A DNA stretch of 64,000 bases from Streptomyces paludis. Lineage in GTDB: Bacteria; Actinomycetota; Actinomycetes; Streptomycetales; Streptomycetaceae. Numbering within the stretch: position 1 is the stretch's first letter; every line of letters begins with the position of its first letter. The translations under genes and the position numbers were made by a program. The stretch is taken from the NCBI RefSeq assembly GCF_003344965.1, contig NZ_CP031194.1:124001-188000 (forward strand), read 5' to 3'. The notes under the pieces were generated by a model. The model made no database searches and was not told where the DNA came from. It saw nothing but the letters and a program-made list of their open reading frames with translations. Positions 1 through 64,000 of this stretch are shown here, piece by piece.

Positions 1-140
1 CCGGCGACGGCCGGGAGCCGCCCGGCGGGCACATCGAACGCGACCCGCAGATCACGGATTTCGAGAACGGCGGGCGGCGCTCCGGCGGCCGGCCTCTCCT
101 GCCCGGTCGCGGCGGGCCCGGTTTTTGCGTGCCCGGTCAC
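1..140 (-). CDS. ABC transporter ATP-binding protein, N-terminal part only (DppD/OppD-like)
   Basis: The frame starts at a GTG (140-138) and runs off the left edge, so 46 codons are visible. After a roughly 23-residue Ala/Pro-rich lead comes AVLEIRDLRVAFD, the usual first strand of an oligopeptide-type ABC ATPase. The Walker A motif lies beyond the window. The GTG overlaps the TGA of the hydrolase as GTGA, so translation is probably coupled. It is the last visible gene of the importer operon of substrate-binding protein, two permeases, hydrolase and ATPase. It should energise import through the two permeases. DppD/OppD identity is inferred from operon position and the short N-terminus. Confidence 0.75.
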   Translation of the reverse strand, partial: MTGHAKTGPAATGQERPAAGAPPAVLEIRDLRVAFDVPAGRLPAVA

Positions 141-826
141 GGTGTGCCGCTCACAGCCGTGGCCGCGGTGTGGACGAGGTCGGCCACCCGCCGGGGGTGC
201 ACGAGCGTCGTGTAGTGGCTGCCCGGTACGTGCTCGGTGACGGCGCCCATCCGGGCGGCCATGTCCCGCTGCGCGTCCGGGCGCAGGGTGCGGTCGTCGT
301 CGGCGACCAGATACCAGCTGGGCAGAGTGCGCCAGGCGGGCTTGCCGGTCGGCTGGGTGAAGATACGGTTGTCCGCCTGGCGCCCCTCGGCCTCGACAAC
401 GGCCCGGTGCGCGGGCGACAGATCGGGGCCGATCTCCGCCCAGAACTCCTCGCTCGCCTCCGACTTCCACTCCCCGTTCGGGCCGCGCCGCATGAACGCC
501 GAGATCTCGGCGGGTTCGTACCGTTCGACGATGCCGTTGACCGTCTCGCCCTCCTCAGGGCCGAAGGCGGCGACGAACACCAGGCCCCGGACGGAGGGGT
601 GCTGGCCGGCGTTGGTGATGACGGCGCCCCCGTACGAGTGGCCGACGAGCAGCACGGGTCCCTCCGTCTCCTCAATGGCGGCGGTGGTGTGCGCCACGTC
701 CTCCGCCAGGGAGGTCAGCGGGTTGGTGACGGCGACGGTCCGGTGTCCCCGGGCGGCGAGCAGGGGCTCGACCTCCGTCCAGGTGGTGGGACGTCCGCCC
801 GCTCCGTGGACCAGCACGATGTTCAT
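137..826 (-). CDS. Alpha/beta hydrolase embedded in the ABC importer operon
   Basis: A 229-residue alpha/beta hydrolase of the small esterase type. It begins MNIVLVHGAGG (oxyanion-hole HGAG), has the nucleophile elbow GHSYGG with Ser64, a probable acid in LVADDD, and a catalytic His in PGSHYTTL near the C-terminus. The ATG at 826 was chosen because it sits 6 bases after the permease stop and begins the conserved strand; longer in-frame extensions lie inside the permease gene. There is no signal peptide, so it should be cytoplasmic. Its place between permease and ATPase genes suggests it acts on the imported compound, for example by cleaving an ester or amide. The substrate cannot be read from sequence. 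Confidence 0.85.
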   Translation of the reverse strand: MNIVLVHGAGGRPTTWTEVEPLLAARGHRTVAVTNPLTSLAEDVAHTTAAIEETEGPVLLVGHSYGGAVITNAGQHPSVRGLVFVAAFGPEEGETVNGIVERYEPAEISAFMRRGPNGEWKSEASEEFWAEIGPDLSPAHRAVVEAEGRQADNRIFTQPTGKPAWRTLPSWYLVADDDRTLRPDAQRDMAARMGAVTEHVPGSHYTTLVHPRRVADLVHTAATAVSGTP

Positions 827-831
827 GCGGC

Positions 832-1917
832 TCAGCCCTTCCGTATACGTGGATCGAGGATCATGTAGAGCACGTCCACCGCGTAGTTGACGAGGACGAA
901 GAGCAGGGCGATGGCGAGCGCGGCGCCCTGCACCACGGGGTAGTCGCGCTGGAGCACGCCCTGCACCAGCAGCCGGCCGACACCGCCGTAGGAGAAGACG
1001 GTCTCGGTGATCACGGAGCCGCCCAGCAGGGACCCGAACTGGAGGCCGAGGACGGTGACGATCGGGAGCCAGGAGTTGCGCAGCACATGCCGCCGGACGA
1101 CCACGCCCTCCGTGAGTCCCTTCATCCGGGCGGTGCGGACGAAGTCGTCGCCGAGGACGTCCAGCACGGAGGCGCGCACGATACGGGTGATGTATCCGGC
1201 CATCGACAGCGCCAGGGTGGTGGCGGGCAGGATCAGATGCTGGATCCAGGGGCCGATCAGTTCGGGACGGTTCTGGAGCACGGCGTCGAGCAGGACGAAG
1301 TTGGTCGTGGGCCGGTAGTCGAGCGAGCTGGGCAGCCGTCCCAGGACGGGCAGCCAGCGCAGCCAGACACCGAAGACGACAATGGCGATCACCCCGAGCG
1401 CGAACCACGGCAGGGAGAAGCTCACGGTCGCCACGGCCCGGGTCGCGGTGTCGATCCAGGTGCCCTTGCGCAGCGCGGCGGCGATGCCCGCGCTCACGCC
1501 GAGGAGTACGGCGACGGTCATCGCCGCCAGGGTCAGTTCGATGGTGCCGGGCAGGGCGTCGCCCAGCATGTGCAGGACGCTGTTGGAGCCGAAGAACGAG
1601 GAGCCGAACCGCAGATGCACCAGGTCGTCGAGGTAGCTGACGTACTGGGTGAGGAGCGGCTTGTCGAGGCCGAGGGCCTCGCCGGCCCGGGCCTCGTTAC
1701 GGGCTATCTCCTCGGCGGTGAGGTTCGTCCCACCGCCCGCGAGGGCGGCGGTGGGTGATCCGGGCAGCAGCCGCATGGCGACGAAGACCAGGGTGGCCAG
1801 CGCGAACATGACGAGCGGGATGCCGAGGAGTCTGCGGGCCATCGCCCGCAGGGTGGCGGTCCGTTCGGAGCCGGTACGGCGCGGACGCCGGACGCGCGGC
1901 AGCGGGAGGGCGCTCAT
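832..1917 (-). CDS. ABC transporter permease, DppB/OppB family
   Basis: A 361-residue inner-membrane permease. A basic N-terminal tail of about 27 residues precedes the first membrane helix (about 28-50) and the family motif RLLPGSP. About five more hydrophobic segments follow. The EAA-type loop is seen in RTARMKGLTEGVVVRRHVLRN, which contacts the ATPase. The C-terminus YMILDPRIRKG is typical of DppB. The start overlaps the stop of the DppC gene as ATGA. It should form the heterodimeric channel with the next permease, importing a peptide- or amine-like solute delivered by the lipoprotein at 2854-4521. Confidence 0.93.
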   Translation of the reverse strand: MSALPLPRVRRPRRTGSERTATLRAMARRLLGIPLVMFALATLVFVAMRLLPGSPTAALAGGGTNLTAEEIARNEARAGEALGLDKPLLTQYVSYLDDLVHLRFGSSFFGSNSVLHMLGDALPGTIELTLAAMTVAVLLGVSAGIAAALRKGTWIDTATRAVATVSFSLPWFALGVIAIVVFGVWLRWLPVLGRLPSSLDYRPTTNFVLLDAVLQNRPELIGPWIQHLILPATTLALSMAGYITRIVRASVLDVLGDDFVRTARMKGLTEGVVVRRHVLRNSWLPIVTVLGLQFGSLLGGSVITETVFSYGGVGRLLVQGVLQRDYPVVQGAALAIALLFVLVNYAVDVLYMILDPRIRKG

Positions 1918-2861
1918 GCGGTGCCCTTCGGGTCGAACGCGTCCCGCAGGTCGTCGCCCACGAAGTTGCAGGCCACGACGGACAGCAGGGTCAGGGTCGC
2001 GGGCAGCACCACCAGCCGGGGCGCGGAGTAGAGGAACTCCTGGCCGGCCTGGACCATATAGCCCCAGTCGGCGGTGGGCGGCTGGATACCGAGGCCCAGA
2101 TACGACAGGCCGGCGGCGAAGCCGGCCGCGACCGACAGGGTCATGACGACCTGGGCGACCATCGGTCCGGCGATGTTGGGCAGGATCTCCTGCACCAGGA
2201 CGCGCGGGGTACGGGTGCCGCCCAGCCGTGCGGCGACGACGTAGTCCCGGGCCGTCTCACGGGCCGTGAGCGCCCGGGCCAGCCGGGCCAGGCCCGGGGC
2301 GAGGGACACCCCGACGCCGACGACGAGGCTCGTGGTGCCCGGTCCGGCGGCGGCGACCAGCAGGATGACCAGGAGGATGGACGGGAAGGCGAGGGCCAGG
2401 TCGACGGCGCGCATCAGCACCTGCTCCACGGCCCCGCCCGCGTACCCGGCGAGCAGCCCGGTGCCGGTGCCGAGCACGGCCGCCAGCGCGGTCGCGGCGA
2501 ACGCCACGAACAGCAGCGGCCGTCCGCCGTGCACCAGCCGGGACAGCTCGTCGCGGCCCAGGTCGTCGGTGCCGAGCGGATGACCGGGCGAGCCGAAGGG
2601 CAGCAGCGCCGAGGAGGTCTGGCGGACCGGGTCGGCCGTGATCAGCCAGGGCCCGACGAGGACGGTCAGGGCGATCGCGATCAGGAACACCCAGGACACC
2701 AGGGCCGGCCAGGAGGTGCCGATCCCGCGCCGCCGGAGCGCCGCCGGCCATCCCCGGAGACCGGCGGCCCGGGACGGGGGCGTGGACGGGGACGGAGACG
2801 AGGGCGGCGCCGCGGCCGGGGGCCCGGTGATGCCCGTCGCGGCACCCGCGGGGTCAGACAC
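1914..2861 (-). CDS. ABC transporter permease, DppC/OppC family
   Basis: A 315-residue permease. After a Pro/Ser-rich cytoplasmic lead (about 45 residues) there is a first helix, then the DppC hallmark LGTDDLGRDELSRLVHGGR, five further helices and the C-terminal GDDLRDAFDPKG. The EAA loop is YVVAARLGGTRTPRVLVQEILPN. The start is a GTG at 2861 with GGAGAAA about 4 bases upstream, inside the last codons of the substrate-binding protein gene (8-bp overlap), so translation is coupled. It partners the DppB-like permease. Confidence 0.93.
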   Translation of the reverse strand: MSDPAGAATGITGPPAAAPPSSPSPSTPPSRAAGLRGWPAALRRRGIGTSWPALVSWVFLIAIALTVLVGPWLITADPVRQTSSALLPFGSPGHPLGTDDLGRDELSRLVHGGRPLLFVAFAATALAAVLGTGTGLLAGYAGGAVEQVLMRAVDLALAFPSILLVILLVAAAGPGTTSLVVGVGVSLAPGLARLARALTARETARDYVVAARLGGTRTPRVLVQEILPNIAGPMVAQVVMTLSVAAGFAAGLSYLGLGIQPPTADWGYMVQAGQEFLYSAPRLVVLPATLTLLSVVACNFVGDDLRDAFDPKGTA

Positions 2862-4521
2862 TGGCTTTCTCCATGAAACACCGGTGGTTGCCCAGCGCCG
2901 CCGCGTTGATCCCCTTCACCTTGGAGCCGCTGACCACGAGGTTGGTGGAGCAGGCCAGCATGGCGATCACCATGTACTCCTCCGCCCAGCGCCGCTGGAT
3001 CCTGGAGTAGGCGGCGGTGCGCTTCTTGCCGTCCGGCAGGTTCTTGGCCGCCACCAGCTCCGCGGCCAGGGTGGCGGCGCCGTCCAGGGTGTCCAGGCCG
3101 GTGATGGTGGAGCCGTAGAGACCGGCGGGGTTGGCCATGGAGCCGACCATGTTGTTGGGGTCGGGGACGTAGGAGTTGCGCTCCCAGATCATCAGGTCGT
3201 GGTAGTCGTCCTTGCCGTCGCTGAGCCGGCTGAAGTACGAGGCGGGGTCGACGGAGGTGGTCCGTACCTTGAAGCCGGCGTCCTCCAGGTTCTGCTTGAC
3301 GATCTGCGCGGCCTTGGGGTGCCAGGAGTCGCTGGCCGCCATGAGGCCCAGCTCGCGGCCCTCCGCGCCCGCCTCCTTCAGCAGCTTCCTGGCCTGCGCG
3401 AGGTTCTTCGTGCTCAGGTCGGCGAGGCCGGGGTCGTAGCCGTTCTGGGCGGGCGGGATCGCGTAGCCCTTGGGTTCGCTGCCGACGCCGAAGAACGCCT
3501 GCTGGACGATCGTCCTGCGGTCGATGGCCAGATTGATGGCCTTGCGCACCTTCAGCTCGGGTATGCGCCGGGCGTCGATCATCAGGATGGCGTCGAAGCC
3601 CTCCGGGGTTTCGTGGACGGTCACCGACGGGTCGGCCTTGAGCTGTGCGACGGCGGAGTAGGGGGTGAACTGGGTGGCGGACACATCGCCGCTGAGCAGG
3701 GAGCTGACGATGGCCGAGGGGTCCTGGACCTGACGCAGGACCAGCCGGTCGATCGGCGGCCGGCCGAGCCGGAATCCGTCGAACGCCGTGAGGGTGATGG
3801 ACTGGCCGGAGGTGGCCGAGGAGAACTGAAAGGGCCCGGTGCCGACGAGGTGCTTGCCGATGTCGGCGCCGTACTTGTCGAGGGCGGCCTTGGAGATGAC
3901 GCGCCCGCCGATGTCGGAGAGCTGGGCGAGGACGGTGCGGTCGGGTGCCTTGAGCACCAGCTTGACGGTGAGGTCGTCCTCGGCGGTCAGGGCGGCGACG
4001 TTCCCGCCGAGGGAGGCCAGCGGTCTGGAGGCGCCCTTGGGGAGGGTCTTGTCCTCCGGGTCGAACTGCCGGCCGAGGGAGGCCAGGACATCGGCGGAGG
4101 ACAGTGTCGTACCGTCGTGGAACTTCACGCCCTTGCGGAGGGTGAAGGTGTAGGTGAGCTGGTCGTCGGAGACCTCCCAGCTCTCGGCCAGGTCCGGCGC
4201 GGGCTCGTTGGACTCGAAGGAAATGAAGGTGAGACCGCGGCAGACGCAGTCCACCGCCATCCAGTCCCCCAGGGTCGTGTAGAAGGCGGGGTCGTTGACC
4301 GCGCTGGTGGAGTCGATCGCGAGGGTCAGGGTGCCGCCCTTGCCGGATCCACCGCCGGACTTCGCGGACCCGTCGTCGGCCACACCGCAGGCGGTGAGCA
4401 GAGGGGTCAGTCCGAAGCCCACTCCGACGCCGAGGACACCGGCGCCGCGCAGCATGGAGCGGCGGGACAGCCGTGCTCCGGCCGGGCGGAGTGCGGGCGA
4501 TCCCTGCGACTGATCCGGCAT
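2854..4521 (-). CDS. ABC transporter substrate-binding lipoprotein, family 5
   Basis: A 555-residue extracytoplasmic binding protein. The N-terminus has a twin-arginine-like SRRSMLRG, a hydrophobic stretch and a lipobox-like LLTAC at about residue 50, so it is probably Tat-exported and lipid-anchored. The rest is SBP_bac_5, including DQLTYTFTLRKGVKFHDGT and an AINLAIDRRTI segment. It should capture the solute for the downstream permeases. A good ribosome site (AAGGAGG) precedes the ATG at 4521. It is first in its operon, and a paired TTGGATCCAA operator lies 35-65 bp upstream, linking it to the GntR regulator at 6809. Family 5 proteins bind peptides, opines, nickel and other solutes, so the ligand is open. 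Confidence 0.93.
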   Translation of the reverse strand: MPDQSQGSPALRPAGARLSRRSMLRGAGVLGVGVGFGLTPLLTACGVADDGSAKSGGGSGKGGTLTLAIDSTSAVNDPAFYTTLGDWMAVDCVCRGLTFISFESNEPAPDLAESWEVSDDQLTYTFTLRKGVKFHDGTTLSSADVLASLGRQFDPEDKTLPKGASRPLASLGGNVAALTAEDDLTVKLVLKAPDRTVLAQLSDIGGRVISKAALDKYGADIGKHLVGTGPFQFSSATSGQSITLTAFDGFRLGRPPIDRLVLRQVQDPSAIVSSLLSGDVSATQFTPYSAVAQLKADPSVTVHETPEGFDAILMIDARRIPELKVRKAINLAIDRRTIVQQAFFGVGSEPKGYAIPPAQNGYDPGLADLSTKNLAQARKLLKEAGAEGRELGLMAASDSWHPKAAQIVKQNLEDAGFKVRTTSVDPASYFSRLSDGKDDYHDLMIWERNSYVPDPNNMVGSMANPAGLYGSTITGLDTLDGAATLAAELVAAKNLPDGKKRTAAYSRIQRRWAEEYMVIAMLACSTNLVVSGSKVKGINAAALGNHRCFMEKASV

Positions 4522-4555
4522 GAGGGCCTCCTTGGGGCACCGTTCCTCTGAAGGA

Positions 4556-4586
4556 ATGGATCTAATCTTGCGTTGATTGGATCCAA
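4556..4586. promoter_or_regulatory. Paired GntR-type operator upstream of the importer operon
   Basis: A perfect 10-bp palindrome TTGGATCCAA lies at 4577-4586. A degenerate copy ATGGATCTAA lies at 4556-4565. The centres are 21 bp apart, about two helical turns. The same arrangement recurs at 6686-6716 and 14465-14496. The site is 35-65 bp upstream of the lipoprotein start, where it would overlap a promoter. FCD-type GntR proteins commonly bind such short dyads; assignment to the regulator at 6809 is inferred from repetition and proximity. Confidence 0.72.
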
Positions 4587-4704
4587 ATACATGCTGTCCG
4601 GCTCGCGCTTCCGCGCCATGTCCCGAACGTTACGAGCGTATGAAATCGGGATCTTGCATATTTTCTGCCGTGATGTGTTGACACATACGGCTTCTGACGC
4701 TTCG

Positions 4705-6651
4705 TCAACTCCCGCAGCATCCGTCGGCGGCGGTGGCCGACGGGTCGGGGATGTCCATGGCCGGGTTGCGGTCGAAGAAGCCGTCGGGTTCGAGGACCAG
4801 CCGCACCCGGTCGACCGGCATGACGGGCCACTGCTCGGGCCGGGGGAAGTGGTGTGTGCCCACGACCGGCCACAGCACCAGCTCCGCCCCGTCCAGCGAG
4901 CGGTCCTGACGCTGCCAGACCTGCACACCGTCCTCGCCGGGCTCCGCCTGGTTGGGGTACTGCCCGCCGACGTACCGCTCGGCGGCGTCGGACACCGTCG
5001 CCCACAGATGCTGGTGGACGAAGGGCGCCCGGCGGGCCATCACCGAGTCGGGCCGGGCGAAGGGCCGGGTGGTGTTCGGCAGCAGCAGCCGGTACGCGGT
5101 CGGCTCGCCGTAACGGTTCTCCTTGTCCGCGCTCTCCACCCGCCAGTGCCGGGACGTCGCCGGGTTCGTCCGGCGGGCCGCGCCCGCCTCCGACAGCAGC
5201 GGGGTGCGCACCATACGGACGGCGTTGCCGTACGGGTCGTGGCGGGGGTCGTCCTCCGCCTCCGCGTTCTCCTCCACCAGCCGGTTGAGCGGACCGTCCA
5301 CGGCGACATCCAGCCGCAGCCCGAAGTAGTGCTGGTGGGTGGGGGTCTGGACGTGACGGGAGACCACCCGGCCGTGCCGCACCTCCGCGCCCTCCTCGAT
5401 GCCGGAGGCCGACAGCATGCCCGTCAGCTTGATCTCCAGCTCGATACGGCCGTCCTGGTAGAGCGACCAGTAGAAGCCGTAGTCGTAGTTGGCGACCGTC
5501 TGGAAGCTGGAGATGATCAGCCGCCGCGAGCGGCGCACCTCGCTCACCCCGCGGCGCAGATCGTTGTGCTTCCAGAGGATGCCGTCGTCCTCCTCGTGCA
5601 TACAGATCGCCTGGGCTATCTCCTGGGCGTCCCCGTCGCCCCCCAGACAGGCCGCGTCGAAGTAGTGGATGACGCCCAGGCAGTCGCAGCCGAGCGCGAG
5701 CGAGTTGGTCAGCGGACCGGCGCCGTACTCGCCCCAGTCGAAGAAGTTCTTGCGGAACTGCGTGGAACTCGGGTCGAGGTAGGGCACGTACATCTCGTTG
5801 CAGGCGGCCCGCTTGAGCACCGAGCGCCCCAGGAAGTTCAGGTCGTACAGCACCAGGCCCTCGCGGTGGGTGAAGCCCACCCGCAGCTCCCAGCCCTGCC
5901 AGCGCACCCGGTGCCCGTCGACGGTGAAGCTCGGCCCCTCGGGCTGCACCACCTCCAGCGGCTTCAGCCCCTCCCGGTCCGGCCCGAATCCGCCGGCCGA
6001 CAGCGGCCCCGGCTCCTCGGAGACCGGGACGACACCGTGGTCCTCGACCTCCAGCACCTCCATCGTCGCCATGTCGATGAGCGGGATGACACCCTGCACC
6101 GGGCGCACATAGGCGTTGTCGTCCTCCCGCACCCGGTGCCAGACCGAACCCCAGGTGATCCTGCGGTCCTTGTACTTCTCCGGGACGAAACCGCCGATGG
6201 ACTCCGCGTCGATCACCGTCAGCGACACGTCGTGGATGCCCCGCCGGGCCAGCGCCTCGCGGAAGAGCGGGCTCTCCCGGCACGCCCGCGCCGCCGCGCG
6301 CGCCTCCGTCGAGGTGATGCCGGGCCGCCGGATGTCCACCGGCCGCCACGCGGTACAGCGCGGCTCGGCCCCCAGGCGTACGTCGATCTCCCAGGCGCCG
6401 GGCAGATCGTGGTCCATCGCGACCAGTCCGACCAGCACCTCGCCCGCGCCGTGCCGGCCGGCCATCACCTCACGGGCGAAGGTCTCGTCCAGCGTCGCGC
6501 CCCAGAACCTGGTGCGCTCGCCGAGCCGTCCGTCGGCCCGGGCCACGGCGACCGCCGCGTCGATCTCGGCGGGAGACAGCGGGTCGAGGGGATGGGTGCG
6601 CTCCCGCCGCGCGAGGACACGGGTGCTGACACTTCCGGGGGAGTTGTTCAT
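4705..6651 (-). CDS. Copper-containing primary amine oxidase (TPQ enzyme)
   Basis: A 648-residue copper amine oxidase that oxidises primary amines to aldehydes with release of ammonia and hydrogen peroxide. Visible active-site parts are the catalytic-base Asp305 in FFDWGEYG, the topaquinone precursor Tyr389 in VANYDYGFYW, the copper ligands His439 and His441 in THQHYFGLRLD, and a third ligand His near residue 600 in THHFPRPEQW. There is no signal peptide, so it is probably cytoplasmic, as in arthrobacterial enzymes. The start has GGAG 7 bases upstream. It is divergent from the GntR gene and shares its operator region. The aldehyde could feed the aldehyde dehydrogenase at 10050. Confidence 0.95.
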   Translation of the reverse strand: MNNSPGSVSTRVLARRERTHPLDPLSPAEIDAAVAVARADGRLGERTRFWGATLDETFAREVMAGRHGAGEVLVGLVAMDHDLPGAWEIDVRLGAEPRCTAWRPVDIRRPGITSTEARAAARACRESPLFREALARRGIHDVSLTVIDAESIGGFVPEKYKDRRITWGSVWHRVREDDNAYVRPVQGVIPLIDMATMEVLEVEDHGVVPVSEEPGPLSAGGFGPDREGLKPLEVVQPEGPSFTVDGHRVRWQGWELRVGFTHREGLVLYDLNFLGRSVLKRAACNEMYVPYLDPSSTQFRKNFFDWGEYGAGPLTNSLALGCDCLGVIHYFDAACLGGDGDAQEIAQAICMHEEDDGILWKHNDLRRGVSEVRRSRRLIISSFQTVANYDYGFYWSLYQDGRIELEIKLTGMLSASGIEEGAEVRHGRVVSRHVQTPTHQHYFGLRLDVAVDGPLNRLVEENAEAEDDPRHDPYGNAVRMVRTPLLSEAGAARRTNPATSRHWRVESADKENRYGEPTAYRLLLPNTTRPFARPDSVMARRAPFVHQHLWATVSDAAERYVGGQYPNQAEPGEDGVQVWQRQDRSLDGAELVLWPVVGTHHFPRPEQWPVMPVDRVRLVLEPDGFFDRNPAMDIPDPSATAADGCCGS

Positions 6652-6685
6652 GGGGTGCTCCGCTCGCTTGCACAGATCGGAATTC

Positions 6686-6716
6686 TTGGATCCTGATTGC
6701 TATAGAATGGATACAT
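6686..6716. promoter_or_regulatory. Paired GntR-type operator between the amine oxidase and regulator genes
   Basis: TTGGATCCTG lies at 6686-6695 and ATGGATACAT at 6707-6716. Each is a near-match to the TTGGATCCAA palindrome, and the centres are 21 bp apart, as in the other two copies. The site lies 35-65 bp upstream of the amine oxidase start and about 95-120 bp upstream of the regulator start, so one site could control both divergent genes, including autoregulation. Both copies are imperfect here, which might mean weaker binding. Confidence 0.68.
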
Positions 6717-6808
6717 AAAGCGGTACGTGGCCCGTCCCGGGCGCCCGCTCCGCGGCATCCCGCCCCGGCCACCGCCGGCCCTCGCCTCCCCGACCCCACG
6801 GAGACCCC

Positions 6809-7543
6809 ATGGACACCGCCCCGCCCGCCGCCGCGGACTCCACCGCGGACTCCCCCGCGGGAAAGGGCAAGGCGCTCGTCGACGACACCGCCGCCGCGAT
6901 CCGCGCGCGGATCCTCTCCGGCGAGATCCCCATCGGGGCCCAGCTGCGCCAGGCCGAACTCGCGGGCGCGCTCGGGGTGAGCCGTACTCCCGTACGGGAG
7001 GCGCTGCGGCAGCTCCAGGCGGGCGGTCTCATCGAGGTGCTGCCCAACCGCGGCGCCGTGGTCCGGGTCCCCTCCCCCTGGGAGGTCCGCGAGGCGTACG
7101 AGATCCGCGCCGAACTCGAAGGGCTCGCCTGTGTACGGGCGGTCCGCGCGATCACCCCCGCCATCCTGCGGGAGCTGCGCGAGGCCAACGAGACGGTGCG
7201 CGCGGTCAGCGGCGGCGGCACGCCGGGCGAGGGCGCCTCGCCCTCCACCGCGGCGAACGACTGCTTCCACACCCTCATCCACACCGTCGCCGGCAACCAG
7301 CGTCTCGCCCGCGCCATCAAGGACGTCAACGAGGCGTTTCCGCGCAATGTCTCCGCCCTCGTCCTGCACGACAACCCCCGCCACCGCGAGGACAACATCC
7401 GTGAGCACGAGCGCATCGTCGAGGCGCTCGCCGCGGAGGACGCCGAGCGGGCGCGCGCCGAGATGAAGGCCCATGTGACCAGCGCGGGCGAGCAGTTGGC
7501 CCGCTGGTACGAGCAGCGGTCGGCCACCGTCTTCCGGGGCTGA
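6809..7543 (+). CDS. GntR-family transcriptional regulator, FCD (FadR) subfamily
   Basis: A 244-residue one-component regulator. The winged-helix GntR domain occupies about residues 25-95, with the recognition region QAELAGALGVSRTPVREALRQL and the wing LIEVLPNRGAVV. The C-terminal all-helical FCD ligand domain (about 100-235) has the expected metal- or ligand-binding histidines in DCFHTLIHTV and in HERIVEAL. The ATG at 6809 was chosen for the domain start and the GGAGA about 10 bases upstream. It is divergent from the amine oxidase. The repeated paired operator at three promoters makes it the likely local regulator, responding to an amine or carboxylate intermediate. Confidence 0.9.
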   Translation: MDTAPPAAADSTADSPAGKGKALVDDTAAAIRARILSGEIPIGAQLRQAELAGALGVSRTPVREALRQLQAGGLIEVLPNRGAVVRVPSPWEVREAYEIRAELEGLACVRAVRAITPAILRELREANETVRAVSGGGTPGEGASPSTAANDCFHTLIHTVAGNQRLARAIKDVNEAFPRNVSALVLHDNPRHREDNIREHERIVEALAAEDAERARAEMKAHVTSAGEQLARWYEQRSATVFRG

Positions 7544-7547
7544 GCGG

Positions 7548-7562
7548 CCGGCGGCCCGCCGG
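7548..7562. terminator. Possible hairpin between convergent GntR and fusion genes
   Basis: CCGGCG (7548-7553) and CGCCGG (7557-7562) form a 6-bp GC stem with a GCC loop. It lies in the 29-bp gap between the convergent stops at 7543 and 7573. No T-run follows on either strand. A role as a bidirectional terminator rests on position only. Confidence 0.3.
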
Positions 7563-7572
7563 GACCCGGGGC

Positions 7573-10053
7573 TCACGCGCCGGCTCCCGGGCCGGGCGCG
7601 TCGGTGATGCCCATCGCGGCCGGGGACAGGAAGTCCAGGTCCGGCCGTGCCTTGCCCTCGGCCAGGTCAGCGAGCGCGGCCCCCAGCGCGGGCCCGAACT
7701 TGAAGCCGTGCCCGGAGCAGGCCGCCGCCACGGACACCCGGTCCTCCCCCGGCAGCGGTCCCACGGCGAACCGGTTGCCCGGCGCCATCGTGTAGCGGCA
7801 GGTGACCGTCTCCTCCACCGGTCCGTCCGCCGCCGGCAGGAAGCGGGCGGCCAGGCCGAGCAGCCGGTCGCGCTCGGCCCCGGTGACCGGGCCGGCGGGC
7901 ACCGAGGGGTCCTCCGGGGGCCCGTCGTCCAGCCCGATCTTGACGCCCGCGCCGCCCAGGGCCGGGATGCCGTACAGCAGGCCGATGTCCGGGACTTCGA
8001 CGGAAAAGGCGCCCAGCAGCGGCGGTTCCAGCAGATGCGCCCGCGAGGAGCCGAGGTGCGCATTGACGATCCGGACCACCCGCAGCGGCGCGGCGAAGGC
8101 GGGCAGCAGCTCCCCGGTCCACGGGCCCGCGCAGACGACCAGCCGGTCCGCGCGCAGCACACCGCGCTCCGTCTCGACCCGCACCCCGTCGCCCTCCCGG
8201 CGCCAGCCGCGTACCGCGCAGCCGTCCCGCCGGTCCACACCGTGCGCGCGGCCCAGCGCGGCCAGCGCGGTGAGCGCTCCCTCGGCGTCGATGACACCGG
8301 CGGCCGGGTCGTGCACCGCGGTGAAGCCCTCGCACAGGCTCAGCCCGGGGAAAAGCTCTCCGGCGCGGACGTGGTCCACCTCCGCGCAGCCGGGGCCGCG
8401 CAGGGTGCCGGGGGCACCGACGGCCCGGGCGTACAGGCCACCCGTGATCGTCAACAGCCGCTGTCCGGCGGCCTGTTCGAGTTCCTCCCAGGCCCCGTAC
8501 GCGGTGTCGACCAGGCCGTCCCAGACCTCGGCGGGGTAGGCGCGCCGGATCATCCGCGTCCGGCCGTGCGAGGAGCCCCGGGTGTGGCCGGCGGGGAACC
8601 GGTCGAGGTGGATGACGCGCGCGCCGCGGGCCGCGAGGTGCCAGGCGGCGGCGGAGCCGTGGATACCGGCCCCGATCACGATGACATCGGCCCGGTCCCG
8701 TCCGCCGCCCGCGGGCACGGGCGCGGACGAAAGCGCGGGTACGGGTACGGATTCCGGGAGTACGGGCGCGGTCTCGCGAGCGCCGGCGGCGGCAGCGGCA
8801 CCCACAGCGGCCACCGGCCCGCGCCGGCGCTCACGGGCCGTCAGCGCCGCGACGAGCGCGTCCACATCGTCCTCGGTGTTGTACACGTGCAGGGAGGCCC
8901 GGGCGACCCGCTCCAGACCGCGCCTGCCCAGGTCCCACTGACCGTGCGAGGCGGGCACCGTCGACAGCCGGAATCCGGTGGTGCGCAGGTCCCGTACCGT
9001 CTCGCGCGGATCCTCCCCGTCGCGCAGGAAGGTCACGATGCCCGAGGCCGCCGCCGCCGGATCGGTGAGCCGTACGCCCGGCACGGCCGGCAGCGCGGCC
9101 CGCAGCCGGCCGGCCAGCGCGGCCACATGGTCCCGGATCCGCTCGACACCGAGGTCGAGCGCCTCCTCCAGGGCCGTGCCGAGCCCCAGCCGCAGCGCGT
9201 GGGACGCCTCCCATGTCTCGTAGCGCCGCGCGCCCGGCACCACCTCGTAGCGGTAGGCCGCCGACCACTGGGCGCCCCGTACGTCCGGCGCGTCCGGCCG
9301 GGCCCTCGCGCGCAGCCCGGGGGCGACGTACAGCAGTCCCGTACCGCGCGGCCCGCGCAGGAACTTCCGGCCGGTGGCGACGACGACACCGCAGCGCAAC
9401 TCCTGCACGTCTACGGGGAGTTGGCCGAGCGACTGTGTCGCGTCCAGCAGCAGCGGCACCCCCGCGCGGGCGGCCAGCGCGCCGGCCTCGGCGACCGGCT
9501 CCACCAGTCCGGAGGAGGTGGGGACATGGGCGAGGGTGACGAGGGCCGCCGGTTCGCGCAGGGCCGTCTCCAGCGCGCCGAGGTCGAGCCGGCCGTCCGC
9601 GTCGGCGGGCAGCACCTCCAGCACGATGCCGTGCGACTCCCGCAGCTCCAGCAGGTGCAGGGCCGAGCTGACATAGGTGGAGGACGAGGCCAGGACCCGG
9701 TCCCCCGCCCTGAGCCGCAGCGCGCCCAGCGCCCGCTGCCACGCGGTGGAGGCGCTCTCCACCAGGGCGATGTCCTCCGGAGCGGCGCCGAGCAGCCGGG
9801 CCGCCGAGCGGTAGACCCGCTCGGTGCGCGCGCTCAGCGCCTCGGCCGCCTCGTAGCCGCCGAGCAGCGACTCCATGCGCAGGTGTTCGGTGACGGCGGC
9901 CAGCGTCGCCCGGCTGGGCAGTGCCGCGCCGGCGGCGTTCATGTGGCGGGCGTGGAGCGTGCCGGGGGTGGCGGCGCGCAGGGCGGCCACGTCGAGGGCC
10001 GCGGTCCGGGACGCGGGCGGCGGGAGGGGAACCGCGGCGGTGTGGGTACTCAT
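7573..10053 (-). CDS. Fusion: class V aminotransferase-like domain + sarcosine-oxidase-like FAD enzyme
   Basis: An 826-residue two-domain protein. Residues about 15-405 are a PLP-dependent class V fold, with Asp204 in LLLDATQS and the probable Schiff-base Lys230 in TGRKFLRGPRGTG. A linker rich in Ala, Val and Pro (about 408-452) follows. Residues about 455-815 are a DAO-fold flavoprotein with the dinucleotide motif VIGAGIHG (459-466), the sarcosine/N-methyltryptophan oxidase signature GSSHGRTRMIR, and Cys752 in TCRYTMAP at the position used for covalent flavin in monomeric sarcosine oxidase. Both active sites look intact. The ATG at 10053 overlaps the aldehyde dehydrogenase stop as ATGA. It probably oxidises a secondary amine and handles an amino or sulfur group, but the substrate is unknown. 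Confidence 0.88.
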   Translation of the reverse strand: MSTHTAAVPLPPPASRTAALDVAALRAATPGTLHARHMNAAGAALPSRATLAAVTEHLRMESLLGGYEAAEALSARTERVYRSAARLLGAAPEDIALVESASTAWQRALGALRLRAGDRVLASSSTYVSSALHLLELRESHGIVLEVLPADADGRLDLGALETALREPAALVTLAHVPTSSGLVEPVAEAGALAARAGVPLLLDATQSLGQLPVDVQELRCGVVVATGRKFLRGPRGTGLLYVAPGLRARARPDAPDVRGAQWSAAYRYEVVPGARRYETWEASHALRLGLGTALEEALDLGVERIRDHVAALAGRLRAALPAVPGVRLTDPAAAASGIVTFLRDGEDPRETVRDLRTTGFRLSTVPASHGQWDLGRRGLERVARASLHVYNTEDDVDALVAALTARERRRGPVAAVGAAAAAGARETAPVLPESVPVPALSSAPVPAGGGRDRADVIVIGAGIHGSAAAWHLAARGARVIHLDRFPAGHTRGSSHGRTRMIRRAYPAEVWDGLVDTAYGAWEELEQAAGQRLLTITGGLYARAVGAPGTLRGPGCAEVDHVRAGELFPGLSLCEGFTAVHDPAAGVIDAEGALTALAALGRAHGVDRRDGCAVRGWRREGDGVRVETERGVLRADRLVVCAGPWTGELLPAFAAPLRVVRIVNAHLGSSRAHLLEPPLLGAFSVEVPDIGLLYGIPALGGAGVKIGLDDGPPEDPSVPAGPVTGAERDRLLGLAARFLPAADGPVEETVTCRYTMAPGNRFAVGPLPGEDRVSVAAACSGHGFKFGPALGAALADLAEGKARPDLDFLSPAAMGITDAPGPGAGA

Positions 10054-11501
10054 AGTGCGACGACCACCGCCTTGCGCTCGCAGTAGGAGAAGAGGGCGTC
10101 GTCGCCCAGCTCCCGGCCCAGTCCCGAGTCCCCGAACCCGCCGAAGGGCAGCGCCGGGTCGAAGATGTTGTACGTGTTGATCCACACCGTGCCGGCGCGC
10201 AGCCGGGCGGCGGTGCGGTGGGCGCGCGACAGGTCCCTGGTCCACACTCCGGCGGCGAGCCCGTAGGAGGTGTCATTGCCGAGGGCGACGGCCTCCTCCT
10301 CGTCCTCGAAGGGGATCACCCCGAGGACCGGGCCGAAGATCTCCTCCCGGGCGATCCGCATGGTGTTGGTGACGTTCGTGAAGAGCGCGGGTTCGACGAA
10401 GTAGCCCGGCCGGTCGGGGACTTGGCCGCCGGTCACGAGTGTCGCGCCGTCCGCGACACCGGCCTCGATGTACGAGAGCACCTGTGCGCGCTGCTCCTCC
10501 GAGACCAGCGGGCCGACGGTGATCCCGCCGTCCAGGCCGTTGCCGACGGGGACCTTGCGCACCGCTTCGGTGAGGCGCTCCTCCATCTCGGCGAGCACGG
10601 AGCGCTGGACGAGCAGCCGGCTGCCGGCCGTGCACATCTGCCCGGAGTGGCCGAAGGCGGCGCGGATCGCGGTGGTGACGGCGGCGTCCAGGTCGGCGTC
10701 CGCGAAGACGATGTGCGGGCTCTTGCCGCCGAGTTCCAGGGTGAGGCGCTTGACGGTGGGGGCGGCGGCGCTCATCACCAGCCGGCCGACCTCGGTGGAG
10801 CCGGTGAAGGACACCTTGGCGACATCCGGGTGCGCGGTGAGCGCGGCGCCCACCTCGCCGTCGCCGGTGAGTACGTTGAGCACCCCCGGGGGCAGCCCGG
10901 CCTCCGTACACAGGGCGGCGACGCGCAGCATGGTCAGCGGGGTCTGCTCGGCGGGTTTGACGACGACGGTGCAGCCCGCGGCGAGCGCGGGGGCGAGCTT
11001 GAAGCAGCCCGTCATGATCGGGAAGTTCCAGGGCAGGATCAGCGCGGCCACGCCGGCGGGCTCGGGCACCGTGTAGACGTGGTGGCCGGCGTCGAGGGGG
11101 ACGACCGTGCCGGTCAGCCGGGTGGGGGCGCCCGCGAAGTGACGGAACGTCCGGGCGCTCATCGCCGTGTCGGCGCGCGAGCGTTCGATCGGCTTGCCGT
11201 TGTCGCGCGTCTCCAGCACCGCCAGCTCCTCGGCGTGCTCCTCGATCAGCTCCGCGATCCGGTGCAGCACCCGGCTCCGCCCGGCGGGCGGCAGGCCGCG
11301 CCAGCGGCCGTCCGCGTGCGCGCGGGCGGCGGCGGCGACGGCGGCGTCCACGTCCTCGGGCGTCGCCTGCGCGACCCGGCTCAGGACCGCTCCCGAGGAG
11401 GGGTCGAGGACGGGGAAGGTGGTGCGGTCGCCGGGGTCGGTCCAGCGGCCGTCGACGAGGAAGGGTTCCCGTGGCGAGGGCTGGGCGTTGAACGTGGTCA
11501 T
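10050..11501 (-). CDS. NAD(P)-dependent aldehyde dehydrogenase
   Basis: A 483-residue ALDH superfamily enzyme of normal length. It has the oxyanion Asn159 in LPWNFP, general-base Glu256 in LELGGKS, catalytic Cys290 in GHSGQMCTAG, the cofactor loop FTGSTEVG and the C-terminal motif PFGGFGDSGLGRELG. It oxidises an aldehyde to a carboxylate in the cytoplasm. It sits between the GS-like ligase and the aminotransferase/flavoprotein fusion in one operon, and could take the aldehyde from the amine oxidase or the flavoprotein. It resembles betaine-aldehyde and gamma-glutamyl-aminobutyraldehyde dehydrogenases (PuuC type), but substrate assignment is inference. Confidence 0.94.
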   Translation of the reverse strand: MTTFNAQPSPREPFLVDGRWTDPGDRTTFPVLDPSSGAVLSRVAQATPEDVDAAVAAAARAHADGRWRGLPPAGRSRVLHRIAELIEEHAEELAVLETRDNGKPIERSRADTAMSARTFRHFAGAPTRLTGTVVPLDAGHHVYTVPEPAGVAALILPWNFPIMTGCFKLAPALAAGCTVVVKPAEQTPLTMLRVAALCTEAGLPPGVLNVLTGDGEVGAALTAHPDVAKVSFTGSTEVGRLVMSAAAPTVKRLTLELGGKSPHIVFADADLDAAVTTAIRAAFGHSGQMCTAGSRLLVQRSVLAEMEERLTEAVRKVPVGNGLDGGITVGPLVSEEQRAQVLSYIEAGVADGATLVTGGQVPDRPGYFVEPALFTNVTNTMRIAREEIFGPVLGVIPFEDEEEAVALGNDTSYGLAAGVWTRDLSRAHRTAARLRAGTVWINTYNIFDPALPFGGFGDSGLGRELGDDALFSYCERKAVVVAL

Positions 11502-11580
11502 AGGTCTTCCGTAAGGTGTCGGCCGGCCGCGGGGGCCGGGGCGGATCGTGGCGGGCCGGGGCGGGCCGGACGAAGCGCCG

Positions 11581-13101
11581 TCAGACGAGGTCGAAGTACT
11601 CGCGCTGCTCCCAGTCCGAGACGTACGCCAGATAGCGGGCGAACTCCGCGCGTTTGATGGTGGTGATCCAGGAGACGACGTCCCGGCCGAGGGCCTCGGC
11701 GAAGACCGGGTCCGCGTCGAGCGCGTCCAGCGCCTGGCCGAGCGAGCCGGGCAGCCGGCGGGCCTCGGCGGCGTACGGGTCGGTGACCGGCGGGCCGGGG
11801 TCGAGCCGCCGGGCCATCCCGTCCATCCCGCTGACCACCTGCGAGGCGATGTAGAGGTACGGATTGGCCGCGGGCTCGCCGGATCGGTTCTCCAGCCGGG
11901 CGCCGCCCCCGCCCTGGGCGGGGACGACCCGTACCATGGCGCCCTTGTTGTCGATGCCCCACACCACCCGGTCGGGGGCCAGGGACATCGGCAGGTACCG
12001 CTTGTAGCCGTTGACGGTGGGGGTGGTGAAGACGGTGGCGGCGGGCGCGTGGGCCAGCAGCCCGGCGAGGTAGTGCCGGCCCACCGGGGACAGCGGCTCC
12101 TCGTCCACCGGGTCGAAGGCGGCGCCGCCGGTCGCCCGGGAGCGCAGCGACTGGTGCAGGTGCCAGCCGGTCGACGCGGTCTCCGCGCCGGCCGGGCGGG
12201 ACATGAACGTCGCGTGGTAACCGTTCCGGCGGCAGATCTGCCGTACCGCCGCCCGTACGAGCAGCGCGTCGTCCGCGGCCCGTACCGCCTCCCGCGCGTC
12301 CAGGGTCAGTTCCAGCTGGCCGGGGCCGAACTCCAGCTCCAGGGAGCGCAGCGGCAGATCGAGCCCGGTGAGCCCGGTGTGCAGCAGACCGACCAGTTCG
12401 TCGAGCCGGTCGAGTCCTTCCTCGTGCAGCAGCTGCGCGCCGCTGCTCAGCGGTGTCACCTCGGGCGCCGGGCCGGGCGCGCCGGGCCGTCCCACACTGA
12501 CCGGCGCCGTCCCGGGGGCCGCCGGGCGGTACACGTGGAACTCCAGCTCCACCCCGACATCGAGGTCGTACCCCGCCTCCGCGAGCGCGGCCAGCCTACC
12601 GCGCAGCAGACCGCGCGGGCAGTACGCCGCGGGTGTGCCGTCCGGGTGGTGGACGTCGCAGAGGATCCAGCCGGTGCGCTCGGCCCAGGGCAGCACGCGG
12701 AACGTCGTCATGTCGGGCACGAGCACGATGTCCCCGGCCCCGGCGAAACCCCCGGGGACCAGCGGGTCGTCGCCCGAGAAAACGGGCAGGACGGTCCGGC
12801 CGGAGGTGTCCTTCAGCAGCAGCGAGGAGGGCGCGGTGACCCCGGAGCGCAGCGCGCCGGGCACCGCCTCCCGGGTCAGGGTCTTGCCGCGCAGCACCCC
12901 GTGCTGGTCGGCGAAGGAGAACCGCACCCGGTCCAGGCCGAGTTCGTCGATCACCCGGCGGACCTGGCCGGCCGCGACGTACTGCCGCTCGTCCCACAGA
13001 CCGTGCCGCTCGACGAAGCCGCCGGCCCCGGCGGGGACCAGCGGGCGGGCGCTCGGCCCGTCACCGCTCTCGGCCCGCGGCCGCTCGTCAGCGCTGCGCA
13101 C
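11581..13101 (-). CDS. Glutamine synthetase-like gamma-glutamyl-amine ligase (PuuA/GlnA4 type)
   Basis: A 506-residue member of the glutamine synthetase fold. It has the metal-binding GVELEFH, the STGWHLHQSL loop, the NGYKRYLP segment and the adenine/phosphate-side ENRSGEPAANPYLYIA. The sequence differs from housekeeping GS and fits the family that glutamylates amines such as putrescine (PuuA) or ethanolamine (Streptomyces GlnA4). The GTG at 13101 has GGGAGG about 8 bases upstream and lies within the end of the Rieske gene (14-bp overlap). An 79-bp gap separates it from the aldehyde dehydrogenase. The first step would be ATP-dependent gamma-glutamylation of an amine; which amine is not shown. 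Confidence 0.88.
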   Translation of the reverse strand: MRSADERPRAESGDGPSARPLVPAGAGGFVERHGLWDERQYVAAGQVRRVIDELGLDRVRFSFADQHGVLRGKTLTREAVPGALRSGVTAPSSLLLKDTSGRTVLPVFSGDDPLVPGGFAGAGDIVLVPDMTTFRVLPWAERTGWILCDVHHPDGTPAAYCPRGLLRGRLAALAEAGYDLDVGVELEFHVYRPAAPGTAPVSVGRPGAPGPAPEVTPLSSGAQLLHEEGLDRLDELVGLLHTGLTGLDLPLRSLELEFGPGQLELTLDAREAVRAADDALLVRAAVRQICRRNGYHATFMSRPAGAETASTGWHLHQSLRSRATGGAAFDPVDEEPLSPVGRHYLAGLLAHAPAATVFTTPTVNGYKRYLPMSLAPDRVVWGIDNKGAMVRVVPAQGGGGARLENRSGEPAANPYLYIASQVVSGMDGMARRLDPGPPVTDPYAAEARRLPGSLGQALDALDADPVFAEALGRDVVSWITTIKRAEFARYLAYVSDWEQREYFDLV

Positions 13102-14434
13102 GCGGCACCTCCCGCCCCGCCCACGGGGACCGGGCGCGCCGCGCGGACTCCCGCTGTCGCCACGCGTCTTCCCAGCCGTCGGCGGGGGTGACGGTGTCGA
13201 TGGCGAGGGGGCCGGTCAGCTCCTCGGCCGACCGCGCGTCAAGGGGCAGGCCGGGCACGGGATTGCCGTTCTCGAAGGAGGTGATCGCCTTCAGCAGCAG
13301 TCGGCGGTTGGCGGTGACGGCGCGGTCGGAGACCCCGAGCCGCTCGACGGTCCGGTCCTGGATGGGGCCCATGCTCTCGACGGCCCACTGGTCGTGGACG
13401 TTGATGTCCAGTCCCATGCCGGTGTAGGTGAGTTCGCGCTGCTCCCCGGGGTCGAAGCCCCAGTCGTTCGTACGGTTGCGCAGCGGCCGGTAGTCGGGCA
13501 GCGAGACCTCGCTCAGCCGCTGGGCCAGCAGCGTCCCGGTGTCGGTGACCTCCTCGAAGTCGTAGAGGATCATGAACCAGTGGTGGTTCTCGTCATCGAT
13601 CGGGACATGCCACTGGCAGAAGACCTTGCCGTTGCCGAAGGGCACCACGAAGGCATTGGGGAACACCAGGTTGGTGATGCGTACGTGCCGGACGTTCCCG
13701 GCCAGCTCGCGCAGCGCGAAGACCCGCAGCCCGTGCTCGGCGCTCTCCACCTCGATATCGGGGCGGAAGCCGGCCCCGACCAGCTCGGAGAGCTTCCGGC
13801 CGGTGCCCTCGACCTCCTCGCTGAACTGCTGCCCGTACTCCTCGCGGGGGTCCTCGCCGACGAAGCGGTGCAGGAAGGAGACATGGCTCGGGTCGATGCC
13901 GCCTTCCACGCCCTGGAGCCAGTTGCACTCCCACCGGCCCTTGAAGGCGAAGGTGTACTCCTCGGGGGCGCGGAAGCAGTCGTACGCCGGGAAGGGCGGC
14001 GGGTCGCCGGTGCCGAGGTAGCCGAAGACGATGCCGTTGCGCTCCACGCAGGGGTGGCTCGGGATCCGCACCTTGGCGGCGAAGTTGCTGTGCTCGGGTT
14101 CCGCGGGCTGCTCCCGGCACTGGCCGTCGGGCCCGTACAGCCAGCCGTGGTAGAGACACCGCAGCCCGCCGTCCTCCCGGCGGCCGTAGGAGAGGTCGAC
14201 GCCCCGGTGGGCGCAGTAGCGGCCGACCAGGGCCCAGGCGCCGGCCCGGTCGGGGACGTCGTCGCGCCGGAAGAGGACCAGGTCCTCACCCATGATCCGG
14301 ACCGCCTTGACCGGTCGCTCCTCCGGCATCTCCGAGACGAGGGCGACCGGCTGCCAGTAGGCGCGCATGAGCTGCCCGAGGGGGGTGCCCGGGCCCGTGC
14401 GCGTTATGCGCTCATTGTCCTCGCGTCTGAGCAT
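13088..14434 (-). CDS. Rieske non-heme iron oxygenase, alpha subunit
   Basis: A 448-residue ring-hydroxylating or N-dealkylating oxygenase. The Rieske 2Fe-2S ligands are Cys74 and His76 (CAHRG) and Cys93 and His96 (CLYHGW). The mononuclear iron site shows His184 and His189 in DPSHVSFLHR. The start MLRREDNERITRTGPGTPLG matches phthalate 4,5-dioxygenase-like proteins, and GAGGAGAG lies 3-10 bases upstream of the ATG at 14434; an upstream in-frame start at 14458 has no such site. No reductase or ferredoxin gene is nearby, so electrons must come from elsewhere. First gene of the operon, about 30 bp downstream of a perfect 12-bp operator. N-demethylation of an amine would suit the context. Confidence 0.92.
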   Translation of the reverse strand: MLRREDNERITRTGPGTPLGQLMRAYWQPVALVSEMPEERPVKAVRIMGEDLVLFRRDDVPDRAGAWALVGRYCAHRGVDLSYGRREDGGLRCLYHGWLYGPDGQCREQPAEPEHSNFAAKVRIPSHPCVERNGIVFGYLGTGDPPPFPAYDCFRAPEEYTFAFKGRWECNWLQGVEGGIDPSHVSFLHRFVGEDPREEYGQQFSEEVEGTGRKLSELVGAGFRPDIEVESAEHGLRVFALRELAGNVRHVRITNLVFPNAFVVPFGNGKVFCQWHVPIDDENHHWFMILYDFEEVTDTGTLLAQRLSEVSLPDYRPLRNRTNDWGFDPGEQRELTYTGMGLDINVHDQWAVESMGPIQDRTVERLGVSDRAVTANRRLLLKAITSFENGNPVPGLPLDARSAEELTGPLAIDTVTPADGWEDAWRQRESARRARSPWAGREVPRAQR

Positions 14435-14464
14435 CGCTCTCCTCGTGCATACGATCAATGAGTG

Positions 14465-14496
14465 ATTGGATCCAATAATTACATATCGAGATCCAA
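14465..14496. promoter_or_regulatory. Paired GntR-type operator upstream of the Rieske operon
   Basis: A perfect 12-bp palindrome ATTGGATCCAAT lies at 14465-14476. A half-matching copy, GAGATCCAA at 14488-14496, has its GATC core exactly 21 bp from the first. This is the strongest palindrome of the three paired sites and starts 31 bp upstream of the Rieske ATG at 14434. The surrounding 40 bp are unusually AT-rich, as expected for a promoter. Confidence 0.72.
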
Positions 14497-14607
14497 AGCA
14501 ACAGGGCCGCTGTCCGGAGGACGCTCCGCGCCGCCGTCAGGGCCGCCCGGTCACGACGGAGTCGGTCAGGTCAGACCGGTCAGGGCAGATCAGTCACGGC
14601 GGACCGG

Positions 14608-15156
14608 TCACGGCAGGCCGATCATGGCCGCCATGGTGGTCACCATGAGCACACCGCCCGTCTCCCCCAGCAGCAACGCGCGCCGCTCCGGCCGGTGTTC
14701 GGGGGACCCGGACGGCCACGCCAACCGGACGAGCACGGCACCGGCGCGGGCCACGACCCAGCACGCGACAAGAAACAGCGCCGTCCACGGCGTGAGCGCG
14801 GCCGACGCGACCCCGGCGGGGCCGTCCGCGACGGCTGCCGCATGGTCGCCGTGGTGGCCGCTCTCCAGGCCCGCGGCGCCCGCCGCGACGGCCGTCAGCA
14901 CCGCCATCGCGGCCAGATCCACCGCCTCCGCGGGCCCCCGGCAGCGGCACCCCGCGCGCATCTGCCACAGCCACGCGAGACCGAGCGCGCCGGCCCCCAC
15001 GAGCAGCCCGCGCCGGCTCCCCGCTCCGGGGGCCATGGCCAGCATCGCCGCCAACGCGACCGCGTGCGGCATCCACTGCCGTACGGAAGCGGCCGGATGC
15101 CCGGCGAGACACAGCACTCCACCCACCAGCCCGGTCACCCACAACACGTCATGCAT
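14608..15156 (-). CDS. DUF5134 multi-pass membrane protein
   Basis: A 182-residue hydrophobic protein with about five predicted membrane helices. The ATG at 15156 gives MHDVLWVTGLVGG, the usual form of the family; an in-frame start at 15228 would add a polar Pro/Arg-rich stretch. A His-rich loop ESGHHGDH near the middle recalls metal-binding membrane proteins, and WxMRAGCRC carries two cysteines. DUF5134 proteins in actinobacteria are often near copper genes, but none is seen here. Function unknown. It is co-directional with the next gene upstream but separated by about 270 bp, so probably transcribed alone. Confidence 0.72.
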   Translation of the reverse strand: MHDVLWVTGLVGGVLCLAGHPAASVRQWMPHAVALAAMLAMAPGAGSRRGLLVGAGALGLAWLWQMRAGCRCRGPAEAVDLAAMAVLTAVAAGAAGLESGHHGDHAAAVADGPAGVASAALTPWTALFLVACWVVARAGAVLVRLAWPSGSPEHRPERRALLLGETGGVLMVTTMAAMIGLP

Positions 15157-15426
15157 GGGCCCGGCACCGAACGGCCGCCACCACTCCCGCGACCCCACCG
15201 CCGGCGCCATCGCCACCGCCGGGCCCACGCGGACGCGGACACGGACGCGAACGCGGACCGCCGGAACCGCGCGGCGGAAGGATCGTCTCGTACGACGTGC
15301 TCACAGCCCTCCTGGTGTCACTCGCGCGGGACGGCACCCCGCGGACACCGACAAAGCTGCGTGCCCCATGTTTCATCGCGAACCGGCGTCTGTTGCCCAC
15401 CGGTAACAGCTGCCGCGGCGGACCGC

Positions 15427-16122
15427 TCAGCGGTCCAGCACACTCCCGACGAAGTCCAGCGCCAGGTCATGGGTGTCGTGGAACGGCAGCGGAGGGTCCT
15501 CGAACCAGTCGGCGGTGGCCTCCGGATGCGGCCCCACGACGGCGACACGGCCCGCGCCGTAGGAGGTGACGAGCGCGGCGGCCCGACCGTTCGTGTACGT
15601 GGCGAGGACGGTCGTCCCCGGACCGGGGTCCGGTGTGAAGTAGGCGCCGTCCTGGAAGAAGAGCACACGCGAGCGCCCGCGCCACTCGACTTCGACCAGG
15701 GTGTTGTCCTCGGTCACGACCGTGGCGCCCTCCGTACCGATGTACTGGTCGACGGTGCCGGACAGCAGACCGAACCCCTCCTCACGCCCGGCGAGATATC
15801 CGCCGAGGCAGAATCCGAGATAGCGGCCGCCCTGCCCGACGAAGTCACGGATCGCCTTCTTGTACGGCTTGAGCTGCTGGTAGGCGGGCGTCAGATCACC
15901 ACCGCCGGGCTGCGCGTACAGCTGGGCGGTCGCCAGCAGTTCGGCGGACAACGGCCGCTCCCCCTTGGGCCCGGCGGTACGGACGTCCAGCCCCCAGGGC
16001 CCGTTGGCGAGGAGGTCGACGACCGTATCGGCACAGTCCATGTCCTCCTGGGCGGGCCCCCGGTAGACAAGCGCCACCGGGCGCGCGCCGGAATGGGAAT
16101 CGAGAATTCCGTTGGATTTCAC
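15427..16122 (-). CDS. BPL_N-domain protein (class I amidotransferase-like fold)
   Basis: A 231-residue protein resembling the N-terminal domain of biotin-protein ligase, itself related to class I glutamine amidotransferases. It shows VALVYRGP at the first strand, YAQPGGGD, the nucleophile-elbow-like GRYLGFCLGGYLAG with a Cys, and a C-terminal GRVAVVGPHPEA in which His could complete the dyad. No biotin ligase domain follows. No signal peptide. It is divergent from the RiPP precursor at 16395 with a 272-bp gap, so a role with that cluster is possible but unproven. Confidence 0.8.
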   Translation of the reverse strand: MKSNGILDSHSGARPVALVYRGPAQEDMDCADTVVDLLANGPWGLDVRTAGPKGERPLSAELLATAQLYAQPGGGDLTPAYQQLKPYKKAIRDFVGQGGRYLGFCLGGYLAGREEGFGLLSGTVDQYIGTEGATVVTEDNTLVEVEWRGRSRVLFFQDGAYFTPDPGPGTTVLATYTNGRAAALVTSYGAGRVAVVGPHPEATADWFEDPPLPFHDTHDLALDFVGSVLDR

Positions 16123-16394
16123 AGTTCCTCACCAACCTGTCGTGCATACGATTTCCCGGCACCACGGCCGCGGGCCCCGTTCCGGCGGGGTCATACCCGT
16201 CTCCTTTATGACGCCTGAAACGCGCCGGCGCCAGAGCGGTCAGCGCTTATCACCCGTACGGGACAACGGATGCCACGGCTCCGGCCGCGCACGCGCTTAA
16301 ACGCACCTTTCGCGAGTTTCGTGCCATCCCACTATCGTGTGAGGCAAGAGCGGAAATCCGTACATGTTTCACCATTCAACGGAGGTGTTCCCTC

Positions 16395-16592
16395 ATGACC
16401 GCGATGACCCTTGGCACGGAGCGAATGGACAACGCGTTCGACCTCGATGTGCGGGAGGAAACCGGCAGCGCGGCATCGGCCGACCGTCACCTGTCCACAC
16501 ACGCCTCCGCCCGTCACCTCTCCACGCACGCCGCCGCGCGGAACCTCTCCACCCACGCCGCCGCACGGGGTCTGTCGACCCACGCCCGGTAG
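16395..16592 (+). CDS. RiPP precursor peptide, FxLD-type leader with four cysteine-free LSTHA repeats
   Basis: A 65-residue peptide with a strong GGAGGT eight bases before its ATG. Residues 15-20 are FDLDVR, the leader motif of FxLD-family LanB substrates. From residue 32 to the end, a 9-residue unit xLSTHAxAR is repeated four times (starts 32, 41, 50, 59; the last is cut after LSTHAR). Each repeat has adjacent Ser and Thr followed by His. There is no cysteine in the whole peptide, so no lanthionine can form. The LanB gene begins 6 bp downstream. Expected product: a peptide with dehydroalanine/dehydrobutyrine pairs, perhaps crosslinked through His or left linear. The leader/core boundary is probably near residues 25-31. 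Confidence 0.8.
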   Translation: MTAMTLGTERMDNAFDLDVREETGSAASADRHLSTHASARHLSTHAAARNLSTHAAARGLSTHAR

Positions 16593-16598
16593 CGCCGG

Positions 16599-19500
16599 AT
16601 GCCCGAAGCCCCGTTGTTCCGCTGCTCCGGAGCGGGGCTGTTGCGGGCACCCGTTCATCCCGTGACGCGTGCCGATGAGGTGCGCTGGGACGCGGACTCT
16701 CCGGAGGAGGACGAGAGCGGCCGGCTGGCCGAGGCGGTGAGCCGGCTGGCCCGTCCGCGGCCGGTGGCCGAAGCCATCGCCGTGGCATCGCCGTCATTGG
16801 CGCGGACCTTGGCACAGACCTTGGCCCAGACCGCCGGAGACACCGACAAGGAGCCGGCCGCGCTGCGGCGCGCGCTGCGAGCACTGGCCGGCTACCGGCT
16901 GCGGATGGCGTCGCGGGAGACACCGTTCGGGCTGATGTCGGGGGTGGCACCGGTGCGGTTCGGTGACGACGCGCAAGCAGTAGCCGCGCAGGAAGTAGCC
17001 GCGCAAGGTGCGAACGCGCAAGAAGTGAAGGTCCGTTGGGGTGACGCGCACCGGCGTGCGGTACGACCCGACCGCGCGTGGCTGACCGCGCTGGTGACCG
17101 AGTGGGAGCAGCGCCCGGAGGTGCTGCGGTGGCTGCGGGTCGTGGCAAACGGTCTGTGTTTCGTGCGCGACGGGAGAGTCGTGCTTCCCTACCTGCCGCA
17201 CTCCGCTCCGGGCGGATCCGCCGAGGCGCCGGTGCGGGAGGTGAGCGTCCGCCGCACCGACGCGGTCGCGCTGGTCATGGAGCAAGCTGATACGCCGGTG
17301 CTCTGCGGTGAACTGGCCCGGCGGCTGGGCGCCGCCTTCCCCGCGGCACCCCCCGGATCTGCGGAGGGAATGCTGGTTCGGCTTGTGGCCAAGGGGTTTC
17401 TGCTCTCCGAGGCACATCCGCCGCTGGAGGCCGCCGATCCGCTGGACCATCTGCTGAGCGCCCTGGCGGCGGTGCCGCCGGAGGATCTGCCGGAACTGCC
17501 GGAGCTGCGCGCGATCCGGGTCGCGCTGGGTGCGTACGCCGCGCTTCCCCTGGGTGCGGGCCTGACGGCGCTGACGGAGGTCAGCGAGCGGATGCGCGGC
17601 CTGCGCGCCGCGGATCAGCCCGTACACGTGGATCTGGCGCTCGACGCCGAGGCGCGGCTGCCGGGCGCCGTGGCCGAAGAGGCCGCCCGGGCCGCCGGCT
17701 TGCTGTGGCGGCTGTCGCCGCCGGAGCCCGGCCCCGCCCATCTCCGCGAATATCACGCGGAGTTCCTCGAACGGTACGGAGTCGGGCGGCCGGTCCCCGT
17801 GAGGGAACTCCTCGATCCGGACATCGGGCTGGGCGCGCCGGCGGGCTACCGCTGCCCGCCCGGCCCGCGTCCCGAGCCGGCCGAGGACCGCCGGGACACC
17901 GCGCGCGACGAGGTGCTGGCCGCACTGGCCCAGCGGGCGCTGCTCGCCGGGGAACGCGAGATCCTGCTGAGCGACGACCATCCGGCGGTGGCCCGCCTGG
18001 CCCACGACGGGGGAAGGCCGCCCTTGGGGATGGACCTGTGCGCCCACCTGCTGGCCGATACCCCGGAAGCCCTGGCGGAAGGGCGTTTCCGGCTCGTACT
18101 GAGCAGCCACTCCGGCCGGGCCGGGGCGATGCTCGGACGTTTCGCCCACCTGCTCCCGGAGGACATGCGGGCCTCGCTCACCGAACTCGCCCGGGATCCG
18201 GGGCCGTCGGACGCGGACGCGGACGCGGACGCGGACGTGCTCAACGCTCAGGTCAGCTTCCGGACCGGCCGCGCCCGCGCGGCGAACATCGCGCAGGCGC
18301 CGCGGTTGCTGGAGTACCGGCTGCCGGTGGGCACCTTCGCCGACCGGGGCGATCCGGCCGTGCTGGACCTGGCCCGCCTCGCTGTCACCGCCACCGCGGA
18401 GCGGCTGCTGCTGGTCGAGACCCGGACCGGGCGCCGGGTCCGGCCCGCGGTCTTCCACCTGCTCGACCCGGAGTGGGATCTCCCCAACGCGGCACGGCTG
18501 TTGTGCGACCTGACCACCAGCGGCGTACGCGGCTGGCGCGGCTGGAGCTGGGGGGCCGCGGAGGCGCTGCCGTATCTGCCGAGGGTCCGTTACGGGCGTA
18601 CCGTGCTCGCGCCGGCCCGCTGGCGGCCCGACGACACCCTCCGCGATCGGAACACTCCCCGCGACACGTGGACGCGCGCGGTCGCGGCCTGGCGCGACAC
18701 CTGGCACGTGCCCCGGCGCGTCCGCGTGGGCTCGGCCGACCGTCACATCGAACTGGATCTGGACCTCCCCGCGCATCTGGACCTGCTGCGCCACGAACTG
18801 GGCCACGGACCGGGGACCTTCGTACAGGAACTTCCCACCGCCGCCGGATGCGGTGACGGATGGCTGGCCGGACCGGACGGAGTCCACCGCGGCGAGATCG
18901 TCTTCCCGCTCCTGGCCCGGACGGCTGCCACCTCCACCACCGGGCCGCGTGCGGGCGTCTCCACGACCGGGCCACGCGCGCCCGGTCACCCTGTTGTGAC
19001 CGGCCTGCCTGTTGTGACCGGCCGGCCACAACAGATCCGTCAGGGCCGGCGCGAACACCTGCCCGGCGGCGAGTGGCTCCACGCCTCGCTCTACTGCCTC
19101 CCCGCCCGTCAGAACGAGGTACTGACAACGCACCTCCCGGCCCTGCTGGAGACGCTTCCACCGGAGGTCGACCGCTGGTTCTTCGTACGTTACGCGGACA
19201 GCCACGACCACCTCCGGCTGCGCTGGCACGGCCCCGCCCATCTGCTCACCGGCCGGCTCCTGCCCCAGGTGCACGCCTTCGCCACCGCCCTGCGCGACGC
19301 CGGACTGACCCGGCGCCTGGTCCTGGACACCTACGCCCCGGAGATCGAACGCTACGGAGGCCCCCGGGCCATGGCCGCGGCCGAACGGGTCTTCCACACG
19401 GACAGCCTCGCCGTCCTGGAAACACTGCGTCTGGCCCGTACCGGCACACTCACCGTCGACCCGCTGCCGCTCGCGGCGGCCGGCCATATGGCGCTCACCC

Positions 19501-19949
19501 ACGCCTTCTTCACCGGATACGCCCCGCGGACCGCCGAAGACTCCCCCGATCCCCCCGGGCTGCGCTGGCTCCTGGAGACCTTCCCCAAGGACGAAGCCGC
19601 TCACCGCGGCTTCCGGCGTACCCGCCAGGAGGCTCTCGCCACCGTGAATCCCTACACGGCCGGGAGCTTCCCGTCCGGCATCACCGGCTCAACGGCGCTG
19701 CGCCGGGCATGGGCCGCCCGTACCGAGGCAGCCGTCGCCTACGGCAGTGTGCTGCGGGAACTCGGCACCCGTTCGGAGGCGCCGCCCACCGAAGCGCTGG
19801 CATCCCTGCTCCACATGCATCACAACCGCCTCATCGGCGCCAACCCCCTTACGGAGCAAGGCTCCTACGCCGTGGCGCGCGGCGCAGCCCAGGCACACGA
19901 GGACCGCCGGCGCGCCTCCCGGGCAGCGAGCCCCGAAGCCACGGGATGA
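16599..19949 (+). CDS. Full-length LanB-type Ser/Thr dehydratase with SpaB_C elimination domain
   Basis: A 1,116-residue class I lanthipeptide dehydratase. It should glutamylate Ser/Thr of the precursor with Glu-tRNA and then eliminate glutamate. The glutamylation domain (about 10-750) has the motif SRETPFGLMSGV, matching the Arg-x-Thr active-site segment. The elimination domain (about 810-1105) shows WLHASLYC, FFVRYADSHDHLRLRWHG, the ERYGG...DS segment and LLHMHHNRLIGANP, so its usual residues seem present. A six-base microsatellite at 18210-18236 encodes alternating Asp-Ala. The ATG is 6 bp after the precursor stop and has no clear ribosome site, suggesting coupling. No LanC lies nearby. 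Confidence 0.93.
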   Translation: MPEAPLFRCSGAGLLRAPVHPVTRADEVRWDADSPEEDESGRLAEAVSRLARPRPVAEAIAVASPSLARTLAQTLAQTAGDTDKEPAALRRALRALAGYRLRMASRETPFGLMSGVAPVRFGDDAQAVAAQEVAAQGANAQEVKVRWGDAHRRAVRPDRAWLTALVTEWEQRPEVLRWLRVVANGLCFVRDGRVVLPYLPHSAPGGSAEAPVREVSVRRTDAVALVMEQADTPVLCGELARRLGAAFPAAPPGSAEGMLVRLVAKGFLLSEAHPPLEAADPLDHLLSALAAVPPEDLPELPELRAIRVALGAYAALPLGAGLTALTEVSERMRGLRAADQPVHVDLALDAEARLPGAVAEEAARAAGLLWRLSPPEPGPAHLREYHAEFLERYGVGRPVPVRELLDPDIGLGAPAGYRCPPGPRPEPAEDRRDTARDEVLAALAQRALLAGEREILLSDDHPAVARLAHDGGRPPLGMDLCAHLLADTPEALAEGRFRLVLSSHSGRAGAMLGRFAHLLPEDMRASLTELARDPGPSDADADADADVLNAQVSFRTGRARAANIAQAPRLLEYRLPVGTFADRGDPAVLDLARLAVTATAERLLLVETRTGRRVRPAVFHLLDPEWDLPNAARLLCDLTTSGVRGWRGWSWGAAEALPYLPRVRYGRTVLAPARWRPDDTLRDRNTPRDTWTRAVAAWRDTWHVPRRVRVGSADRHIELDLDLPAHLDLLRHELGHGPGTFVQELPTAAGCGDGWLAGPDGVHRGEIVFPLLARTAATSTTGPRAGVSTTGPRAPGHPVVTGLPVVTGRPQQIRQGRREHLPGGEWLHASLYCLPARQNEVLTTHLPALLETLPPEVDRWFFVRYADSHDHLRLRWHGPAHLLTGRLLPQVHAFATALRDAGLTRRLVLDTYAPEIERYGGPRAMAAAERVFHTDSLAVLETLRLARTGTLTVDPLPLAAAGHMALTHAFFTGYAPRTAEDSPDPPGLRWLLETFPKDEAAHRGFRRTRQEALATVNPYTAGSFPSGITGSTALRRAWAARTEAAVAYGSVLRELGTRSEAPPTEALASLLHMHHNRLIGANPLTEQGSYAVARGAAQAHEDRRRASRAASPEATG

Positions 19950-20041
19950 CGAGCCCTCCACCTATCGTTACGGCGGAGGCACTTGGCGACGGAGCCGACC
20001 TGGACGAGCTGCTGGCCGCCCGTCGCCGGCTGCTCGGCTGA
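19946..20041 (+). CDS. Small ORF overlapping the LanB stop (possibly the 5' part of a frameshifted gene)
   Basis: The ATG overlaps the LanB TGA as ATGA, typical of a coupled downstream gene. It encodes 31 residues, MTSPPPIVTAEALGDGADLD then ELLAARRRLLG, and stops at 20041. The acidic/leucine-rich helix looks protein-like. The next reading frame (19983-20270) has another protein-like stretch just after this stop, so the two may be parts of one gene broken by a frameshift or a sequencing error. Function unknown. Confidence 0.4.
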   Translation: MTSPPPIVTAEALGDGADLDELLAARRRLLG

Positions 20042-20270
20042 ACCCCGTTCGGTCGCCGCGGTGCGGGCGGATCCGGCACCGGTCCCGTACGAGGTGCAGT
20101 TCCTGATCGCGGTCACCGCGTACGCGGCCCATGTCGCCCCGCCGCGGCCCGTGTTCCTCTCCAAGCCTCACCGCGTCCCCGCCCGAGCAGCCCCAGCGGC
20201 CCCAGCGTCCCAGGCGGCCCACGTCACCCAGGCCGCCCCCGTCGCTCCAACCGTCCGAGGCCGTCCGTGA
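19983..20270 (+). CDS. Small ORF upstream of the HTTM gene (possibly the 3' part of a frameshifted gene)
   Basis: The frame is open from a TTG at 19983 to a TGA at 20270, which overlaps the GTG start of the HTTM gene as GTGA. The middle (about 20050-20170), VPYEVQFLIAVTAYAAHVAP, looks like a real hydrophobic segment; the Ala/Pro/Thr-rich end does not. No good ribosome site precedes the TTG. It may be the continuation, in another frame, of the ORF at 19946. No family recognised. Confidence 0.35.
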   Translation: MATEPTWTSCWPPVAGCSAEPRSVAAVRADPAPVPYEVQFLIAVTAYAAHVAPPRPVFLSKPHRVPARAAPAAPASQAAHVTQAAPVAPTVRGRP

Positions 20271-21052
20271 CGCTCGCCGCCGGCGAGGCGCTGCGCGCCG
20301 TCGAGGTGCTGGCCGCCACCGGCATGCTGATCACTTCCGCCGAGTTCCTGGGCCGGCCGGCGCTTCTCGGGCGCACCTCGCTGGCCAGCTGGGACATTCT
20401 CCGGCTGCGCCATCGCCGCGGTCCCCGCCGGGACCGTCTGCTGGCCCACCCCGGCATCCTCGCCGTGCTCGCCGGGAGAGCCGCGGCCTCGGCGGCATTG
20501 ATCCCGTGGCCGCTCCCCGCGCCCGCGCACGCCCTCGCGCTGGGCACGGTCGTCCTGACCTCGATCACGCTCCAGTCGCGAGGGCCTTACGGGGGCGAGG
20601 GCTCGGACCAGGTGCTGCTCCTGGTCTTCACCGCGCTCGCGCTGGCCGCGCTGCATCCCCATGCCACCACGATGCGCCTGACCCTGTACTTCCTCGCGCT
20701 CCAGTCCGCCCTGGCGTACTTCACCTCAGGGATCTACAAGGTGGCGTCTCCCCCATGGCGCAGCGGCAGCGCCCTCAGCGGCGTCCTGGGCACCCGATGC
20801 TTCGGAAACCGGCGGCTGGCCGCCCTGGCCACCGCGCACACCGCGGCCACCGCCTGGACCTCCCGGGGTGTCGGCGTCTTCGAGGCCGCCTTCCCCCTCG
20901 TGCTGCTCACCCCGCCGGCGGCACTGCCCTTCTTCCTGGCCTGCGGAGTCCTCTTCCACCTGACCTGCGCCGTGGCGATGGGGCTGAACGTCTTCCTCTG
21001 GGCCTTCACGGCCTCGTACCCGGCTCTCGCCTTCATGGTTCTCTCCCGTTGA
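20267..21052 (+). CDS. HTTM/SdpB-like integral membrane protein
   Basis: A 261-residue protein with about six hydrophobic segments. The signature LQSALAYFTSGIYKVASPPW followed by RSG is typical of HTTM-domain proteins (related to the membrane part of vitamin K-dependent gamma-carboxylase and to SdpB of the sporulation-delaying-protein system). It lacks the soluble carboxylase lumenal domain. The GTG start overlaps the previous small frame as GTGA. Position after precursor and LanB suggests a role in maturation, export or self-protection. SdpB-like proteins are known next to antimicrobial peptide genes; the role here is inference. Confidence 0.75.
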   Translation: MTLAAGEALRAVEVLAATGMLITSAEFLGRPALLGRTSLASWDILRLRHRRGPRRDRLLAHPGILAVLAGRAAASAALIPWPLPAPAHALALGTVVLTSITLQSRGPYGGEGSDQVLLLVFTALALAALHPHATTMRLTLYFLALQSALAYFTSGIYKVASPPWRSGSALSGVLGTRCFGNRRLAALATAHTAATAWTSRGVGVFEAAFPLVLLTPPAALPFFLACGVLFHLTCAVAMGLNVFLWAFTASYPALAFMVLSR

Positions 21053-21156
21053 CGCCTCGCCACGACGGCGTGCCCTGACGGGCGGATCGTCGTTGAGAGG
21101 GCGTACGTCCCCGGCCGTCCGGCGCGGGGCGTGATCGCGGCAGTGAGGAGCGACTG

Positions 21157-21471
21157 GTGAGCGAGTGCGTTCAGGAGCACGAGGACGGAAGCGGCACCCG
21201 GCAGTTGGGCAGGCGCGCCGCCGCTGTGGGGGTGGCGCTGGGGGCTGCCCTGGCGCCGGCCGGAGCGGCGCACGCCAGTGTGATCGGCGTCGGGAACGCG
21301 GTGTTCGGCAATACGTGCGTCACCCAGGGCGGTACGCAGGCGGCGGGCGGCACCGCGGCCGGGAGCGGCGCGGTGAGCGCGAACCTGGCGCAGCTGCCGC
21401 TCTCCCTGCCGCGCAACCACTGCGGCAGCAGCGGCATCGTCTGCACCGCGGTGTTCAGGGCCAGTGTGTAG
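21157..21471 (+). CDS. Small secreted protein resembling a rearranged chaplin
   Basis: A 104-residue protein starting at GTG 21157 with GAGGAG 5-10 bases upstream. A twin-Arg-containing, Ala-rich signal peptide ends near AGAAHA|SV (about residue 41). The mature part has VIGVGNAVFGNTC, like the end of a chaplin domain (VIGLLNPAFGNTC), then a Gly/Ala/Thr linker, then SGAVSANLAQLPLSLPRNHC, like the start of a chaplin domain (SGNVVQVPVHVPVNVC). So the two halves appear in swapped order. There are three mature Cys. It lies between the HTTM and TPR genes of the RiPP-like cluster. Surface assembly or a peptide role are both possible. Confidence 0.65.
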   Translation: MSECVQEHEDGSGTRQLGRRAAAVGVALGAALAPAGAAHASVIGVGNAVFGNTCVTQGGTQAAGGTAAGSGAVSANLAQLPLSLPRNHCGSSGIVCTAVFRASV

Positions 21472-22765
21472 CGCCGAATCGGTGACCGGTATGGCCGGCG
21501 TCTCTCTGGAGGACGCTCCCGTAAGGGAGTTGGCGTCCCTCAGCGGGCACGCCCTGCCGCTCGTACGGCAGTGGGTGGCGCGGCAGCCCCGGCACGGTGT
21601 GGCGCGGGCGCTGCTGGTTCTCGCGACGAGCGACGGGCTGAGCGACACGGAGCTGCGCGAGCAGCTCACGACCGCCCATCGCGACGCGCTGCGGGAGGAC
21701 GGGGGAAGCGCCGGTGAGCGGTCGGTGAGCCTCGTGTACGGCGTCTTCCTCCACACCCACCGCCAGTACCGGCTGACGGCCGAGCATCTCCTCACCCACT
21801 TCGAGCGGTGGCCCGGGGACGAGGTGGCGGGTCTGATGTTCGACGCCTTCCACGCGACCGGCGACCCGGCCCACCGGGCGCGGGGCGATGCCCTGGCCGA
21901 GCGGTTCCAGGCGCTGCGGGGCCGGGACAGCTGGGCCTGGACGAGCCGGCTGGCATGGGTACGGGCGGAGCAGGGCCGCGCGGCCGAGGCGCTGGACCTC
22001 GCCGGGCTGGCCCTGACCGCGCATCCCCGCTCCGGGCTCGCCGCACACGCCCGCGCGCACGCGGACCACGAACGGGGAGCCGGCCCGGCGGCCACCGCGT
22101 TCCTCGACCGGTGGCTGGCCGCCGACCCGGGCGCCGTCCAGTTCAGGCACCTCAACTGGCATGCCGCCCTCCAGTCCCTGGCCTGCGGGGACTTCACGGA
22201 TGCCCGCCGACGCGCCGACGAGGCCCTGGCCCGTGGCGATGTGGGCATGCGCGCGGCGACGAACTGGCGGCTGCTGCTCGCCGGACAGTCCCCGGCCCGC
22301 CGCTCCGACCCGTCCCACGTCAGGGAGTTGCTGGCCGGTCCCGGCGGGATGGCCGAGGTCTTCCACACCTTCAGCCTCGCCCTCGCGCTGGCCGTCGAGG
22401 CCGCCACCGACGAGCTGCACGCCCTGGCCCGCCGGGCGGCCCGGGACGAACGGCCCGACTTCCGGGAGGTGCTGGCCCCGGTCGTCCGGGCGCTGGCCGA
22501 GGTCACCGCGGGCCGCCCCGGGGCGGCGGTGGACCTGCTGACGGGCCTCGGCGAGCGGACGAAGCGGCTTGGCGGAGTCCGGGTGGAGCGCGAGATCGTG
22601 CAGGACACCCTCGCCCGCGCCCTGCTCGGCACGGGAGAACACACCCGCGCGGTCCATCTGCTGCACCACCGCACCTCCACCCGCCGCCACCACACCTACG
22701 AGGACCTTCTCCTCTCCCCCACCGCGCCCGCACCGCCCGCCCCTCCCACCGGAGTTGCCCCATGA
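21464..22765 (+). CDS. Tetratricopeptide-repeat protein (TTC38-like)
   Basis: Up to 433 residues from GTG 21464, which overlaps the previous stop; an ATG at 21491 is an alternative (424 residues). Neither has a strong ribosome site. The body is all-helical with TPR-like repeats, including HLNWHAALQSLACGDFTDAR, which matches the TTC38 pattern (WHxAL...GD...A). No signal peptide. TPR proteins usually act as scaffolds. The stop overlaps the sulfotransferase start as ATGA, so the two are probably made together and may act together on the peptide or another substrate. Confidence 0.7.
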   Translation: MCSAESVTGMAGVSLEDAPVRELASLSGHALPLVRQWVARQPRHGVARALLVLATSDGLSDTELREQLTTAHRDALREDGGSAGERSVSLVYGVFLHTHRQYRLTAEHLLTHFERWPGDEVAGLMFDAFHATGDPAHRARGDALAERFQALRGRDSWAWTSRLAWVRAEQGRAAEALDLAGLALTAHPRSGLAAHARAHADHERGAGPAATAFLDRWLAADPGAVQFRHLNWHAALQSLACGDFTDARRRADEALARGDVGMRAATNWRLLLAGQSPARRSDPSHVRELLAGPGGMAEVFHTFSLALALAVEAATDELHALARRAARDERPDFREVLAPVVRALAEVTAGRPGAAVDLLTGLGERTKRLGGVRVEREIVQDTLARALLGTGEHTRAVHLLHHRTSTRRHHTYEDLLLSPTAPAPPAPPTGVAP

Positions 22766-23751
22766 CCCCGCCGGCGCCCCACGTGATCGTCGTCTCGCCG
22801 CGCGGCAGCGGCACCCCGCTCCTGGCCGACGCCCTGACCCGGCTCGGCCACACCCCGTACGGCACGATGAGCGGCCACGCCCTTGAGGGCGCGGACCAGC
22901 CGGGACCGGGCGAGGTCCACGCGCTCCTGACCGCCGCGTACGGCGAGCAGCGAGCGGCCCGGCTCCTGCACCGTCAGGGACCGGAGTACGCGGAGCTGAC
23001 CGCCGCCTTCCACACGGCGGTGAGCGCCCTGTGGCGGACCTGGTGGACACGCCTCGGGCAGCCGGTCACCGGAGCCTCACCCGTCACCCCCGACGTGGAG
23101 AACCGGCTGACCCGCCTCCCCGACGCCGAACTGCGCCGGCTCCTGCCCGGCCGCGGCTGCTGGTACCTCAACAGCCTCGACCTCCAGCGCGCCGACGCCG
23201 GATTCCTCCGTACCTGGCACACCGAAGCACGGCCCCCGATCGTCTACCACCACCGCGATCTGCGCGACCGCGTGATCAGCCTGGTCCTCCTGCTGTCCGG
23301 TCCCGCGAGCCAGGCCGGCACCCTCCCCGACCAGCTCATCTACCGCGACATCCTCGGCGCGCTGCCCACCGTGGAGGACCGCGTCACCCTCGCCCTGACC
23401 GACCCGGACTTCCCCGGCATGGCCGAAACACGACGCTGCCAATGGCTGCTGCGCCACCCCGCCGTCACCGTAATCACCCACGAAGACCTCGCGGGCCCCG
23501 CCCACGGGGGTACGGCGGAAGCCCGCGAACGCGCCCTGACCCGACTCGCACAGGCCACCGGCCACCCGCCCACCACCGCCACCGAAGCCGCCACCACCGT
23601 CGGAGCCGCTGCCCAAGCCGGCTCCGACGATCTGGCAGTGGGTCTCTGGCACGAGTACTTCACCCCCGCGCACGAACGCCTCCTCAACCAACACCACGGC
23701 GACCTGCCGGCCCCGGGCGCCCGGTCACCTCACCGCGCCGCCGCGACCTGA
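22762..23751 (+). CDS. Sulfotransferase-like protein
   Basis: A 329-residue protein with a sulfotransferase-type fold. The 5'-phosphosulfate loop is IVVSPRGSGTPLLADAL (near residue 10) and the 3'-phosphate segment is VYHHRDLRDRVISLVLLL (near 160-178), with the Arg and Ser in the expected order. The loop reads PRGSGT instead of the commoner PRSGT/S, so PAPS binding should be tested. It starts at an ATG overlapping the TPR stop. Last gene of the RiPP-like run. It could sulfate the product of the cluster or another small molecule, or be a P-loop protein of unknown use. Confidence 0.72.
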   Translation: MTPPAPHVIVVSPRGSGTPLLADALTRLGHTPYGTMSGHALEGADQPGPGEVHALLTAAYGEQRAARLLHRQGPEYAELTAAFHTAVSALWRTWWTRLGQPVTGASPVTPDVENRLTRLPDAELRRLLPGRGCWYLNSLDLQRADAGFLRTWHTEARPPIVYHHRDLRDRVISLVLLLSGPASQAGTLPDQLIYRDILGALPTVEDRVTLALTDPDFPGMAETRRCQWLLRHPAVTVITHEDLAGPAHGGTAEARERALTRLAQATGHPPTTATEAATTVGAAAQAGSDDLAVGLWHEYFTPAHERLLNQHHGDLPAPGARSPHRAAAT

Positions 23752-23912
23752 GCGGACTGAGCCTCCATGTGCCAGGCGTACATCCGGTCTCCGCTGTCGC
23801 AATACGCCTGGGAGGAAGGCCCGTTGACCCACTGCCAGGGGCCGGTGGCGGTGTACTTGTCACTGCTGGGCCTGACACACTCCGCGAACCCCCTGAACCG
23901 GTCCCCGGGACC
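23730..23912 (-). pseudogene. Possible remnant of a secreted protein, C-terminal part only
   Basis: On the minus strand an open stretch of 60 codons ends at a TGA (23732-23730). It reads GFAECVRPSSDKYTATGPW, then QWVNGPSSQAYCDSGDRMYA and WHMEAQSAQVAAAR. The composition (Trp, Tyr, Cys, Asp) is unlike random antisense translation in this genome and looks like the end of a real secreted protein. A TGA directly upstream (23915-23913) and the lack of a start codon suggest a broken gene. It overlaps the end of the sulfotransferase gene by 22 bp, tail to tail. No family recognised. Confidence 0.38.
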
Positions 23913-24066
23913 TCAGCAGGACGTCGTGGGCCGCGCGGTATCGCCCTCGACACCCGCCCGCCGGCGCACCCTGTCTTCCGCCGCCTGCTGATGAGGTGGT
24001 CTCACGTGGCACGTTCCGCGAGCTTCTTGAGCAGCCCGGGCGGTGGCCATGGCAGGCTCATGCCGC
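23752..24066. other. Gap between sulfotransferase and DinB-like genes
   Basis: This 315-bp stretch holds most of the minus-strand remnant described at 23730-23912. I see no clear terminator, tRNA or promoter in the remainder. Confidence 0.5.
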
Positions 24067-24660
24067 ATGATCGATGAATTCGCGAAGAACAGCCTGCACG
24101 GGAGACTGCGGCGGGACCGCGAGGCGCTGCTCTGGAAACTCGACGGCTTGTCCGAGTACGACGCCCGCCGGCCTTTGACGGTGACCGGGACCAATCTTCT
24201 CGGCCTGGTCAAACACGTGGCCGGCGTCGAGGCCCGGTACTTCGGCGAGGTCTTCGACCGGCCGTCCCCGGAACCGCTGCCCCGGTGGCAGAACCACGAC
24301 GGCAGCGATCTGTGGGCGGCAGAGGACGAGACCCGCGATCAGATCGTCAAGTCCTACCGGCGCACGTGGGAACACTCGGACGCGACGATCGATGAACTTG
24401 CCCTCGATGCCCCCGGCCATGTGCCGTGGTGGCCGGATCCTTATTCGAACACGAACCTGTTCGCCGTCATGGTCCACGTCCTCGGCGAGACCAACCGGCA
24501 TGCCGGGCACGCCGACATCCTGCGTGAAGGCGTCGACGGGCGAACCGGGATGCGCCCCGAACACGAGACGCAGATCGATGAGGACGCCCGCACCGCCTAC
24601 TGCGCGAAGATCGAACAGGCCGCCAGATCGGCCGCAAGGCGGCGGGACCGCTCCGCGTGA
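24067..24660 (+). CDS. DinB superfamily protein (DUF664)
   Basis: A 197-residue four-helix-bundle protein. The DUF664 pattern includes LLGLVKHVAGVEARYFGE with a metal-ligand His and HVLGETNRHAGHADILRE, which supplies two more His ligands, so a metal site is likely. Family members are often thiol-dependent (mycothiol or bacillithiol) transferases, though DUF664 proteins are mostly uncharacterised. The ATG at 24067 was chosen because it begins the conserved MIDEFAKNSL; an ATG at 24043 is possible. Stands alone. Confidence 0.85.
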   Translation: MIDEFAKNSLHGRLRRDREALLWKLDGLSEYDARRPLTVTGTNLLGLVKHVAGVEARYFGEVFDRPSPEPLPRWQNHDGSDLWAAEDETRDQIVKSYRRTWEHSDATIDELALDAPGHVPWWPDPYSNTNLFAVMVHVLGETNRHAGHADILREGVDGRTGMRPEHETQIDEDARTAYCAKIEQAARSAARRRDRSA

Positions 24661-24904
24661 CGAGGGCAACGCAGCACGTCGGTGCCAGGCGTGACGTCGG
24701 ACGCCGTGGTGTTCGGCCACAGAGCCGCCGCGAAAACCCGTTGGCGGAGCCACGGCAGCCACTGCTACGTTTCCGGAGGCCGTGCAAGAGAGCGAGGAGG
24801 TGGTACCCGTGAACGTATCGACATGGGCGCTCCCCTCCGGGGTCACGGCCGGGCGATAGGTCGTCCGGGAGCGCCGTTCCATGGCACTCCCGAAAGGCAC
24901 GACC

Positions 24905-25639
24905 ATGCAGTTCACTTCTGAGCGGCGTCTCGACGGCGCTGTCCGCGAGCGCGAATTCGCCCTCGGCGAGATCCCCGGCATCCTGTGGACGCCCGGATCC
25001 GTATCCGCACCGGCGCCGCTGATCCTGCTCGGCCCGCCGCCTCTCGGGCTGCGCAAAACGTACCCCCGGCTGGTGGCCCGAGCCCGGCACTCCGCGGCGG
25101 CCGGCTTCGCCACGGCCACCATCGAGCTCCCCGGACGCGGCGACCGGCCCCGCTGGCCCGCCGCCGAGCAGGCACTCGCCGAGCTGCGCCGGGCCATGGA
25201 GGCGGGCGAGCCGGTCAGCGACGAGATCGTCGACGCCCTCATCCTCCCCCTGGTCGACAGGGCGGTCCCGGAATGGCAGGCCGCCCTGGACGCCCTCCTG
25301 TCGCTGCGCGAGATCGGCGGCCCGGTCGGGTACTCGGGGGGAGTGATCTCCATCGGGACCCGGCTGGCGGTGGTCGAGCCGCGTATCTCGGCCGCTGTTC
25401 TGTTCGCCGGGAGTTTCGTCCCTCGCGCCATGTTCCAGGAGGCCCGCCAGGTCACCATTCCGCTGCACGTCCTGCTTCAGTGGGACGACGAAGGGAACGA
25501 CCGGCAGGCGGCGCTGGACCTGTTCGACGCCTTCGGCTCGAAGGAGAAGACACTGCACGCCAATATGGGCGGGCACACCGGCGTCCCGCAGTTCGCGGGG
25601 GACGCCGCGGCCCAGTTCTTCACCCGGCACCTGAAGTGA
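24905..25639 (+). CDS. Alpha/beta hydrolase, dienelactone-hydrolase-like
   Basis: A 244-residue hydrolase. It has LILLGPPPLGLRK near the oxyanion region, the nucleophile elbow GYSGG (VGYSGGVISIGTRLAV), an acid in LLQWDDEGNDRQ and a C-terminal His in MGGHTGVPQF. The ATG at 24905 has GAAAGG 9-14 bases upstream; an earlier in-frame ATG at 24881 does not. No signal peptide. Substrate unknown. The ArsR/VOC pair follows after 100 bp with its own promoter. Confidence 0.8.
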   Translation: MQFTSERRLDGAVREREFALGEIPGILWTPGSVSAPAPLILLGPPPLGLRKTYPRLVARARHSAAAGFATATIELPGRGDRPRWPAAEQALAELRRAMEAGEPVSDEIVDALILPLVDRAVPEWQAALDALLSLREIGGPVGYSGGVISIGTRLAVVEPRISAAVLFAGSFVPRAMFQEARQVTIPLHVLLQWDDEGNDRQAALDLFDAFGSKEKTLHANMGGHTGVPQFAGDAAAQFFTRHLK

Positions 25640-25705
25640 CGCCGGGCCGTCGGGCCACCAGCAGGTGCTGAGCTTCGAGTGCCGCCGGCTCGTGAACAAG
25701 GCGGC

Positions 25706-25735
25706 TTGATAGGCAAGCCCACGCTTGCCTATGCT
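25706..25735 (+). promoter_or_regulatory. Promoter with embedded ArsR dyad operator; transcript probably leaderless
   Basis: ATAGGCAAGC (25709-25718) and GCTTGCCTAT (25723-25732) form a perfect 10-bp inverted repeat around CCAC. It lies across a promoter with -35 TTGATA (25706-25711) and -10 TATGCT (25730-25735), 18 bp apart. The GTG of the ArsR gene starts 6 bases after the -10 box, so transcription would begin at or next to the start codon. ArsR proteins bind such dyads, and the site should give autoregulation. Confidence 0.72.
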
Positions 25736-25741
25736 GCGGTC

Positions 25742-26044
25742 GTGGCCGACGACCTGTTCAAAGCCTTGGCCGACCCCACCCGCCGTACCATCCTCGACGT
25801 GCTCACGGAGAGGTCCGGGCAGACACTGTTCGAGATCTGCTCGCGACTGAGCGCGAAGCGTCAGCCCGGTATCTCGCGTCAGGCGGTCTCCCAGCACCTC
25901 GCCGTGCTGGAGAACGCCGGACTCGTCGAGACCAGGCGGGAGGGCCGCTACAAGTTCCACGACCTGGACACGGCCCCGCTGCGGCAGATCGCCGAGCGGT
26001 GGCCCGCGCCCGACACCTCAGGACCGGAGGAGAGCACTCCATGA
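25742..26044 (+). CDS. ArsR-family winged-helix repressor
   Basis: A 100-residue regulator. It begins VADDLFKALADPTRRTILDVL, the classic ArsR start, then the recognition helix GISRQAVSQHLAVLENAGLV and the wing RREGRYKFHDLD. There is no CxC metal site, so it is probably a non-metal ArsR of the SdpR/PF12840 kind often paired with VOC or SRPBCC genes. GTG 25742 was chosen over an ATG at 25679 because the promoter and operator lie between them. The stop overlaps the VOC start as ATGA. Confidence 0.9.
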   Translation: MADDLFKALADPTRRTILDVLTERSGQTLFEICSRLSAKRQPGISRQAVSQHLAVLENAGLVETRREGRYKFHDLDTAPLRQIAERWPAPDTSGPEESTP

Positions 26045-26433
26045 AGATCCATCTGACCAGCGTCTTCGTCAACGACCAGGCCAAGGCCCTGGCCTTCTAC
26101 ACCGAGATCCTCGGCTTCGTGAAGAAGCACGACGTCCCGCTGGGCGGCGAGGACCGGTGGCTGACCGTCGTCTCCCCCGACGCGCCCGGCGGCACCGAAC
26201 TGCTCCTGGAGCCCGCCGGCCACCCAGCCGTCAAGCCCTACCGCGACGCGCTCGTCCAGGACGGCATCCCGCTCGCCCAGTTCACCGTCGACGACGTGAA
26301 GGCGGAGTACGAGCGCCTGAGCGGCCTCGGCGTCCGCTTCACCCAGGAGCCCCTGGAAGCGGGCCCTGTCACCACCGCCGTCTTCGACGACACCTGCGGC
26401 AACCTGATCCAGATCGCGACACAGCCCCAGTAG
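26041..26433 (+). CDS. VOC-family (glyoxalase/bleomycin-resistance-like) protein
   Basis: A 130-residue VOC protein with the two beta-alpha-beta-beta-beta halves. His4 in KIHLTSVFVNDQAKALAFYTE and a Glu in GTELLLEP are candidate metal ligands; AVFDDTCGNLIQI ends the fold. Such proteins act as small dioxygenases, isomerases, or drug-binding proteins. It is coupled to the ArsR repressor and shares its promoter, so it is probably induced by the compound it handles. Substrate unknown. Confidence 0.88.
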   Translation: MKIHLTSVFVNDQAKALAFYTEILGFVKKHDVPLGGEDRWLTVVSPDAPGGTELLLEPAGHPAVKPYRDALVQDGIPLAQFTVDDVKAEYERLSGLGVRFTQEPLEAGPVTTAVFDDTCGNLIQIATQPQ

Positions 26434-26738
26434 TCCGGACAGCCTCGTGCGCGGGCGCCCCTTTGTGGCGTCGACAGTGACAGCCCCCGGCCGTCGCATG
26501 CCGTGCTACTTGGCCGGGTTCGATCGATACTGGATCCGTACGGCGAAAATCGCCGCGCCGAGCCGCCCCGCAAGGAGCTGACCATGCGTCAGGGAAGTCG
26601 GCACGAGGTCAGCACAAGCACCGCCGGGAACCGCTTCGGACCGCCAGGAACCGCCAAGATCGCAAATCGGACACACGCCGCCTGAGCTGCAAAAACGCGG
26701 GTCAGGGGCAGAGCTGTAAGCCTATCTGGGAGGCACCC
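26434..26738. other. Intergenic region before dhaKLM
   Basis: A 305-bp stretch containing one weak small-ORF candidate (26584-26685). The likely dhaK ribosome site GGGAGG is at 26728-26733. No hairpin or operator stood out. Confidence 0.4.
26584..26685 (+). CDS. Possible 33-residue small ORF upstream of dhaK
   Basis: ATG 26584 is preceded by AAGGAG at 6 bases, one of the better ribosome sites in the window. It encodes MRQGSRHEVSTSTAGNRFGP then PGTAKIANRTHAA. The product is short, polar and of no recognised family. It could be a leader peptide for the kinase operon or chance. Confidence 0.28.
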   Translation: MRQGSRHEVSTSTAGNRFGPPGTAKIANRTHAA

Positions 26739-27731
26739 TTGAAGATGTTGATCAACGTGCCGGAGACCGTTGTCGCGGATGCGCTGCGGGGGATGGCGGC
26801 CGCGCATCCTCAGCTCACGGTCGATGTGGAGAACCGGGTGGTGGTACGGCGGGACGCGCCCGTCGCGGGGAAGGTGGGGCTGGTCTCCGGGGGCGGGTCG
26901 GGGCATGAGCCGTTGCACGGGGGGTTCGTGGGGCCGGGGATGCTGTCGGCGGCGTGTCCCGGGGAGGTGTTCACCTCGCCCGTACCCGATCAGATGGCGC
27001 GGGCCGCCGCGGCCGTGGACAGCGGGGCCGGGGTGCTGTTCATCGTCAAGAACTACACCGGTGACGTACTGAACTTCGACATGGCCGCCGAGCTGGCCGA
27101 GGACGAGGGCATCCAGATCGGAAAAGTCCTGGTCAATGATGATGTGGCGGTGACCGACAGCCTGTTCACGGCCGGGCGGCGCGGTACGGGCGCGACGCTG
27201 TTCGTGGAGAAGATGGCGGGGGCGGCGGCCGAGGAGGGGCTGCCGTTGGAGCGGGTCGAGGCGATCGGCCGGCGGGTGAACGAGAGCTCCCGCAGCTTCG
27301 GGGTCGCGCTGAGCGCCGTCACCACGCCCGCCAAGGGCAGCCCGACCTTTGATCTGCCCGCCGGTGAGCTGGAGCTGGGCATCGGGATCCACGGCGAGCC
27401 GGGGCGCGAGCGGCGGGCGATGATGACCTCCCGCGAGATCGCCGACTTCGCCGTGAACGCCGTACTCGACGACCTCCGGCCCTCGGGTCCGGTGATCGCG
27501 CTGGTCAACGGCATGGGCGGGACGCCGCTGCTGGAGCTGTACGGGTTCAGCGCCGAGGTGCAGCGGGTACTGGGCGAGCGGGGCGTCGCGGTGGCCCGTA
27601 CGCTCGTCGGCAACTACGTGACCTCGCTCGACATGGCGGGCTGCTCGGTGACCCTCTGCCAGGTCGACGAGGAGTTGCTGCGGCTCTGGGACGCGCCGGT
27701 GGAGACCGCCGCGCTCCGCTGGGGCCGGTAG
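26739..27731 (+). CDS. dhaK: PTS-dependent dihydroxyacetone kinase, DhaK subunit
   Basis: A 330-residue substrate-binding subunit. SGGGSGHEPLHGGF is the dihydroxyacetone loop and His218 in GIGIHGEPG forms the covalent hemiaminal with the substrate. Start TTG 26739 follows GGGAGG by 5 bases and gives MKMLINV, the usual actinobacterial start; ATG 26745 is an alternative. Operon with dhaL (73-bp gap) and dhaM. With DhaL-ADP it converts dihydroxyacetone to DHAP in the cytoplasm, feeding glycolysis. Confidence 0.96.
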   Translation: MKMLINVPETVVADALRGMAAAHPQLTVDVENRVVVRRDAPVAGKVGLVSGGGSGHEPLHGGFVGPGMLSAACPGEVFTSPVPDQMARAAAAVDSGAGVLFIVKNYTGDVLNFDMAAELAEDEGIQIGKVLVNDDVAVTDSLFTAGRRGTGATLFVEKMAGAAAEEGLPLERVEAIGRRVNESSRSFGVALSAVTTPAKGSPTFDLPAGELELGIGIHGEPGRERRAMMTSREIADFAVNAVLDDLRPSGPVIALVNGMGGTPLLELYGFSAEVQRVLGERGVAVARTLVGNYVTSLDMAGCSVTLCQVDEELLRLWDAPVETAALRWGR

Positions 27732-27804
27732 TCGACGGCAGGGCCCGTCAGGGCGTGGGCGGGCTGGATCGGGCCGGGAGGCCCGTTGGGGTGAGGAGAT
27801 CGCG

Positions 27805-28455
27805 ATGGACCGGATGCTCGACACGGCTTTCTTCGTCCGCTGGCTGACCGCCACCGCGGCCGCCGTGGAGCGGGACGCCGATCTGCTGACCGAGCTGGAC
27901 TCGGCCATCGGCGACGCGGACCACGGCAGCAATCTCCAGCGCGGTTTCAGGGCCGTCACGGCCAGTCTCGGCGAGGAGCCGCCGGCCACGCCCGGCGCCG
28001 CCCTGACGCTGGCGGGCCGGCGGCTGATCTCCACGGTGGGCGGCGCGTCCGGGCCGCTGTACGGGACGCTCCTGCGGCGTACGGGCAAGGCGCTGGGCGA
28101 CGCGGCCGAGGTGTCCCCCGCGCAGCTGGCCGAGGCGCTGCGCACCGGCGTCGCGGCGGTGGCGCAGCTCGGCGGGGCCAAGGCCGGGGACAAGACGATG
28201 CTGGACGCGCTGGAACCGGCGGTCGAGGCGCTCGGTTCCGCTCCGCCTCCGGACGGCTCCTCGTCGTTTCCGGCGGCGGCACGCGCGGCTGCCGAGGGCG
28301 CCCTCGCCACCGTGCCGCTCCAGGCGCACAAGGGCCGGGCGAGCTATCTGGGCGAACGGAGCATCGGGCACCAGGACCCGGGCGCGACCTCGTCGGCCCT
28401 GCTGATCGCCGCCCTCGCCGAAGCGGCGGAGGCAGACGGGGAGGTGAGCGAATGA
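27805..28455 (+). CDS. dhaL: Dihydroxyacetone kinase, ADP-binding subunit DhaL
   Basis: A 216-residue subunit. Metal/nucleotide-binding acids are in LDSAIGDADHGSN (Asp32, Asp37, Asp39). GGASGPLYG binds phosphate and GDKTMLDAL and GRASYLGERSIGHQDPGA complete the family pattern. GAGGAG precedes the ATG. The stop overlaps the dhaM start as ATGA. In this system ADP stays bound and is rephosphorylated by DhaM, rather than exchanging with ATP. Confidence 0.96.
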   Translation: MDRMLDTAFFVRWLTATAAAVERDADLLTELDSAIGDADHGSNLQRGFRAVTASLGEEPPATPGAALTLAGRRLISTVGGASGPLYGTLLRRTGKALGDAAEVSPAQLAEALRTGVAAVAQLGGAKAGDKTMLDALEPAVEALGSAPPPDGSSSFPAAARAAAEGALATVPLQAHKGRASYLGERSIGHQDPGATSSALLIAALAEAAEADGEVSE

Positions 28456-28862
28456 GCATCGAAGCGCCGGTCGGCATCGTCCTCGTGTCGCACAGCGGCC
28501 CGGTCGCCACGGCCGTCGCCGCGCTGGCGCAGGGGTTGGCGGGCGGCGGTGGCACCGCGCCCGTCGCGGCGGCCGGCGGCACCCCGGACGGCGGTCTCGG
28601 TACGAGTTCCGAGCTGATCGCGGCCGCGGCGGCCTCGGTGGACCGGGGCGCGGGCGTGGCGATCCTCGTGGATCTCGGCAGCGCCGTGCTCACCGTCAAG
28701 GCGATGCTCGCCGAGGGCGACGAACTCCCGCCGGAGGCACGGCTCGTCGACGCGCCCTTCGTCGAGGGAGCGGTCGCCGCCCTGGTCACGGCCTCCGCGG
28801 GCGGGGACCTGGACGCGGTGGAGGCGGCGGCCTCGGAGGCGTATCAGTACCGCAAACAGTGA
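28452..28862 (+). CDS. dhaM: Dihydroxyacetone kinase phosphotransfer subunit DhaM (EIIA-like only)
   Basis: A 136-residue EIIA-mannose-like domain with the phospho-His14 in VLVSHSGPVA. Only this domain is present; the HPr and EI-like extensions of E. coli DhaM are missing, so general HPr must supply phosphate. DLGSAVLTVKAML is a conserved interior segment. Last gene of dhaKLM; the convergent M56 gene ends 16 bp away. Confidence 0.95.
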   Translation: MSIEAPVGIVLVSHSGPVATAVAALAQGLAGGGGTAPVAAAGGTPDGGLGTSSELIAAAAASVDRGAGVAILVDLGSAVLTVKAMLAEGDELPPEARLVDAPFVEGAVAALVTASAGGDLDAVEAAASEAYQYRKQ

Positions 28863-28878
28863 TCGCGCCGTCCCTCCG

Positions 28879-29919
28879 TCACAGCGGTGTGGCGGCCCGC
28901 AGGACGAGGACGAGGGTGACGGCCGCGTTCGCCGAGGAGAGGGCGGAGCCCAGTGTTCCGACCGCCGCCGCCCATACGGCCAGCCCCACCGCCGTGAACA
29001 CCGGCGGCCAGCGCACCGCCGCCGGCGCGGGCCCCAGCAGCGCGGCCACCCGGCGCGGCACCGGCCCGGGTCCGGTGCCGGCGGTTCCCGGGCCCGCGAT
29101 CCCCGCCAGGGTCGGGCTGGGGGTGCCCCGGGAGACGAGCGCGGCCTTGCCGATGGCGCGGGCCACGACCGTACGGTCCCCGGTGGCCCGTGCCGCCTCC
29201 TCGTCCGCCCAGCGTTCGCTGGTGTACGCGACCGCCGACCGGAGCGGGCGCAGCAGCGGATTGGCCCGCGCGGCGAGCCGTACGGTCAGCAGGAACCGGT
29301 GGTGGCCCCCGGCGAGATGCGCGCGTTCGTGCGCGACCAGCGCCGCCCGCTCCCGGGGGCCGAGGCACGCGAGCATGGCCGTGGACACGACGATCCGGCC
29401 TCGCGCACGGGCGGTCGTACGGGCGGTCGCACGCGCCGTCGTACGGGCGTCGGTTCCGCCGGAGGACACGGTCCCCGTCCGGGGCAGCGGCAACGGGAGC
29501 GGCAGCGCGTACGCGTACGGTGCCTCGTCGGTCACGACGGCCAGCTCCCCGTCGGGCAGTCCGGCGAGCGCGCGCTGCGCCCGGCGGCGTACGCGGCGAT
29601 GGCGCAGCGCGGCCTCCGCGCAGCCCACGGCGACCGCGGCGAGGGCCACGATCGCCGCCTTGCCGGTTATCCCGTCGTACGGGACCGCCTCCCGGACCTC
29701 GGGGTCCGACCAGGCGTCGGGCAGCGGGTTCCCGGCCAGTTGCGCGGTGCCGACCACCACCAGGAGCCCCAGGCACAGCGTGCTGCACACCGCGAGGACG
29801 GCGGCGAGCGCGGCGAGCAGCCGGGTGGCGACGCGCGGGTGGAGACGGTACGCGGCGAGGCGCGCGACGGGCAGCGCGGTCAGCGGCAGGACGAGCGGCA
29901 GATAGACGAAGACCCCCAC
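28879..29919 (-). CDS. M56 (BlaR1-like) membrane zinc metallopeptidase
   Basis: A 346-residue membrane peptidase with about four helices. The zinc motif is HERAH in ALVAHERAHLAGGHH, with the downstream Glu in ERWADEEAA. An internal Arg/Thr/Ala-rich segment precedes the catalytic region. It lacks the extracellular penicillin-sensor domain of BlaR1. GTG 29919 was chosen because it begins just after the BlaI stop (5-bp gap) and yields VFVYLPLVLPLTALPVARL. It probably cleaves the paired BlaI repressor or a membrane substrate upon a cell-envelope signal. A paralogous pair lies at 61745-63081. Confidence 0.87.
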   Translation of the reverse strand: MGVFVYLPLVLPLTALPVARLAAYRLHPRVATRLLAALAAVLAVCSTLCLGLLVVVGTAQLAGNPLPDAWSDPEVREAVPYDGITGKAAIVALAAVAVGCAEAALRHRRVRRRAQRALAGLPDGELAVVTDEAPYAYALPLPLPLPRTGTVSSGGTDARTTARATARTTARARGRIVVSTAMLACLGPRERAALVAHERAHLAGGHHRFLLTVRLAARANPLLRPLRSAVAYTSERWADEEAARATGDRTVVARAIGKAALVSRGTPSPTLAGIAGPGTAGTGPGPVPRRVAALLGPAPAAVRWPPVFTAVGLAVWAAAVGTLGSALSSANAAVTLVLVLRAATPL

Positions 29920-29924
29920 GCGGC

Positions 29925-30425
29925 TCAGCCCTCCGCCCCGGCCGGGCCACTGCCCGTGGGGCCTTCCATGGGGCCTTCCGTGCGGCCTTCGGCGTAGCCG
30001 GCCACATCGCCGTCCTCGGGGAGTCCGAGCAGGTCGCGCAGGAGCCGTTCGTCGTCGGGCGAGAGCGTGGTGACGAACCGGGCCAGTACGGCGCCGCGGT
30101 CCGCCTCGGCGTCCAGCACCCGGCGCATCCGCAGGGCGGCGAGCCCCGCCTCGTCCGAGGCCGCGCGCCACAGGAAGGAGCGGCCCGCGCGCTCCCGGGT
30201 GACGGCGCGCTTGACATGGAGCCGGGTGAGGATGGTCATGACGGTCGTGTACGCGAGATCGCCGCCGAACCGTTCCCGCACCCAGGCGGCGGTGACGGGA
30301 CCGGGCGCATCGCTCAGCGCGGCGAGGATCTGGGCCTCCAGTTCGCCCTGGCCCCGGCGGCGGGGCCGCTCGTCCGGCAGCGCGCCGGCGCTCGGATCGC
30401 GGCTCGGATTTCCGGGCACCCTCAC
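29925..30425 (-). CDS. BlaI/MecI/CopY-family repressor (first copy)
   Basis: A 166-residue regulator. The winged helix spans about residues 28-95: ELEAQILAALSDAPGPVTAA, then FGGDLAYTTVMTILTRLHVK and FLWRAASDE. The dimerisation tail has RGAVLARFVTTLSPDDERLL. A Gly/Glu-rich C-terminal tail is extra. GTG 30425 has GGAGGGAGG upstream. It should repress itself and the M56 gene through the CTACAG...CTGTAG dyad at 30545-30560, and be inactivated by proteolysis. Confidence 0.9.
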   Translation of the reverse strand: MRVPGNPSRDPSAGALPDERPRRRGQGELEAQILAALSDAPGPVTAAWVRERFGGDLAYTTVMTILTRLHVKRAVTRERAGRSFLWRAASDEAGLAALRMRRVLDAEADRGAVLARFVTTLSPDDERLLRDLLGLPEDGDVAGYAEGRTEGPMEGPTGSGPAGAEG

Positions 30426-30477
30426 GGTCGATCGCCTCCCTCCGGCCGCGTGGCCGTGCCACGGGACATGAGGCCCA

Positions 30478-30517
30478 TGCTACTGAGGCGCGCCCGGTGC
30501 TACAGAGGCGCGCCCGG
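30478..30517. repeat. 20-bp tandem direct repeat upstream of the first BlaI gene
   Basis: Two copies (30478-30497 and 30498-30517) of TGCTAC(T/A)GAGGCGCGCC followed by CGG, differing at one base. The second copy holds CTACAG, the half-site of the nearby BlaI dyad, and the first holds CTACTG. Together with the full dyad at 30545-30560 they could give extra BlaI contacts. Confidence 0.6.
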
Positions 30518-30544
30518 CGGCACCGACGCCCTCTGCCGTGAACT

Positions 30545-30560
30545 TCTACAGTCCTGTAGA
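30545..30560. promoter_or_regulatory. BlaI operator (dyad) of the first BlaI/M56 pair
   Basis: TCTACAG-TC-CTGTAGA, a 7-bp perfect inverted repeat with a 2-bp centre. It resembles the TACA...TGTA dyads bound by BlaI/MecI proteins, and recurs almost identically at 63127-63140 upstream of the second BlaI gene. It lies about 120 bp upstream of the repressor start. Confidence 0.72.
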
Positions 30561-30700
30561 TTTCGATTCCGGCCGGACTCCGGCCGTACCGTACCCGGCC
30601 CGGTCATCGGTCCGGCAGGGGCACAGGGCGCAGGGCGCGCGTCCTGTGCCCCGCACTCGTCCTGTGCCCCGTACTCCGTACGGAAGGGCCGAGCCCCGAA

Positions 30701-32020
30701 TCAGCCGTGGCTGGGGGCCGCGTCGGTGGCGGCGTCCGTGGATTCCGTCTTGACGGTCTCCACGCTCACGCTCGACACCGTCGACACGGCCGCCTCCGGT
30801 ACGGCGCTCTCCGCGTCGCCCGCGACAGCCGCCGCGGCCACGGGCCCGGAGACGGGCGCCGGGGCGGGCTTCTTGCGCGTCAGGCGCCGGGCCAGCGGCT
30901 CCGTCCAGCGGGCGGCCAGCGGCCCGAGGATCACCAGGATCAGCACGTACGCCGTGGCCAGCGGCCCGATGCGCGGCTCCACGCCGACGGCGAGCCCCGC
31001 GATGACGATGGAGAACTCGCCGCGTGCCACCAGGGTGCCGCCGGTGCGCCAGCGGCCCGCCGTTCTGACCCCGGCGCGCTTCGCCGCGTACCAGCCGGTG
31101 CCGATCTTGGTGAGCGTGGTGATGGTCGCCAGGATGAGCGCCGGGACGAGGACCGGCGGAATGGCGGCCGGGTCGGTGTTCAGCCCGAAGAAGACGAAGA
31201 AGACGGCGGCGAACAGGTCACGCAGCGGCGCGAGCAGGTTGTGCGCGCCCTCCGCGACCTCGCCCGAGAGCGCGATCCCGACGAGGAACGCGCCGACCGC
31301 CGCCGAGACCTGGAGCTGCTGCGCGACCCCGGCGACCAGCACGGTCAGGCCGAGGACGACCAGGAGCAGCATCTCGGGGTTGTCGGAGGAGACGGCGCGG
31401 CTGATCAGCCGGCCGTGCCGCAGGGCCAGATAGAGCACCGCGCCGACCGTACCGAGCGAAATCAGCAGGGTGAGGCTGCCGCCCGCGAGGCTGAGCCCGG
31501 CGAGCAGGGCGGTGAGCAGCGGCAGATAGACGGCCATGGCGAGGTCTTCTATGACCAGGACGCCGAGGATCACCGGTGTCTCGCGGTTGCCGAGCCGGCC
31601 GAGGTCGCCGAGGACCTTGGCGATCACCCCCGACGACGAGATCCAGGTGACACCCGCCAGGGCCACCGCCGCGACCGGGCCCCAGCCCAGGATCAGCGCG
31701 GCGACGGCACCCGGCACGGCGTTCAGGACGAAGTCGACGATGCCCGAGGGGTACTGGGTCTTGAGATTCGAGACCAGCTCCGAGGCGCTGTACTCCAGAC
31801 CGAGCAGGAGCAGCAGCAGGATGACGCCGATCTCCGCGCCGGTGGCGACGAACTCCTCGCTGGCGTTGAGCGGGAGCAGGCCGCCGTGGCCGAAGGCGAG
31901 TCCGGCGAGCAGATAGAGCGGGATGGCGGAGAAGCCCACACGGCCGGCGAGCCGGCCCAGGATCCCCAGGCCGAGGATGATGGCCCCGAGTTCGATGAGC
32001 AGTTCGGTCGTTTCGTGCAC
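30701..32020 (-). CDS. CPA2-family K+(Na+)/H+ antiporter membrane subunit
   Basis: A 439-residue protein with about 12 membrane helices. Typical CPA2 features are the LGLEYSASEL segment, a VLVIEDLAMAVYLP helix with charged membrane residues, and VARGEFSIVIAGLA. A cytoplasmic Ala/Val/Thr/Glu-rich tail of about 60 residues is extra and lacks an RCK domain. GTG start at 32020, 6 bp after the TrkA_C-type gene, so the two form an operon like KhtTU, where the soluble subunit gates efflux. It should export K+ or Na+ in exchange for H+ under alkaline or osmotic stress. Confidence 0.9.
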   Translation of the reverse strand: MHETTELLIELGAIILGLGILGRLAGRVGFSAIPLYLLAGLAFGHGGLLPLNASEEFVATGAEIGVILLLLLLGLEYSASELVSNLKTQYPSGIVDFVLNAVPGAVAALILGWGPVAAVALAGVTWISSSGVIAKVLGDLGRLGNRETPVILGVLVIEDLAMAVYLPLLTALLAGLSLAGGSLTLLISLGTVGAVLYLALRHGRLISRAVSSDNPEMLLLVVLGLTVLVAGVAQQLQVSAAVGAFLVGIALSGEVAEGAHNLLAPLRDLFAAVFFVFFGLNTDPAAIPPVLVPALILATITTLTKIGTGWYAAKRAGVRTAGRWRTGGTLVARGEFSIVIAGLAVGVEPRIGPLATAYVLILVILGPLAARWTEPLARRLTRKKPAPAPVSGPVAAAAVAGDAESAVPEAAVSTVSSVSVETVKTESTDAATDAAPSHG

Positions 32021-32026
32021 GGGCGC

Positions 32027-32512
32027 TTATCCTCCGGTGATCAGTTCGGCGACGGCGTCCACGCCTTCCCGGGTTCCGACGACGACGAGCGTGTCCCCCA
32101 GGGCGAAGCGGAAGTCCGGGGTGGGCGAGGGAAAGGCATCGGTGCGGCGCAGCACGGCGACGATGGACGCGCCCGTGCGGCTGCGCACCTGGGTGTCACC
32201 GAGCGTCCGGCCCACGTAGGGGGAGCGCTTGGTGACCGGGATGTGCTCGGTGAGCAGGTCGATCTCAAGGTGTTGATGCAGATGCGCGACGGGATCGGGC
32301 ATCAGCAGCTTCGAGAGCGCGTTCGACTCGTGCGGCGCCAGGGGGGCGGCGTCCCGGCAGTTGTCGTCGTCCTCGGGGTCGTGGAACGCGAGAATGCGCC
32401 GCCCGTCCTGGTGCACGACCACCGACAGGTGCTTTCCCGCTTCGGTGTTCAGGTCGTAGCGGGTACCGACCCCGGGCAGGGGGGTCTTGCTGACGTGAGC
32501 TGTGGGCTCCAT
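32027..32512 (-). CDS. TrkA_C-domain regulatory subunit of the antiporter (KhtT-like)
   Basis: A 161-residue soluble protein. The C-terminal TrkA_C (RCK_C) domain (about 85-158) shows VGRTLGDTQVRSRTGASIVA and the glycine-rich end FALGDTLVVVGTREGVDAV. The N-terminal half (GVGTRYDLNTEAGKHLSVVV) matches KhtT-type subunits. It probably binds a nucleotide or pH signal and controls the membrane subunit encoded 6 bp downstream. Confidence 0.9.
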   Translation of the reverse strand: MEPTAHVSKTPLPGVGTRYDLNTEAGKHLSVVVHQDGRRILAFHDPEDDDNCRDAAPLAPHESNALSKLLMPDPVAHLHQHLEIDLLTEHIPVTKRSPYVGRTLGDTQVRSRTGASIVAVLRRTDAFPSPTPDFRFALGDTLVVVGTREGVDAVAELITGG

Positions 32513-32960
32513 AGGAAATGCTCCATGCGGGCGTGGGCGTGCGGTGTACGGGCATGACGGCCTCCGCGAGCGGCGACCGGGCGGCGGGGCAGGGTGCTGC
32601 GCCCACCGCCGGACAGGGATTCTCCATCATGCACCGCGGGGAAGCACCGGTAAGGGCACCCTCGACGGGATCGGCACGGCCTCGGCCGGCGGGTGCGGCG
32701 GATCACCTGGGGAGCGCGCACAGTGGAACCGCCCCTCCGCCCCCCGCGTGAACCGACCGTCAGCCCGGTGATCCGGGTAATGGGGAGACCATCGCTCAAG
32801 GCAGCGTTGGTCAGCCACGCGCCATTTTAACGTAAAATAAAATGTGCTTATTGGGCCGCTATACAACGAAAAGGGCCTCGGTAACGAGGCCCTGAGTGTG
32901 AATGAGTGAACAAGTAAGCGGATGAATTCATGCAGCGCGTGCGCGGAGTACGGATCCGGG
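32513..32960. other. 448-bp gap with an AT-rich island
   Basis: The gap lies between the antiporter operon start and the DUF3040 stop. It would hold the antiporter promoter. Around 32823-32850 there is a strikingly AT-rich stretch with CATTTTA (32823-32829) and TAAAATG (32838-32844) as inverted arms. A terminator for the DUF3040 gene sits at 32873-32892. No protein gene is convincing. Confidence 0.5.
32869..32892 (-). terminator. Rho-independent terminator of the DUF3040 gene
   Basis: On the minus strand GGGCCTCG-TTAC-CGAGGCCC (32892-32873) forms an 8-bp stem with a four-base loop and is followed by TTTT. It lies 69 bp after the DUF3040 stop. A textbook terminator, unusually clear for this GC-rich sequence. 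Confidence 0.8.
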
Positions 32961-33251
32961 CTAGCCCGGCGGCGGTGCGATGCCCTGCCGGACCCGGTTG
33001 CGGTCGGGGTCGAAGCGGTGCGCGGCGGCTCCCGCGAGCACCAGCCCGCCCGCTATGAGCAGCCCGTGGCCGATGGCGATGCCGAGGGCGAGCCCGCCGA
33101 GCGCGACGGCCAGCATGGCCCAGGCGGCGCCCCGCCGGTACTCCTGCGGGCTGCACGGGGTTCCGGAGCGCATCGCGTGCGCGAACCGGGGGTCGTCGCG
33201 GCCGAGCCGCTCCGCCAGGTCGTCGAGCCGTCGGTCCTCGTCCGTCGCCAT
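32961..33251 (-). CDS. DUF3040 small membrane protein
   Basis: A 96-residue protein. The N-terminus LDDLAERLGRDDPRFAHAMR is the DUF3040 signature, followed by two closely spaced membrane helices (about 43-60 and 62-78). Common in actinobacteria; function unknown. Single gene with its own terminator. Confidence 0.88.
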   Translation of the reverse strand: MATDEDRRLDDLAERLGRDDPRFAHAMRSGTPCSPQEYRRGAAWAMLAVALGGLALGIAIGHGLLIAGGLVLAGAAAHRFDPDRNRVRQGIAPPPG

Positions 33252-33595
33252 GACCGTCCTCCCCTGCCGCCTTGCCCCGCCGCTGTGCTGCCGTGCCCTG
33301 CCCTGCCGCTCCTGCCTTACTGCTTCTGCCCGTGCGCTCTGCCTTGCTGCCCGTTGCCCTGTGCCGCTGTCGCTCTTGTCCCGTGCCGCGGTCCGTCCCG
33401 CCCGTCCCGCGGCCCCGCTCGCATTCCCTGTACGCCCGTCCGCCCCTCTACGATCGCCCGCCGCCGTACCCTCCGGCCATCGGCATCAGCACCCAAATCC
33501 GGGGGTGCCCGACATGTAGGCGGGTGGGGTACGGCACCCATGGCGCGCCGGGCGGGCGATAGTGGGGGGCCATCCACTGAGAGGAGGCCCTGTTC
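33252..33595. other. Pyrimidine-rich intergenic region
   Basis: A 344-bp divergent gap between DUF3040 and the histidine kinase. The first 180 bp are strongly C/T-rich on the plus strand, with many imperfect CTGCC units. Promoters for both genes should lie here, but no clear boxes stand out. The kinase ribosome site GAGGAGG is at the right end. Confidence 0.45.
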
Positions 33596-34681
33596 GTGTC
33601 CCTGTTCTGGCGGATCTTCCTGCTCAACGCGGCCGTACTGTTCGCGGCGACCGCGCTGCTGCTGCTCGGCCCCGTCACCATCTCCGCCCCCGTCCTGCTG
33701 ACCGAGGCGCTGATCATGGCGCTGGGGCTGGCGGCCATGCTCGTCGCCAACGCCGCGCTGCTGCGGATCGGGCTCAGCCCGCTGCAACGGCTCACCCGGG
33801 CCATGACCACCACCGATCTGCTGCGGCCCGGGCGCCGTCCCGCGGTGTCGGGGCACGGCGAGATCGCCGAGCTGATCATGACGTTCAACACCATGCTGGA
33901 CCGGCTCGAAGCCGAGCGGGCGGCCAGCAGCGGGCTCGCGCTCTCCGCCCAGGAGGCCGAACGCCGCAGGATCGCGCAGGAGTTGCACGACGAGATCGGC
34001 CAGACCCTCACGGCCGTCCTGCTCGAACTGAAACGGGTCGCCGACCGGGCGCCCGCACCGCTCCGGGCCGAGCTGCACCACGTACAGGAGACCACCCGGG
34101 GCAGCCTCGACGAGATCCGCCGGATCGCCCGCCGGCTCCGCCCCGGGGTGCTGGAGGAGCTGGGACTGATCAGCGCGCTCAAGGCGCTCACCAACGAGAT
34201 CACGACCCACAGTCGGCTGTCGGTCCGGTGCGGCTTCGACAGCGAACTGCCGCCACTGGGCGAGGATGTCGAGCTGGTCCTCTACCGGGTCGCGCAGGAA
34301 GGGCTCACCAATATCGTGCGCCACGCCGACGCCCACCGGGTCGAACTGGCGCTCCGGCGTACGCCCTCGGGGGTGGAACTGCTGCTCCGGGACGACGGCA
34401 GGGGCATCGGTACGGCGACGGAGGGCGCCGGGATCCGCGGGATGCGGGAGCGCGCCCTGCTCATCGGCGCCGAGGTGTCGGTGGAGCGGGGACCGGGGGG
34501 CGGCGCGGGGGGCGGCGGTACGGACGTACGGCTGCGCGTCCCGATCTGCGCGCGACCGGACGAGGACGCGAGCGAGGGGAACGGCGAGCCCGGCCGGCAC
34601 GACGGGCACGAAGGACAGGACCGGCACGACCGGCAGCTCCGGCACGACCGGCTCAACGGAAACGGGGACGACCGACCATGA
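33596..34681 (+). CDS. NarL-type sensor histidine kinase
   Basis: A 361-residue membrane kinase. Two helices (about 7-28 and 36-58) with almost no extracellular loop suggest membrane or cytoplasmic sensing. A HAMP-like region follows (about 60-110). The HisKA_3 H-box is RRRIAQELHDEIGQ with His131. The ATPase has N-box VAQEGLTNIVRHA and the G1/G2 segments DDGRGIG and GIRGMRER. The C-terminal 40 residues are His/Asp/Gly-rich and look disordered. GTG start after GAGGAGG. The stop overlaps the response regulator start as ATGA. Confidence 0.93.
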   Translation: MSLFWRIFLLNAAVLFAATALLLLGPVTISAPVLLTEALIMALGLAAMLVANAALLRIGLSPLQRLTRAMTTTDLLRPGRRPAVSGHGEIAELIMTFNTMLDRLEAERAASSGLALSAQEAERRRIAQELHDEIGQTLTAVLLELKRVADRAPAPLRAELHHVQETTRGSLDEIRRIARRLRPGVLEELGLISALKALTNEITTHSRLSVRCGFDSELPPLGEDVELVLYRVAQEGLTNIVRHADAHRVELALRRTPSGVELLLRDDGRGIGTATEGAGIRGMRERALLIGAEVSVERGPGGGAGGGGTDVRLRVPICARPDEDASEGNGEPGRHDGHEGQDRHDRQLRHDRLNGNGDDRP

Positions 34682-35340
34682 CCGACACGACGCGCAAGAC
34701 CCGCATCCTCCTCGCGGACGATCACGCGCTGGTCCGGCGGGGGGTCCGGCTGATCCTCGACAACGAGCCGGATCTGACGGTCGTCGCGGAGGCGGGCGAC
34801 GGTGCCGAGGCCATCGAGATGGCCCGCGCCGACCGGCCCGACCTGGCGATTCTGGATATCGCGATGCCCCGGCTGACCGGCCTTCAGGCCGCGCGCGAAC
34901 TCTCCCGGCTCCAGCCGGAGCTGCGCATCCTGATGCTGACGATGTACGACAACGAGCAGTATTTCTTCGAGGCGTTGAAGTCCGGCGCCAGCGGCTATGT
35001 CCTCAAGTCCGTCGCGGACCGGGACCTGGTGGAGGCGTGCCGGGCCGCCATGCGCGACGAGCCGTTCCTGTATCCCGGCGCGGTGACGGCCCTGATCAGG
35101 AACTATCTCGACCGGGTACGGCAGGGCGACAGCATCCCCGACAGCGCCCTCACCCCGCGCGAGGAGGAGATCCTCAAGCTGGTGGCCGAGGGGCACACCT
35201 CCAAGGAGATCGCCGGGATGCTGCTCATCAGCGTCAAGACCGTCGAGCGGCACCGCGCGAACCTGCTCCAGAAGCTGGGCCTGCGCGACCGGTTGGAGCT
35301 GACGCGCTACGCGATCAGGGCCGGTCTGATCGAGCCATGA
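34678..35340 (+). CDS. NarL/FixJ-family response regulator
   Basis: A 220-residue regulator. Receiver domain 9-125 has the acidic pair DDH, phospho-acceptor Asp60 in LAILDIAMPRLTG and Lys in LKSVADRDL. The LuxR-type HTH (about 155-210) shows LTPREEEILKLVAEGHTSKE and VKTVERHRANLLQKLGL. It should be phosphorylated by the kinase with which it is coupled. Target genes are not evident; the downstream FecB-like gene is 171 bp away. Confidence 0.95.
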   Translation: MTDTTRKTRILLADDHALVRRGVRLILDNEPDLTVVAEAGDGAEAIEMARADRPDLAILDIAMPRLTGLQAARELSRLQPELRILMLTMYDNEQYFFEALKSGASGYVLKSVADRDLVEACRAAMRDEPFLYPGAVTALIRNYLDRVRQGDSIPDSALTPREEEILKLVAEGHTSKEIAGMLLISVKTVERHRANLLQKLGLRDRLELTRYAIRAGLIEP

Positions 35341-35511
35341 GGGGCGACCGGCGTTTCGCGGCGGTTCCCGGTCTTTCCCGCTGATTTCCCTGGGGCGCGG
35401 GAAGAGTCCGCGCGCCCCCCGGTGGGCAGAGAGTGGATGGCGCCCCGTACGAACCCACGTACGGATACGCGTCCAGGACACCGCACCAACACAAGCGGAA
35501 CGAGGCGAGGC

Positions 35512-36402
35512 ATGAACCCGGGCAACAGCTGGGAGTTCACGGACGACCGTGGCCACCTGACCGTGGCGGACCACCACCCGGCACGCGTGGTGGCCTATAT
35601 ACAGGCGGGCGCGACGCTGTGGGACCACGGTCTGCGTCCGCTGGGCATCTTCGGTTCCCATCACGACGGAGACGCGCCGGATCCGGCGAAGGCCGGCGAG
35701 CTTCCCCTCGCCGAGCTGCACCACTTCGGCGCGGGCAGCGCCCTCGACATGGACGCGCTCCTGGCGGCGGAGCCGGATCTGATCGTCGCCGTCAGCTATG
35801 GCGGCGGACAGGTGTACGGGATCGATCCGGAGGCCGCCAAGCATCTGGAGGAGCGGATTCCGGTGGTCGTCATCGAGGTGGGGAAGGACCGTTCGCTCGA
35901 TGGCGTGCGGGATCGTTTCTCCGCGCTGGCCCGCTCCTTGCGTACCCCGGTCCGGCCCGCCGAGGCGGAGCTGGAGCGCGCGGAGGAACGGCTGCGCGCG
36001 GTGGTGGCGGCGCGGCCGGGCGGCCCCGGGGTGCTGGCCCTGTCGGCGGCGGGCGCGGAGTCCGCGTATCTGGCCCGGCCGGGGACCTGGCCCGATCTGC
36101 GGGCCCTGACCGAGCTGGGTGTGGCACTGATCGAGCCGGCGGAGGACGGCGGGGCGAACTGGCGTACGGCGCCGTGGTCCGAGGCCGCCGCGCTGGCCCC
36201 CGGCATCGTCCTCGCGGACGTCCGGGCGAACGCGGCACCGCGTGACACGCTCCTGGCCAACGCGGACTGGCGGACCCTTGAGGAGAGCGCGCGGATCGTG
36301 CCGTGGAACCCGGAGGCGCCGAGCAGCCACCGGGCGCACGCCCGCTTCCTCGACGCGGTCTCCGACGCGCTGGAGGCGGTCGCGGCGGACGACGCCGCGT
36401 AG
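35512..36402 (+). CDS. FecB/BtuF-like periplasmic-binding-fold protein without a signal peptide
   Basis: A 296-residue protein of the iron-siderophore binding fold (PF01497 type). ARVVAYIQAGATLWDHGLRPLGIFG and LLAAEPDLIVAVS are typical. Starting at ATG 35512 (GAGGCGAGG upstream) there is no signal peptide or lipobox; an in-frame start at 35422 adds only an Arg/Thr-rich segment. So it appears cytoplasmic, unlike classic importers, and no permease or ATPase gene is near. The neighbouring siderophore-interacting reductase suggests it handles a ferric siderophore inside the cell. Confidence 0.8.
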   Translation: MNPGNSWEFTDDRGHLTVADHHPARVVAYIQAGATLWDHGLRPLGIFGSHHDGDAPDPAKAGELPLAELHHFGAGSALDMDALLAAEPDLIVAVSYGGGQVYGIDPEAAKHLEERIPVVVIEVGKDRSLDGVRDRFSALARSLRTPVRPAEAELERAEERLRAVVAARPGGPGVLALSAAGAESAYLARPGTWPDLRALTELGVALIEPAEDGGANWRTAPWSEAAALAPGIVLADVRANAAPRDTLLANADWRTLEESARIVPWNPEAPSSHRAHARFLDAVSDALEAVAADDAA

Positions 36403-36462
36403 CCGACGCCGTGTAGGTGCCCTGTCGGCCGCGTGTAGGCGCCGGCTGTCAGCGTGGTCCGT

Positions 36463-37488
36463 ATGACCGACAAGGACCGCACGGCACACACCGAACCCGC
36501 CGAACGCGCCGAAAACACTGGCCGCGCCGAACCCTCCGGACCCGTCGAGCACACCGATACGCCCGGCACCGGGCACCAGGCCGCAACGCTCCCGGTCCGG
36601 ACCGTCGAGGTGACCGGCGTCGCGCGGATCTCCCCGCGTATGACGCGCGTCACTTTCGGCGGTCCGGACCTCGCGGACCTCGCGACGGCCGGGCCCGACC
36701 AGCAGGTGAAGCTGTACTTCCCGAGGCCGGGACAGCGCGTTCCCCAACTCCCCGCGACGGACGGGGATGTGATGAGCTGGTACGGCGCGTTCCTGGCGAT
36801 CCCCGAGGCGGAGCGGCCCTGGGCACGGAGTTACACGATCCGGGCGCACGACCGGGCGCGCGGCACGATCGACATCGACTTCGTCCTGCACGACGAAGAG
36901 GCGCCGGCGGCCGGGGACACCGGACCCGCGACCCGCTGGGCCCGTACCGCCGCGCCCGGCGATGTCCTGGGCATGTTCGGGCCGTCCGCGTACTTCGCCA
37001 CGCCCGTACCGGTCGGCACGGCCGACTGGATGCTGCTGGCCGGTGACGAGACGGCCCTGCCCGCGATCGGCACCCTGATCGAGGCGCTGCCCGAGGGCGC
37101 CCGCGCGCTGGCCTGGATCGAAGTGGCGGACGCCGCCGAGGAGCAGCGCTTCGTCACGGCGGGCGAGGTGACGGTCCGCTGGCTGCACCGCGGACCCGCA
37201 CCGTCCTCACCGTCCGACTGCACCGACAGCACTGACGGCCCCGGTCACCCCGGCGCTCCGCTGCTCGCGGCGGTGCGCGGCGCGGTGTTCCCCGGGGGCT
37301 CGGCCCTCGCCTGGCTCGCGGGCGAGGCGAGTACGGTCCGGGCCCTCCGGCGCCATCTTGTCGAGGAGCGCGGGTTCGACAAGCGGTCGGTGCACTTCTC
37401 CGGCTACTGGCGGCACGCGCTCACCCAGGACGACGCGCCCACGGAAGCGGACCTCGCGGAGGCCCGGGAGCGGTCGGAGGGCGCGTAG
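36463..37488 (+). CDS. Siderophore-interacting protein, FAD-dependent ferric reductase
   Basis: A 341-residue SIP family protein. After a Thr/Glu/Ala-rich lead of about 38 residues come the FAD-binding barrel with RSYTIR (RxYT motif), the LAGDETALPAI segment and the C-terminal LAWLAGEASTVRALRRHL, the family's NAD(P)H end. It should reduce ferric siderophores and release iron in the cytoplasm. ATG 36463 was chosen; GTG 36454 is possible. It follows the FecB-like gene by 60 bp. It is convergent with the AfsR-like gene 36 bp on. Confidence 0.92.
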   Translation: MTDKDRTAHTEPAERAENTGRAEPSGPVEHTDTPGTGHQAATLPVRTVEVTGVARISPRMTRVTFGGPDLADLATAGPDQQVKLYFPRPGQRVPQLPATDGDVMSWYGAFLAIPEAERPWARSYTIRAHDRARGTIDIDFVLHDEEAPAAGDTGPATRWARTAAPGDVLGMFGPSAYFATPVPVGTADWMLLAGDETALPAIGTLIEALPEGARALAWIEVADAAEEQRFVTAGEVTVRWLHRGPAPSSPSDCTDSTDGPGHPGAPLLAAVRGAVFPGGSALAWLAGEASTVRALRRHLVEERGFDKRSVHFSGYWRHALTQDDAPTEADLAEARERSEGA

Positions 37489-37524
37489 GGTCTGGCCCCC
37501 GCGCGGCGTCACCGTTTCTGTCCG

Positions 37525-40500
37525 TCACACCAGGGCCGCCGCCTCTCCCACCGGGAGCGCGGCGCCCTCCGCGCGGGCGACGGCACGGGCGTGTTCGTCC
37601 AGTGCGGCGCGGATCGCGGATTCGGCGCGGGCGAGGGTCTCCGGGTCGGCCGGGGACGGGAAGGGCCGCAGTCCCGGCGCCTCGGACCGGTCGGTGTGGC
37701 GCGCGTACGCTCCCAGCAGCCGGGCCGCGTCCGCCGCCTCGCCCAGGCGCGCCTTGGCCCAGGCGGCGCAGACGAACTGCTGGGCCATCAGGTGCGGGGC
37801 CACCAGCCGGCCCAGGGCGTCGAGCCGTCGCACCGCCTCGCGGGACTGGGTCCGCGCCTCCTCGTACCGCCCGTCCAGACAGTCGAGCCAGGCGTGCGTG
37901 CCCGCGACCGCGCCGCCGAGAAGCGTCTGCGCGGCGGGCCCGGCGAGCGGTTCCAGCGCGCGCAGCTGGCTCCGCGCGGCCTGTCTCCTGCCGGTGCGCG
38001 CGTAGTGCCGGGCCAGCAGGAGGCGCGCCACGCCTTCGGCCTGGCATCTGCCCTCGGCCGCCTCCTCGACGGCCGCCACCAGCAGCTGTTCGGCGGCCGT
38101 ACGCGCCGCCGGGTCCGGCGCCGCCACCAGCCGTACGGAGGCCAGCCGGGCCTTGAGGAGGGGCACCTGCGCGTGGGCGCCCACGCGGGCGCAACTCTCC
38201 ATGGCGCGCTCGAAGTCGAGGGCCGCCGCCTCGTACCGGCCCTGGCGCTCGTATGTCTCGGCGCGGGCGGCGAGCGACTCGGCGATGCCGACGAGGTCTC
38301 CCGTACGCGTGAACAGGGCGAGCGCCTCGTCCGCGTCGCGGGCCGACCGGTCCAGCCCGTCGGGCCGGTCGCCGAAGAGCTTGGAGCGCAGCATCAGCGC
38401 CAGGCCGAGATCCCAGTCGATGCTCCCGCCCGCGCCCCCGTCTCCCGCGCTCTGGGCGTCCGCCTGCGCACGGCACGCCGTCACCAGGGCGTCCATGGCC
38501 TCCATGAGCCCCGGCAGCTCCCCCGTCATCAGCCGGGCGAAGAACCAGAGCGAGCCCGGCTGGCGGCAGTTCTGCGGCAGCCCGGACCCGTACGCGTCGA
38601 TCATCGCGCGCAGCCGGGCTCGGGTGCGGGGCAGCTCCAGCTCGCCGGGGGCCGCCTCGTCGCTCCACAGGACGATCAGCCGTACGCCGCGTCTGGCCTC
38701 CCAGAGCTGCTCCTCCTTCCAGGGCGGCGGCTGTCCGGTGCACGGCTCGGTGAGCGGCACGGCGGGGCGCACCGGCGTCCGGAAGGGGTCGGGGCCGAGG
38801 GCCGCCGCCGCGCTCGACCAGGTGTGCGCGTCACCTCGGTGGCCGCGCAGCTGCCAGAACCAGCTCAGCGAGAGCGCGAGACAGAGCGCGTCCTGTTCCT
38901 CCCCCCGGTCGACGGCCGTGCGCAGCGCGGCGCGGAGGTTGTCGTGCTCCCGCTCGAAGCGGTCCAGCCGGCCCAACTGCCCCCGGCCCCGAAGCTCCAG
39001 GTCACCGGTGCGGGCGAACTCCCGGTAGACGACGAGGTGGCGGTGGGCCACGGCCGCGCGCTCCCCCGCCGCGTCCAGCCGTTCGGCGGCGTACTCGGCG
39101 ACGGTCTCCAGCAGCCGGTAGCGCAGGCCCCCGGATCCGTCCGGAGCGGTGGGCTCGGCGGGTTCCGCGACGACCAGCGACTTGTCCACGAGGGAGGCGA
39201 GGAGCCCCGGGGTGTCGTCGGAGCCGGTCCCCGCCGGCGGTCCGCACACGGCCTCGGCCTCGGTGGGTCCGCAGCCGCCCGCGAACACCGACAGCCGCCG
39301 CAGCACGGTCCGTTCGTCCTCCGTGAGGAGGTCCCAGGACCAGTCGACGACGGCCCGCAGGGTCTGCTGCCGGGGCAGCGCGGTCCGCCGGCCGCTTCCC
39401 GGGCCGAGCAGCCGGAAGCGGTCGTCGAGCCGGTCGGCCAGCTGGCGCGGGGCGAACGCGCGCAGCCGGGCGGCGGCCAGCTCGATGGCGAGCGGCAGTC
39501 CGTCGAGGCGGCGGCAGATCTCGGCGCAGGCGAGCGGGTCGTCGTCGGGGGTGAATCCCGTACGGGCGGCGGCGCCGCGTTCGGCGAGGAGCCGCAGCGC
39601 CATGTCCTGCGGCAGCGGGCCCACGGTCCGTACGGTCTCGCCCGGGACGCCGAGCGGTTCGCGGCTGGTGGCCAGCAGGGTCACCCCGGGACAGCGGGTC
39701 AGCACGGTCTCGGCCAGTTCGGCGACGGCGCCGATCACCTGCTCGCAGTTGTCCAGCAGGATCAGCACCCGCCACTGTGCGCAGTGTTCGGCGAGCTGGA
39801 GGAGCGGATCCGCCGGTGCCGGGCCGTCTGTCACCGTCGCGCCCCGGACCACCGTCTCGCGGGCGCCGAGCGCCGTGAGAACGGTCTCGGCGACGGTCCC
39901 CGCGTCCCGTACCGGCGCCAGTTCGGCCACCCACACCCCGTCGGGCCACGCGGCGGCCCCGGCGCGGGCGGCCTCCAGGGCGAGGCGGGTCTTGCCCGCA
40001 CCGCCGGCGCCGGTCAGAGTGACCAGCCGTACGGTACGGAGCGCGGTGGCGAGCCCGGCCAGTTCGGCCGCGCGGCCCACGAACGAGGTGAGCGGGGCCC
40101 GGAGGTTGCCGGCGGCCCGGGTGGCCGCGCCTCCCCCCACGTGGAACGTGCTCCGCGCGCTCGGGGCGCCGTTCCGTACGGGCACCCGCGCGGGCGGCGG
40201 GGGCGCGCCGCCGGTGAGCAGTTCGGCGTACAGGGCGCGCAGTTCGGGTCCGGGTCCGGTCCCGAGGCGGTCGGCGAGGCCGGTCCGTACGTCCTCGTAC
40301 GCCTGGAGCGCCTCGGCGGGGCGGCCGGCCGCGCGGAGGGTACGGATCCGCTGGGCCTGGAGGGGCTCGTCCAGCGGGTGTTCGGCGGCGAGCGCCGCGA
40401 GGCCGGCCAGCGCCTCCTGCGGCCGGCCGCGCTCGGCCTCGGCCGCGAGGCGGGCGCGCCGGGCCTCGCGGCGGCCCCGCTCGGCCCGTACCGCCCGGGG

Positions 40501-40944
40501 GTCGGTGGCGTGGCCGGGGAGGTCGGCCAGCGCGGGTCCGTCCCAGAGCGCCAGGGCCTCGTCGAGGATTCCGGCGGCCCGCCCGGGCTCGTCGGCGGCG
40601 AGCGCGGTGGCGCCCTCGGCCGCGAGGCGTTCGAAGCGGAAGAGATCGATGTCGTCCCGCCCGGCGGCCAGCCGGTAACCCCCGGGCACGGAGGCGACCG
40701 CCTCCCGGCCAAGCGCTCGCCGTACCCGCCCCACCAGTGCCTGGAGGGCCGCCGTTCGCCCGGCGGGCGGATCGTCCGCGCCGTCCCACACCTCGCCCGC
40801 CAGCCGGCCGCCGGGGACGGCCCGCCCGCCGGCGGCGGCCAGCGCGGTCAGCAGCGCCCGCAGCCGGGCACCGCTGAGCGGCACCTCGGTGCCGTCCTGG
40901 CGGAGGGCACGGGTGACGCCGAGTACGCGGTAGAAGTGGCTCAC
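37525..40944 (-). CDS. AfsR/SARP-family regulator: winged helix - BTAD - NB-ARC - TPR
   Basis: A 1,139-residue pathway-type regulator. The OmpR-like DNA-binding domain (about 10-85) includes LSGARLRALLTALAAAGGR and ALQALVGRVRRALG. BTAD follows (about 90-235), then NB-ARC with Walker A LTGAGGAGKTRLALE (about 300) and VLILLDNCEQVI, then a long helical TPR-like C-terminus with EAADAARLLGAYARHTDRSE. GTG 40944 starts VSHFYRVLG, the normal SARP beginning. Such proteins switch on secondary metabolism after ATP binding and often phosphorylation. The target is not evident; no adjacent large cluster, though the RiPP and PKS genes are in the window. Confidence 0.93.
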   Translation of the reverse strand: MSHFYRVLGVTRALRQDGTEVPLSGARLRALLTALAAAGGRAVPGGRLAGEVWDGADDPPAGRTAALQALVGRVRRALGREAVASVPGGYRLAAGRDDIDLFRFERLAAEGATALAADEPGRAAGILDEALALWDGPALADLPGHATDPRAVRAERGRREARRARLAAEAERGRPQEALAGLAALAAEHPLDEPLQAQRIRTLRAAGRPAEALQAYEDVRTGLADRLGTGPGPELRALYAELLTGGAPPPPARVPVRNGAPSARSTFHVGGGAATRAAGNLRAPLTSFVGRAAELAGLATALRTVRLVTLTGAGGAGKTRLALEAARAGAAAWPDGVWVAELAPVRDAGTVAETVLTALGARETVVRGATVTDGPAPADPLLQLAEHCAQWRVLILLDNCEQVIGAVAELAETVLTRCPGVTLLATSREPLGVPGETVRTVGPLPQDMALRLLAERGAAARTGFTPDDDPLACAEICRRLDGLPLAIELAAARLRAFAPRQLADRLDDRFRLLGPGSGRRTALPRQQTLRAVVDWSWDLLTEDERTVLRRLSVFAGGCGPTEAEAVCGPPAGTGSDDTPGLLASLVDKSLVVAEPAEPTAPDGSGGLRYRLLETVAEYAAERLDAAGERAAVAHRHLVVYREFARTGDLELRGRGQLGRLDRFEREHDNLRAALRTAVDRGEEQDALCLALSLSWFWQLRGHRGDAHTWSSAAAALGPDPFRTPVRPAVPLTEPCTGQPPPWKEEQLWEARRGVRLIVLWSDEAAPGELELPRTRARLRAMIDAYGSGLPQNCRQPGSLWFFARLMTGELPGLMEAMDALVTACRAQADAQSAGDGGAGGSIDWDLGLALMLRSKLFGDRPDGLDRSARDADEALALFTRTGDLVGIAESLAARAETYERQGRYEAAALDFERAMESCARVGAHAQVPLLKARLASVRLVAAPDPAARTAAEQLLVAAVEEAAEGRCQAEGVARLLLARHYARTGRRQAARSQLRALEPLAGPAAQTLLGGAVAGTHAWLDCLDGRYEEARTQSREAVRRLDALGRLVAPHLMAQQFVCAAWAKARLGEAADAARLLGAYARHTDRSEAPGLRPFPSPADPETLARAESAIRAALDEHARAVARAEGAALPVGEAAALV

Positions 40945-41000
40945 CCGTTCATTGTCCGGGTAACGCGCCCGGGCCGGGCCGGCCTGTGGACAACTCGCGG

Positions 41001-43094
41001 TCAGTGCTCGGGGTCCGGCTCCGGGGCGCGCTCGAATTCGCACCAGACGGCCTTGCCGTCGCCGCGCGGCTCGACCCCCCAGCGGGCCGCCAGCGCCTCC
41101 ACCAGCAGCAGACCGCGCCCCGAGGTCGCGGCCTCGCCGGGGTCGCGGCGGCGGGGCCAGGCGCTGGAGCGGTCCTTGACCCATAGGCGTACGCGCCGGA
41201 CGGGTTCGGGCAGCACCTCAAGGGTGAGGACGGCGCCGCCCTCGGTGTGCAGCAGCACGTTCACCAGCAGTTCGCCGGCCGCCAGCTCGACATCGTCGGC
41301 CAGCTCCGGCAGGCCCCAGTCGGTGAGCGCCCGGCGCAGCGCGGCGCGGGTCTCCGCCAGGCCCTCCGGGTCGGCCTGGTGGATGTACTGGTGGATTCGG
41401 GGTGCCGGGCCGCCGCCGGGGCCGGGGCTGCGGCGCAGGACGAGGAGCGCGACGTCGTCGCCGGTCCCCCAGCGCTCCCACAGCCGCTCGGAGAGGTGGT
41501 CGGCGAGCGCGCCCGCCCGGCCGGGTCCGGACCGTACGGCTTCGGCCAGGAGCGCCATGCCCTCCGCGATGTCCCGGCCGGGCTCCTCGACGAGCCCGTC
41601 CGTGCAGAGCACGAGGGTCTCCCCGGGCACGAGGTCGAGCCGGGTCTCGGGGAACTCCTCGAACCCGAAGGCGGTGGCGGCCCCCAGCGGAAGGCCGCCG
41701 CGCAGATCGGGCCAGCGGGTCCTGCCGTCGGGGTGCCGCAGGAGCGGTCCGAGGTGGCCGGCGCGTACGGCCAGGATCGCGCCGGTCTCCGGGTCGAGCT
41801 GGGCGTACACACAGGTCGCGAAGCGTTCCGTGTCGAGTTCGGCGAGGAAGCGCGAGGCGCGCGCCAGGACGGTCGCGGGGGTGTGGCCCTCGCCCGCGAA
41901 GGCGCGCAGGGCGATCCGCAGCTGTCCCATGACGGCGGCGGCGTGCGTGTCGTGTCCCTGGACGTCGCCGACGACGATGCCGACCCGGCCCCGGGGCAGC
42001 GCGATGACGTCGTACCAGTCGCCGCCCACCGCCCGGCCGTTCCACGCGGCGTGGTAGCGCACGGCGATCTCCGCGCCGGGGAACTCGGGGAGGTCCCGGG
42101 GCAGCATGGCCGCCTGGAGGCCGGTCGCGAATTCGCGTTCCTGGTCGAAGAGGATGGCGCGCTGGAGCGACTGGGCGACGATTCCGGCCAGTGTCAGGAA
42201 CGCCTCGCGGTCGACCGCCGGGAAGTGGGTGCGGGAGCGGTAGAAGACCGCCAGACAGCCGATGCAGCGGGCCTGGGCGACCAGCGGCAGGAAGGCCGCC
42301 GCGTTGGCCCCGAGCCTGCGGATGTAGGGCCGCAGCCGGGGGAACCGGTCGGCGACGAGGTCGCGCAGCGAGGTGACGAAGCGCGGCTGCTGCCGGAGGA
42401 CCGCGTCGGCCAGGGGGAGGGAGCCGTCGAGCCGGTGCAGCCGCAGATCGTCCAGGACCTCCATGGACTCGCCCGCCATGGCGATCAGCCGCAGGGCGCC
42501 GCCCTCGACCAGGCCCAGGGCCAGCCCGTCGGCGCCGAAGCGCTCCAGTCCGCCCGCGCCCGTCAGTACGGCGGCGACGTCGTCGACGGTGATGGCCGCC
42601 GACAGCGCCTCCGTGGTGGTCTGGACCACGGTGGTCAGGCCGGGCCGGGCGGTCTCCGCCGGGCCCGCGGCGGTGAACTCGGTGAACTCCGCCGTCGCGT
42701 TGCGGACGATGCCGACGACCCGGTACGGGCGGCCGTGGCCGTCGCGCAGGATATGGCCGCGGGTGTGGGTCCACTGCCGGTGGCCGGTGCGGCGGGTCAC
42801 CTGGAAGTACGAGCCGTACGAAGTACGGCCCCCGCGCACGGCCGCGTCCACCACGGCCTCGATCCGCAGCCCCTCCTCGGGCGGCACCCGGGAGACCAGG
42901 GAGGCGGCCCGGCCGTCGTACTCGTCGGGGCGCAGGTCGAAGACGGCGAGGCCGGCGTCGTCCAGGTCGAAGGTGCCGCTCTCCAGGTCCCAGTCGAAGC
43001 TGCCCATACGGTTGAGGGCGAGCCTCTGGTCCGCGCCGATCACCGGCCGGTCGCCGATCGCCGGCCGGTCCGGGTCCCGATCGACTCCTGCCAT
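41001..43094 (-). CDS. PAS - GAF - PP2C (SpoIIE) phosphatase - HATPase protein
   Basis: A 697-residue regulator. A PAS domain (about 20-135) has NRMGSFDWDLESGTFDLDD. GAF spans about 155-310 (ADAVLRQQPRFVTSL). The PP2C/SpoIIE phosphatase (about 325-555) has the metal motifs VGGDWYDVI and GIVVGDVQGHDTHAA, and TGDDVALLVL. An anti-sigma-like HATPase (about 575-690) ends the protein. Such proteins act on anti-anti-sigma factors in Streptomyces stress and development. ATG 43094 has GGAG nearby; a GTG 54 bp upstream is possible. Upstream of the SARP gene by 56 bp, same strand. Confidence 0.92.
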   Translation of the reverse strand: MAGVDRDPDRPAIGDRPVIGADQRLALNRMGSFDWDLESGTFDLDDAGLAVFDLRPDEYDGRAASLVSRVPPEEGLRIEAVVDAAVRGGRTSYGSYFQVTRRTGHRQWTHTRGHILRDGHGRPYRVVGIVRNATAEFTEFTAAGPAETARPGLTTVVQTTTEALSAAITVDDVAAVLTGAGGLERFGADGLALGLVEGGALRLIAMAGESMEVLDDLRLHRLDGSLPLADAVLRQQPRFVTSLRDLVADRFPRLRPYIRRLGANAAAFLPLVAQARCIGCLAVFYRSRTHFPAVDREAFLTLAGIVAQSLQRAILFDQEREFATGLQAAMLPRDLPEFPGAEIAVRYHAAWNGRAVGGDWYDVIALPRGRVGIVVGDVQGHDTHAAAVMGQLRIALRAFAGEGHTPATVLARASRFLAELDTERFATCVYAQLDPETGAILAVRAGHLGPLLRHPDGRTRWPDLRGGLPLGAATAFGFEEFPETRLDLVPGETLVLCTDGLVEEPGRDIAEGMALLAEAVRSGPGRAGALADHLSERLWERWGTGDDVALLVLRRSPGPGGGPAPRIHQYIHQADPEGLAETRAALRRALTDWGLPELADDVELAAGELLVNVLLHTEGGAVLTLEVLPEPVRRVRLWVKDRSSAWPRRRDPGEAATSGRGLLLVEALAARWGVEPRGDGKAVWCEFERAPEPDPEH

Positions 43095-43407
43095 GCGCCC
43101 GCTCCGGAGGTGGGCCGGCAGCCCGGTCGGACGGCCGGGCTCCTTCACGCAGCCTAACTTTTCCGTACAGGTGTCGCATTACGGGCGGAGAGGACCGGGG
43201 TGGCCCCGGACGGCGACCGCTCAGCGTAGCGCCCGGCCGGCTCCGATCGCCGCGCCCCGCGCGCCCCCGCCGCGCACTGTCACCCCCGCTGTCACTCCGC
43301 CGCCGTTCCCCGGCGGGACACGGCGCGAATGACCCCCGCCGAGGCCGTCCGGGCGTGCTTTCTTGGGTCCCGCACCCCACCCGTCCGACGACCCCGGAGA
43401 CCTGCCC

Positions 43408-45159
43408 ATGCACGCTCCTCCGCCCGCGCTGATCGGCTCGCTCGCCTCCCTTCTGCTCCTCGTCTCCTGCTCGACCCACGCCGCGCCGGACGGCGCCGCC
43501 GGCGGGGAGCCCCGGGGCGGCGGCGACCTCGGGCCGAACGTGCTGGTCCTCGACCCGTCGACGCCCGGCATCCAGGACACGCTCGACCGGATCCACCGGC
43601 AGCAGGAGAAGGCGCAGTTCGGCACGGGCCGCTACCAACTCCTCCTCAAACCGGGCACGTACGACCGCCTCCGTATCGATCTCGGCTTCTACACCTCGGT
43701 CTCCGGCCTCGGGCTCTCCCCCGACGACACCACCGTCAACGGCGATGTGACCGTCGACGCGGGCTGGTTCGAGGGCAACGCCACACAGAACTTCTGGCGC
43801 TCCGCCGAGAATCTGACGCTCCGTCCCGCCAGCGGCACCAACCGGTGGGCGGTCGCCCAGGCCGCGCCGTTCCGCCGGATGCATGTCAAGGGCGACCTCA
43901 CGCTGGCGCCCACCGGGAACGGCTGGGCCAGCGGCGGCTACATCGCCGACAGCAAGATCGACGGCACGGTCACCGCCGGCTCGCAGCAGCAGTGGTACAC
44001 CCGCGACAGCGCGGTGGGCGGCTGGAGCAACGCCGTGTGGAACATGGCCTTCTCGGGGGTGGAGGGCGCGCCGGCGCAGAGCTTCCCCGATCCGCCATAT
44101 ACCACGCTGGACACGACTCCGGTCGCGCGCGAGAAGCCGTTCCTCTATCTCGACGGGAGCGACTACAAGGTGTTCGTGCCCGCGAAGCGCACCGACGCGC
44201 GCGGCACCACCTGGGGCGGCGGGAAGCCGCGCGGCCGTGCGCTGCCGCTCGACCGGTTCTACGTGGCCAGGCCCGGCACGAGCGCCGCGGCCATCAACGC
44301 CGCGCTCGCCCGGGGGCTCCACCTGCTTCTCACCCCGGGCATCTACCATGTCGACCGGCCGATCGAGGTGACCCGCCCGGACACCGTCGTCCTGGGGCTC
44401 GGCCTGGCCACGATCGTCCCGGACAACGGGGTGACCGCCCTGAGGACCGCGGACGTGGACGGGGTGCGGCTCGCCGGTTTCCTGGTCGACGCCGGTCCCG
44501 TGAACTCCCCGACGCTGCTGGAGATCGGCCCCCGGGGCGCGCGGAAGGACCACTCCGCGAACCCCACGACCGTCCAGGACGTCTTCGTCAGGGTCGGCGG
44601 CGCGGGTCCGGGCCTGGCCACCACCGCGATGGTGGTCAACAGCTCCGGCACGGTCATCGACCACAGCTGGATCTGGCGGGCCGACCACGGCTCGGGGGTC
44701 GGCTGGGAGACCAACCGCGCCGACTACGGCCTCCGGGTCGACGGCGACCATGTGCTGGCCACCGGACTCTTCGTGGAGCACTTCAACAAGTACGACGTCC
44801 AGTGGAACGGCGAGTACGGCCGTACGGTCTTCCTCCAGAACGAGAAGGCGTACGACGCGCCGGACCAGGAGGCGATCCGGGACGGATCCGTCCGGGGCCA
44901 CGCGGCCTACCGGGTCGCCGACTCGGTCGACCACCACGAGGCATGGGCCCTGGGCAGCTACTGCAACTACACCACCGACCCGGGCATCCGTCAGGAACAC
45001 GGCTTCCGGGCGCCGGTCAAACCGGGCGTCAGGTTCCACAACCTGCTGGTGGTGACCCTCGGCGGCGGTATGGGCCACTACGACCATGTGATCAACCGGA
45101 CCGGGGCGCCGACGGTCGGGTCCGCGCCGATTCCGTCGACGGTGACCTCCTTCCCGTAA
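43408..45159 (+). CDS. Secreted beta-helix lipoprotein (often annotated coagulation factor 5/8 type)
   Basis: A 583-residue exported protein. Signal peptide with lipobox LLLVSCST (Cys near residue 21). The body has repeated short strands with Gly/Asn turns: GTGRYQLLLKPGTYDRLRID, LHLLLTPGIYHVDRPIEV and AMVVNSSGTVIDHSWIWRAD, typical of a right-handed parallel beta-helix as in pectate-lyase folds. No clear catalytic triad seen. Probably binds or cleaves a polysaccharide outside the cell. Starts ATG 43408. Stands alone. Confidence 0.8.
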   Translation: MHAPPPALIGSLASLLLLVSCSTHAAPDGAAGGEPRGGGDLGPNVLVLDPSTPGIQDTLDRIHRQQEKAQFGTGRYQLLLKPGTYDRLRIDLGFYTSVSGLGLSPDDTTVNGDVTVDAGWFEGNATQNFWRSAENLTLRPASGTNRWAVAQAAPFRRMHVKGDLTLAPTGNGWASGGYIADSKIDGTVTAGSQQQWYTRDSAVGGWSNAVWNMAFSGVEGAPAQSFPDPPYTTLDTTPVAREKPFLYLDGSDYKVFVPAKRTDARGTTWGGGKPRGRALPLDRFYVARPGTSAAAINAALARGLHLLLTPGIYHVDRPIEVTRPDTVVLGLGLATIVPDNGVTALRTADVDGVRLAGFLVDAGPVNSPTLLEIGPRGARKDHSANPTTVQDVFVRVGGAGPGLATTAMVVNSSGTVIDHSWIWRADHGSGVGWETNRADYGLRVDGDHVLATGLFVEHFNKYDVQWNGEYGRTVFLQNEKAYDAPDQEAIRDGSVRGHAAYRVADSVDHHEAWALGSYCNYTTDPGIRQEHGFRAPVKPGVRFHNLLVVTLGGGMGHYDHVINRTGAPTVGSAPIPSTVTSFP

Positions 45160-45355
45160 CACGCCGTACAGCACCCCCGTACGGCGCAATGATTCATACG
45201 ATCGGACCGGCGACCTCGCCGTGACGGACGGACACCCCCGGCACCGCCCCGGGCCGTTCCCCGCCCGCGCGGTGCCGGGCGGCCGGCCGCGCGGGGCGTG
45301 GCGCGGCGCCCGTGTTCGCATGGCGACCCGGTTTGCCCGTGCACAGACTGACGGC

Positions 45356-45856
45356 ATGTCGGGCAAACGAAGCGCGGGGCTCCTGGTCCACCGGGCCGGT
45401 GACACCGGTACCGAGGTGCTGCTCGGCCACATGGGCGGCCCCTTCTGGGCCGGCCGGCACGCCGCCGCCTGGTCGGTCCCCAAGGGCGAGTACGGCCCCG
45501 GGGAGACGCCGGAGGCCGCCGCGCGCCGGGAGTTCCGGGAGGAACTGGGGCTGGAGCCGCCCGAGGGGCCCTGGATCCCGCTCGGCGAGTCCCGGCAGCG
45601 CGGCGGCAAGACGGTCACCGTCTGGGCCGTCGAGGGCGACCTCGATCCGGCGCGGGTCGTGCCCGGCACCTTCACCCTGGAGTGGCCGCGCGGGTCGGGG
45701 GTGCTCCGCGACTTCCCCGAGCTGGACCGGGTCGGCTGGTTTCCGCTGGCGGACGCGGTGGAGCCGCTGGTGGCCGGTCAGCGGGTCTTCCTCGAACGGC
45801 TGGACAGCTTCATAGCCACCGGCCGCCGCCCCTCCGCGGCCGGTCACGGGGAATAG
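45356..45856 (+). CDS. NUDIX hydrolase
   Basis: A 166-residue NUDIX protein. The Nudix box is complete: GEYGPGETPEAAARREFREE then LGL, with the three metal-binding Glu. SAGLLVHRAG and WSVPKGEYGPGE are typical of the diadenosine/ADP-ribose-type or MutT-like DUF4916-like branch. It hydrolyses a nucleoside diphosphate linked to another moiety. ATG 45356 starts MSGKRSAGLL. Isolated gene. Confidence 0.93.
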   Translation: MSGKRSAGLLVHRAGDTGTEVLLGHMGGPFWAGRHAAAWSVPKGEYGPGETPEAAARREFREELGLEPPEGPWIPLGESRQRGGKTVTVWAVEGDLDPARVVPGTFTLEWPRGSGVLRDFPELDRVGWFPLADAVEPLVAGQRVFLERLDSFIATGRRPSAAGHGE

Positions 45857-46115
45857 CGCCTTCTCCCCCACCGGTCCGCTCCGCCGGGTCCGCCGTTCCG
45901 GACCGTCCCCCGGTCCGTCCCCCCGGACCCGTTTCCCCGGCTCAGCTCAGCCCCTGCCGCCGTCGCCCCTGTCCCGGGGCCGGCCGCCAGGAGCCGCCGA
46001 GCCATGCCCGGCGCGGCCGTCCCCGCCGCGCCGGGCGCCCGCGGCCGGGCCCGCCCGGCCGGCCCGTCCTGTCCGTCCCGCCCCGTCCCGCCCGTCCCAG
46101 GAAAGGGATTTCCCC

Positions 46116-46895
46116 GTGCATTCACGCACTTCTGTGTCCGTCGCCGTCGGCACGGCGCTGCTGGCCGCGGCGATCGTCCCCGCCGCCGTGCTGCCCGCCC
46201 TGGCCGTCCCCCTGCTCCCGTCGTCCGCCGACCGGCCGGCCGCCCGGCAGGGGGCGGCGGGTCCGCCACCGGGGGAACGAGCCATCGGGCCCGGAGGTTC
46301 CACCCAGGAGGGCACCGTCAGCGCGGCGGCCCTGCTGGCCAGGACCGGCGCCTGCGACCAGATCTCCAAGGGCCACTACCGGGCCCGGGAGGAGGCTCCG
46401 GCCGACATCGCGGTCTGCGACGCCAACGGCGCCGTGTTCTTCAAGGCCGACATGGACATCGACTGCGACGGCCAGATCACCGAGCGGTGCAACCTCGACA
46501 CCGATCCGTACTTCCAGAACTCCACGGCCTACACCGAGTCCGACGGCCGGACGCTCAACGCCGAGACCCTGCCGTACATCGTCGTGCCGATGCCCAGCGA
46601 GATCTGGAACTACCGCGCGTCGGGCATCCGGGGCGGGTCCGTCGCGGCCGTCATCCACGCCAACAAGGTCGTGTACGCCGTCGTCGGGGACACCGGGCCG
46701 CCCGGCATCATCGGGGAGGCGTCGTACGCCGCGGCCCGGGCGCTGGGGATCCAGGCCGACCCGTTCGGGGGCGGCGTCCCGTCGGGGGTGACGTACATCG
46801 TCTTCAAGAACGCCAAGGTCTCGCCCCTGGAGGATCCCGGGGCCGCGGCGAGGCTCGGTGACCGGCTGGCGCGGAAGTTCGTCGCGGAGAACTGA
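46116..46895 (+). CDS. Secreted chitosanase, glycoside hydrolase family 75
   Basis: A 259-residue exported enzyme. Signal peptide of about 35 residues (ALLAAAIVPAAVLPALAV). Catalytic fold: IAVCDANGAVFFKADMDIDC with the Asp residues of the active site, then YFQNSTAYTESDGRTLNAET, LPYIVVP, GSVAAVIHANKVVYAVVGDT, GEASYAAARALGI. This is the GH75 pattern. Likely endo-hydrolysis of chitosan, for nutrient use or fungal-wall attack. GTG 46116 with GAAAGGGA about 7-14 bases upstream. Confidence 0.88.
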   Translation: MHSRTSVSVAVGTALLAAAIVPAAVLPALAVPLLPSSADRPAARQGAAGPPPGERAIGPGGSTQEGTVSAAALLARTGACDQISKGHYRAREEAPADIAVCDANGAVFFKADMDIDCDGQITERCNLDTDPYFQNSTAYTESDGRTLNAETLPYIVVPMPSEIWNYRASGIRGGSVAAVIHANKVVYAVVGDTGPPGIIGEASYAAARALGIQADPFGGGVPSGVTYIVFKNAKVSPLEDPGAAARLGDRLARKFVAEN

Positions 46896-46987
46896 CGGAC
46901 GCCCGGGGCGGGAAACACGGGGCGGGAACGCCGGACGGAGCGCGGGACAGACAGAACGACCGGACTGAACGCGGGACGGAACGCGGC

Positions 46988-47013
46988 GGGGGCCGGCTGC
47001 ACCGCCGGCCCCC
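46988..47013. terminator. Bidirectional hairpin terminator between chitosanase and permease
   Basis: GGGGGCCGGC (46988-46997) and GCCGGCCCCC (47004-47013) form a 10-bp perfect stem with loop TGCACC. It sits between convergent stops at 46895 and 47045. No T-run, as is common in Streptomyces. Confidence 0.65.
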
Positions 47014-47044
47014 TCCCCCGCGCACACGCACGCGCGCGTGCCGG

Positions 47045-48574
47045 TCAGACGATCCCCTCGGAGATCTCCGACTGCTCGCGGGCGTTGCCGTACGCCTGCG
47101 GGGTGCTGTACGAGCCGCGGGCCACATACCACCAGATGGTCGCCAGGACCAGCACGACGGCCAGCGCGATCACGGCGTAGTTCATGGAGTCGACGGTCAC
47201 CGGGTTCGTCTGCGGCAGGCAGAAGAGCACGGTCACCATCGCCACCCACACCACGGCGATCCAGCCGATCGGCTTGCTCCAGCGGCCCAGGGTCCAGGGA
47301 CCCGGCTCGAAGCGGCCCTTGGCGCGCAGCTTCAGGAAGATCGGGATGGCGTACGCGGGGGTGATGCCGATGACGTTGATCGCCGTCACCGCGCCGTACG
47401 CGGTCGCGGAGTAGAGCGAGGGAACGGCCAGGACCGCCGCGACGGCGACCGAGAGCCACACGGCGGGGACGGGCGTCTGCGTACGGCCGCTGACGCGCCG
47501 CCACACGGCCGAGCCGGGCAGGGCGTTGTCACGGCTGAAGGCGAACACCATCCGGCTGGCCGCCGCGACCTCCGCGTTGCCGCAGAAGAGCTGGGCCACG
47601 ATCACCAGGAGCAGCAGCGCGGTGGCGCCGCTCGTGCCGAGCGCGTCGATCAGGATCTGCGCGGGCGGCACACCGGTGGCGCTGTCCTGGGCTCCCTTGT
47701 AGTCCTGGATGGCAAAGGTCAGCCCGGCGAGCAGGGCGAAACCGGCTATCCAGGAGACCCAGATGGCGCGGACGATACCGCGGGCGGCGGTGACGGACGC
47801 GTTGGAGGTCTCCTCGGAGAGGTGCGCGGACGCGTCGTATCCGCAGAAGGTGTACTGCGCGAGCAGCAGACCGATGGCGGCCACATAGAGCGGGTTCTGC
47901 CAGCCGGTGTCGTTGACGAACTCGGTGAAGACGAAGGACGCCGACTGGTGGCGGTCGGGGACGATCGCCAGGACGCCGACGATGATGGCCACACCGATCA
48001 GGTGCCACCAGACACTGATCGAGTTGAGCACACTGACGAGCTTCACACCGAAGAGGTTCAGCACGGCGTGCAGCAGCAGGATGCAGAGGAAGATCGCGAA
48101 GGTGGAGCCGGGGGTGGGCACGAAGCCGAACTGGAGGTTCAGGAAGGCCCCGGTGAAGAGCGCGGCGCCGTAGTCGATGCCGGCTATCGCGCCCAGCAGT
48201 CCGAGCAGGTTGAGCCAGCCGGTGTACCAGCCCCACTTGCGGCCGCCGAGCCGGTCGGCCATGTAGTAGAGCGCGCCCGAGGTGGGGTACGCGCTGGTGA
48301 CCTCGGCCAGGGCCATGCCGACGCAGAGCACGAACAGGCCGACGCCCGCCCAGCCCCAGAGCATCACCGCGGGACCGCCGGTGCCCATGCCGAATCCGTA
48401 CAGCGTCATGCAGCCGGAGAGGACGGAGATGACGGAGAAGCTGATGGCGAAGTTTCCGAAGCCGCCCATACGGCGCGCGAGAACCGGCTGATAGCCCAGT
48501 TCGCGCAGCCGCTGCTCTTCGTCCAACTGTGGCGCCGGCTCGGTCTTCGACCAAGTCGGAGGGGACGCGGACAT
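47045..48574 (-). CDS. Amino acid permease, APC superfamily
   Basis: A 509-residue permease with about 12 helices. The first helix region FGNFAISFSVISVLSGCMTL and the second GPAVMLWGWAGVGLFVLC are typical of the BAT/GABA-permease branch; SAYPTSGALYYMADRLGG is a family signature. It should import an amino acid, GABA or choline-like amine. GGAGGT precedes the ATG. Upstream lies an 18-bp minisatellite. The gene at 48853 is 278 bp upstream on the same strand. Confidence 0.92.
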   Translation of the reverse strand: MSASPPTWSKTEPAPQLDEEQRLRELGYQPVLARRMGGFGNFAISFSVISVLSGCMTLYGFGMGTGGPAVMLWGWAGVGLFVLCVGMALAEVTSAYPTSGALYYMADRLGGRKWGWYTGWLNLLGLLGAIAGIDYGAALFTGAFLNLQFGFVPTPGSTFAIFLCILLLHAVLNLFGVKLVSVLNSISVWWHLIGVAIIVGVLAIVPDRHQSASFVFTEFVNDTGWQNPLYVAAIGLLLAQYTFCGYDASAHLSEETSNASVTAARGIVRAIWVSWIAGFALLAGLTFAIQDYKGAQDSATGVPPAQILIDALGTSGATALLLLVIVAQLFCGNAEVAAASRMVFAFSRDNALPGSAVWRRVSGRTQTPVPAVWLSVAVAAVLAVPSLYSATAYGAVTAINVIGITPAYAIPIFLKLRAKGRFEPGPWTLGRWSKPIGWIAVVWVAMVTVLFCLPQTNPVTVDSMNYAVIALAVVLVLATIWWYVARGSYSTPQAYGNAREQSEISEGIV

Positions 48575-48670
48575 GGAAATACCTCCGGTGCGGAAATGCA
48601 GGTGGGGGACGGGGATATGACGGATGTGGCGAATGCGACGGGCGGAACGGGTGCGGTCGGCGGGACCGGT

Positions 48671-48778
48671 GTGACTGGCAGGGCAAAAGTGACTGGTGGG
48701 GCAAAAGTGACTGGAGAGACAGATGTGACTGGCAGAGCGGGTGTGAATGGCGGGGCTGATGTGACTGGCGAGACGGGA
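48671..48778. repeat. 18-bp minisatellite, six tandem units, upstream of the permease
   Basis: Six contiguous 18-bp units, each starting GTGACTGG (GTGAATGG in the fifth), at 48671, 48689, 48707, 48725, 48743 and 48761. The first 8 bases are almost constant and the last 10 vary (e.g. CAGGGCAAAA, TGGGGCAAAA, AGAGACAGAT). More degenerate copies continue upstream to about 48620. It lies 97-204 bp upstream of the permease start. On neither strand does it look like a protein gene, although it stays open because 18 is a multiple of 3. Confidence 0.85.
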
Positions 48779-48852
48779 GAGGTGGACGAGAGCATAAGGG
48801 GACGGACAGCGGTAACTTCACGGACGTATACGTACGGTGCGGCCGTCGCGGT

Positions 48853-49860
48853 TCAGCCGGACGGGCCGCCCCGCGCGTCACGGACCGCGCTGAGGCAGCG
48901 GCTCCGGGCGCGGACGAACACCTCCTCGGCCTGGGTGGCGTCGTTCTGACTGCGCGTACGGTACGCCCACGGGAGCGTGACGTAGTACGGGCCCAGCGCC
49001 TCGAAGACCCGGGCCGCCTCGTCGAACTTGAGGGCGCCCCAGAGGGCGTGCGCGAGATGGCTGAGGTCGAGCAGGGACGCCTCGGCGGGCGGTGTGTGGT
49101 CGAACCAGAGGGTCAGCGCGCGCAGCGCGTCCCTGGTGGCGTCCTCGGTGACCCAGTGGAGGTCGAGCGCCTTCTCGTGGCCGTTCTCGCGGCGGTAGCG
49201 CTCCACCCGTACGAACAGGGGCATGGCGTGCAGCGCGGAGCCCTCGGGCGCCGAGGAGGCGGCCCACTGGACGAAGTTGACCGCCTCGGACAGCGATCCG
49301 TCGGAGCGGCGCGCGTACACGAACTGGAGCATGCGGTGGTACGCCTCGCGGTTGTACGGATCGCGCTTGTCCGCCTCGGCGAGCAGGGCCCAGGGGCCGG
49401 GGAAGAGCATCGGGCCCGGCGGGGCGAGCCGGTGTTCCTCCAGCCGCTGCCGGCCGTCCAGTTGGGACAGCGCCAGCAGACACACCCAGGGCACCGGGTC
49501 GGCCGGGGAGCGGCGCGCGGCGGTGCCGCACGCCTCCCACGCCTGCTGCCACAGCTCCTGCGTGCGCGCATGTCCCTCCCGGTGGGCGCGGATGGCGCGT
49601 TCGACGGAGACCCGGGTGTGCATCACGGTCGCCGCGGCGCTGCCGGGCTCCTCCGCCAGCCACGCCTGCACGGTGTCGGAGCCGGCGGCGACGGCGGCCA
49701 GCACCTGGGTGCGCTGGGTCCACAGCGCCCAGCCCTCGGTGCCGGCCAGCAGGTCCCGCATCGACACCCAGCGGCCGGTGCGCAGTTCCTGGACGGCGGC
49801 GCGCAACGCGTTGTCGTGGCCCGCCGGGTGGTAGACGGGGCGGAAGTTGTCGTGCGCCAT
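48853..49860 (-). CDS. Conserved actinobacterial protein of unknown function, helical-repeat type
   Basis: A 335-residue protein of no recognised family. It is mostly helical, Trp- and Ala-rich, with WALWTQRTQVLAAVA, EACGTAARRSPADPVPWVCL and YNREAYHRMLQFVYARR, like a TPR-type scaffold. The ATG at 49860 (MAHDNFRP) has GGGAG 8 bases upstream; a GTG at 49869 is possible. No signal peptide. Upstream neighbour of the permease. Confidence 0.72.
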   Translation of the reverse strand: MAHDNFRPVYHPAGHDNALRAAVQELRTGRWVSMRDLLAGTEGWALWTQRTQVLAAVAAGSDTVQAWLAEEPGSAAATVMHTRVSVERAIRAHREGHARTQELWQQAWEACGTAARRSPADPVPWVCLLALSQLDGRQRLEEHRLAPPGPMLFPGPWALLAEADKRDPYNREAYHRMLQFVYARRSDGSLSEAVNFVQWAASSAPEGSALHAMPLFVRVERYRRENGHEKALDLHWVTEDATRDALRALTLWFDHTPPAEASLLDLSHLAHALWGALKFDEAARVFEALGPYYVTLPWAYRTRSQNDATQAEEVFVRARSRCLSAVRDARGGPSG

Positions 49861-50958
49861 CAGTTCCACTCCCTTTGTCGCGCGCGGGGGGACGGCCGGG
49901 CGGCCGAGGCGGCTGCGGCCACTGAGGCGGCTGAAGCTAGCACCAGTCCTCCGCTCCCGGCCGCGACCGCTCCGCGTTCCCTCGCCCCACGGGAGTGCCC
50001 ACGGGCCCGGACTGCGCGCGAGCCGTACATGTCCGGGCGCGGCCGAGGAGGCGCCCGGATGAAGTGGTCGTCGTCATTGGTCCTCTGGTGACGTGGGGGG
50101 TGGAGCGGTCCGGCGTTTACTGCGGAGGCATGGACCTGCCATGCCCGCGGCCGGGGGCCCGGTCGGTCCACCCTGCCGCTGCGGCGATCAGTGTAGGGGG
50201 CGTGGAGCGCGACTCGAACACGTTGCTGATCTTTCGCAACTCTCTGTTGATCATGGGGGGTTGTGAGTCACTCGGTGTGTGTGACGCGTAGATTTCGCAG
50301 GGACGGGGTCAAGTTGCCGCAAATCGGCCCACTCTGTCGTCCGGTCAGCGAACACTCCGGAGCGGATATGGCCAGAGGGGCTCGCCGTCGGTCAAGAACG
50401 TAACCGAACCGGTATCTCTCGAATACGCAGCGCTCACAGCGCCGTTCCCCACGCACGGCCAGGGACGAGGTCGCGGCCGGGCGCGGCAGGTCGCGGACAC
50501 CATGACGGACCCCATGACGGACACCGTTGCGGGCGCACACACTGACCTATGCCACCGGCACGGAGCGGGGCCCCACCGGCGAAGGGGGAAACGCCGGTGG
50601 GGCCGGGCAGGCTCGTACGGCCGGAGGGGGTAAGGCCGCGAGCGTGGCTCCAGAAAGGCGTGTGCCCCCTCCCGCGCGACGTATGCGCCCCCGCCCCGGC
50701 GGGCTTCCGGAACCACTCCCTCCGGGCGCGCCCTTCCCGCCGCGGTGAACGGGGAGTGACCGGACCGCGTCCACCGGCCAAGGGGCGGGCGACGGTTCGC
50801 CACCCCGGCCGGAACCCGGTGATCCCTGTGCGGTGATGGGCGCGGACCGTTGGAACGTCGTTCATACGCAGGCCACGCCGGATCCCGACCATCGAAGTGC
50901 AGCCGGCGGACCGTCCCCGGCGCCCTCAGCGATGTGCCGGCACCCGGGAGACCGCACC
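49861..50958. other. Gene-free 1.1-kb region
   Basis: The longest stretch without a convincing gene. Base composition falls in 50200-50420, where GTTGC (50222-50226) and GCAAC (50236-50240) make a weak dyad and promoters for both flanking genes may lie. A 13-bp hairpin sits at 50569-50604. The remainder is GC-rich with frames open only by composition. Confidence 0.5.
50569..50604. other. Strong 13-bp hairpin in the gene-free region
   Basis: GGCCCCACCGGCG (50569-50581) and CGCCGGTGGGGCC (50592-50604) form a perfect 13-bp stem with the purine loop AAGGGGGAAA. It is about 355 bp before the phosphoesterase start and 700 bp from the gene on the left, so it does not terminate a known gene. It might end a short RNA or be an RNA element itself. 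Confidence 0.65.
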
Positions 50959-52704
50959 ATGTCACGTATACGCTCCGCAGTCACCGCCGTCGACCGCCGC
51001 TCCTTCCTCGCCGCGACCGGAGTGGCCGGGGTCTCGGCGGGTATCGGGCTGGCGCTGGGCCCGCGCGGCGGTTCCGGTACGGCCGCCGCGGCGCCGGAGG
51101 CCGTACCGGCGGGCGTTCCCGCCGCCCGTACCCCCGCCGTCACCCGTCCTGCGCCCACCCGCACCGCGCCCGCCCGGACCACACTGGACTCGGTCGCCGC
51201 GCCGCGTGACACCGCGGCGCCGTTCCGGCGGCTCGACGACGGCCCCGGCTGGCGCCGGGTCGTCCGGGAGCAGCTCGCCGCGCCGCGGGCCGGGCGCGCC
51301 GGACGCCGTACGGTGCTCAGCTCGTTCGTGCAGCTCACCGATCTGCACCTGGTGGACGTCCAGCACCCGGTGCGCACCGAGTATCTGCGCGCGCGGCAGA
51401 TCTCCGGGTGGCGGCCGCAGGAGGCGCTGACAGTGCCGGGGGCGGTGTCACTGATCGAGCAGATCAACGCGCTCAAGGAGGGGCCCGCGACGGGGACCCC
51501 GCTGTCGTTCGCCGTGACGACCGGTGACAACACGGACAACAACTCGCGGGCGGAGCTGGACTGGTTCCTCACCGTGATGAGCGGGGGCCGGGTCACTCCC
51601 AACACGGGTGACGGGCGGCGCTACGAGGGGGTGCAGAACTCGGCGGCGCGGCTGTTCTGGCACCCGGAGGACGAGCTGCGTGACACCGACAAGCGGCTCG
51701 GCTTCCCCCGGATCGACGGCTTCCTCGCCGCCGCGATCCGCTCCGTGGACAGCCCCGGCCTGCGGATCCCGTGGTACTCGACCGTGGGCAACCACGACGG
51801 TCTGGCCAGTGGCGCCATGGCGGACCGCACGGGCTTCCTGGCGGACTTCGCCGTCGGTTCGAAGAAGCTGTACGGGATCCCCGACGCCGACGCCCAGGAG
51901 CTGCTGAAGCTCCTGTCCAAGGGCGGCGACCCCACCGGCGCGAAGCTGATCGAGCTGCTGCGCCGCTCGAAGCGGCTGATGCGCTCGATCACCCCGGACC
52001 CCCGCCGGGCGCCGTTCACCCCGCACGACTATCTGGCCGCGCATCTCGACCCGGCGTACACCGGCGCGGGTCCGGCGGGCCACGGCTACACGAAGGCGCA
52101 CCTCGACAGCGACACGCTCTACTACACGTTCCCGATGGGGGAGAACATCACGGGCGTCAGTCTCGACACCACCGACCGCGGCGGCCACTACACCGGCTCG
52201 CTCGGCACCACCCAGCTGAACTGGCTGAAGCGGACCCTCAAGGAGCACCGGGACGGGTACGTCGTCGTCTTCAGCCACCACAACAGCTGGACGATGACCA
52301 ACACCCACCCCGACCCCGCGCACCCCGGCGAGGCCAGGCACCACGGCGGCGAGGTCGTGGAGCTGCTCCAGCGCAGCCCCAATGTGCTGGCCTGGGTCAA
52401 CGGGCACAGCCACCGCAACTCGATCCTTCCGCACGGCGGCTTCTGGGAGATCTCGACGGCGTCGCACATCGACTTCCCGCAGCTCGCCCGGGTCATCGAG
52501 ATCACCGACAACAAGGACGGCACACTGTCGCTGTTCACCACCCTGATCGAGTCGGCCGCGCCGCACCGGACCGACTTCCGGGATCTCTCCCAGACCGGTC
52601 TCGCCGCGCTCTACCGGGAGCTGTCGCACAACGCGCCGGGCTCGACGACCGCCCCGGCGGGCAAGCCGGTGGACCGTAACACCGAGCTGCTGGTCAGCCG
52701 GTGA
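50959..52704 (+). CDS. Tat-exported calcineurin-like phosphoesterase, TIGR03767 (PPA1498) family
   Basis: A 581-residue metallophosphoesterase. The Tat motif DRRSFLAATGVAGVSAG leads (residues 12-28). Metal-binding motifs are QLTDLHLVD, TTGDNTDN, YSTVGNHDG, VFSHHNSW and WVNGHSHRN. The two inserts between them and the length fit TIGR03767. ATG 50959 with GGGAG 8 bases upstream. It probably cleaves phosphoesters outside the membrane. The next gene is 143 bp on. Confidence 0.92.
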   Translation: MSRIRSAVTAVDRRSFLAATGVAGVSAGIGLALGPRGGSGTAAAAPEAVPAGVPAARTPAVTRPAPTRTAPARTTLDSVAAPRDTAAPFRRLDDGPGWRRVVREQLAAPRAGRAGRRTVLSSFVQLTDLHLVDVQHPVRTEYLRARQISGWRPQEALTVPGAVSLIEQINALKEGPATGTPLSFAVTTGDNTDNNSRAELDWFLTVMSGGRVTPNTGDGRRYEGVQNSAARLFWHPEDELRDTDKRLGFPRIDGFLAAAIRSVDSPGLRIPWYSTVGNHDGLASGAMADRTGFLADFAVGSKKLYGIPDADAQELLKLLSKGGDPTGAKLIELLRRSKRLMRSITPDPRRAPFTPHDYLAAHLDPAYTGAGPAGHGYTKAHLDSDTLYYTFPMGENITGVSLDTTDRGGHYTGSLGTTQLNWLKRTLKEHRDGYVVVFSHHNSWTMTNTHPDPAHPGEARHHGGEVVELLQRSPNVLAWVNGHSHRNSILPHGGFWEISTASHIDFPQLARVIEITDNKDGTLSLFTTLIESAAPHRTDFRDLSQTGLAALYRELSHNAPGSTTAPAGKPVDRNTELLVSR

Positions 52705-52847
52705 CCCAGCGGCCGCGCGGGCGTCCCCGGCGGGTGGGCAGGCTGTACACCCCGGTCCTGCCGTCGGGCCACTCCGTACGACCCGGCACACTGTCCCTGG
52801 CGGTACCACGTCCGGCCCCGCCCGACGACACCGCCGTGGGAGGCACG

Positions 52848-54113
52848 ATGGCGCTCCAGATCAGCGCGACCAACCCCGAGCAGCCCGCTGTGCTGCTGGA
52901 CCTGCCGTGGCACACACCGCTCGACGCGTGGCCGGAGGAGTGTCTTGTCGCGCTGCCGCGCGGTATCTCCCGCCATGTGGTGCGCTTCGCGTCCGCCGGG
53001 CCCGAGGTGATGGCGGTCAAGGAGATCTCGGAGCGGGGCGCGGTCCGGGAGTTCGGGCTGCTGCGGGATCTGCACCGGCTGGGCATCCCCGCCGTCGACC
53101 CGGTGGCGGTGGTGACCGGCCGGCAGGGACCGGACGGCGAGCCGCTGGAGCCCGCGCTGATCACCCGGCATCTGAAGGGGTCGCTGCCGTACCGCGCGAT
53201 GTTCGAGTCGACGATGCGTCCGAGCACGGTCAAGCGGCTCATGGACGCGCTGGCCGTGCTGCTGGTCCGGCTGCATCTGGCCGGGTTCGCCTGGGGCGAC
53301 TGCTCGCTGTCGAACGTCCTGTTCCGGCGGGACGCGGGGGCGTACGCCGCCTATCTGGTGGACGCCGAGACGGGCCAGCTCCAGCAGAACCTGAGCACCG
53401 GCCAGCGGGACTACGACATCGAGCTGGCGCGGGTGAACATCGCCGGTGAGCTGATGGACCTGGAGGCGTCGGGCGCGCTGCACCCGTCGGTCGACCCGGT
53501 GCCGTTCGGCACGGCGATCGTCAAGCGGTACGAGGATCTCTGGCACGAGGTGACGCGCGAGTCGGTGTACCCGGTGGGCAAGCGGCACTACATCGACCGG
53601 CGGATCCGGCGGCTCAACGATCTGGGGTTCGACGTGGCGGAGATGCAGATCAAGCGCTCGCCGCAGGGGGACACGGTCACCTTTCTGCCGAAGGTCGTGG
53701 ACGCCGGCCACCACCAGCGCCAGCTGCTGCGGCTGACGGGGCTGGACGCCGAGGAGAACCAGGCGCGGCGGCTGCTGAACGACCTGGAGAGCTGGATGGC
53801 CGGCGAGGACGACTACGCGCCGGGCGATCCGCTGGGCGCCCGGCCGGAGGTGCTGGCGCACCGCTGGGTCCGCGATGTGTTCCGGCCGACCGTACGGGCC
53901 GTACCGCTGGAGCTGCGCGGCGACATGGACACGGCGCAGATCTACCACGAGGTGCTGGAGCACCGCTGGTACCTGTCGGAGGCGATGGGGTACGACGTGG
54001 GGCTGGAGGCGACGGTCGGGGACTACATCGTGAACGTGCTGCCGCGCACGGTGGCCGCGATGGAGCCGAAGGCGGCGGGCACGACGGACGAGGCGGCGGA
54101 TCTGTCGCCTTGA
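52848..54113 (+). CDS. DUF4032 protein with kinase-like N-terminal half
   Basis: A 421-residue protein. The N-terminal half resembles lipopolysaccharide kinases: VMAVKEISERGAVREFGLLR (Lys and Glu), LAGFAWGDCSLSNVLF (catalytic-loop D...N) and AYLVDAETGQL (DxE). The C-terminal half is DUF4032: RRIRRLNDLGFDVAEMQI, HRWVRDVFRP. Likely a small-molecule or protein kinase-like enzyme; substrate unknown. ATG with GGGAGG upstream. Confidence 0.85.
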   Translation: MALQISATNPEQPAVLLDLPWHTPLDAWPEECLVALPRGISRHVVRFASAGPEVMAVKEISERGAVREFGLLRDLHRLGIPAVDPVAVVTGRQGPDGEPLEPALITRHLKGSLPYRAMFESTMRPSTVKRLMDALAVLLVRLHLAGFAWGDCSLSNVLFRRDAGAYAAYLVDAETGQLQQNLSTGQRDYDIELARVNIAGELMDLEASGALHPSVDPVPFGTAIVKRYEDLWHEVTRESVYPVGKRHYIDRRIRRLNDLGFDVAEMQIKRSPQGDTVTFLPKVVDAGHHQRQLLRLTGLDAEENQARRLLNDLESWMAGEDDYAPGDPLGARPEVLAHRWVRDVFRPTVRAVPLELRGDMDTAQIYHEVLEHRWYLSEAMGYDVGLEATVGDYIVNVLPRTVAAMEPKAAGTTDEAADLSP

Positions 54114-54216
54114 GCGCGGGCGCCCGGGCGCGCGTCGTCCCGGGCCGCGCCGGCGGCGCTCGCCAGGGGCAGCCACCGCCTCCGCCACCGAGCCGCGCCG
54201 CGGCGTCTGGCACCTG

Positions 54217-55242
54217 TCACTGAAGCGCGTGTACGGCCGCGCTGAAGAGTGTCGGCAGCCGGGCCGCCGCCGGGACGATCAGGCGGGCGCTCGTCCGGTG
54301 GCCGCCGAGCCTGACCAGCACCTCGGTCAGCAGCCGGTGGCGCCGGGACAGCGCGCGCCAGGCGCGTTCGTACTCCTGCGGCCGGCCCGCGCGCAGGCAC
54401 CGTACGGCCGCCTCCGCCGACGCCAGCGCGAGCGCGACGCCCTCGCCGGTGAGCGCGTCGACATAGCCCGCCGCGTCGCCCACGAGCAGCACCCGCCCCG
54501 CCGTTCTGCGGCGCACCCGCCGGCGCAGGGGTCCGGCGCCGCGTACGGCGGTGGCGGGCTCGCCGGCCAGCCGGGCGCGCAGCTCCGGGAAGGCGGCGAG
54601 ATGGTCGTCGTAGCCGCGCCGGACGGTGCTCAGCACGGCGACGCCGACCAGATCGTCGGCCACCGGAGTCACATACGCCTCCCCCGCCCCGCCCGTCGGC
54701 GACCAGTGCACCTCGACGAAGTCGGTCCAGGGCGGCACCCGGTAGTGCCGCCGCTGGCCGTAGCGCCGGGGCCGGTGGTCCGGCAGCTCCAGGCCGAGCC
54801 CGCGCCGTACGGGCGAGTGGAGCCCGTCCGCCGCCACCAGCCAGCGCGCCCGCAGCCCGCCCGCCGTGACGGAGTCCGCGCCCTGCTCGACGGCGCCGAC
54901 CCGGCCGGTGACCGTCCGTACGCCGGACTCCTCGGCCCGGCGCGCCAGCGCGGCGTGCAGTTCCGTACGCCGGATACCGAGCCCCGTACCGCCGTCGAAG
55001 GGTGCCTCCGGGCGGTGCGGGCCCTGTACGTAGCGGATGCCGCGCAGCTCGCGGCCGAGGGGGACGCCGACGCCGAGCGCGCGCAGCGCCCGTACGCCGC
55101 TGGGCATCACGCCCTCGCCGCACGCCTTGTCCACGGGGGTGGCGCGTGGCTCGATCACGACGGTCTCCAGGCCGGCCCGCGCGGCGTGCACGGCGGTGGC
55201 GAGCCCGGCCGGCCCGCCGCCCACGACGAGCAGGTCGATCAC
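54217..55242 (-). CDS. FAD-dependent oxidoreductase of the phenolic-lipid cluster (SrsC-like)
   Basis: A 341-residue flavoprotein of the geranylgeranyl reductase/hydroxylase group. FAD motif VVGGGPAGLATAVHAARAG, then DGLHSPVRRGLG (DG motif) and LLVGDAAGYVDALTGEG (GD motif). It follows the methyltransferase with a GTGA overlap. In Streptomyces griseus srsABC, a type III PKS, a methyltransferase and a flavin hydroxylase make phenolic lipids; the gene order here matches. It probably hydroxylates the alkylresorcinol, perhaps to a quinone. Confidence 0.85.
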   Translation of the reverse strand: MIDLLVVGGGPAGLATAVHAARAGLETVVIEPRATPVDKACGEGVMPSGVRALRALGVGVPLGRELRGIRYVQGPHRPEAPFDGGTGLGIRRTELHAALARRAEESGVRTVTGRVGAVEQGADSVTAGGLRARWLVAADGLHSPVRRGLGLELPDHRPRRYGQRRHYRVPPWTDFVEVHWSPTGGAGEAYVTPVADDLVGVAVLSTVRRGYDDHLAAFPELRARLAGEPATAVRGAGPLRRRVRRRTAGRVLLVGDAAGYVDALTGEGVALALASAEAAVRCLRAGRPQEYERAWRALSRRHRLLTEVLVRLGGHRTSARLIVPAAARLPTLFSAAVHALQ

Positions 55243-55805
55243 GGGGAGAGGCCCGGCGGTACGGCGCCGGCGGCCGTCGGGCCGGGGCCCGGTCCTGGAC
55301 CTGCCGCGCCCAGCGCGCGGTTCTCGCACCGTACGCGGACGGTCAGCACGACCGCGTTGAGGAGGGTGAACACCAGCGCGGTCAGCCAGGCGCCGTGGAC
55401 CAGCGGCAGCGCCACCCCCTCGGCGACCACCGCCACGTAGTTGGGGTGCCGCAGCAGCCGGTACGGGCCGCCCTCGACCAGCGGCAGTCCCGGTACGACG
55501 AGCACCTTGGTGTTCCAGCGCGGGCCGAGCGTACGGACGCACCACCAGCGCAGCGCCTGCGCGGCCACGACGACGGCGAGCATCGTCCAGCCGAGCGCCG
55601 GCGTGAACGGCCGGTCGGCCAGCCGTACTTCCGCCAGAGCGCCCAGCAGCAGCACGGTGTGCAGGGCCACCATCGCGGGGTAGTGCCCGCGGCCGTGCTC
55701 GACGGCGCCGCGCGCCAGGCTCCAGCGGGCGTTGCGCCGGGCGACGGCCAGTTCGGCGACGCGTTCGGCACCGACGGCCAGGACCAGCGCGGTGTACCAG
55801 ATCAT
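55239..55805 (-). CDS. ICMT-like membrane methyltransferase (SrsB-like)
   Basis: A 188-residue protein with about four helices. The family motif LVEGGPYRLLRHPNYVAVVAEG (SAM-binding PYR..RHPxY) is clear. Bacterial relatives O-methylate phenolic lipids (SrsB) rather than prenylcysteine. ATG 55805 starts MIWYTALV; a start 45 bp upstream is less likely. 51 bp from the PKS stop; overlaps the FAD gene as GTGA. Confidence 0.88.
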   Translation of the reverse strand: MIWYTALVLAVGAERVAELAVARRNARWSLARGAVEHGRGHYPAMVALHTVLLLGALAEVRLADRPFTPALGWTMLAVVVAAQALRWWCVRTLGPRWNTKVLVVPGLPLVEGGPYRLLRHPNYVAVVAEGVALPLVHGAWLTALVFTLLNAVVLTVRVRCENRALGAAGPGPGPGPTAAGAVPPGLSP

Positions 55806-55856
55806 GACTGACTCTCCAGAGGTCGCCAAGAGGTCGCTATAGATCGCCACAGGTCG

Positions 55857-56930
55857 CTACCAGCGGAGCAGGACCAGCTCCGCGCAGAAGCCCGGCCCCA
55901 TGGCGAGCAGCAGCCCCGCGCTCCCGGCGGGCGGCGGCCGTTCGGCCAGGGTGTCGCGCAGGACGTGCAGGACGGACGACGACGACAGATTGCCGACCGC
56001 CGCCAGGGAGCGCCAGGTGAAGTCGAGGGCACCGTCGGGCAGTTCGAGGACCTCCTCGACGGCCTCCAGGACCTTCGGGCCGCCCGGGTGGCAGACCCAG
56101 GCGGTGATGTCGGCGCGGGTCAGCCCGTGGTCGGCGAGGAAGCCGTCCACGTCCGCGGCGAGGTTCTTGCGGACGAGGTCGGGGACGCCCGCGTCCAGCA
56201 CGATCCGGAAGCCGGAGCCGGTGATGTCCCAGCCCATCGCCCGCTCGGTGTCCGGGTAGAGCCGGCTGCGGGTGTCGACGACGACGGGGCCCGGACGCCC
56301 GGGGCCGCCGGTGGTGGCGGGCCGCCGGGAGCCGCACGCCACGACGGCGGCGGCGCCGTCCCCGAAGAGGGCGGAGGCGACGAGATTGGCCGTCGAGGAG
56401 TCGCCGCGCTGGAAGGTGAGCGAGCACAGCTCGACCGAGAGAAGGACGGCCACGTCGTCGGGGCGCCCCAGCAGATAGTCGTGGAGCCGCCCGATCCCGG
56501 CCGCTCCCGCGACACATCCGAGCCCGAAGACCGGCACCCGCCGTACATCGGGGCGCAGGCCCAGCCGGCCGACGAGGCGCGCGTCCACGGACGGCGCGGC
56601 GATGCCCGTCACCGAGGTGAAGATCAGCAGGTCAATGTCGCGCGGAGAGAGCCCCGCCGTGTCCAGCGCCCCGGCGACGGCCTCGGCGCCGAGCGGTACG
56701 GCGGTGGCGATGAACGCGTCGTTGACCTCGCCGAAGTCCTCCAGACCGCCGTACCGGTCCAGCGGGAGGGCCGTATGACGTGTCGTCACCCGCGCCCCGC
56801 GGTGCAGCCGGTCGAGCACACGGCGGTCGGCGCCCGGCGGCAGACAGGTCCTGGCGACCATGTCCGTGATGGTGTGCTGGCTGTGGCGGTGGGGAGCCAG
56901 GGCTCCATGGACGGCTGCGATGCGGGTCAT
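55857..56930 (-). CDS. Type III polyketide synthase, alkylresorcinol/phenolic-lipid type (SrsA-like)
   Basis: A 357-residue chalcone-synthase-fold enzyme. The catalytic triad is Cys139 (FGLGCVAGAAG), His281 (VCHPGGPKVLE) and Asn314 (VGNLSSSSV). The C-terminal MGPGFCAELVLLRW is typical. It should extend long acyl starters with malonyl- or methylmalonyl-CoA. ATG 56930 (MTRIAAVHGA) is the normal beginning. First gene of an operon with the ICMT-like and FAD genes, divergent from a UbiA prenyltransferase. Confidence 0.93.
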   Translation of the reverse strand: MTRIAAVHGALAPHRHSQHTITDMVARTCLPPGADRRVLDRLHRGARVTTRHTALPLDRYGGLEDFGEVNDAFIATAVPLGAEAVAGALDTAGLSPRDIDLLIFTSVTGIAAPSVDARLVGRLGLRPDVRRVPVFGLGCVAGAAGIGRLHDYLLGRPDDVAVLLSVELCSLTFQRGDSSTANLVASALFGDGAAAVVACGSRRPATTGGPGRPGPVVVDTRSRLYPDTERAMGWDITGSGFRIVLDAGVPDLVRKNLAADVDGFLADHGLTRADITAWVCHPGGPKVLEAVEEVLELPDGALDFTWRSLAAVGNLSSSSVLHVLRDTLAERPPPAGSAGLLLAMGPGFCAELVLLRW

Positions 56931-57040
56931 CTGCGGTCCGGGGTCGAAGGACGAACGGACGTGCCATCCCTGCCCACGCGACGCGCCGCCACACACGAAG
57001 TCGCCTGTACGGCCCCGTCCGGCGGTGGCGCCGCCCTACG

Positions 57041-57898
57041 ATGAGCCGCGTGGACGCCTCCGAGCAGCCGGTGCCAGCGCTGTGGCCGCGCGGGGCCGCG
57101 GCCCTGCTGGGCTCGTGTCACCCCGGGCCGACGGCCGCGGTGACGCTGCTGGTCGCCGGGCTCGCCGTGGCGGCCGGGCGGAGCGGGCCGGGCACCGCCC
57201 TCGCCGTCGCCGCCGTACTGACCGGTCAGCTGTCCGTCGGCTGGAGCAACGACGCCGTGGACGCGGCGCGCGACACCGCGGCGGGCCGGACCGCCAAGCC
57301 CGTGGTGGGCGGGGCGGTCGGCGTACGGACGGTGTGGACCGCCGCGCTGGCCGCGCTGGCGCTCTGCGTCCCGCTCTCCCTCGGGTGCGGGCCGCTCGCG
57401 GGCGCGGTGCATCTGGCGGGCGTGGCCGCGGCCTGGGCGTACAACCTCCGGCTCAAGCGGACCGTCCTGTCCTGGCTGCCGTACGCGGTCGGGTTCGCGT
57501 CACTGCCCGCGTTCGTGACGCTCGGTCTGCCGGGGCGGCCGTGGCCGCCGTGGTGGGTGACCGCCGCCGCCGCGCTGGTGGGGGTCGGCGCGCATCTGGG
57601 GAACGTCCTGCCGGACATCGCGTCCGACCTGGCCCTCGGGGTACGCGGCTGGCCGCAGCGCCTGGGGCCCGACACCGTACGGCTGCTGCTGCCGGTCCCG
57701 CTGGTGGCGGCGACGGTACTGCTCGCCCTCGGCCGGCCGGACGCGCTCGGCGCCGCCGCCGTGGCGCTGGCGCTGGGGGCGGCCGTCGGCGGGGCGCTGA
57801 GGGGGCGTCACCGGCCGGGGGCGGCGTTCCTCGCGGCGGTCGTCGTGGCGGGCGTGGACGTGGCGCTGCTGCTGGCGCAGGGCGCGGTACGCGGCTGA
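57041..57898 (+). CDS. UbiA-family prenyltransferase
   Basis: A 285-residue membrane protein with about eight helices. Mg-diphosphate motifs are NDAVDAARD (Asn70-Asp78, the NDxxDxxxD motif) and DIASDLALG (DxxxD). The GRTAKPVVGG that follows is typical. It should transfer a prenyl group to an aromatic or similar acceptor. It is divergent from the type III PKS with 110 bp between starts, so it may act on its phenolic product. Confidence 0.92.
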   Translation: MSRVDASEQPVPALWPRGAAALLGSCHPGPTAAVTLLVAGLAVAAGRSGPGTALAVAAVLTGQLSVGWSNDAVDAARDTAAGRTAKPVVGGAVGVRTVWTAALAALALCVPLSLGCGPLAGAVHLAGVAAAWAYNLRLKRTVLSWLPYAVGFASLPAFVTLGLPGRPWPPWWVTAAAALVGVGAHLGNVLPDIASDLALGVRGWPQRLGPDTVRLLLPVPLVAATVLLALGRPDALGAAAVALALGAAVGGALRGRHRPGAAFLAAVVVAGVDVALLLAQGAVRG

Positions 57899-58044
57899 GC
57901 GGGCGCGGTACGAGGATAGGTACCGGGCCGGATTCGGGGCCGCTTCCCGGGCTGAATCAGGCCGTTCCGCCGGGACGGGCACGCGGCGGCGGGTTCGGAC
58001 GTTGACCGTGGTGTCCTGTGTGACACCTGAGGAGAGATGACGGA

Positions 58045-58500
58045 ATGGCCCTGTGGGACCGGTTCAAGGAATCCGCCGCGACGATGCAGACGCAGCTCGT
58101 GGCGAAGAAGAACGACCTCAAGAGCGGTGCCTTCCGCGACGCGAGCATGGCCATGTGTGCCCTGGTCGCCGCGGCGGACGGCTCGGTCGACCCGTCGGAG
58201 CGGCAGCGCGTCGCCGCGCTGATCGCCGGCAATGAGGTGCTCCAGAATTTCCCGGCCGAAGACCTCCAGCGACGCTTCGACGACTATCTGAACAAGCTGG
58301 CCGCCGACTTCGCGTTCGGCAAGGTCGGTCTGCTCCAGGAGGTCGCCAAGGCCAAGAAGAAGCCCGCGGAGGCGCGGGCGGTCATCCAGATCGGCATCGT
58401 CATCGGCGGCGCCGACGGCGACTTCGACAAGACCGAGCAGGCCGTGGTCCGCGAGGCGTGCTACGCGCTGGACCTGCCGCCGCACGAGTTCGACCTCTGA
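58045..58500 (+). CDS. TerB-family tellurite-resistance-like protein
   Basis: A 151-residue soluble TerB protein. The paired acidic helix signature is AAADGSVDPSERQRVAALI and GGADGDFDKTEQAVVREAC, which bind Ca or other metal. No other ter genes are near, so it is an orphan copy. A GAGGAGA ribosome site precedes the ATG. Confidence 0.92.
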   Translation: MALWDRFKESAATMQTQLVAKKNDLKSGAFRDASMAMCALVAAADGSVDPSERQRVAALIAGNEVLQNFPAEDLQRRFDDYLNKLAADFAFGKVGLLQEVAKAKKKPAEARAVIQIGIVIGGADGDFDKTEQAVVREACYALDLPPHEFDL

Positions 58501-58521
58501 TCCGTTCCGGGCCGCGCGGGA

Positions 58522-58540
58522 CGGCGGTGGCGCACCGCCG
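58522..58540. terminator. Hairpin between TerB and acyltransferase genes
   Basis: CGGCGGTG (58522-58529) and CACCGCCG (58533-58540) form an 8-bp stem with a GCG loop. It lies between convergent stops at 58500 and 58562. No T-run on either side. Confidence 0.5.
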
Positions 58541-58561
58541 CCGCCCCGCGTCCCGGTCGGG

Positions 58562-59701
58562 TCAGCCGCGGTCCTTGCGGAACGCCCAGGCCATCTCGGG
58601 CTCCAGGGCGAAGCGGAAGACCCGCCGGACCGGTGGCGTGCAGAGCAGCGTGACGGCCGCGGCGGCCAGGACGGACACCAGGACGGCGCCGGCGGGCTCG
58701 CGCACCGGGCCCGCGCCGTACCAGTCCCAGGTGGACGCGCTCTGCGCGAGGAAGCCGTGCAGCAGATAGCCGCAGAGCGTGCCCGCGCCGAGCGGCGTGA
58801 ACCACGTCCGGCGGCCGGGCACCCAGGCCAGGAAGCAGACGGTCAGGACCAGTGAGCAGCAGAGGAGCGCGAGTGTCATCAGCACCCCGGCCCACCAGGG
58901 GGCGCCCAGCTCCTGCGCGCTGTCCCGGTGGAAGAACCACGCCATGTTCATCCGGGTGACCGCCCAGTAGGCGAACACGACGGCGGCGGCGAGGACCGGC
59001 ACGGCCGCCAGCCGCACCTCCCGGCGCCGTACGAGCCGGAAGTGCTCCGGCCGCAGCAGCAGCCCGAGCACGAAGAACGGCAGGAACTGAAGGACCCGCT
59101 GGAGGTCGAGATCGTCCCCGATGTCGGGCGACACGACCGCCAGCACGGCGATCGCCACCGCCAGCGGGAACGGCCACCGGACCAGGCGCCAGATGGGCGC
59201 CGTCAGCCGCCAGATGAAGAGCGCGACGAGGAACCAGGTCAGGTACCACGGGTCCAGCAGGGTGATCTCCATGTCCGGATCGTCGTCGGTCCACCGGTGG
59301 AAGAGGCTGTAGGCGATCTCGAACACGACGTACGGGACGGCGATTCCGGTGATCAGCCGGCGCACCTGGCCGGGCCGGAGGTCGAAACTCCGCGAGAAGT
59401 AGCCGGAGATGACGATGAACGCCGGCATGTGGAAGCTGTAGACGACGATGTAGAGCGCGGAGACCGCCCGGCTGTCGTCGCGCAGCGGCTCCCAGGAGTG
59501 TCCGACGGCGACCAGCACGATCGCCAGGTACTTCGCGTTGTCGAAGAACGCGTCACGCGTCCTGGCCGGAGCGCCGGTTCCGGTTCCGGTTCCGCTTCCG
59601 CTTCGGGTTCCGGGCTCCGTTCCGGTTCCGGTTCCGGGCTCCGTTCCGGTTCCGGTTCCGGCCTCGGCACGGACGGTGCGTTGATCAGTGATCTGCGTCA
59701 T
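58562..59701 (-). CDS. Acyltransferase-3 family membrane protein (fucose 4-O-acetylase-like)
   Basis: A 379-residue protein with about ten helices. FFDNAKYLAIVLVAVGHSWE holds the family His, and YSFHMPAFIVISGYFSRS the RxxR-adjacent segment. It transfers acyl groups to sugars or lipids on the membrane. The N-terminal about 45 residues are a Gly/Thr/Glu/Pro/Ser repeat encoded by a 24-bp tandem duplication at 59609-59656. ATG 59701 (MTQITDQRT) is preferred; a TTG 12 bp upstream is possible. Confidence 0.88.
   Translation of the reverse strand: MTQITDQRTVRAEAGTGTGTEPGTGTGTEPGTRSGSGTGTGTGAPARTRDAFFDNAKYLAIVLVAVGHSWEPLRDDSRAVSALYIVVYSFHMPAFIVISGYFSRSFDLRPGQVRRLITGIAVPYVVFEIAYSLFHRWTDDDPDMEITLLDPWYLTWFLVALFIWRLTAPIWRLVRWPFPLAVAIAVLAVVSPDIGDDLDLQRVLQFLPFFVLGLLLRPEHFRLVRRREVRLAAVPVLAAAVVFAYWAVTRMNMAWFFHRDSAQELGAPWWAGVLMTLALLCCSLVLTVCFLAWVPGRRTWFTPLGAGTLCGYLLHGFLAQSASTWDWYGAGPVREPAGAVLVSVLAAAAVTLLCTPPVRRVFRFALEPEMAWAFRKDRG
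59609..59656. repeat. Exact 24-bp tandem duplication inside the acyltransferase gene
   Basis: Two identical 24-bp copies (59609-59632 and 59633-59656), each beginning TCCGGGCTCCGTTCCGG. They are flanked by further GGTTCC hexamers. On the coding strand they encode the Gly-Thr-Gly-Thr-Glu-Pro N-terminal repeat. The copy number could vary without shifting the frame. Confidence 0.85.
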
Positions 59702-59870
59702 ATTGCCGCCCAAAGGGAACCTTTGAACGGGACAGCGCCTCTTAGCAAGTTCGTGGGGGAAAACCGCTCAGTACACATTCCCCGCACCCTAACGAAGCGC
59801 CCGGCGTCCCCCGCCACCCGGGCGACCGGCACCGCCCGATCCGGCCAGCACCCGATCCGGCCACCCGCCG

Positions 59871-60773
59871 TCAGAGCCGGAGCAGCTCCGCCGCGAGGCG
59901 TTCGATCCTGTTCCGCCACGCGATCGAGAGGGCGTCCGTGACGGATTCCGCCGGGCCGGTCTGGGTGAGCACGAGCCGGGCGCCGTGCCCCGTACCGTCA
60001 CGCAGTTCCCAGACGACCGTGGTGTCCGGCTCGGCGCGGTACGTGAGGGAGTGCGGCGCCCGCACCTCCGTGACCGGGCCGGCCGTGACCCCGTCGGCGG
60101 TGAAGCCCTCCGGGACGGGCAGTCCGGCCACCGGCTCGATGCCCGCCGACAGCGCCGCCCAGACGGTCCCGGCCGGCCGGACGAGCTGCCGCTCGAAGCG
60201 GATCCGCCGCTCGCCCGTCTCCCCCAGGGTCTCGACGGTGCCCCGGTCGAGGCCGAAGCGGTGGAGGTACGCCTCGTGCAGCGCGCCCGTGTCCCGGCCG
60301 GCCGGGACGGGCTCGCCGTCGAGCGACCGCGCCAGCGCGGCGACGCACAGGTGCCAGCCCGAGGCGAAACTGGCGGCGCCGGGGAGATCCCCGAAGGTGT
60401 GGACGAGGGTGAGCAGCGCGCCCCCGCCCTTGGGGGCGACGCTCCAGCGCAGTTCGTCGCCGCCCCAGGTGAAGGCGAGGAGGCGCGGCTCGTCGACCGC
60501 CATGACGATGCCCTTGGTCCTCGGGTCGCCGTCCTCGGCGCCGGGAAAGCGGAAGACGATCCGGCCGCCGGGGGCGAGGTCGAGGGTAACCTCGGCGGGG
60601 AACCACCGCCCCAGGGCGGCGGGGTCGGTGAGCGCGGTCCAGACCCGCTCGGGCGGGTGGGCGAGCGCGCGCTCGATCCGCAGCGTGGCCCGGCCGTCGG
60701 CCGTGGTCAGGGTGGCGTCGTACGGATCCGGCGAAGGGCCGGTGGTGTCGTTCGTGCCGGGGGTGCTGTTCAT
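59871..60773 (-). CDS. Tandem SRPBCC (AHSA1-like) protein
   Basis: A 300-residue protein with two SRPBCC/START-like domains. The first (about 22-155) has RIERALAHPPERVWTALTDP then ALGRWFPAEV; the second (about 185-295) has RIRFERQLVRPAGTVWAALS. Such proteins bind hydrophobic ligands or assist Hsp90. ATG 60773 starts MNSTPGTND; a longer in-frame extension upstream lies in repetitive sequence. No ArsR partner is adjacent. Confidence 0.88.
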   Translation of the reverse strand: MNSTPGTNDTTGPSPDPYDATLTTADGRATLRIERALAHPPERVWTALTDPAALGRWFPAEVTLDLAPGGRIVFRFPGAEDGDPRTKGIVMAVDEPRLLAFTWGGDELRWSVAPKGGGALLTLVHTFGDLPGAASFASGWHLCVAALARSLDGEPVPAGRDTGALHEAYLHRFGLDRGTVETLGETGERRIRFERQLVRPAGTVWAALSAGIEPVAGLPVPEGFTADGVTAGPVTEVRAPHSLTYRAEPDTTVVWELRDGTGHGARLVLTQTGPAESVTDALSIAWRNRIERLAAELLRL

Positions 60774-61199
60774 GGTGTGTCGTCCTCGGTCGCGTGCGAG
60801 TGGTGCGTGGGGGGCAGTGTGTGGGGGGGCAGTGTGTTGGGGGGCGGTGTGTTGGGGGCGGTGTGCGCGGAGGTGTTGTGTTCGGGGTGATGTGCGGGGG
60901 ACCCTGGGGCCCGGGATCCACTCGTACCACCGGCGCGGCGCGTCCCGCCGTACCCGTGCGGCGCGGGGCTCTCGTGTTTCGGCCATCCGGCCCGGCGGCC
61001 GGGGGCCGAGACTGGCTGGAACCGGCTGGTGACAGTTGGTCAGCGCTACCCGCATAGTTGGAAGTTCGGGCACTCGGAGGCCGCGCCCCGCCGCATGGCG
61101 GGCTGGACCTGCGCGTTCACCCCGCGACCGCGCGACGTCACTGCAAAGCACTGCGGCCCAGGCCACCAGGCACCACAGAACGGCGCAAGGAGAGCGGCC
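60774..61199. other. 426-bp divergent gap with G-rich repeats
   Basis: The left part (60807-60860) has four G-runs of five to seven bases in near-repeats of GGGGGGCAGTGTGT. The right part (60900-61190) is ordinary GC-rich sequence leading to AAGGAGAG before the next gene. No protein gene is convincing. Confidence 0.5.
60807..60860 (+). repeat. Degenerate 14-16 bp G-run repeat
   Basis: Units of the form GGGGGGCAGTGTGT(TG) occur about four times in tandem with changes CAG to CGG. The plus strand has G-runs at 60809-60814, 60823-60829, 60839-60844 and about 60854-60858. It lies in the upstream leader of the minus-strand SRPBCC gene. Confidence 0.65.
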
Positions 61200-61694
61200 G
61201 TGCATGACGAATTCCTGTGCCATGTCACCGCGTACGGCATCTGCGGCGGACAGCGCATCGGCGTACCCCTGGGCACCTACCGCGCCCCGACTCTCGCACT
61301 CGCCCTGTGGTGGTTACGGGACCGCGCGACCTGGATCGCGGAGCGGCTCGACCCCAGCCCCGAGAGCAGCCGTATCCCGGTCCGGGCGCTGGCGCCGGTG
61401 GCGGAGAACGTACCGGACGTACCGGCCGCGTTACGGGCCTGGCGGGACGATGTGGCCCACCAGGACATGATCGCGGAGCATCTGGCGGCCGGCCGTCTCG
61501 TCCGGATCGCCACCCAGGACGACACCACGGAGTACGAGCTGCTCGCGGAGTCCGTGGACGCGCTGCGCATGAACCGGGCGCTGCCGGTCCTGATCACGCC
61601 CATGCTCCCCGAGCCGCCGCCGTGGGAGCGCTCCCTCGCCACCTCGTCCCCGCACGCCACGTACGAGTATCCGGCGTGGGGGGACGCAGGGTAG
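61200..61694 (+). CDS. Hypothetical protein
   Basis: A 164-residue soluble protein. GTG 61200 with AAGGAGAG 6-13 bases upstream. It begins VHDEFLCHVTAYGICGGQRI and has a helical region VPAALRAWRDDVAHQDMIAE and a strand YELLAESVDALRMN. No family recognised with confidence. Convergent with the second M56 gene. Confidence 0.75.
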   Translation: MHDEFLCHVTAYGICGGQRIGVPLGTYRAPTLALALWWLRDRATWIAERLDPSPESSRIPVRALAPVAENVPDVPAALRAWRDDVAHQDMIAEHLAAGRLVRIATQDDTTEYELLAESVDALRMNRALPVLITPMLPEPPPWERSLATSSPHATYEYPAWGDAG

Positions 61695-61744
61695 CGGGTC
61701 CCGGGCAGCCGGTCGAAGCGTGCCCCGTCGGCACGAGTCCCGCG

Positions 61745-62710
61745 TCAGCGCGGGGCCGGGGCCGCCTCCGTGTCGCCCTGGGCGATCTCGATGTGGGTGT
61801 GGAGTTCGTTCGCGGCCTGGAGCGCCGCGCTGCCGGAGACCGTGAGACAGAGCAGCAGCGCGCCCGCGACGAGCCGGCCGGTGCGCGGCAGGACGGGCCG
61901 CCCGGCCTGGCCGCCGTCCAGCAGCGCGGCGACCCGGCGGGGCACGGGGCCCGCGGTCGCCGCGAGGACCGTGGCCGGTCTGCCGGGCAGCGGCGCCTTC
62001 GTGGCCAGCGCGGCGCGGGCGATCGCGCGGGCGGCCAGCCGCCGGTCGCCGACGTCCGCCGCGGCGGCCTCGTCGGCGGCGCGCTCCAGGGCGTAGGCGA
62101 GCGGGTCGCGCAGGGCGCGCAGGGCGGGGTGGCACAGGGCGGCGAGTTCGGCCGCGACGAGCAGCAGGTGGTGACGGCCGCGCAGATGCGCGCGTTCGTG
62201 GGCGAAGAGGGCCTCGCGCTCGGCGGGTTCCAGGGCGCGCAGCATGCCGGTGGTGACGACGATCCGGCCGGGGCGGCCGGGCAGCGCGTACGCGTCGGGC
62301 CGGTCGTCGCGGAGCACGGCCAGTTCGTCCGCCGTCCCGCCGGTGGCGGCCCTGGCCCGGCGCAGCTCGGCCCGGTCGCGCAGCGCGGTGGCGACGAGCA
62401 GGGGCGTTCGCCAGAGCAGCAGCCCCCCGGCGGCCAGCGCGAGCCCGACCGTGACGGCGGGCGGCCCCACCGTCAGCGGCTCGGCGAGATCACCGAGGAC
62501 GGCGACGAAGGGCAGGTACGAGGCGCCCGGCACGACGAGCAGCGCGAGCGCGGCGGAGCTGGTGGCGGCCAGCGCGAGCGCGACGGCGGCGAGCAGCCAG
62601 GCGGCGTGCCGGGGCGCGAGGGCGGCGGCGACCCGGCGGGCGGCGGGCACCGCGAGGAACGGCATCAGGAGCGGCACCCAGACCAGCGGCGTCCAGAGGA
62701 ACAGCGTCAC
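61745..62710 (-). CDS. M56 (BlaR1-like) membrane zinc metallopeptidase (second copy)
   Basis: A 321-residue membrane protein with helices at about 5-25, 38-60, 75-100 and 285-305. Zinc motif HERAH in LFAHERAHLRGRHH with downstream Glu in ALERAADEAAA. Similar in layout to the copy at 28879. No sensor domain. GTG 62710 overlaps the BlaI stop as GTGA. It probably relieves BlaI repression by proteolysis. Confidence 0.9.
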   Translation of the reverse strand: MTLFLWTPLVWVPLLMPFLAVPAARRVAAALAPRHAAWLLAAVALALAATSSAALALLVVPGASYLPFVAVLGDLAEPLTVGPPAVTVGLALAAGGLLLWRTPLLVATALRDRAELRRARAATGGTADELAVLRDDRPDAYALPGRPGRIVVTTGMLRALEPAEREALFAHERAHLRGRHHLLLVAAELAALCHPALRALRDPLAYALERAADEAAAADVGDRRLAARAIARAALATKAPLPGRPATVLAATAGPVPRRVAALLDGGQAGRPVLPRTGRLVAGALLLCLTVSGSAALQAANELHTHIEIAQGDTEAAPAPR

Positions 62711-63081
62711 CGGATCTCACCGCCGTCCAGCAGGGAGCGCAGCAGCGCCTCGTCCTCGTCGTTGAGCTGGGAGACGAAGCGGGCCAGGACGGCGCCGCGG
62801 TCCTCGTCCTTGGCCAGTTCGGAGTGCATCCGGCGGGCGGTGAGCCCGGGGGCGTCCTCGGTGGGCGAGTAGGCGTAGCCCCGGCCGGCCCTGACCCGGC
62901 TCACGCTGCCCTTCTCGTACAGCCGGGACAGGATGGTGGTGACCGTGGTGCGGGCGAGCGACACGCCGAGCGCGCGCTGGACCTGGCCGGGTGTGAGCGG
63001 CTCGGCCGCCGCCCACAGAGCCGCCAGCACACCGGCTTCCAGCTCCCCCGCCGGCCGCCGCTCCGCGCTCTCGTCCCTCAT
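62707..63081 (-). CDS. BlaI/MecI/CopY-family repressor (second copy)
   Basis: A 124-residue regulator. Winged helix: ELEAGVLAALWAAAEPLTPG, VSLARTTVTTILSRLYEKGS and the wing RGYAYSPTED. Dimerisation tail DRGAVLARFVSQLNDEDEAL. It should bind the tandem CTAC...GTAG site at 63106-63140, 25-59 bp upstream. ATG 63081 with GGGAGG 7 bases away. Confidence 0.93.
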   Translation of the reverse strand: MRDESAERRPAGELEAGVLAALWAAAEPLTPGQVQRALGVSLARTTVTTILSRLYEKGSVSRVRAGRGYAYSPTEDAPGLTARRMHSELAKDEDRGAVLARFVSQLNDEDEALLRSLLDGGEIR

Positions 63082-63105
63082 GGGAACGTCCCTCCCGTTT
63101 CCGTC

Positions 63106-63140
63106 GTCTACAGTGACGTAGACCGTCTACAGATCTGTAG
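63106..63140. promoter_or_regulatory. Tandem BlaI operator between the second BlaI and the DedA gene
   Basis: Site 1, GTCTAC-AGTGAC-GTAGAC (63106-63123), is a 6-bp dyad with a 6-bp centre. Site 2, CTACAGATCTGTAG (63127-63140), is a perfect 14-bp palindrome. Centres are 19 bp apart. Site 2 nearly equals the dyad upstream of the first BlaI gene (30546-30559). Confidence 0.77.
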
Positions 63141-63204
63141 TCAATCGAGTCCATCAGATCGTCAGGCAGATTTCCCCTGCCACCATTATGGGAGCAGCCC
63201 TCAT

Positions 63205-63885
63205 ATGGCCGTATCCGCGCTCGCCGTGCCGACGCTGCCGCTCGCCGTGAACCTCGCCGTGAATCCCCTCGACGCCGGATCGCTGCTCTCCTCGTTCGGC
63301 GCCCTGGGCATCGCCGTGGTCCTCTTCGCCGAGACGGGCCTGCTGATCGGCTTCTTCCTCCCCGGCGACTCCCTGCTCTTCACCGCCGGGCTGCTGTGCG
63401 TCCCGGGCATCCGGGGCGCGGTGCATCTCTCGCTCCCGCAGGTCCTGCTCGCCTCGCTGGCCGGTGCCCTGCTGGGGGCGCAGACCGGCTTCTGGATCGG
63501 GCGGCGCGGCGGCCGGGCGCTGCTGGCGCGCGGGCGCTCGCGCAAGCTCAAGGAGGGCGCGGCCCGCGCGGAGGAGCTTCTCGAACGGTACGGGCACGGC
63601 AGGGCCGTCGTGCTCGCCCGCTTCGTCCCCGTCGTCCGTACGGTGCTCAACCCGCTGGCCGGGGCGCTGAACGTGCCGGCCAGGGTCTTCACGTTCTGGC
63701 AGATCGCCGGCGGCGCGCTCTGGACGGTCGGGCTCGTGCTCGCCGGGTACGGGCTGGGCTCCTCCGTACCGAACGTGGACCGCTATCTGCTGCCCCTCGT
63801 CGCGCTGGTCGTGATCGTCTCGCTGATCCCCCTGGCGCTGGAGCTGCTGCGCTCGCGCCGGGCCACCGAAGGAGGCACCCGCTGA
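63205..63885 (+). CDS. DedA-family membrane protein
   Basis: A 226-residue membrane protein with about five hydrophobic segments. DedA motifs are FAETGLLIGFFLPGDSLLFT with the conserved E and PGDS, GAQTGFWIGRRGG, and LARFVPVVRTVLNPLAGA (R...P). DedA proteins act in undecaprenyl-phosphate or lipid flipping and membrane homeostasis. ATG 63205 with GGGAG 10 bases upstream. The following PAP2 gene overlaps the stop as TGATG. Confidence 0.93.
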   Translation: MAVSALAVPTLPLAVNLAVNPLDAGSLLSSFGALGIAVVLFAETGLLIGFFLPGDSLLFTAGLLCVPGIRGAVHLSLPQVLLASLAGALLGAQTGFWIGRRGGRALLARGRSRKLKEGAARAEELLERYGHGRAVVLARFVPVVRTVLNPLAGALNVPARVFTFWQIAGGALWTVGLVLAGYGLGSSVPNVDRYLLPLVALVVIVSLIPLALELLRSRRATEGGTR

Positions 63886-64000
63886 TGACGGGCATGACGG
63901 GCGGCATGACGGACCGCTGGTTCGACGACGGCCTGTACACCTCGGTCACCGGGCTGGCCCACCGCTCCCCCGGCTGGCTGGACACGGCCGTCTCCCTCTG
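63885..64000 (+). CDS. PAP2-family phosphatase, N-terminal part only
   Basis: The frame starts at ATG 63885 overlapping the DedA stop (TGATG) and leaves the window after 38 codons. It shows MTDRWFDDGLYTSVTGLAHR SPGWLD as a PAP2 N-terminal segment. The phosphatase motifs lie beyond the edge. Other in-frame ATGs at 63894 and 63906 are possible. DedA and PAP2 proteins together suggest undecaprenyl-pyrophosphate recycling. Confidence 0.65.
   Translation, partial: MTGMTGGMTDRWFDDGLYTSVTGLAHRSPGWLDTAVSL

Follow-up and report, generated by a model that had tools for sequence, protein, structure and literature searches.

The window, a stretch of 64,000 nucleotides from the genome of Streptomyces paludis, appears to contain a two-gene RiPP cassette, composed of a precursor peptide and a LanB, which has its origin in class I lanthipeptide systems of the FxLD type, operates with no lanthionine cyclase and gives a linear poly-dehydro product. 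The probability of this reading was put at roughly 0.55. Because the leader is of the FxLD type, the two-domain LanB is intact and both Cys and LanC are absent, the unit would probably yield a Ser/Thr-dehydrated, non-lanthionine product, as far as can be judged from the sequence.

Precursor peptide and LanB of the window

The first-pass annotation had described a 65-residue peptide with an FDLDV leader motif and a Cys-free core, and this was confirmed by translation of the open reading frame at 16395..16592 on the forward strand (MTAMTLGTERMDNAFDLDVREETGSAASADRHLSTHASARHLSTHAAARNLSTHAAARGLSTHAR). A ribosome-binding site, GGAGG (16381..16385, forward strand), lies 9 nt 5' of the ATG. The FDLDV motif occupies residues 15–19 (16437..16451, forward strand); it carries the F-x-L-D of the FxLD leader family, and FDLDV-type leaders precede related LanBs. 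The core had been read as a 9-residue unit repeated four times. LSTHA was indeed found four times, but the complete 9-mer is present only three times, as HLSTHASAR (16488..16514), HLSTHAAAR (16515..16541) and NLSTHAAAR (16542..16568), and the fourth copy is shortened to GLSTHAR (16569..16589; all on the forward strand).

When the peptide was shuffled, any 5-mer occurred two or more times in only 2,908 of 200,000 shuffles; the repetition of LSTHA is not a matter of chance. The GC3 of the precursor was 0.85. Among the LSTHA copies, 6 of 9 third codon positions were variable versus 3 of 18 first and second positions (one-sided Fisher p = 0.016, for a repeat unit defined post hoc, once it had already been seen). 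That the letters of LSTHA stayed constant while the silent sites drifted speaks for a translated and selected precursor.

The sole match of the precursor in the protein database was its own sequence. A search of 392 Streptomyces genomes returned its own copy and two weak matches (L002, L003), neither with an LSTHA-like word, and the exact LSTHA unit was not found elsewhere in these genomes or in the protein database. Without a close homologue, the case for use of this precursor consists of one sequence and a distant parallel, which counts against the cassette reading. NCBIfam NF038155 (FxLD) gave no match up to E 10, which is weak evidence because six of the seven relatives tested likewise fell under its cut-off.

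The LanB gene (16599..19949, forward strand) starts 6 bp after the stop codon of the precursor and encodes 1116 aa. The earlier description of a full LanB with both active sites was upheld: Pfam matches to Lant_dehydr_N and Lant_dehydr_C were obtained (PF04738 5.4e-190, PF14028 1.1e-49), corresponding to the glutamylation and elimination domains, and the protein could be aligned with solved LanBs, e.g. 5ehk and NisB. Equivalents of all ten NisB positions checked (Y80, R83, R87, T89, D299, R464, R784, R786, R826 and H961) were present; D121 and R14 of NisB lie outside the mapped set. PEARLs are LanB-like enzymes that have no elimination domain. A PEARL-type use of the window LanB was ruled out by the Lant_dehydr_C match together with the equivalents of R784, R786, R826 and H961.

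The LanB alignment contained 110 of 116 proteins, window included, after six with too short a match had been omitted; L116, L120 and L131, which repeat L005, L021 and L015, were left out here and in the precursor comparison below. The window LanB departs from the near-invariant columns at 1 of 47, and its LanC-bearing relatives L004 and L017 at 1 of 48 and 0 of 47, respectively. For NisB, the variants R786A, R826A and H961A are described as retaining glutamylation and losing elimination (PMC4979651), and R87, T89, D121, D299 and R464 are listed as positions whose change abolishes dehydration (PMC7296275). A second NisB study gives a milder effect for D299A, T89A and R784A, with Y80F and H961A inactive (PMC4341554).

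Neighbourhood and boundary of the unit

It had been noted that no LanC, protease or ABC exporter follows the LanB, and the searches agreed. By tblastn of the 64-kb window with nine LanC proteins of relatives, no E below 0.36 was obtained, and no ABC transporter or protease family was found among the nine ORFs scanned at 15.4–24.7 kb. A 31-aa ORF (19946..20041, forward strand) overlaps the LanB stop by ATGA, which is the usual lanC start in most relatives inspected. By position it may be a LanC remnant, although it showed no detectable LanC similarity by tblastn.

Elsewhere, the S. paludis genome contains two further LanB-LanC pairs, at 1.07 and 4.88 Mb; the one at 1.07 Mb (L040) is of the ordinary FxLD kind, its precursor containing Cys and being accompanied by both LanB and LanC. 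Four matches to LANC_like domains were also found elsewhere in the genome. These matches, and a mycothiol-S-transferase-family gene at 24043–24660, would suit a scheme in which a small thiol (e.g. mycothiol), or an unlinked LanC with free thiols, caps the dehydro residues. However, genes of the mycothiol-S-transferase family are common in Streptomyces and no link was seen between this one and LanB loci, and capping was considered highly improbable.

Directly behind the LanB lies the 3' remnant (20009..20186, forward strand) of a ∼180-aa gene, the partner found in front of the HTTM gene in another genome, G066; it was recognised against L077, over 182 columns by blastn (70%) and over 36 aa by tblastn (56%). 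The HTTM/SdpB-like membrane protein that follows (20267..21052, forward strand; a weak SdpB match) is probably a leftover of this partner pair, outside the RiPP unit. The HTTM protein was detected in 45 of 343 genomes (E ≤ 1e-10, own included), and the HTTM/SdpB-like protein with the ∼180-aa partner gene in front is recurrent in Streptomyces (window 20009–21052; L077, L079, L081, L082). The partner gene gave no Pfam or NCBIfam match in the two cases examined. By its position only, it may be SdpA-like, the HTTM protein itself being a weak SdpB match.

The labels given to the downstream genes in the first-pass annotation held in part. The chaplin scored above its Pfam cut-off, but the SdpB and TPR matches (E 0.004 and 0.003) were far under theirs, and the sulfotransferase-like gene, whose label we take from recognised motifs, had no Pfam or NCBIfam match. 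For the TPR protein, 222 homologues were obtained at E ≤ 1e-10, with 67–77% identity among the 119 matches listed besides its own copy, and many of the homologues carry precomputed Pfam domains whose accessions we take to be of TPR type. The chaplin, TPR-like and sulfotransferase-like genes, which have overlapping frames (21157–23751), are found again in other Streptomyces as a complete or partial set (L053, L054, L077). Farther on, at 26739–28862, three adjacent genes resemble, by eye, a dihydroxyacetone kinase set (K, L and M subunits).

The proposal that these neighbours belong to the cluster was not supported. A chaplin-TPR-sulfotransferase-like block was found in G094 and a TPR-sulfotransferase-like pair in G019, and in neither genome did the 19 kb retrieved contain a LanB. 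In G066, the ∼180-aa gene stands directly before an HTTM gene 69% identical to that of the window, and a chaplin and a TPR gene follow ∼2.2 kb past the HTTM gene with no LanB there; the LanB of this genome (L122) is located elsewhere, away from HTTM-chaplin-TPR. As tailoring or export genes, the HTTM, chaplin, TPR and sulfotransferase-like genes were rejected on the ground of their occurrence in G094, G019 and G066 without an adjoining LanB. Given these LanB-free occurrences of the chaplin-TPR-sulfotransferase-like genes and an HTTM partner reduced to a 3' remnant, the listed downstream genes probably lie outside the cluster, and the unit would comprise the precursor and the LanB.

The truncated HTTM partner gene beside the unit indicates a local rearrangement, and exporter and protease are not linked; both observations speak against the cassette reading. 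LanC might have been lost in the same rearrangement that cut the partner gene, in which case the unit would be decaying or unused. Consistent with this are the reduction of the partner gene to its 3' end, the 31-aa ORF at the usual lanC start, a locus (L118) whose LanB is close to that of the window and which also is without LanC or a recognised precursor, and the location of the unit 0.14 Mb from the contig end, an arm position in a linear Streptomyces chromosome. Nevertheless, a Cys-free core, four repeats and mostly third-position changes would not be expected from neutral loss of LanC. The window LanB is open over 1116 codons with one near-invariant column off, comparable to LanC-bearing relatives, and the same LanC-less, Cys-free state is present in another LanB lineage. 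Decay of the unit was thus regarded as unlikely.

LanB loci with and without LanC in Streptomyces

A first LanB set was composed of 29 loci from public genomes, of which 28 were parsed (L030 was omitted as a fragment). A LanC-like ORF was present in all 28, in agreement with an independent motif scan, and a LanC profile was trained on 27 of them. In a broader survey, 392 same-genus genomes were searched with the C-terminal part of the window LanB. Matches were obtained in 78 genomes, with at least 88 loci outside the own genome, and those 88 were retrieved; since at most the best six candidates per genome were scored, LanBs may be missing from this number. LanC was found beside LanB in 81 of the 88 loci and was absent from the retrieved stretch in seven (L118, L122, L124, L135, L155, L182 and L205), absence being judged from ∼3.5 kb before to 6 kb behind the LanB, with some stretches ending at contig ends.

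A Cys-free precursor was recognised at three LanC-less loci only, namely the window, L122 and L124; four others of the seven were without one, and no precursor was recognised near L118 or L135. L118 (genome G175, 3638–6850) holds an intact LanB close to that of the window, and the reading behind its LanB stop (MTGATPGGGRTTIGAP...ALRSRAAAVVA) resembles a LanC N-terminus by eye, although tblastn with nine LanCs was negative. At L155 (genome G285), a YcaO-like neighbouring gene and, in front of the LanC-less LanB, a 34-aa peptide ending in RICYPPTW were seen by eye, and this locus is perhaps an azole-type system.

The precursor comparison covered 115 parsed loci and the window and gave 57 distinct candidates, the remaining loci having none recognised or a duplicate. 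All 54 distinct candidates beside LanC, among which chance ORFs may occur because they were picked by motif, contained at least one Cys; 52 had no more than one His after the motif, and a repeated 4-mer occurred in three. The three precursors at LanC-less loci, a small number of cases on which the contrast rests, were free of Cys and contained 3 to 6 His, with repeats of Ser/Thr and His. The L124 precursor was entered by hand because its YGLD escaped the search pattern. The window, L122 and L124 have in common a LanB that stands next to a precursor with an xDLDV leader and Cys-free repeats of Ser/Thr and His, in a neighbourhood without LanC; a LanB-only, Cys-free repeat type of RiPP is proposed on these features.

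The first-pass annotation had expected similar precursors beside LanC-less LanBs. Such precursors were found at L122 and L124, but their letters are different, the unit being MTSxTxHPM and not LSTHA. The L122 precursor (77 aa, starting MTNSPYDLDVRV) has a YDLDV leader and two MTSxTxHPM units, and that of L124 (97 aa, starting MTNDPYGLDVRV) has a YGLDV leader and three; both are Cys-free and lie immediately upstream of the LanB. The two LanBs share 78% identity with a dN/dS of 0.39, and the dN/dS of the precursors was 0.54. The L124 neighbours scanned were a carboxylesterase, an acetyltransferase, a 5'-nucleotidase and an ABC transporter, the last located 3.7 kb behind the LanB. Those of L122, where the stretch directly behind the LanB lay outside the annotation, were a beta-lactamase-fold protein, a cyclophilin and a glycosyl-hydrolase-like protein. 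No Pfam family was common to the four neighbours scanned at L124 and the three at L122.

A profile of the three precursors recovered ten more proteins (P0122–P0131), all Cys-free with two or three MTSxTxHPM-type units; they are hypothetical where named and are known here from protein sequences alone, without gene surroundings. Beyond G066, G133 and the window genome, no new clear member was found in 249 family-level, 199 G066-related and 119 order-level genomes or in a plasmid set. Weak matches to the L124 precursor or the profile were L157–L159 in the family-level genomes and L211 in the order-level ones.

In a quick tree of 30 chosen LanBs, the window LanB fell in a supported set with L004, L005, L017, L118, L119 and L121, all of which except L118 have LanC. 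The LanBs of L122 and L124 stood apart from it. Forcing the three LanC-less rows into one clade cost 40 log-likelihood units with an AU p value of 0.0116, a value that is optimistic because the three rows were named after the first tree and the composition of L124 was flagged. A single monophyletic LanC-less family is therefore disfavoured, and the LanC-less state may have arisen twice; on the tree, the LanC state requires a minimum of three changes. These results suggest separate origins or losses for the window and for L122 with L124.

Predicted product and relation to known systems

In the proposed mechanism, the FDLDV leader would be bound by the LanB, which would glutamylate the Ser/Thr of the core from Glu-tRNA and then eliminate the glutamate, giving up to nine Dha/Dhb (from five Ser and four Thr). 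LanB and LanC are stated to be able to act independently (PMC7296275). In the absence of a thiol and of a linked cyclase, the product would be linear, repetitive and poly-dehydro, and each repeat unit would retain a His next to dehydro residues. The repeats would probably provide one active or metal-binding unit in several copies, either cut apart or kept in one chain, and metal binding by the repeat His is possible. Cutting after Arg may also be possible in the window precursor; in the MTSxTxHPM family, the position of Arg behind the units is variable and the last unit has none. Export and leader removal would depend on unlinked genes.

Instead of staying free, the imidazole of each STH or TxHP unit might add to Dha/Dhb, through the LanB or an unlinked enzyme, to give histidinoalanine or histidinobutyrine. 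Each repeat contains a His, both in the three LanC-less precursors and in the ten homologues, whereas nearly all candidates on the LanC side (52/54) have at most one; histidinobutyrine is known from noursin (PMC10206099). In the account of noursin given there, however, the LanKC synthetase is required for imidazole to add to Dhb, the reaction not being spontaneous, and linear Dhb is described as resistant to beta-mercaptoethanol (PMC10206099). Addition to Dha is conceivable; no candidate cyclase is linked to the window unit. Such crosslinks were judged unlikely, and a linear, poly-dehydro, His-rich peptide is the most likely product predicted from the sequence.

Compared with FxLD class I lanthipeptides (NF038155), the window unit has the same FDLDV leader before a full-length LanB, and the LanB of S. 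catenulae (L004), which is accompanied by a Cys-containing FDLD precursor and LanC, is 55% identical to that of the window. It differs from them in having no Cys, no LanC, a tandem-repeat core and no NF038155 match. Of the features of a class I lanthipeptide, a LanB with glutamylation and elimination domains was found, whereas a LanC in the cluster and a Cys in the core for (methyl)lanthionine (65 aa without Cys) were not, so that the unit is by definition not a lanthipeptide. It is predicted to work like the first half of class I lanthipeptide synthesis.

The MTSxTxHPM systems resemble the window unit in their xDLDV-type leader, the absence of Cys and the repeats of Ser/Thr with His, and at L122 and L124 also in the adjacent LanB without LanC nearby. 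In contrast, their repeat letters are different, the spacing is ∼22 aa versus 9 in the window, and the LanBs are disfavoured as one clade. Noursin (class III) likewise combines Dhb and His in one RiPP, but is described as having a LanKC synthetase, a labionin with Cys and no tandem core (PMC10206099). Goadsporin and the thiopeptides share LanB-type dehydration with glutamyl-tRNA; as outlined in PMC10676384, they differ in that the YcaO azole enzymes work before the dehydratase, which is a split LanB, and neither feature was seen in the window.

No description of a LanC-less LanB with Cys-free repeats was recognised in the open-licence literature searched, which suggests that the small family behind the window unit is, as far as this search tells, undescribed. 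A large lanthipeptide mining study is reported to start from LanC domains (PMC7268733), and LanB-only systems would therefore be outside its view. It is conceivable, though we are inclined to doubt it, that class I dehydratases, perhaps twice in Streptomyces, dropped the cyclase and Cys together and took on Ser/Thr-His tandem cores, and that the recurring His marks new chemistry, in which LanB-made dehydro residues are closed by or paired with imidazole (as a crosslink or metal site) in a RiPP class of its own. Because Cys and LanC are jointly absent and His is in every repeat, the role of His is directly testable. With two genes and repeated Cys-free cores, such a system can be expressed easily and would reveal what LanB alone does, whether it makes linear poly-dehydro peptides or opens a route to histidine crosslinks. 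The units in other Streptomyces suggest an undescribed way of using a known enzyme, LanB.
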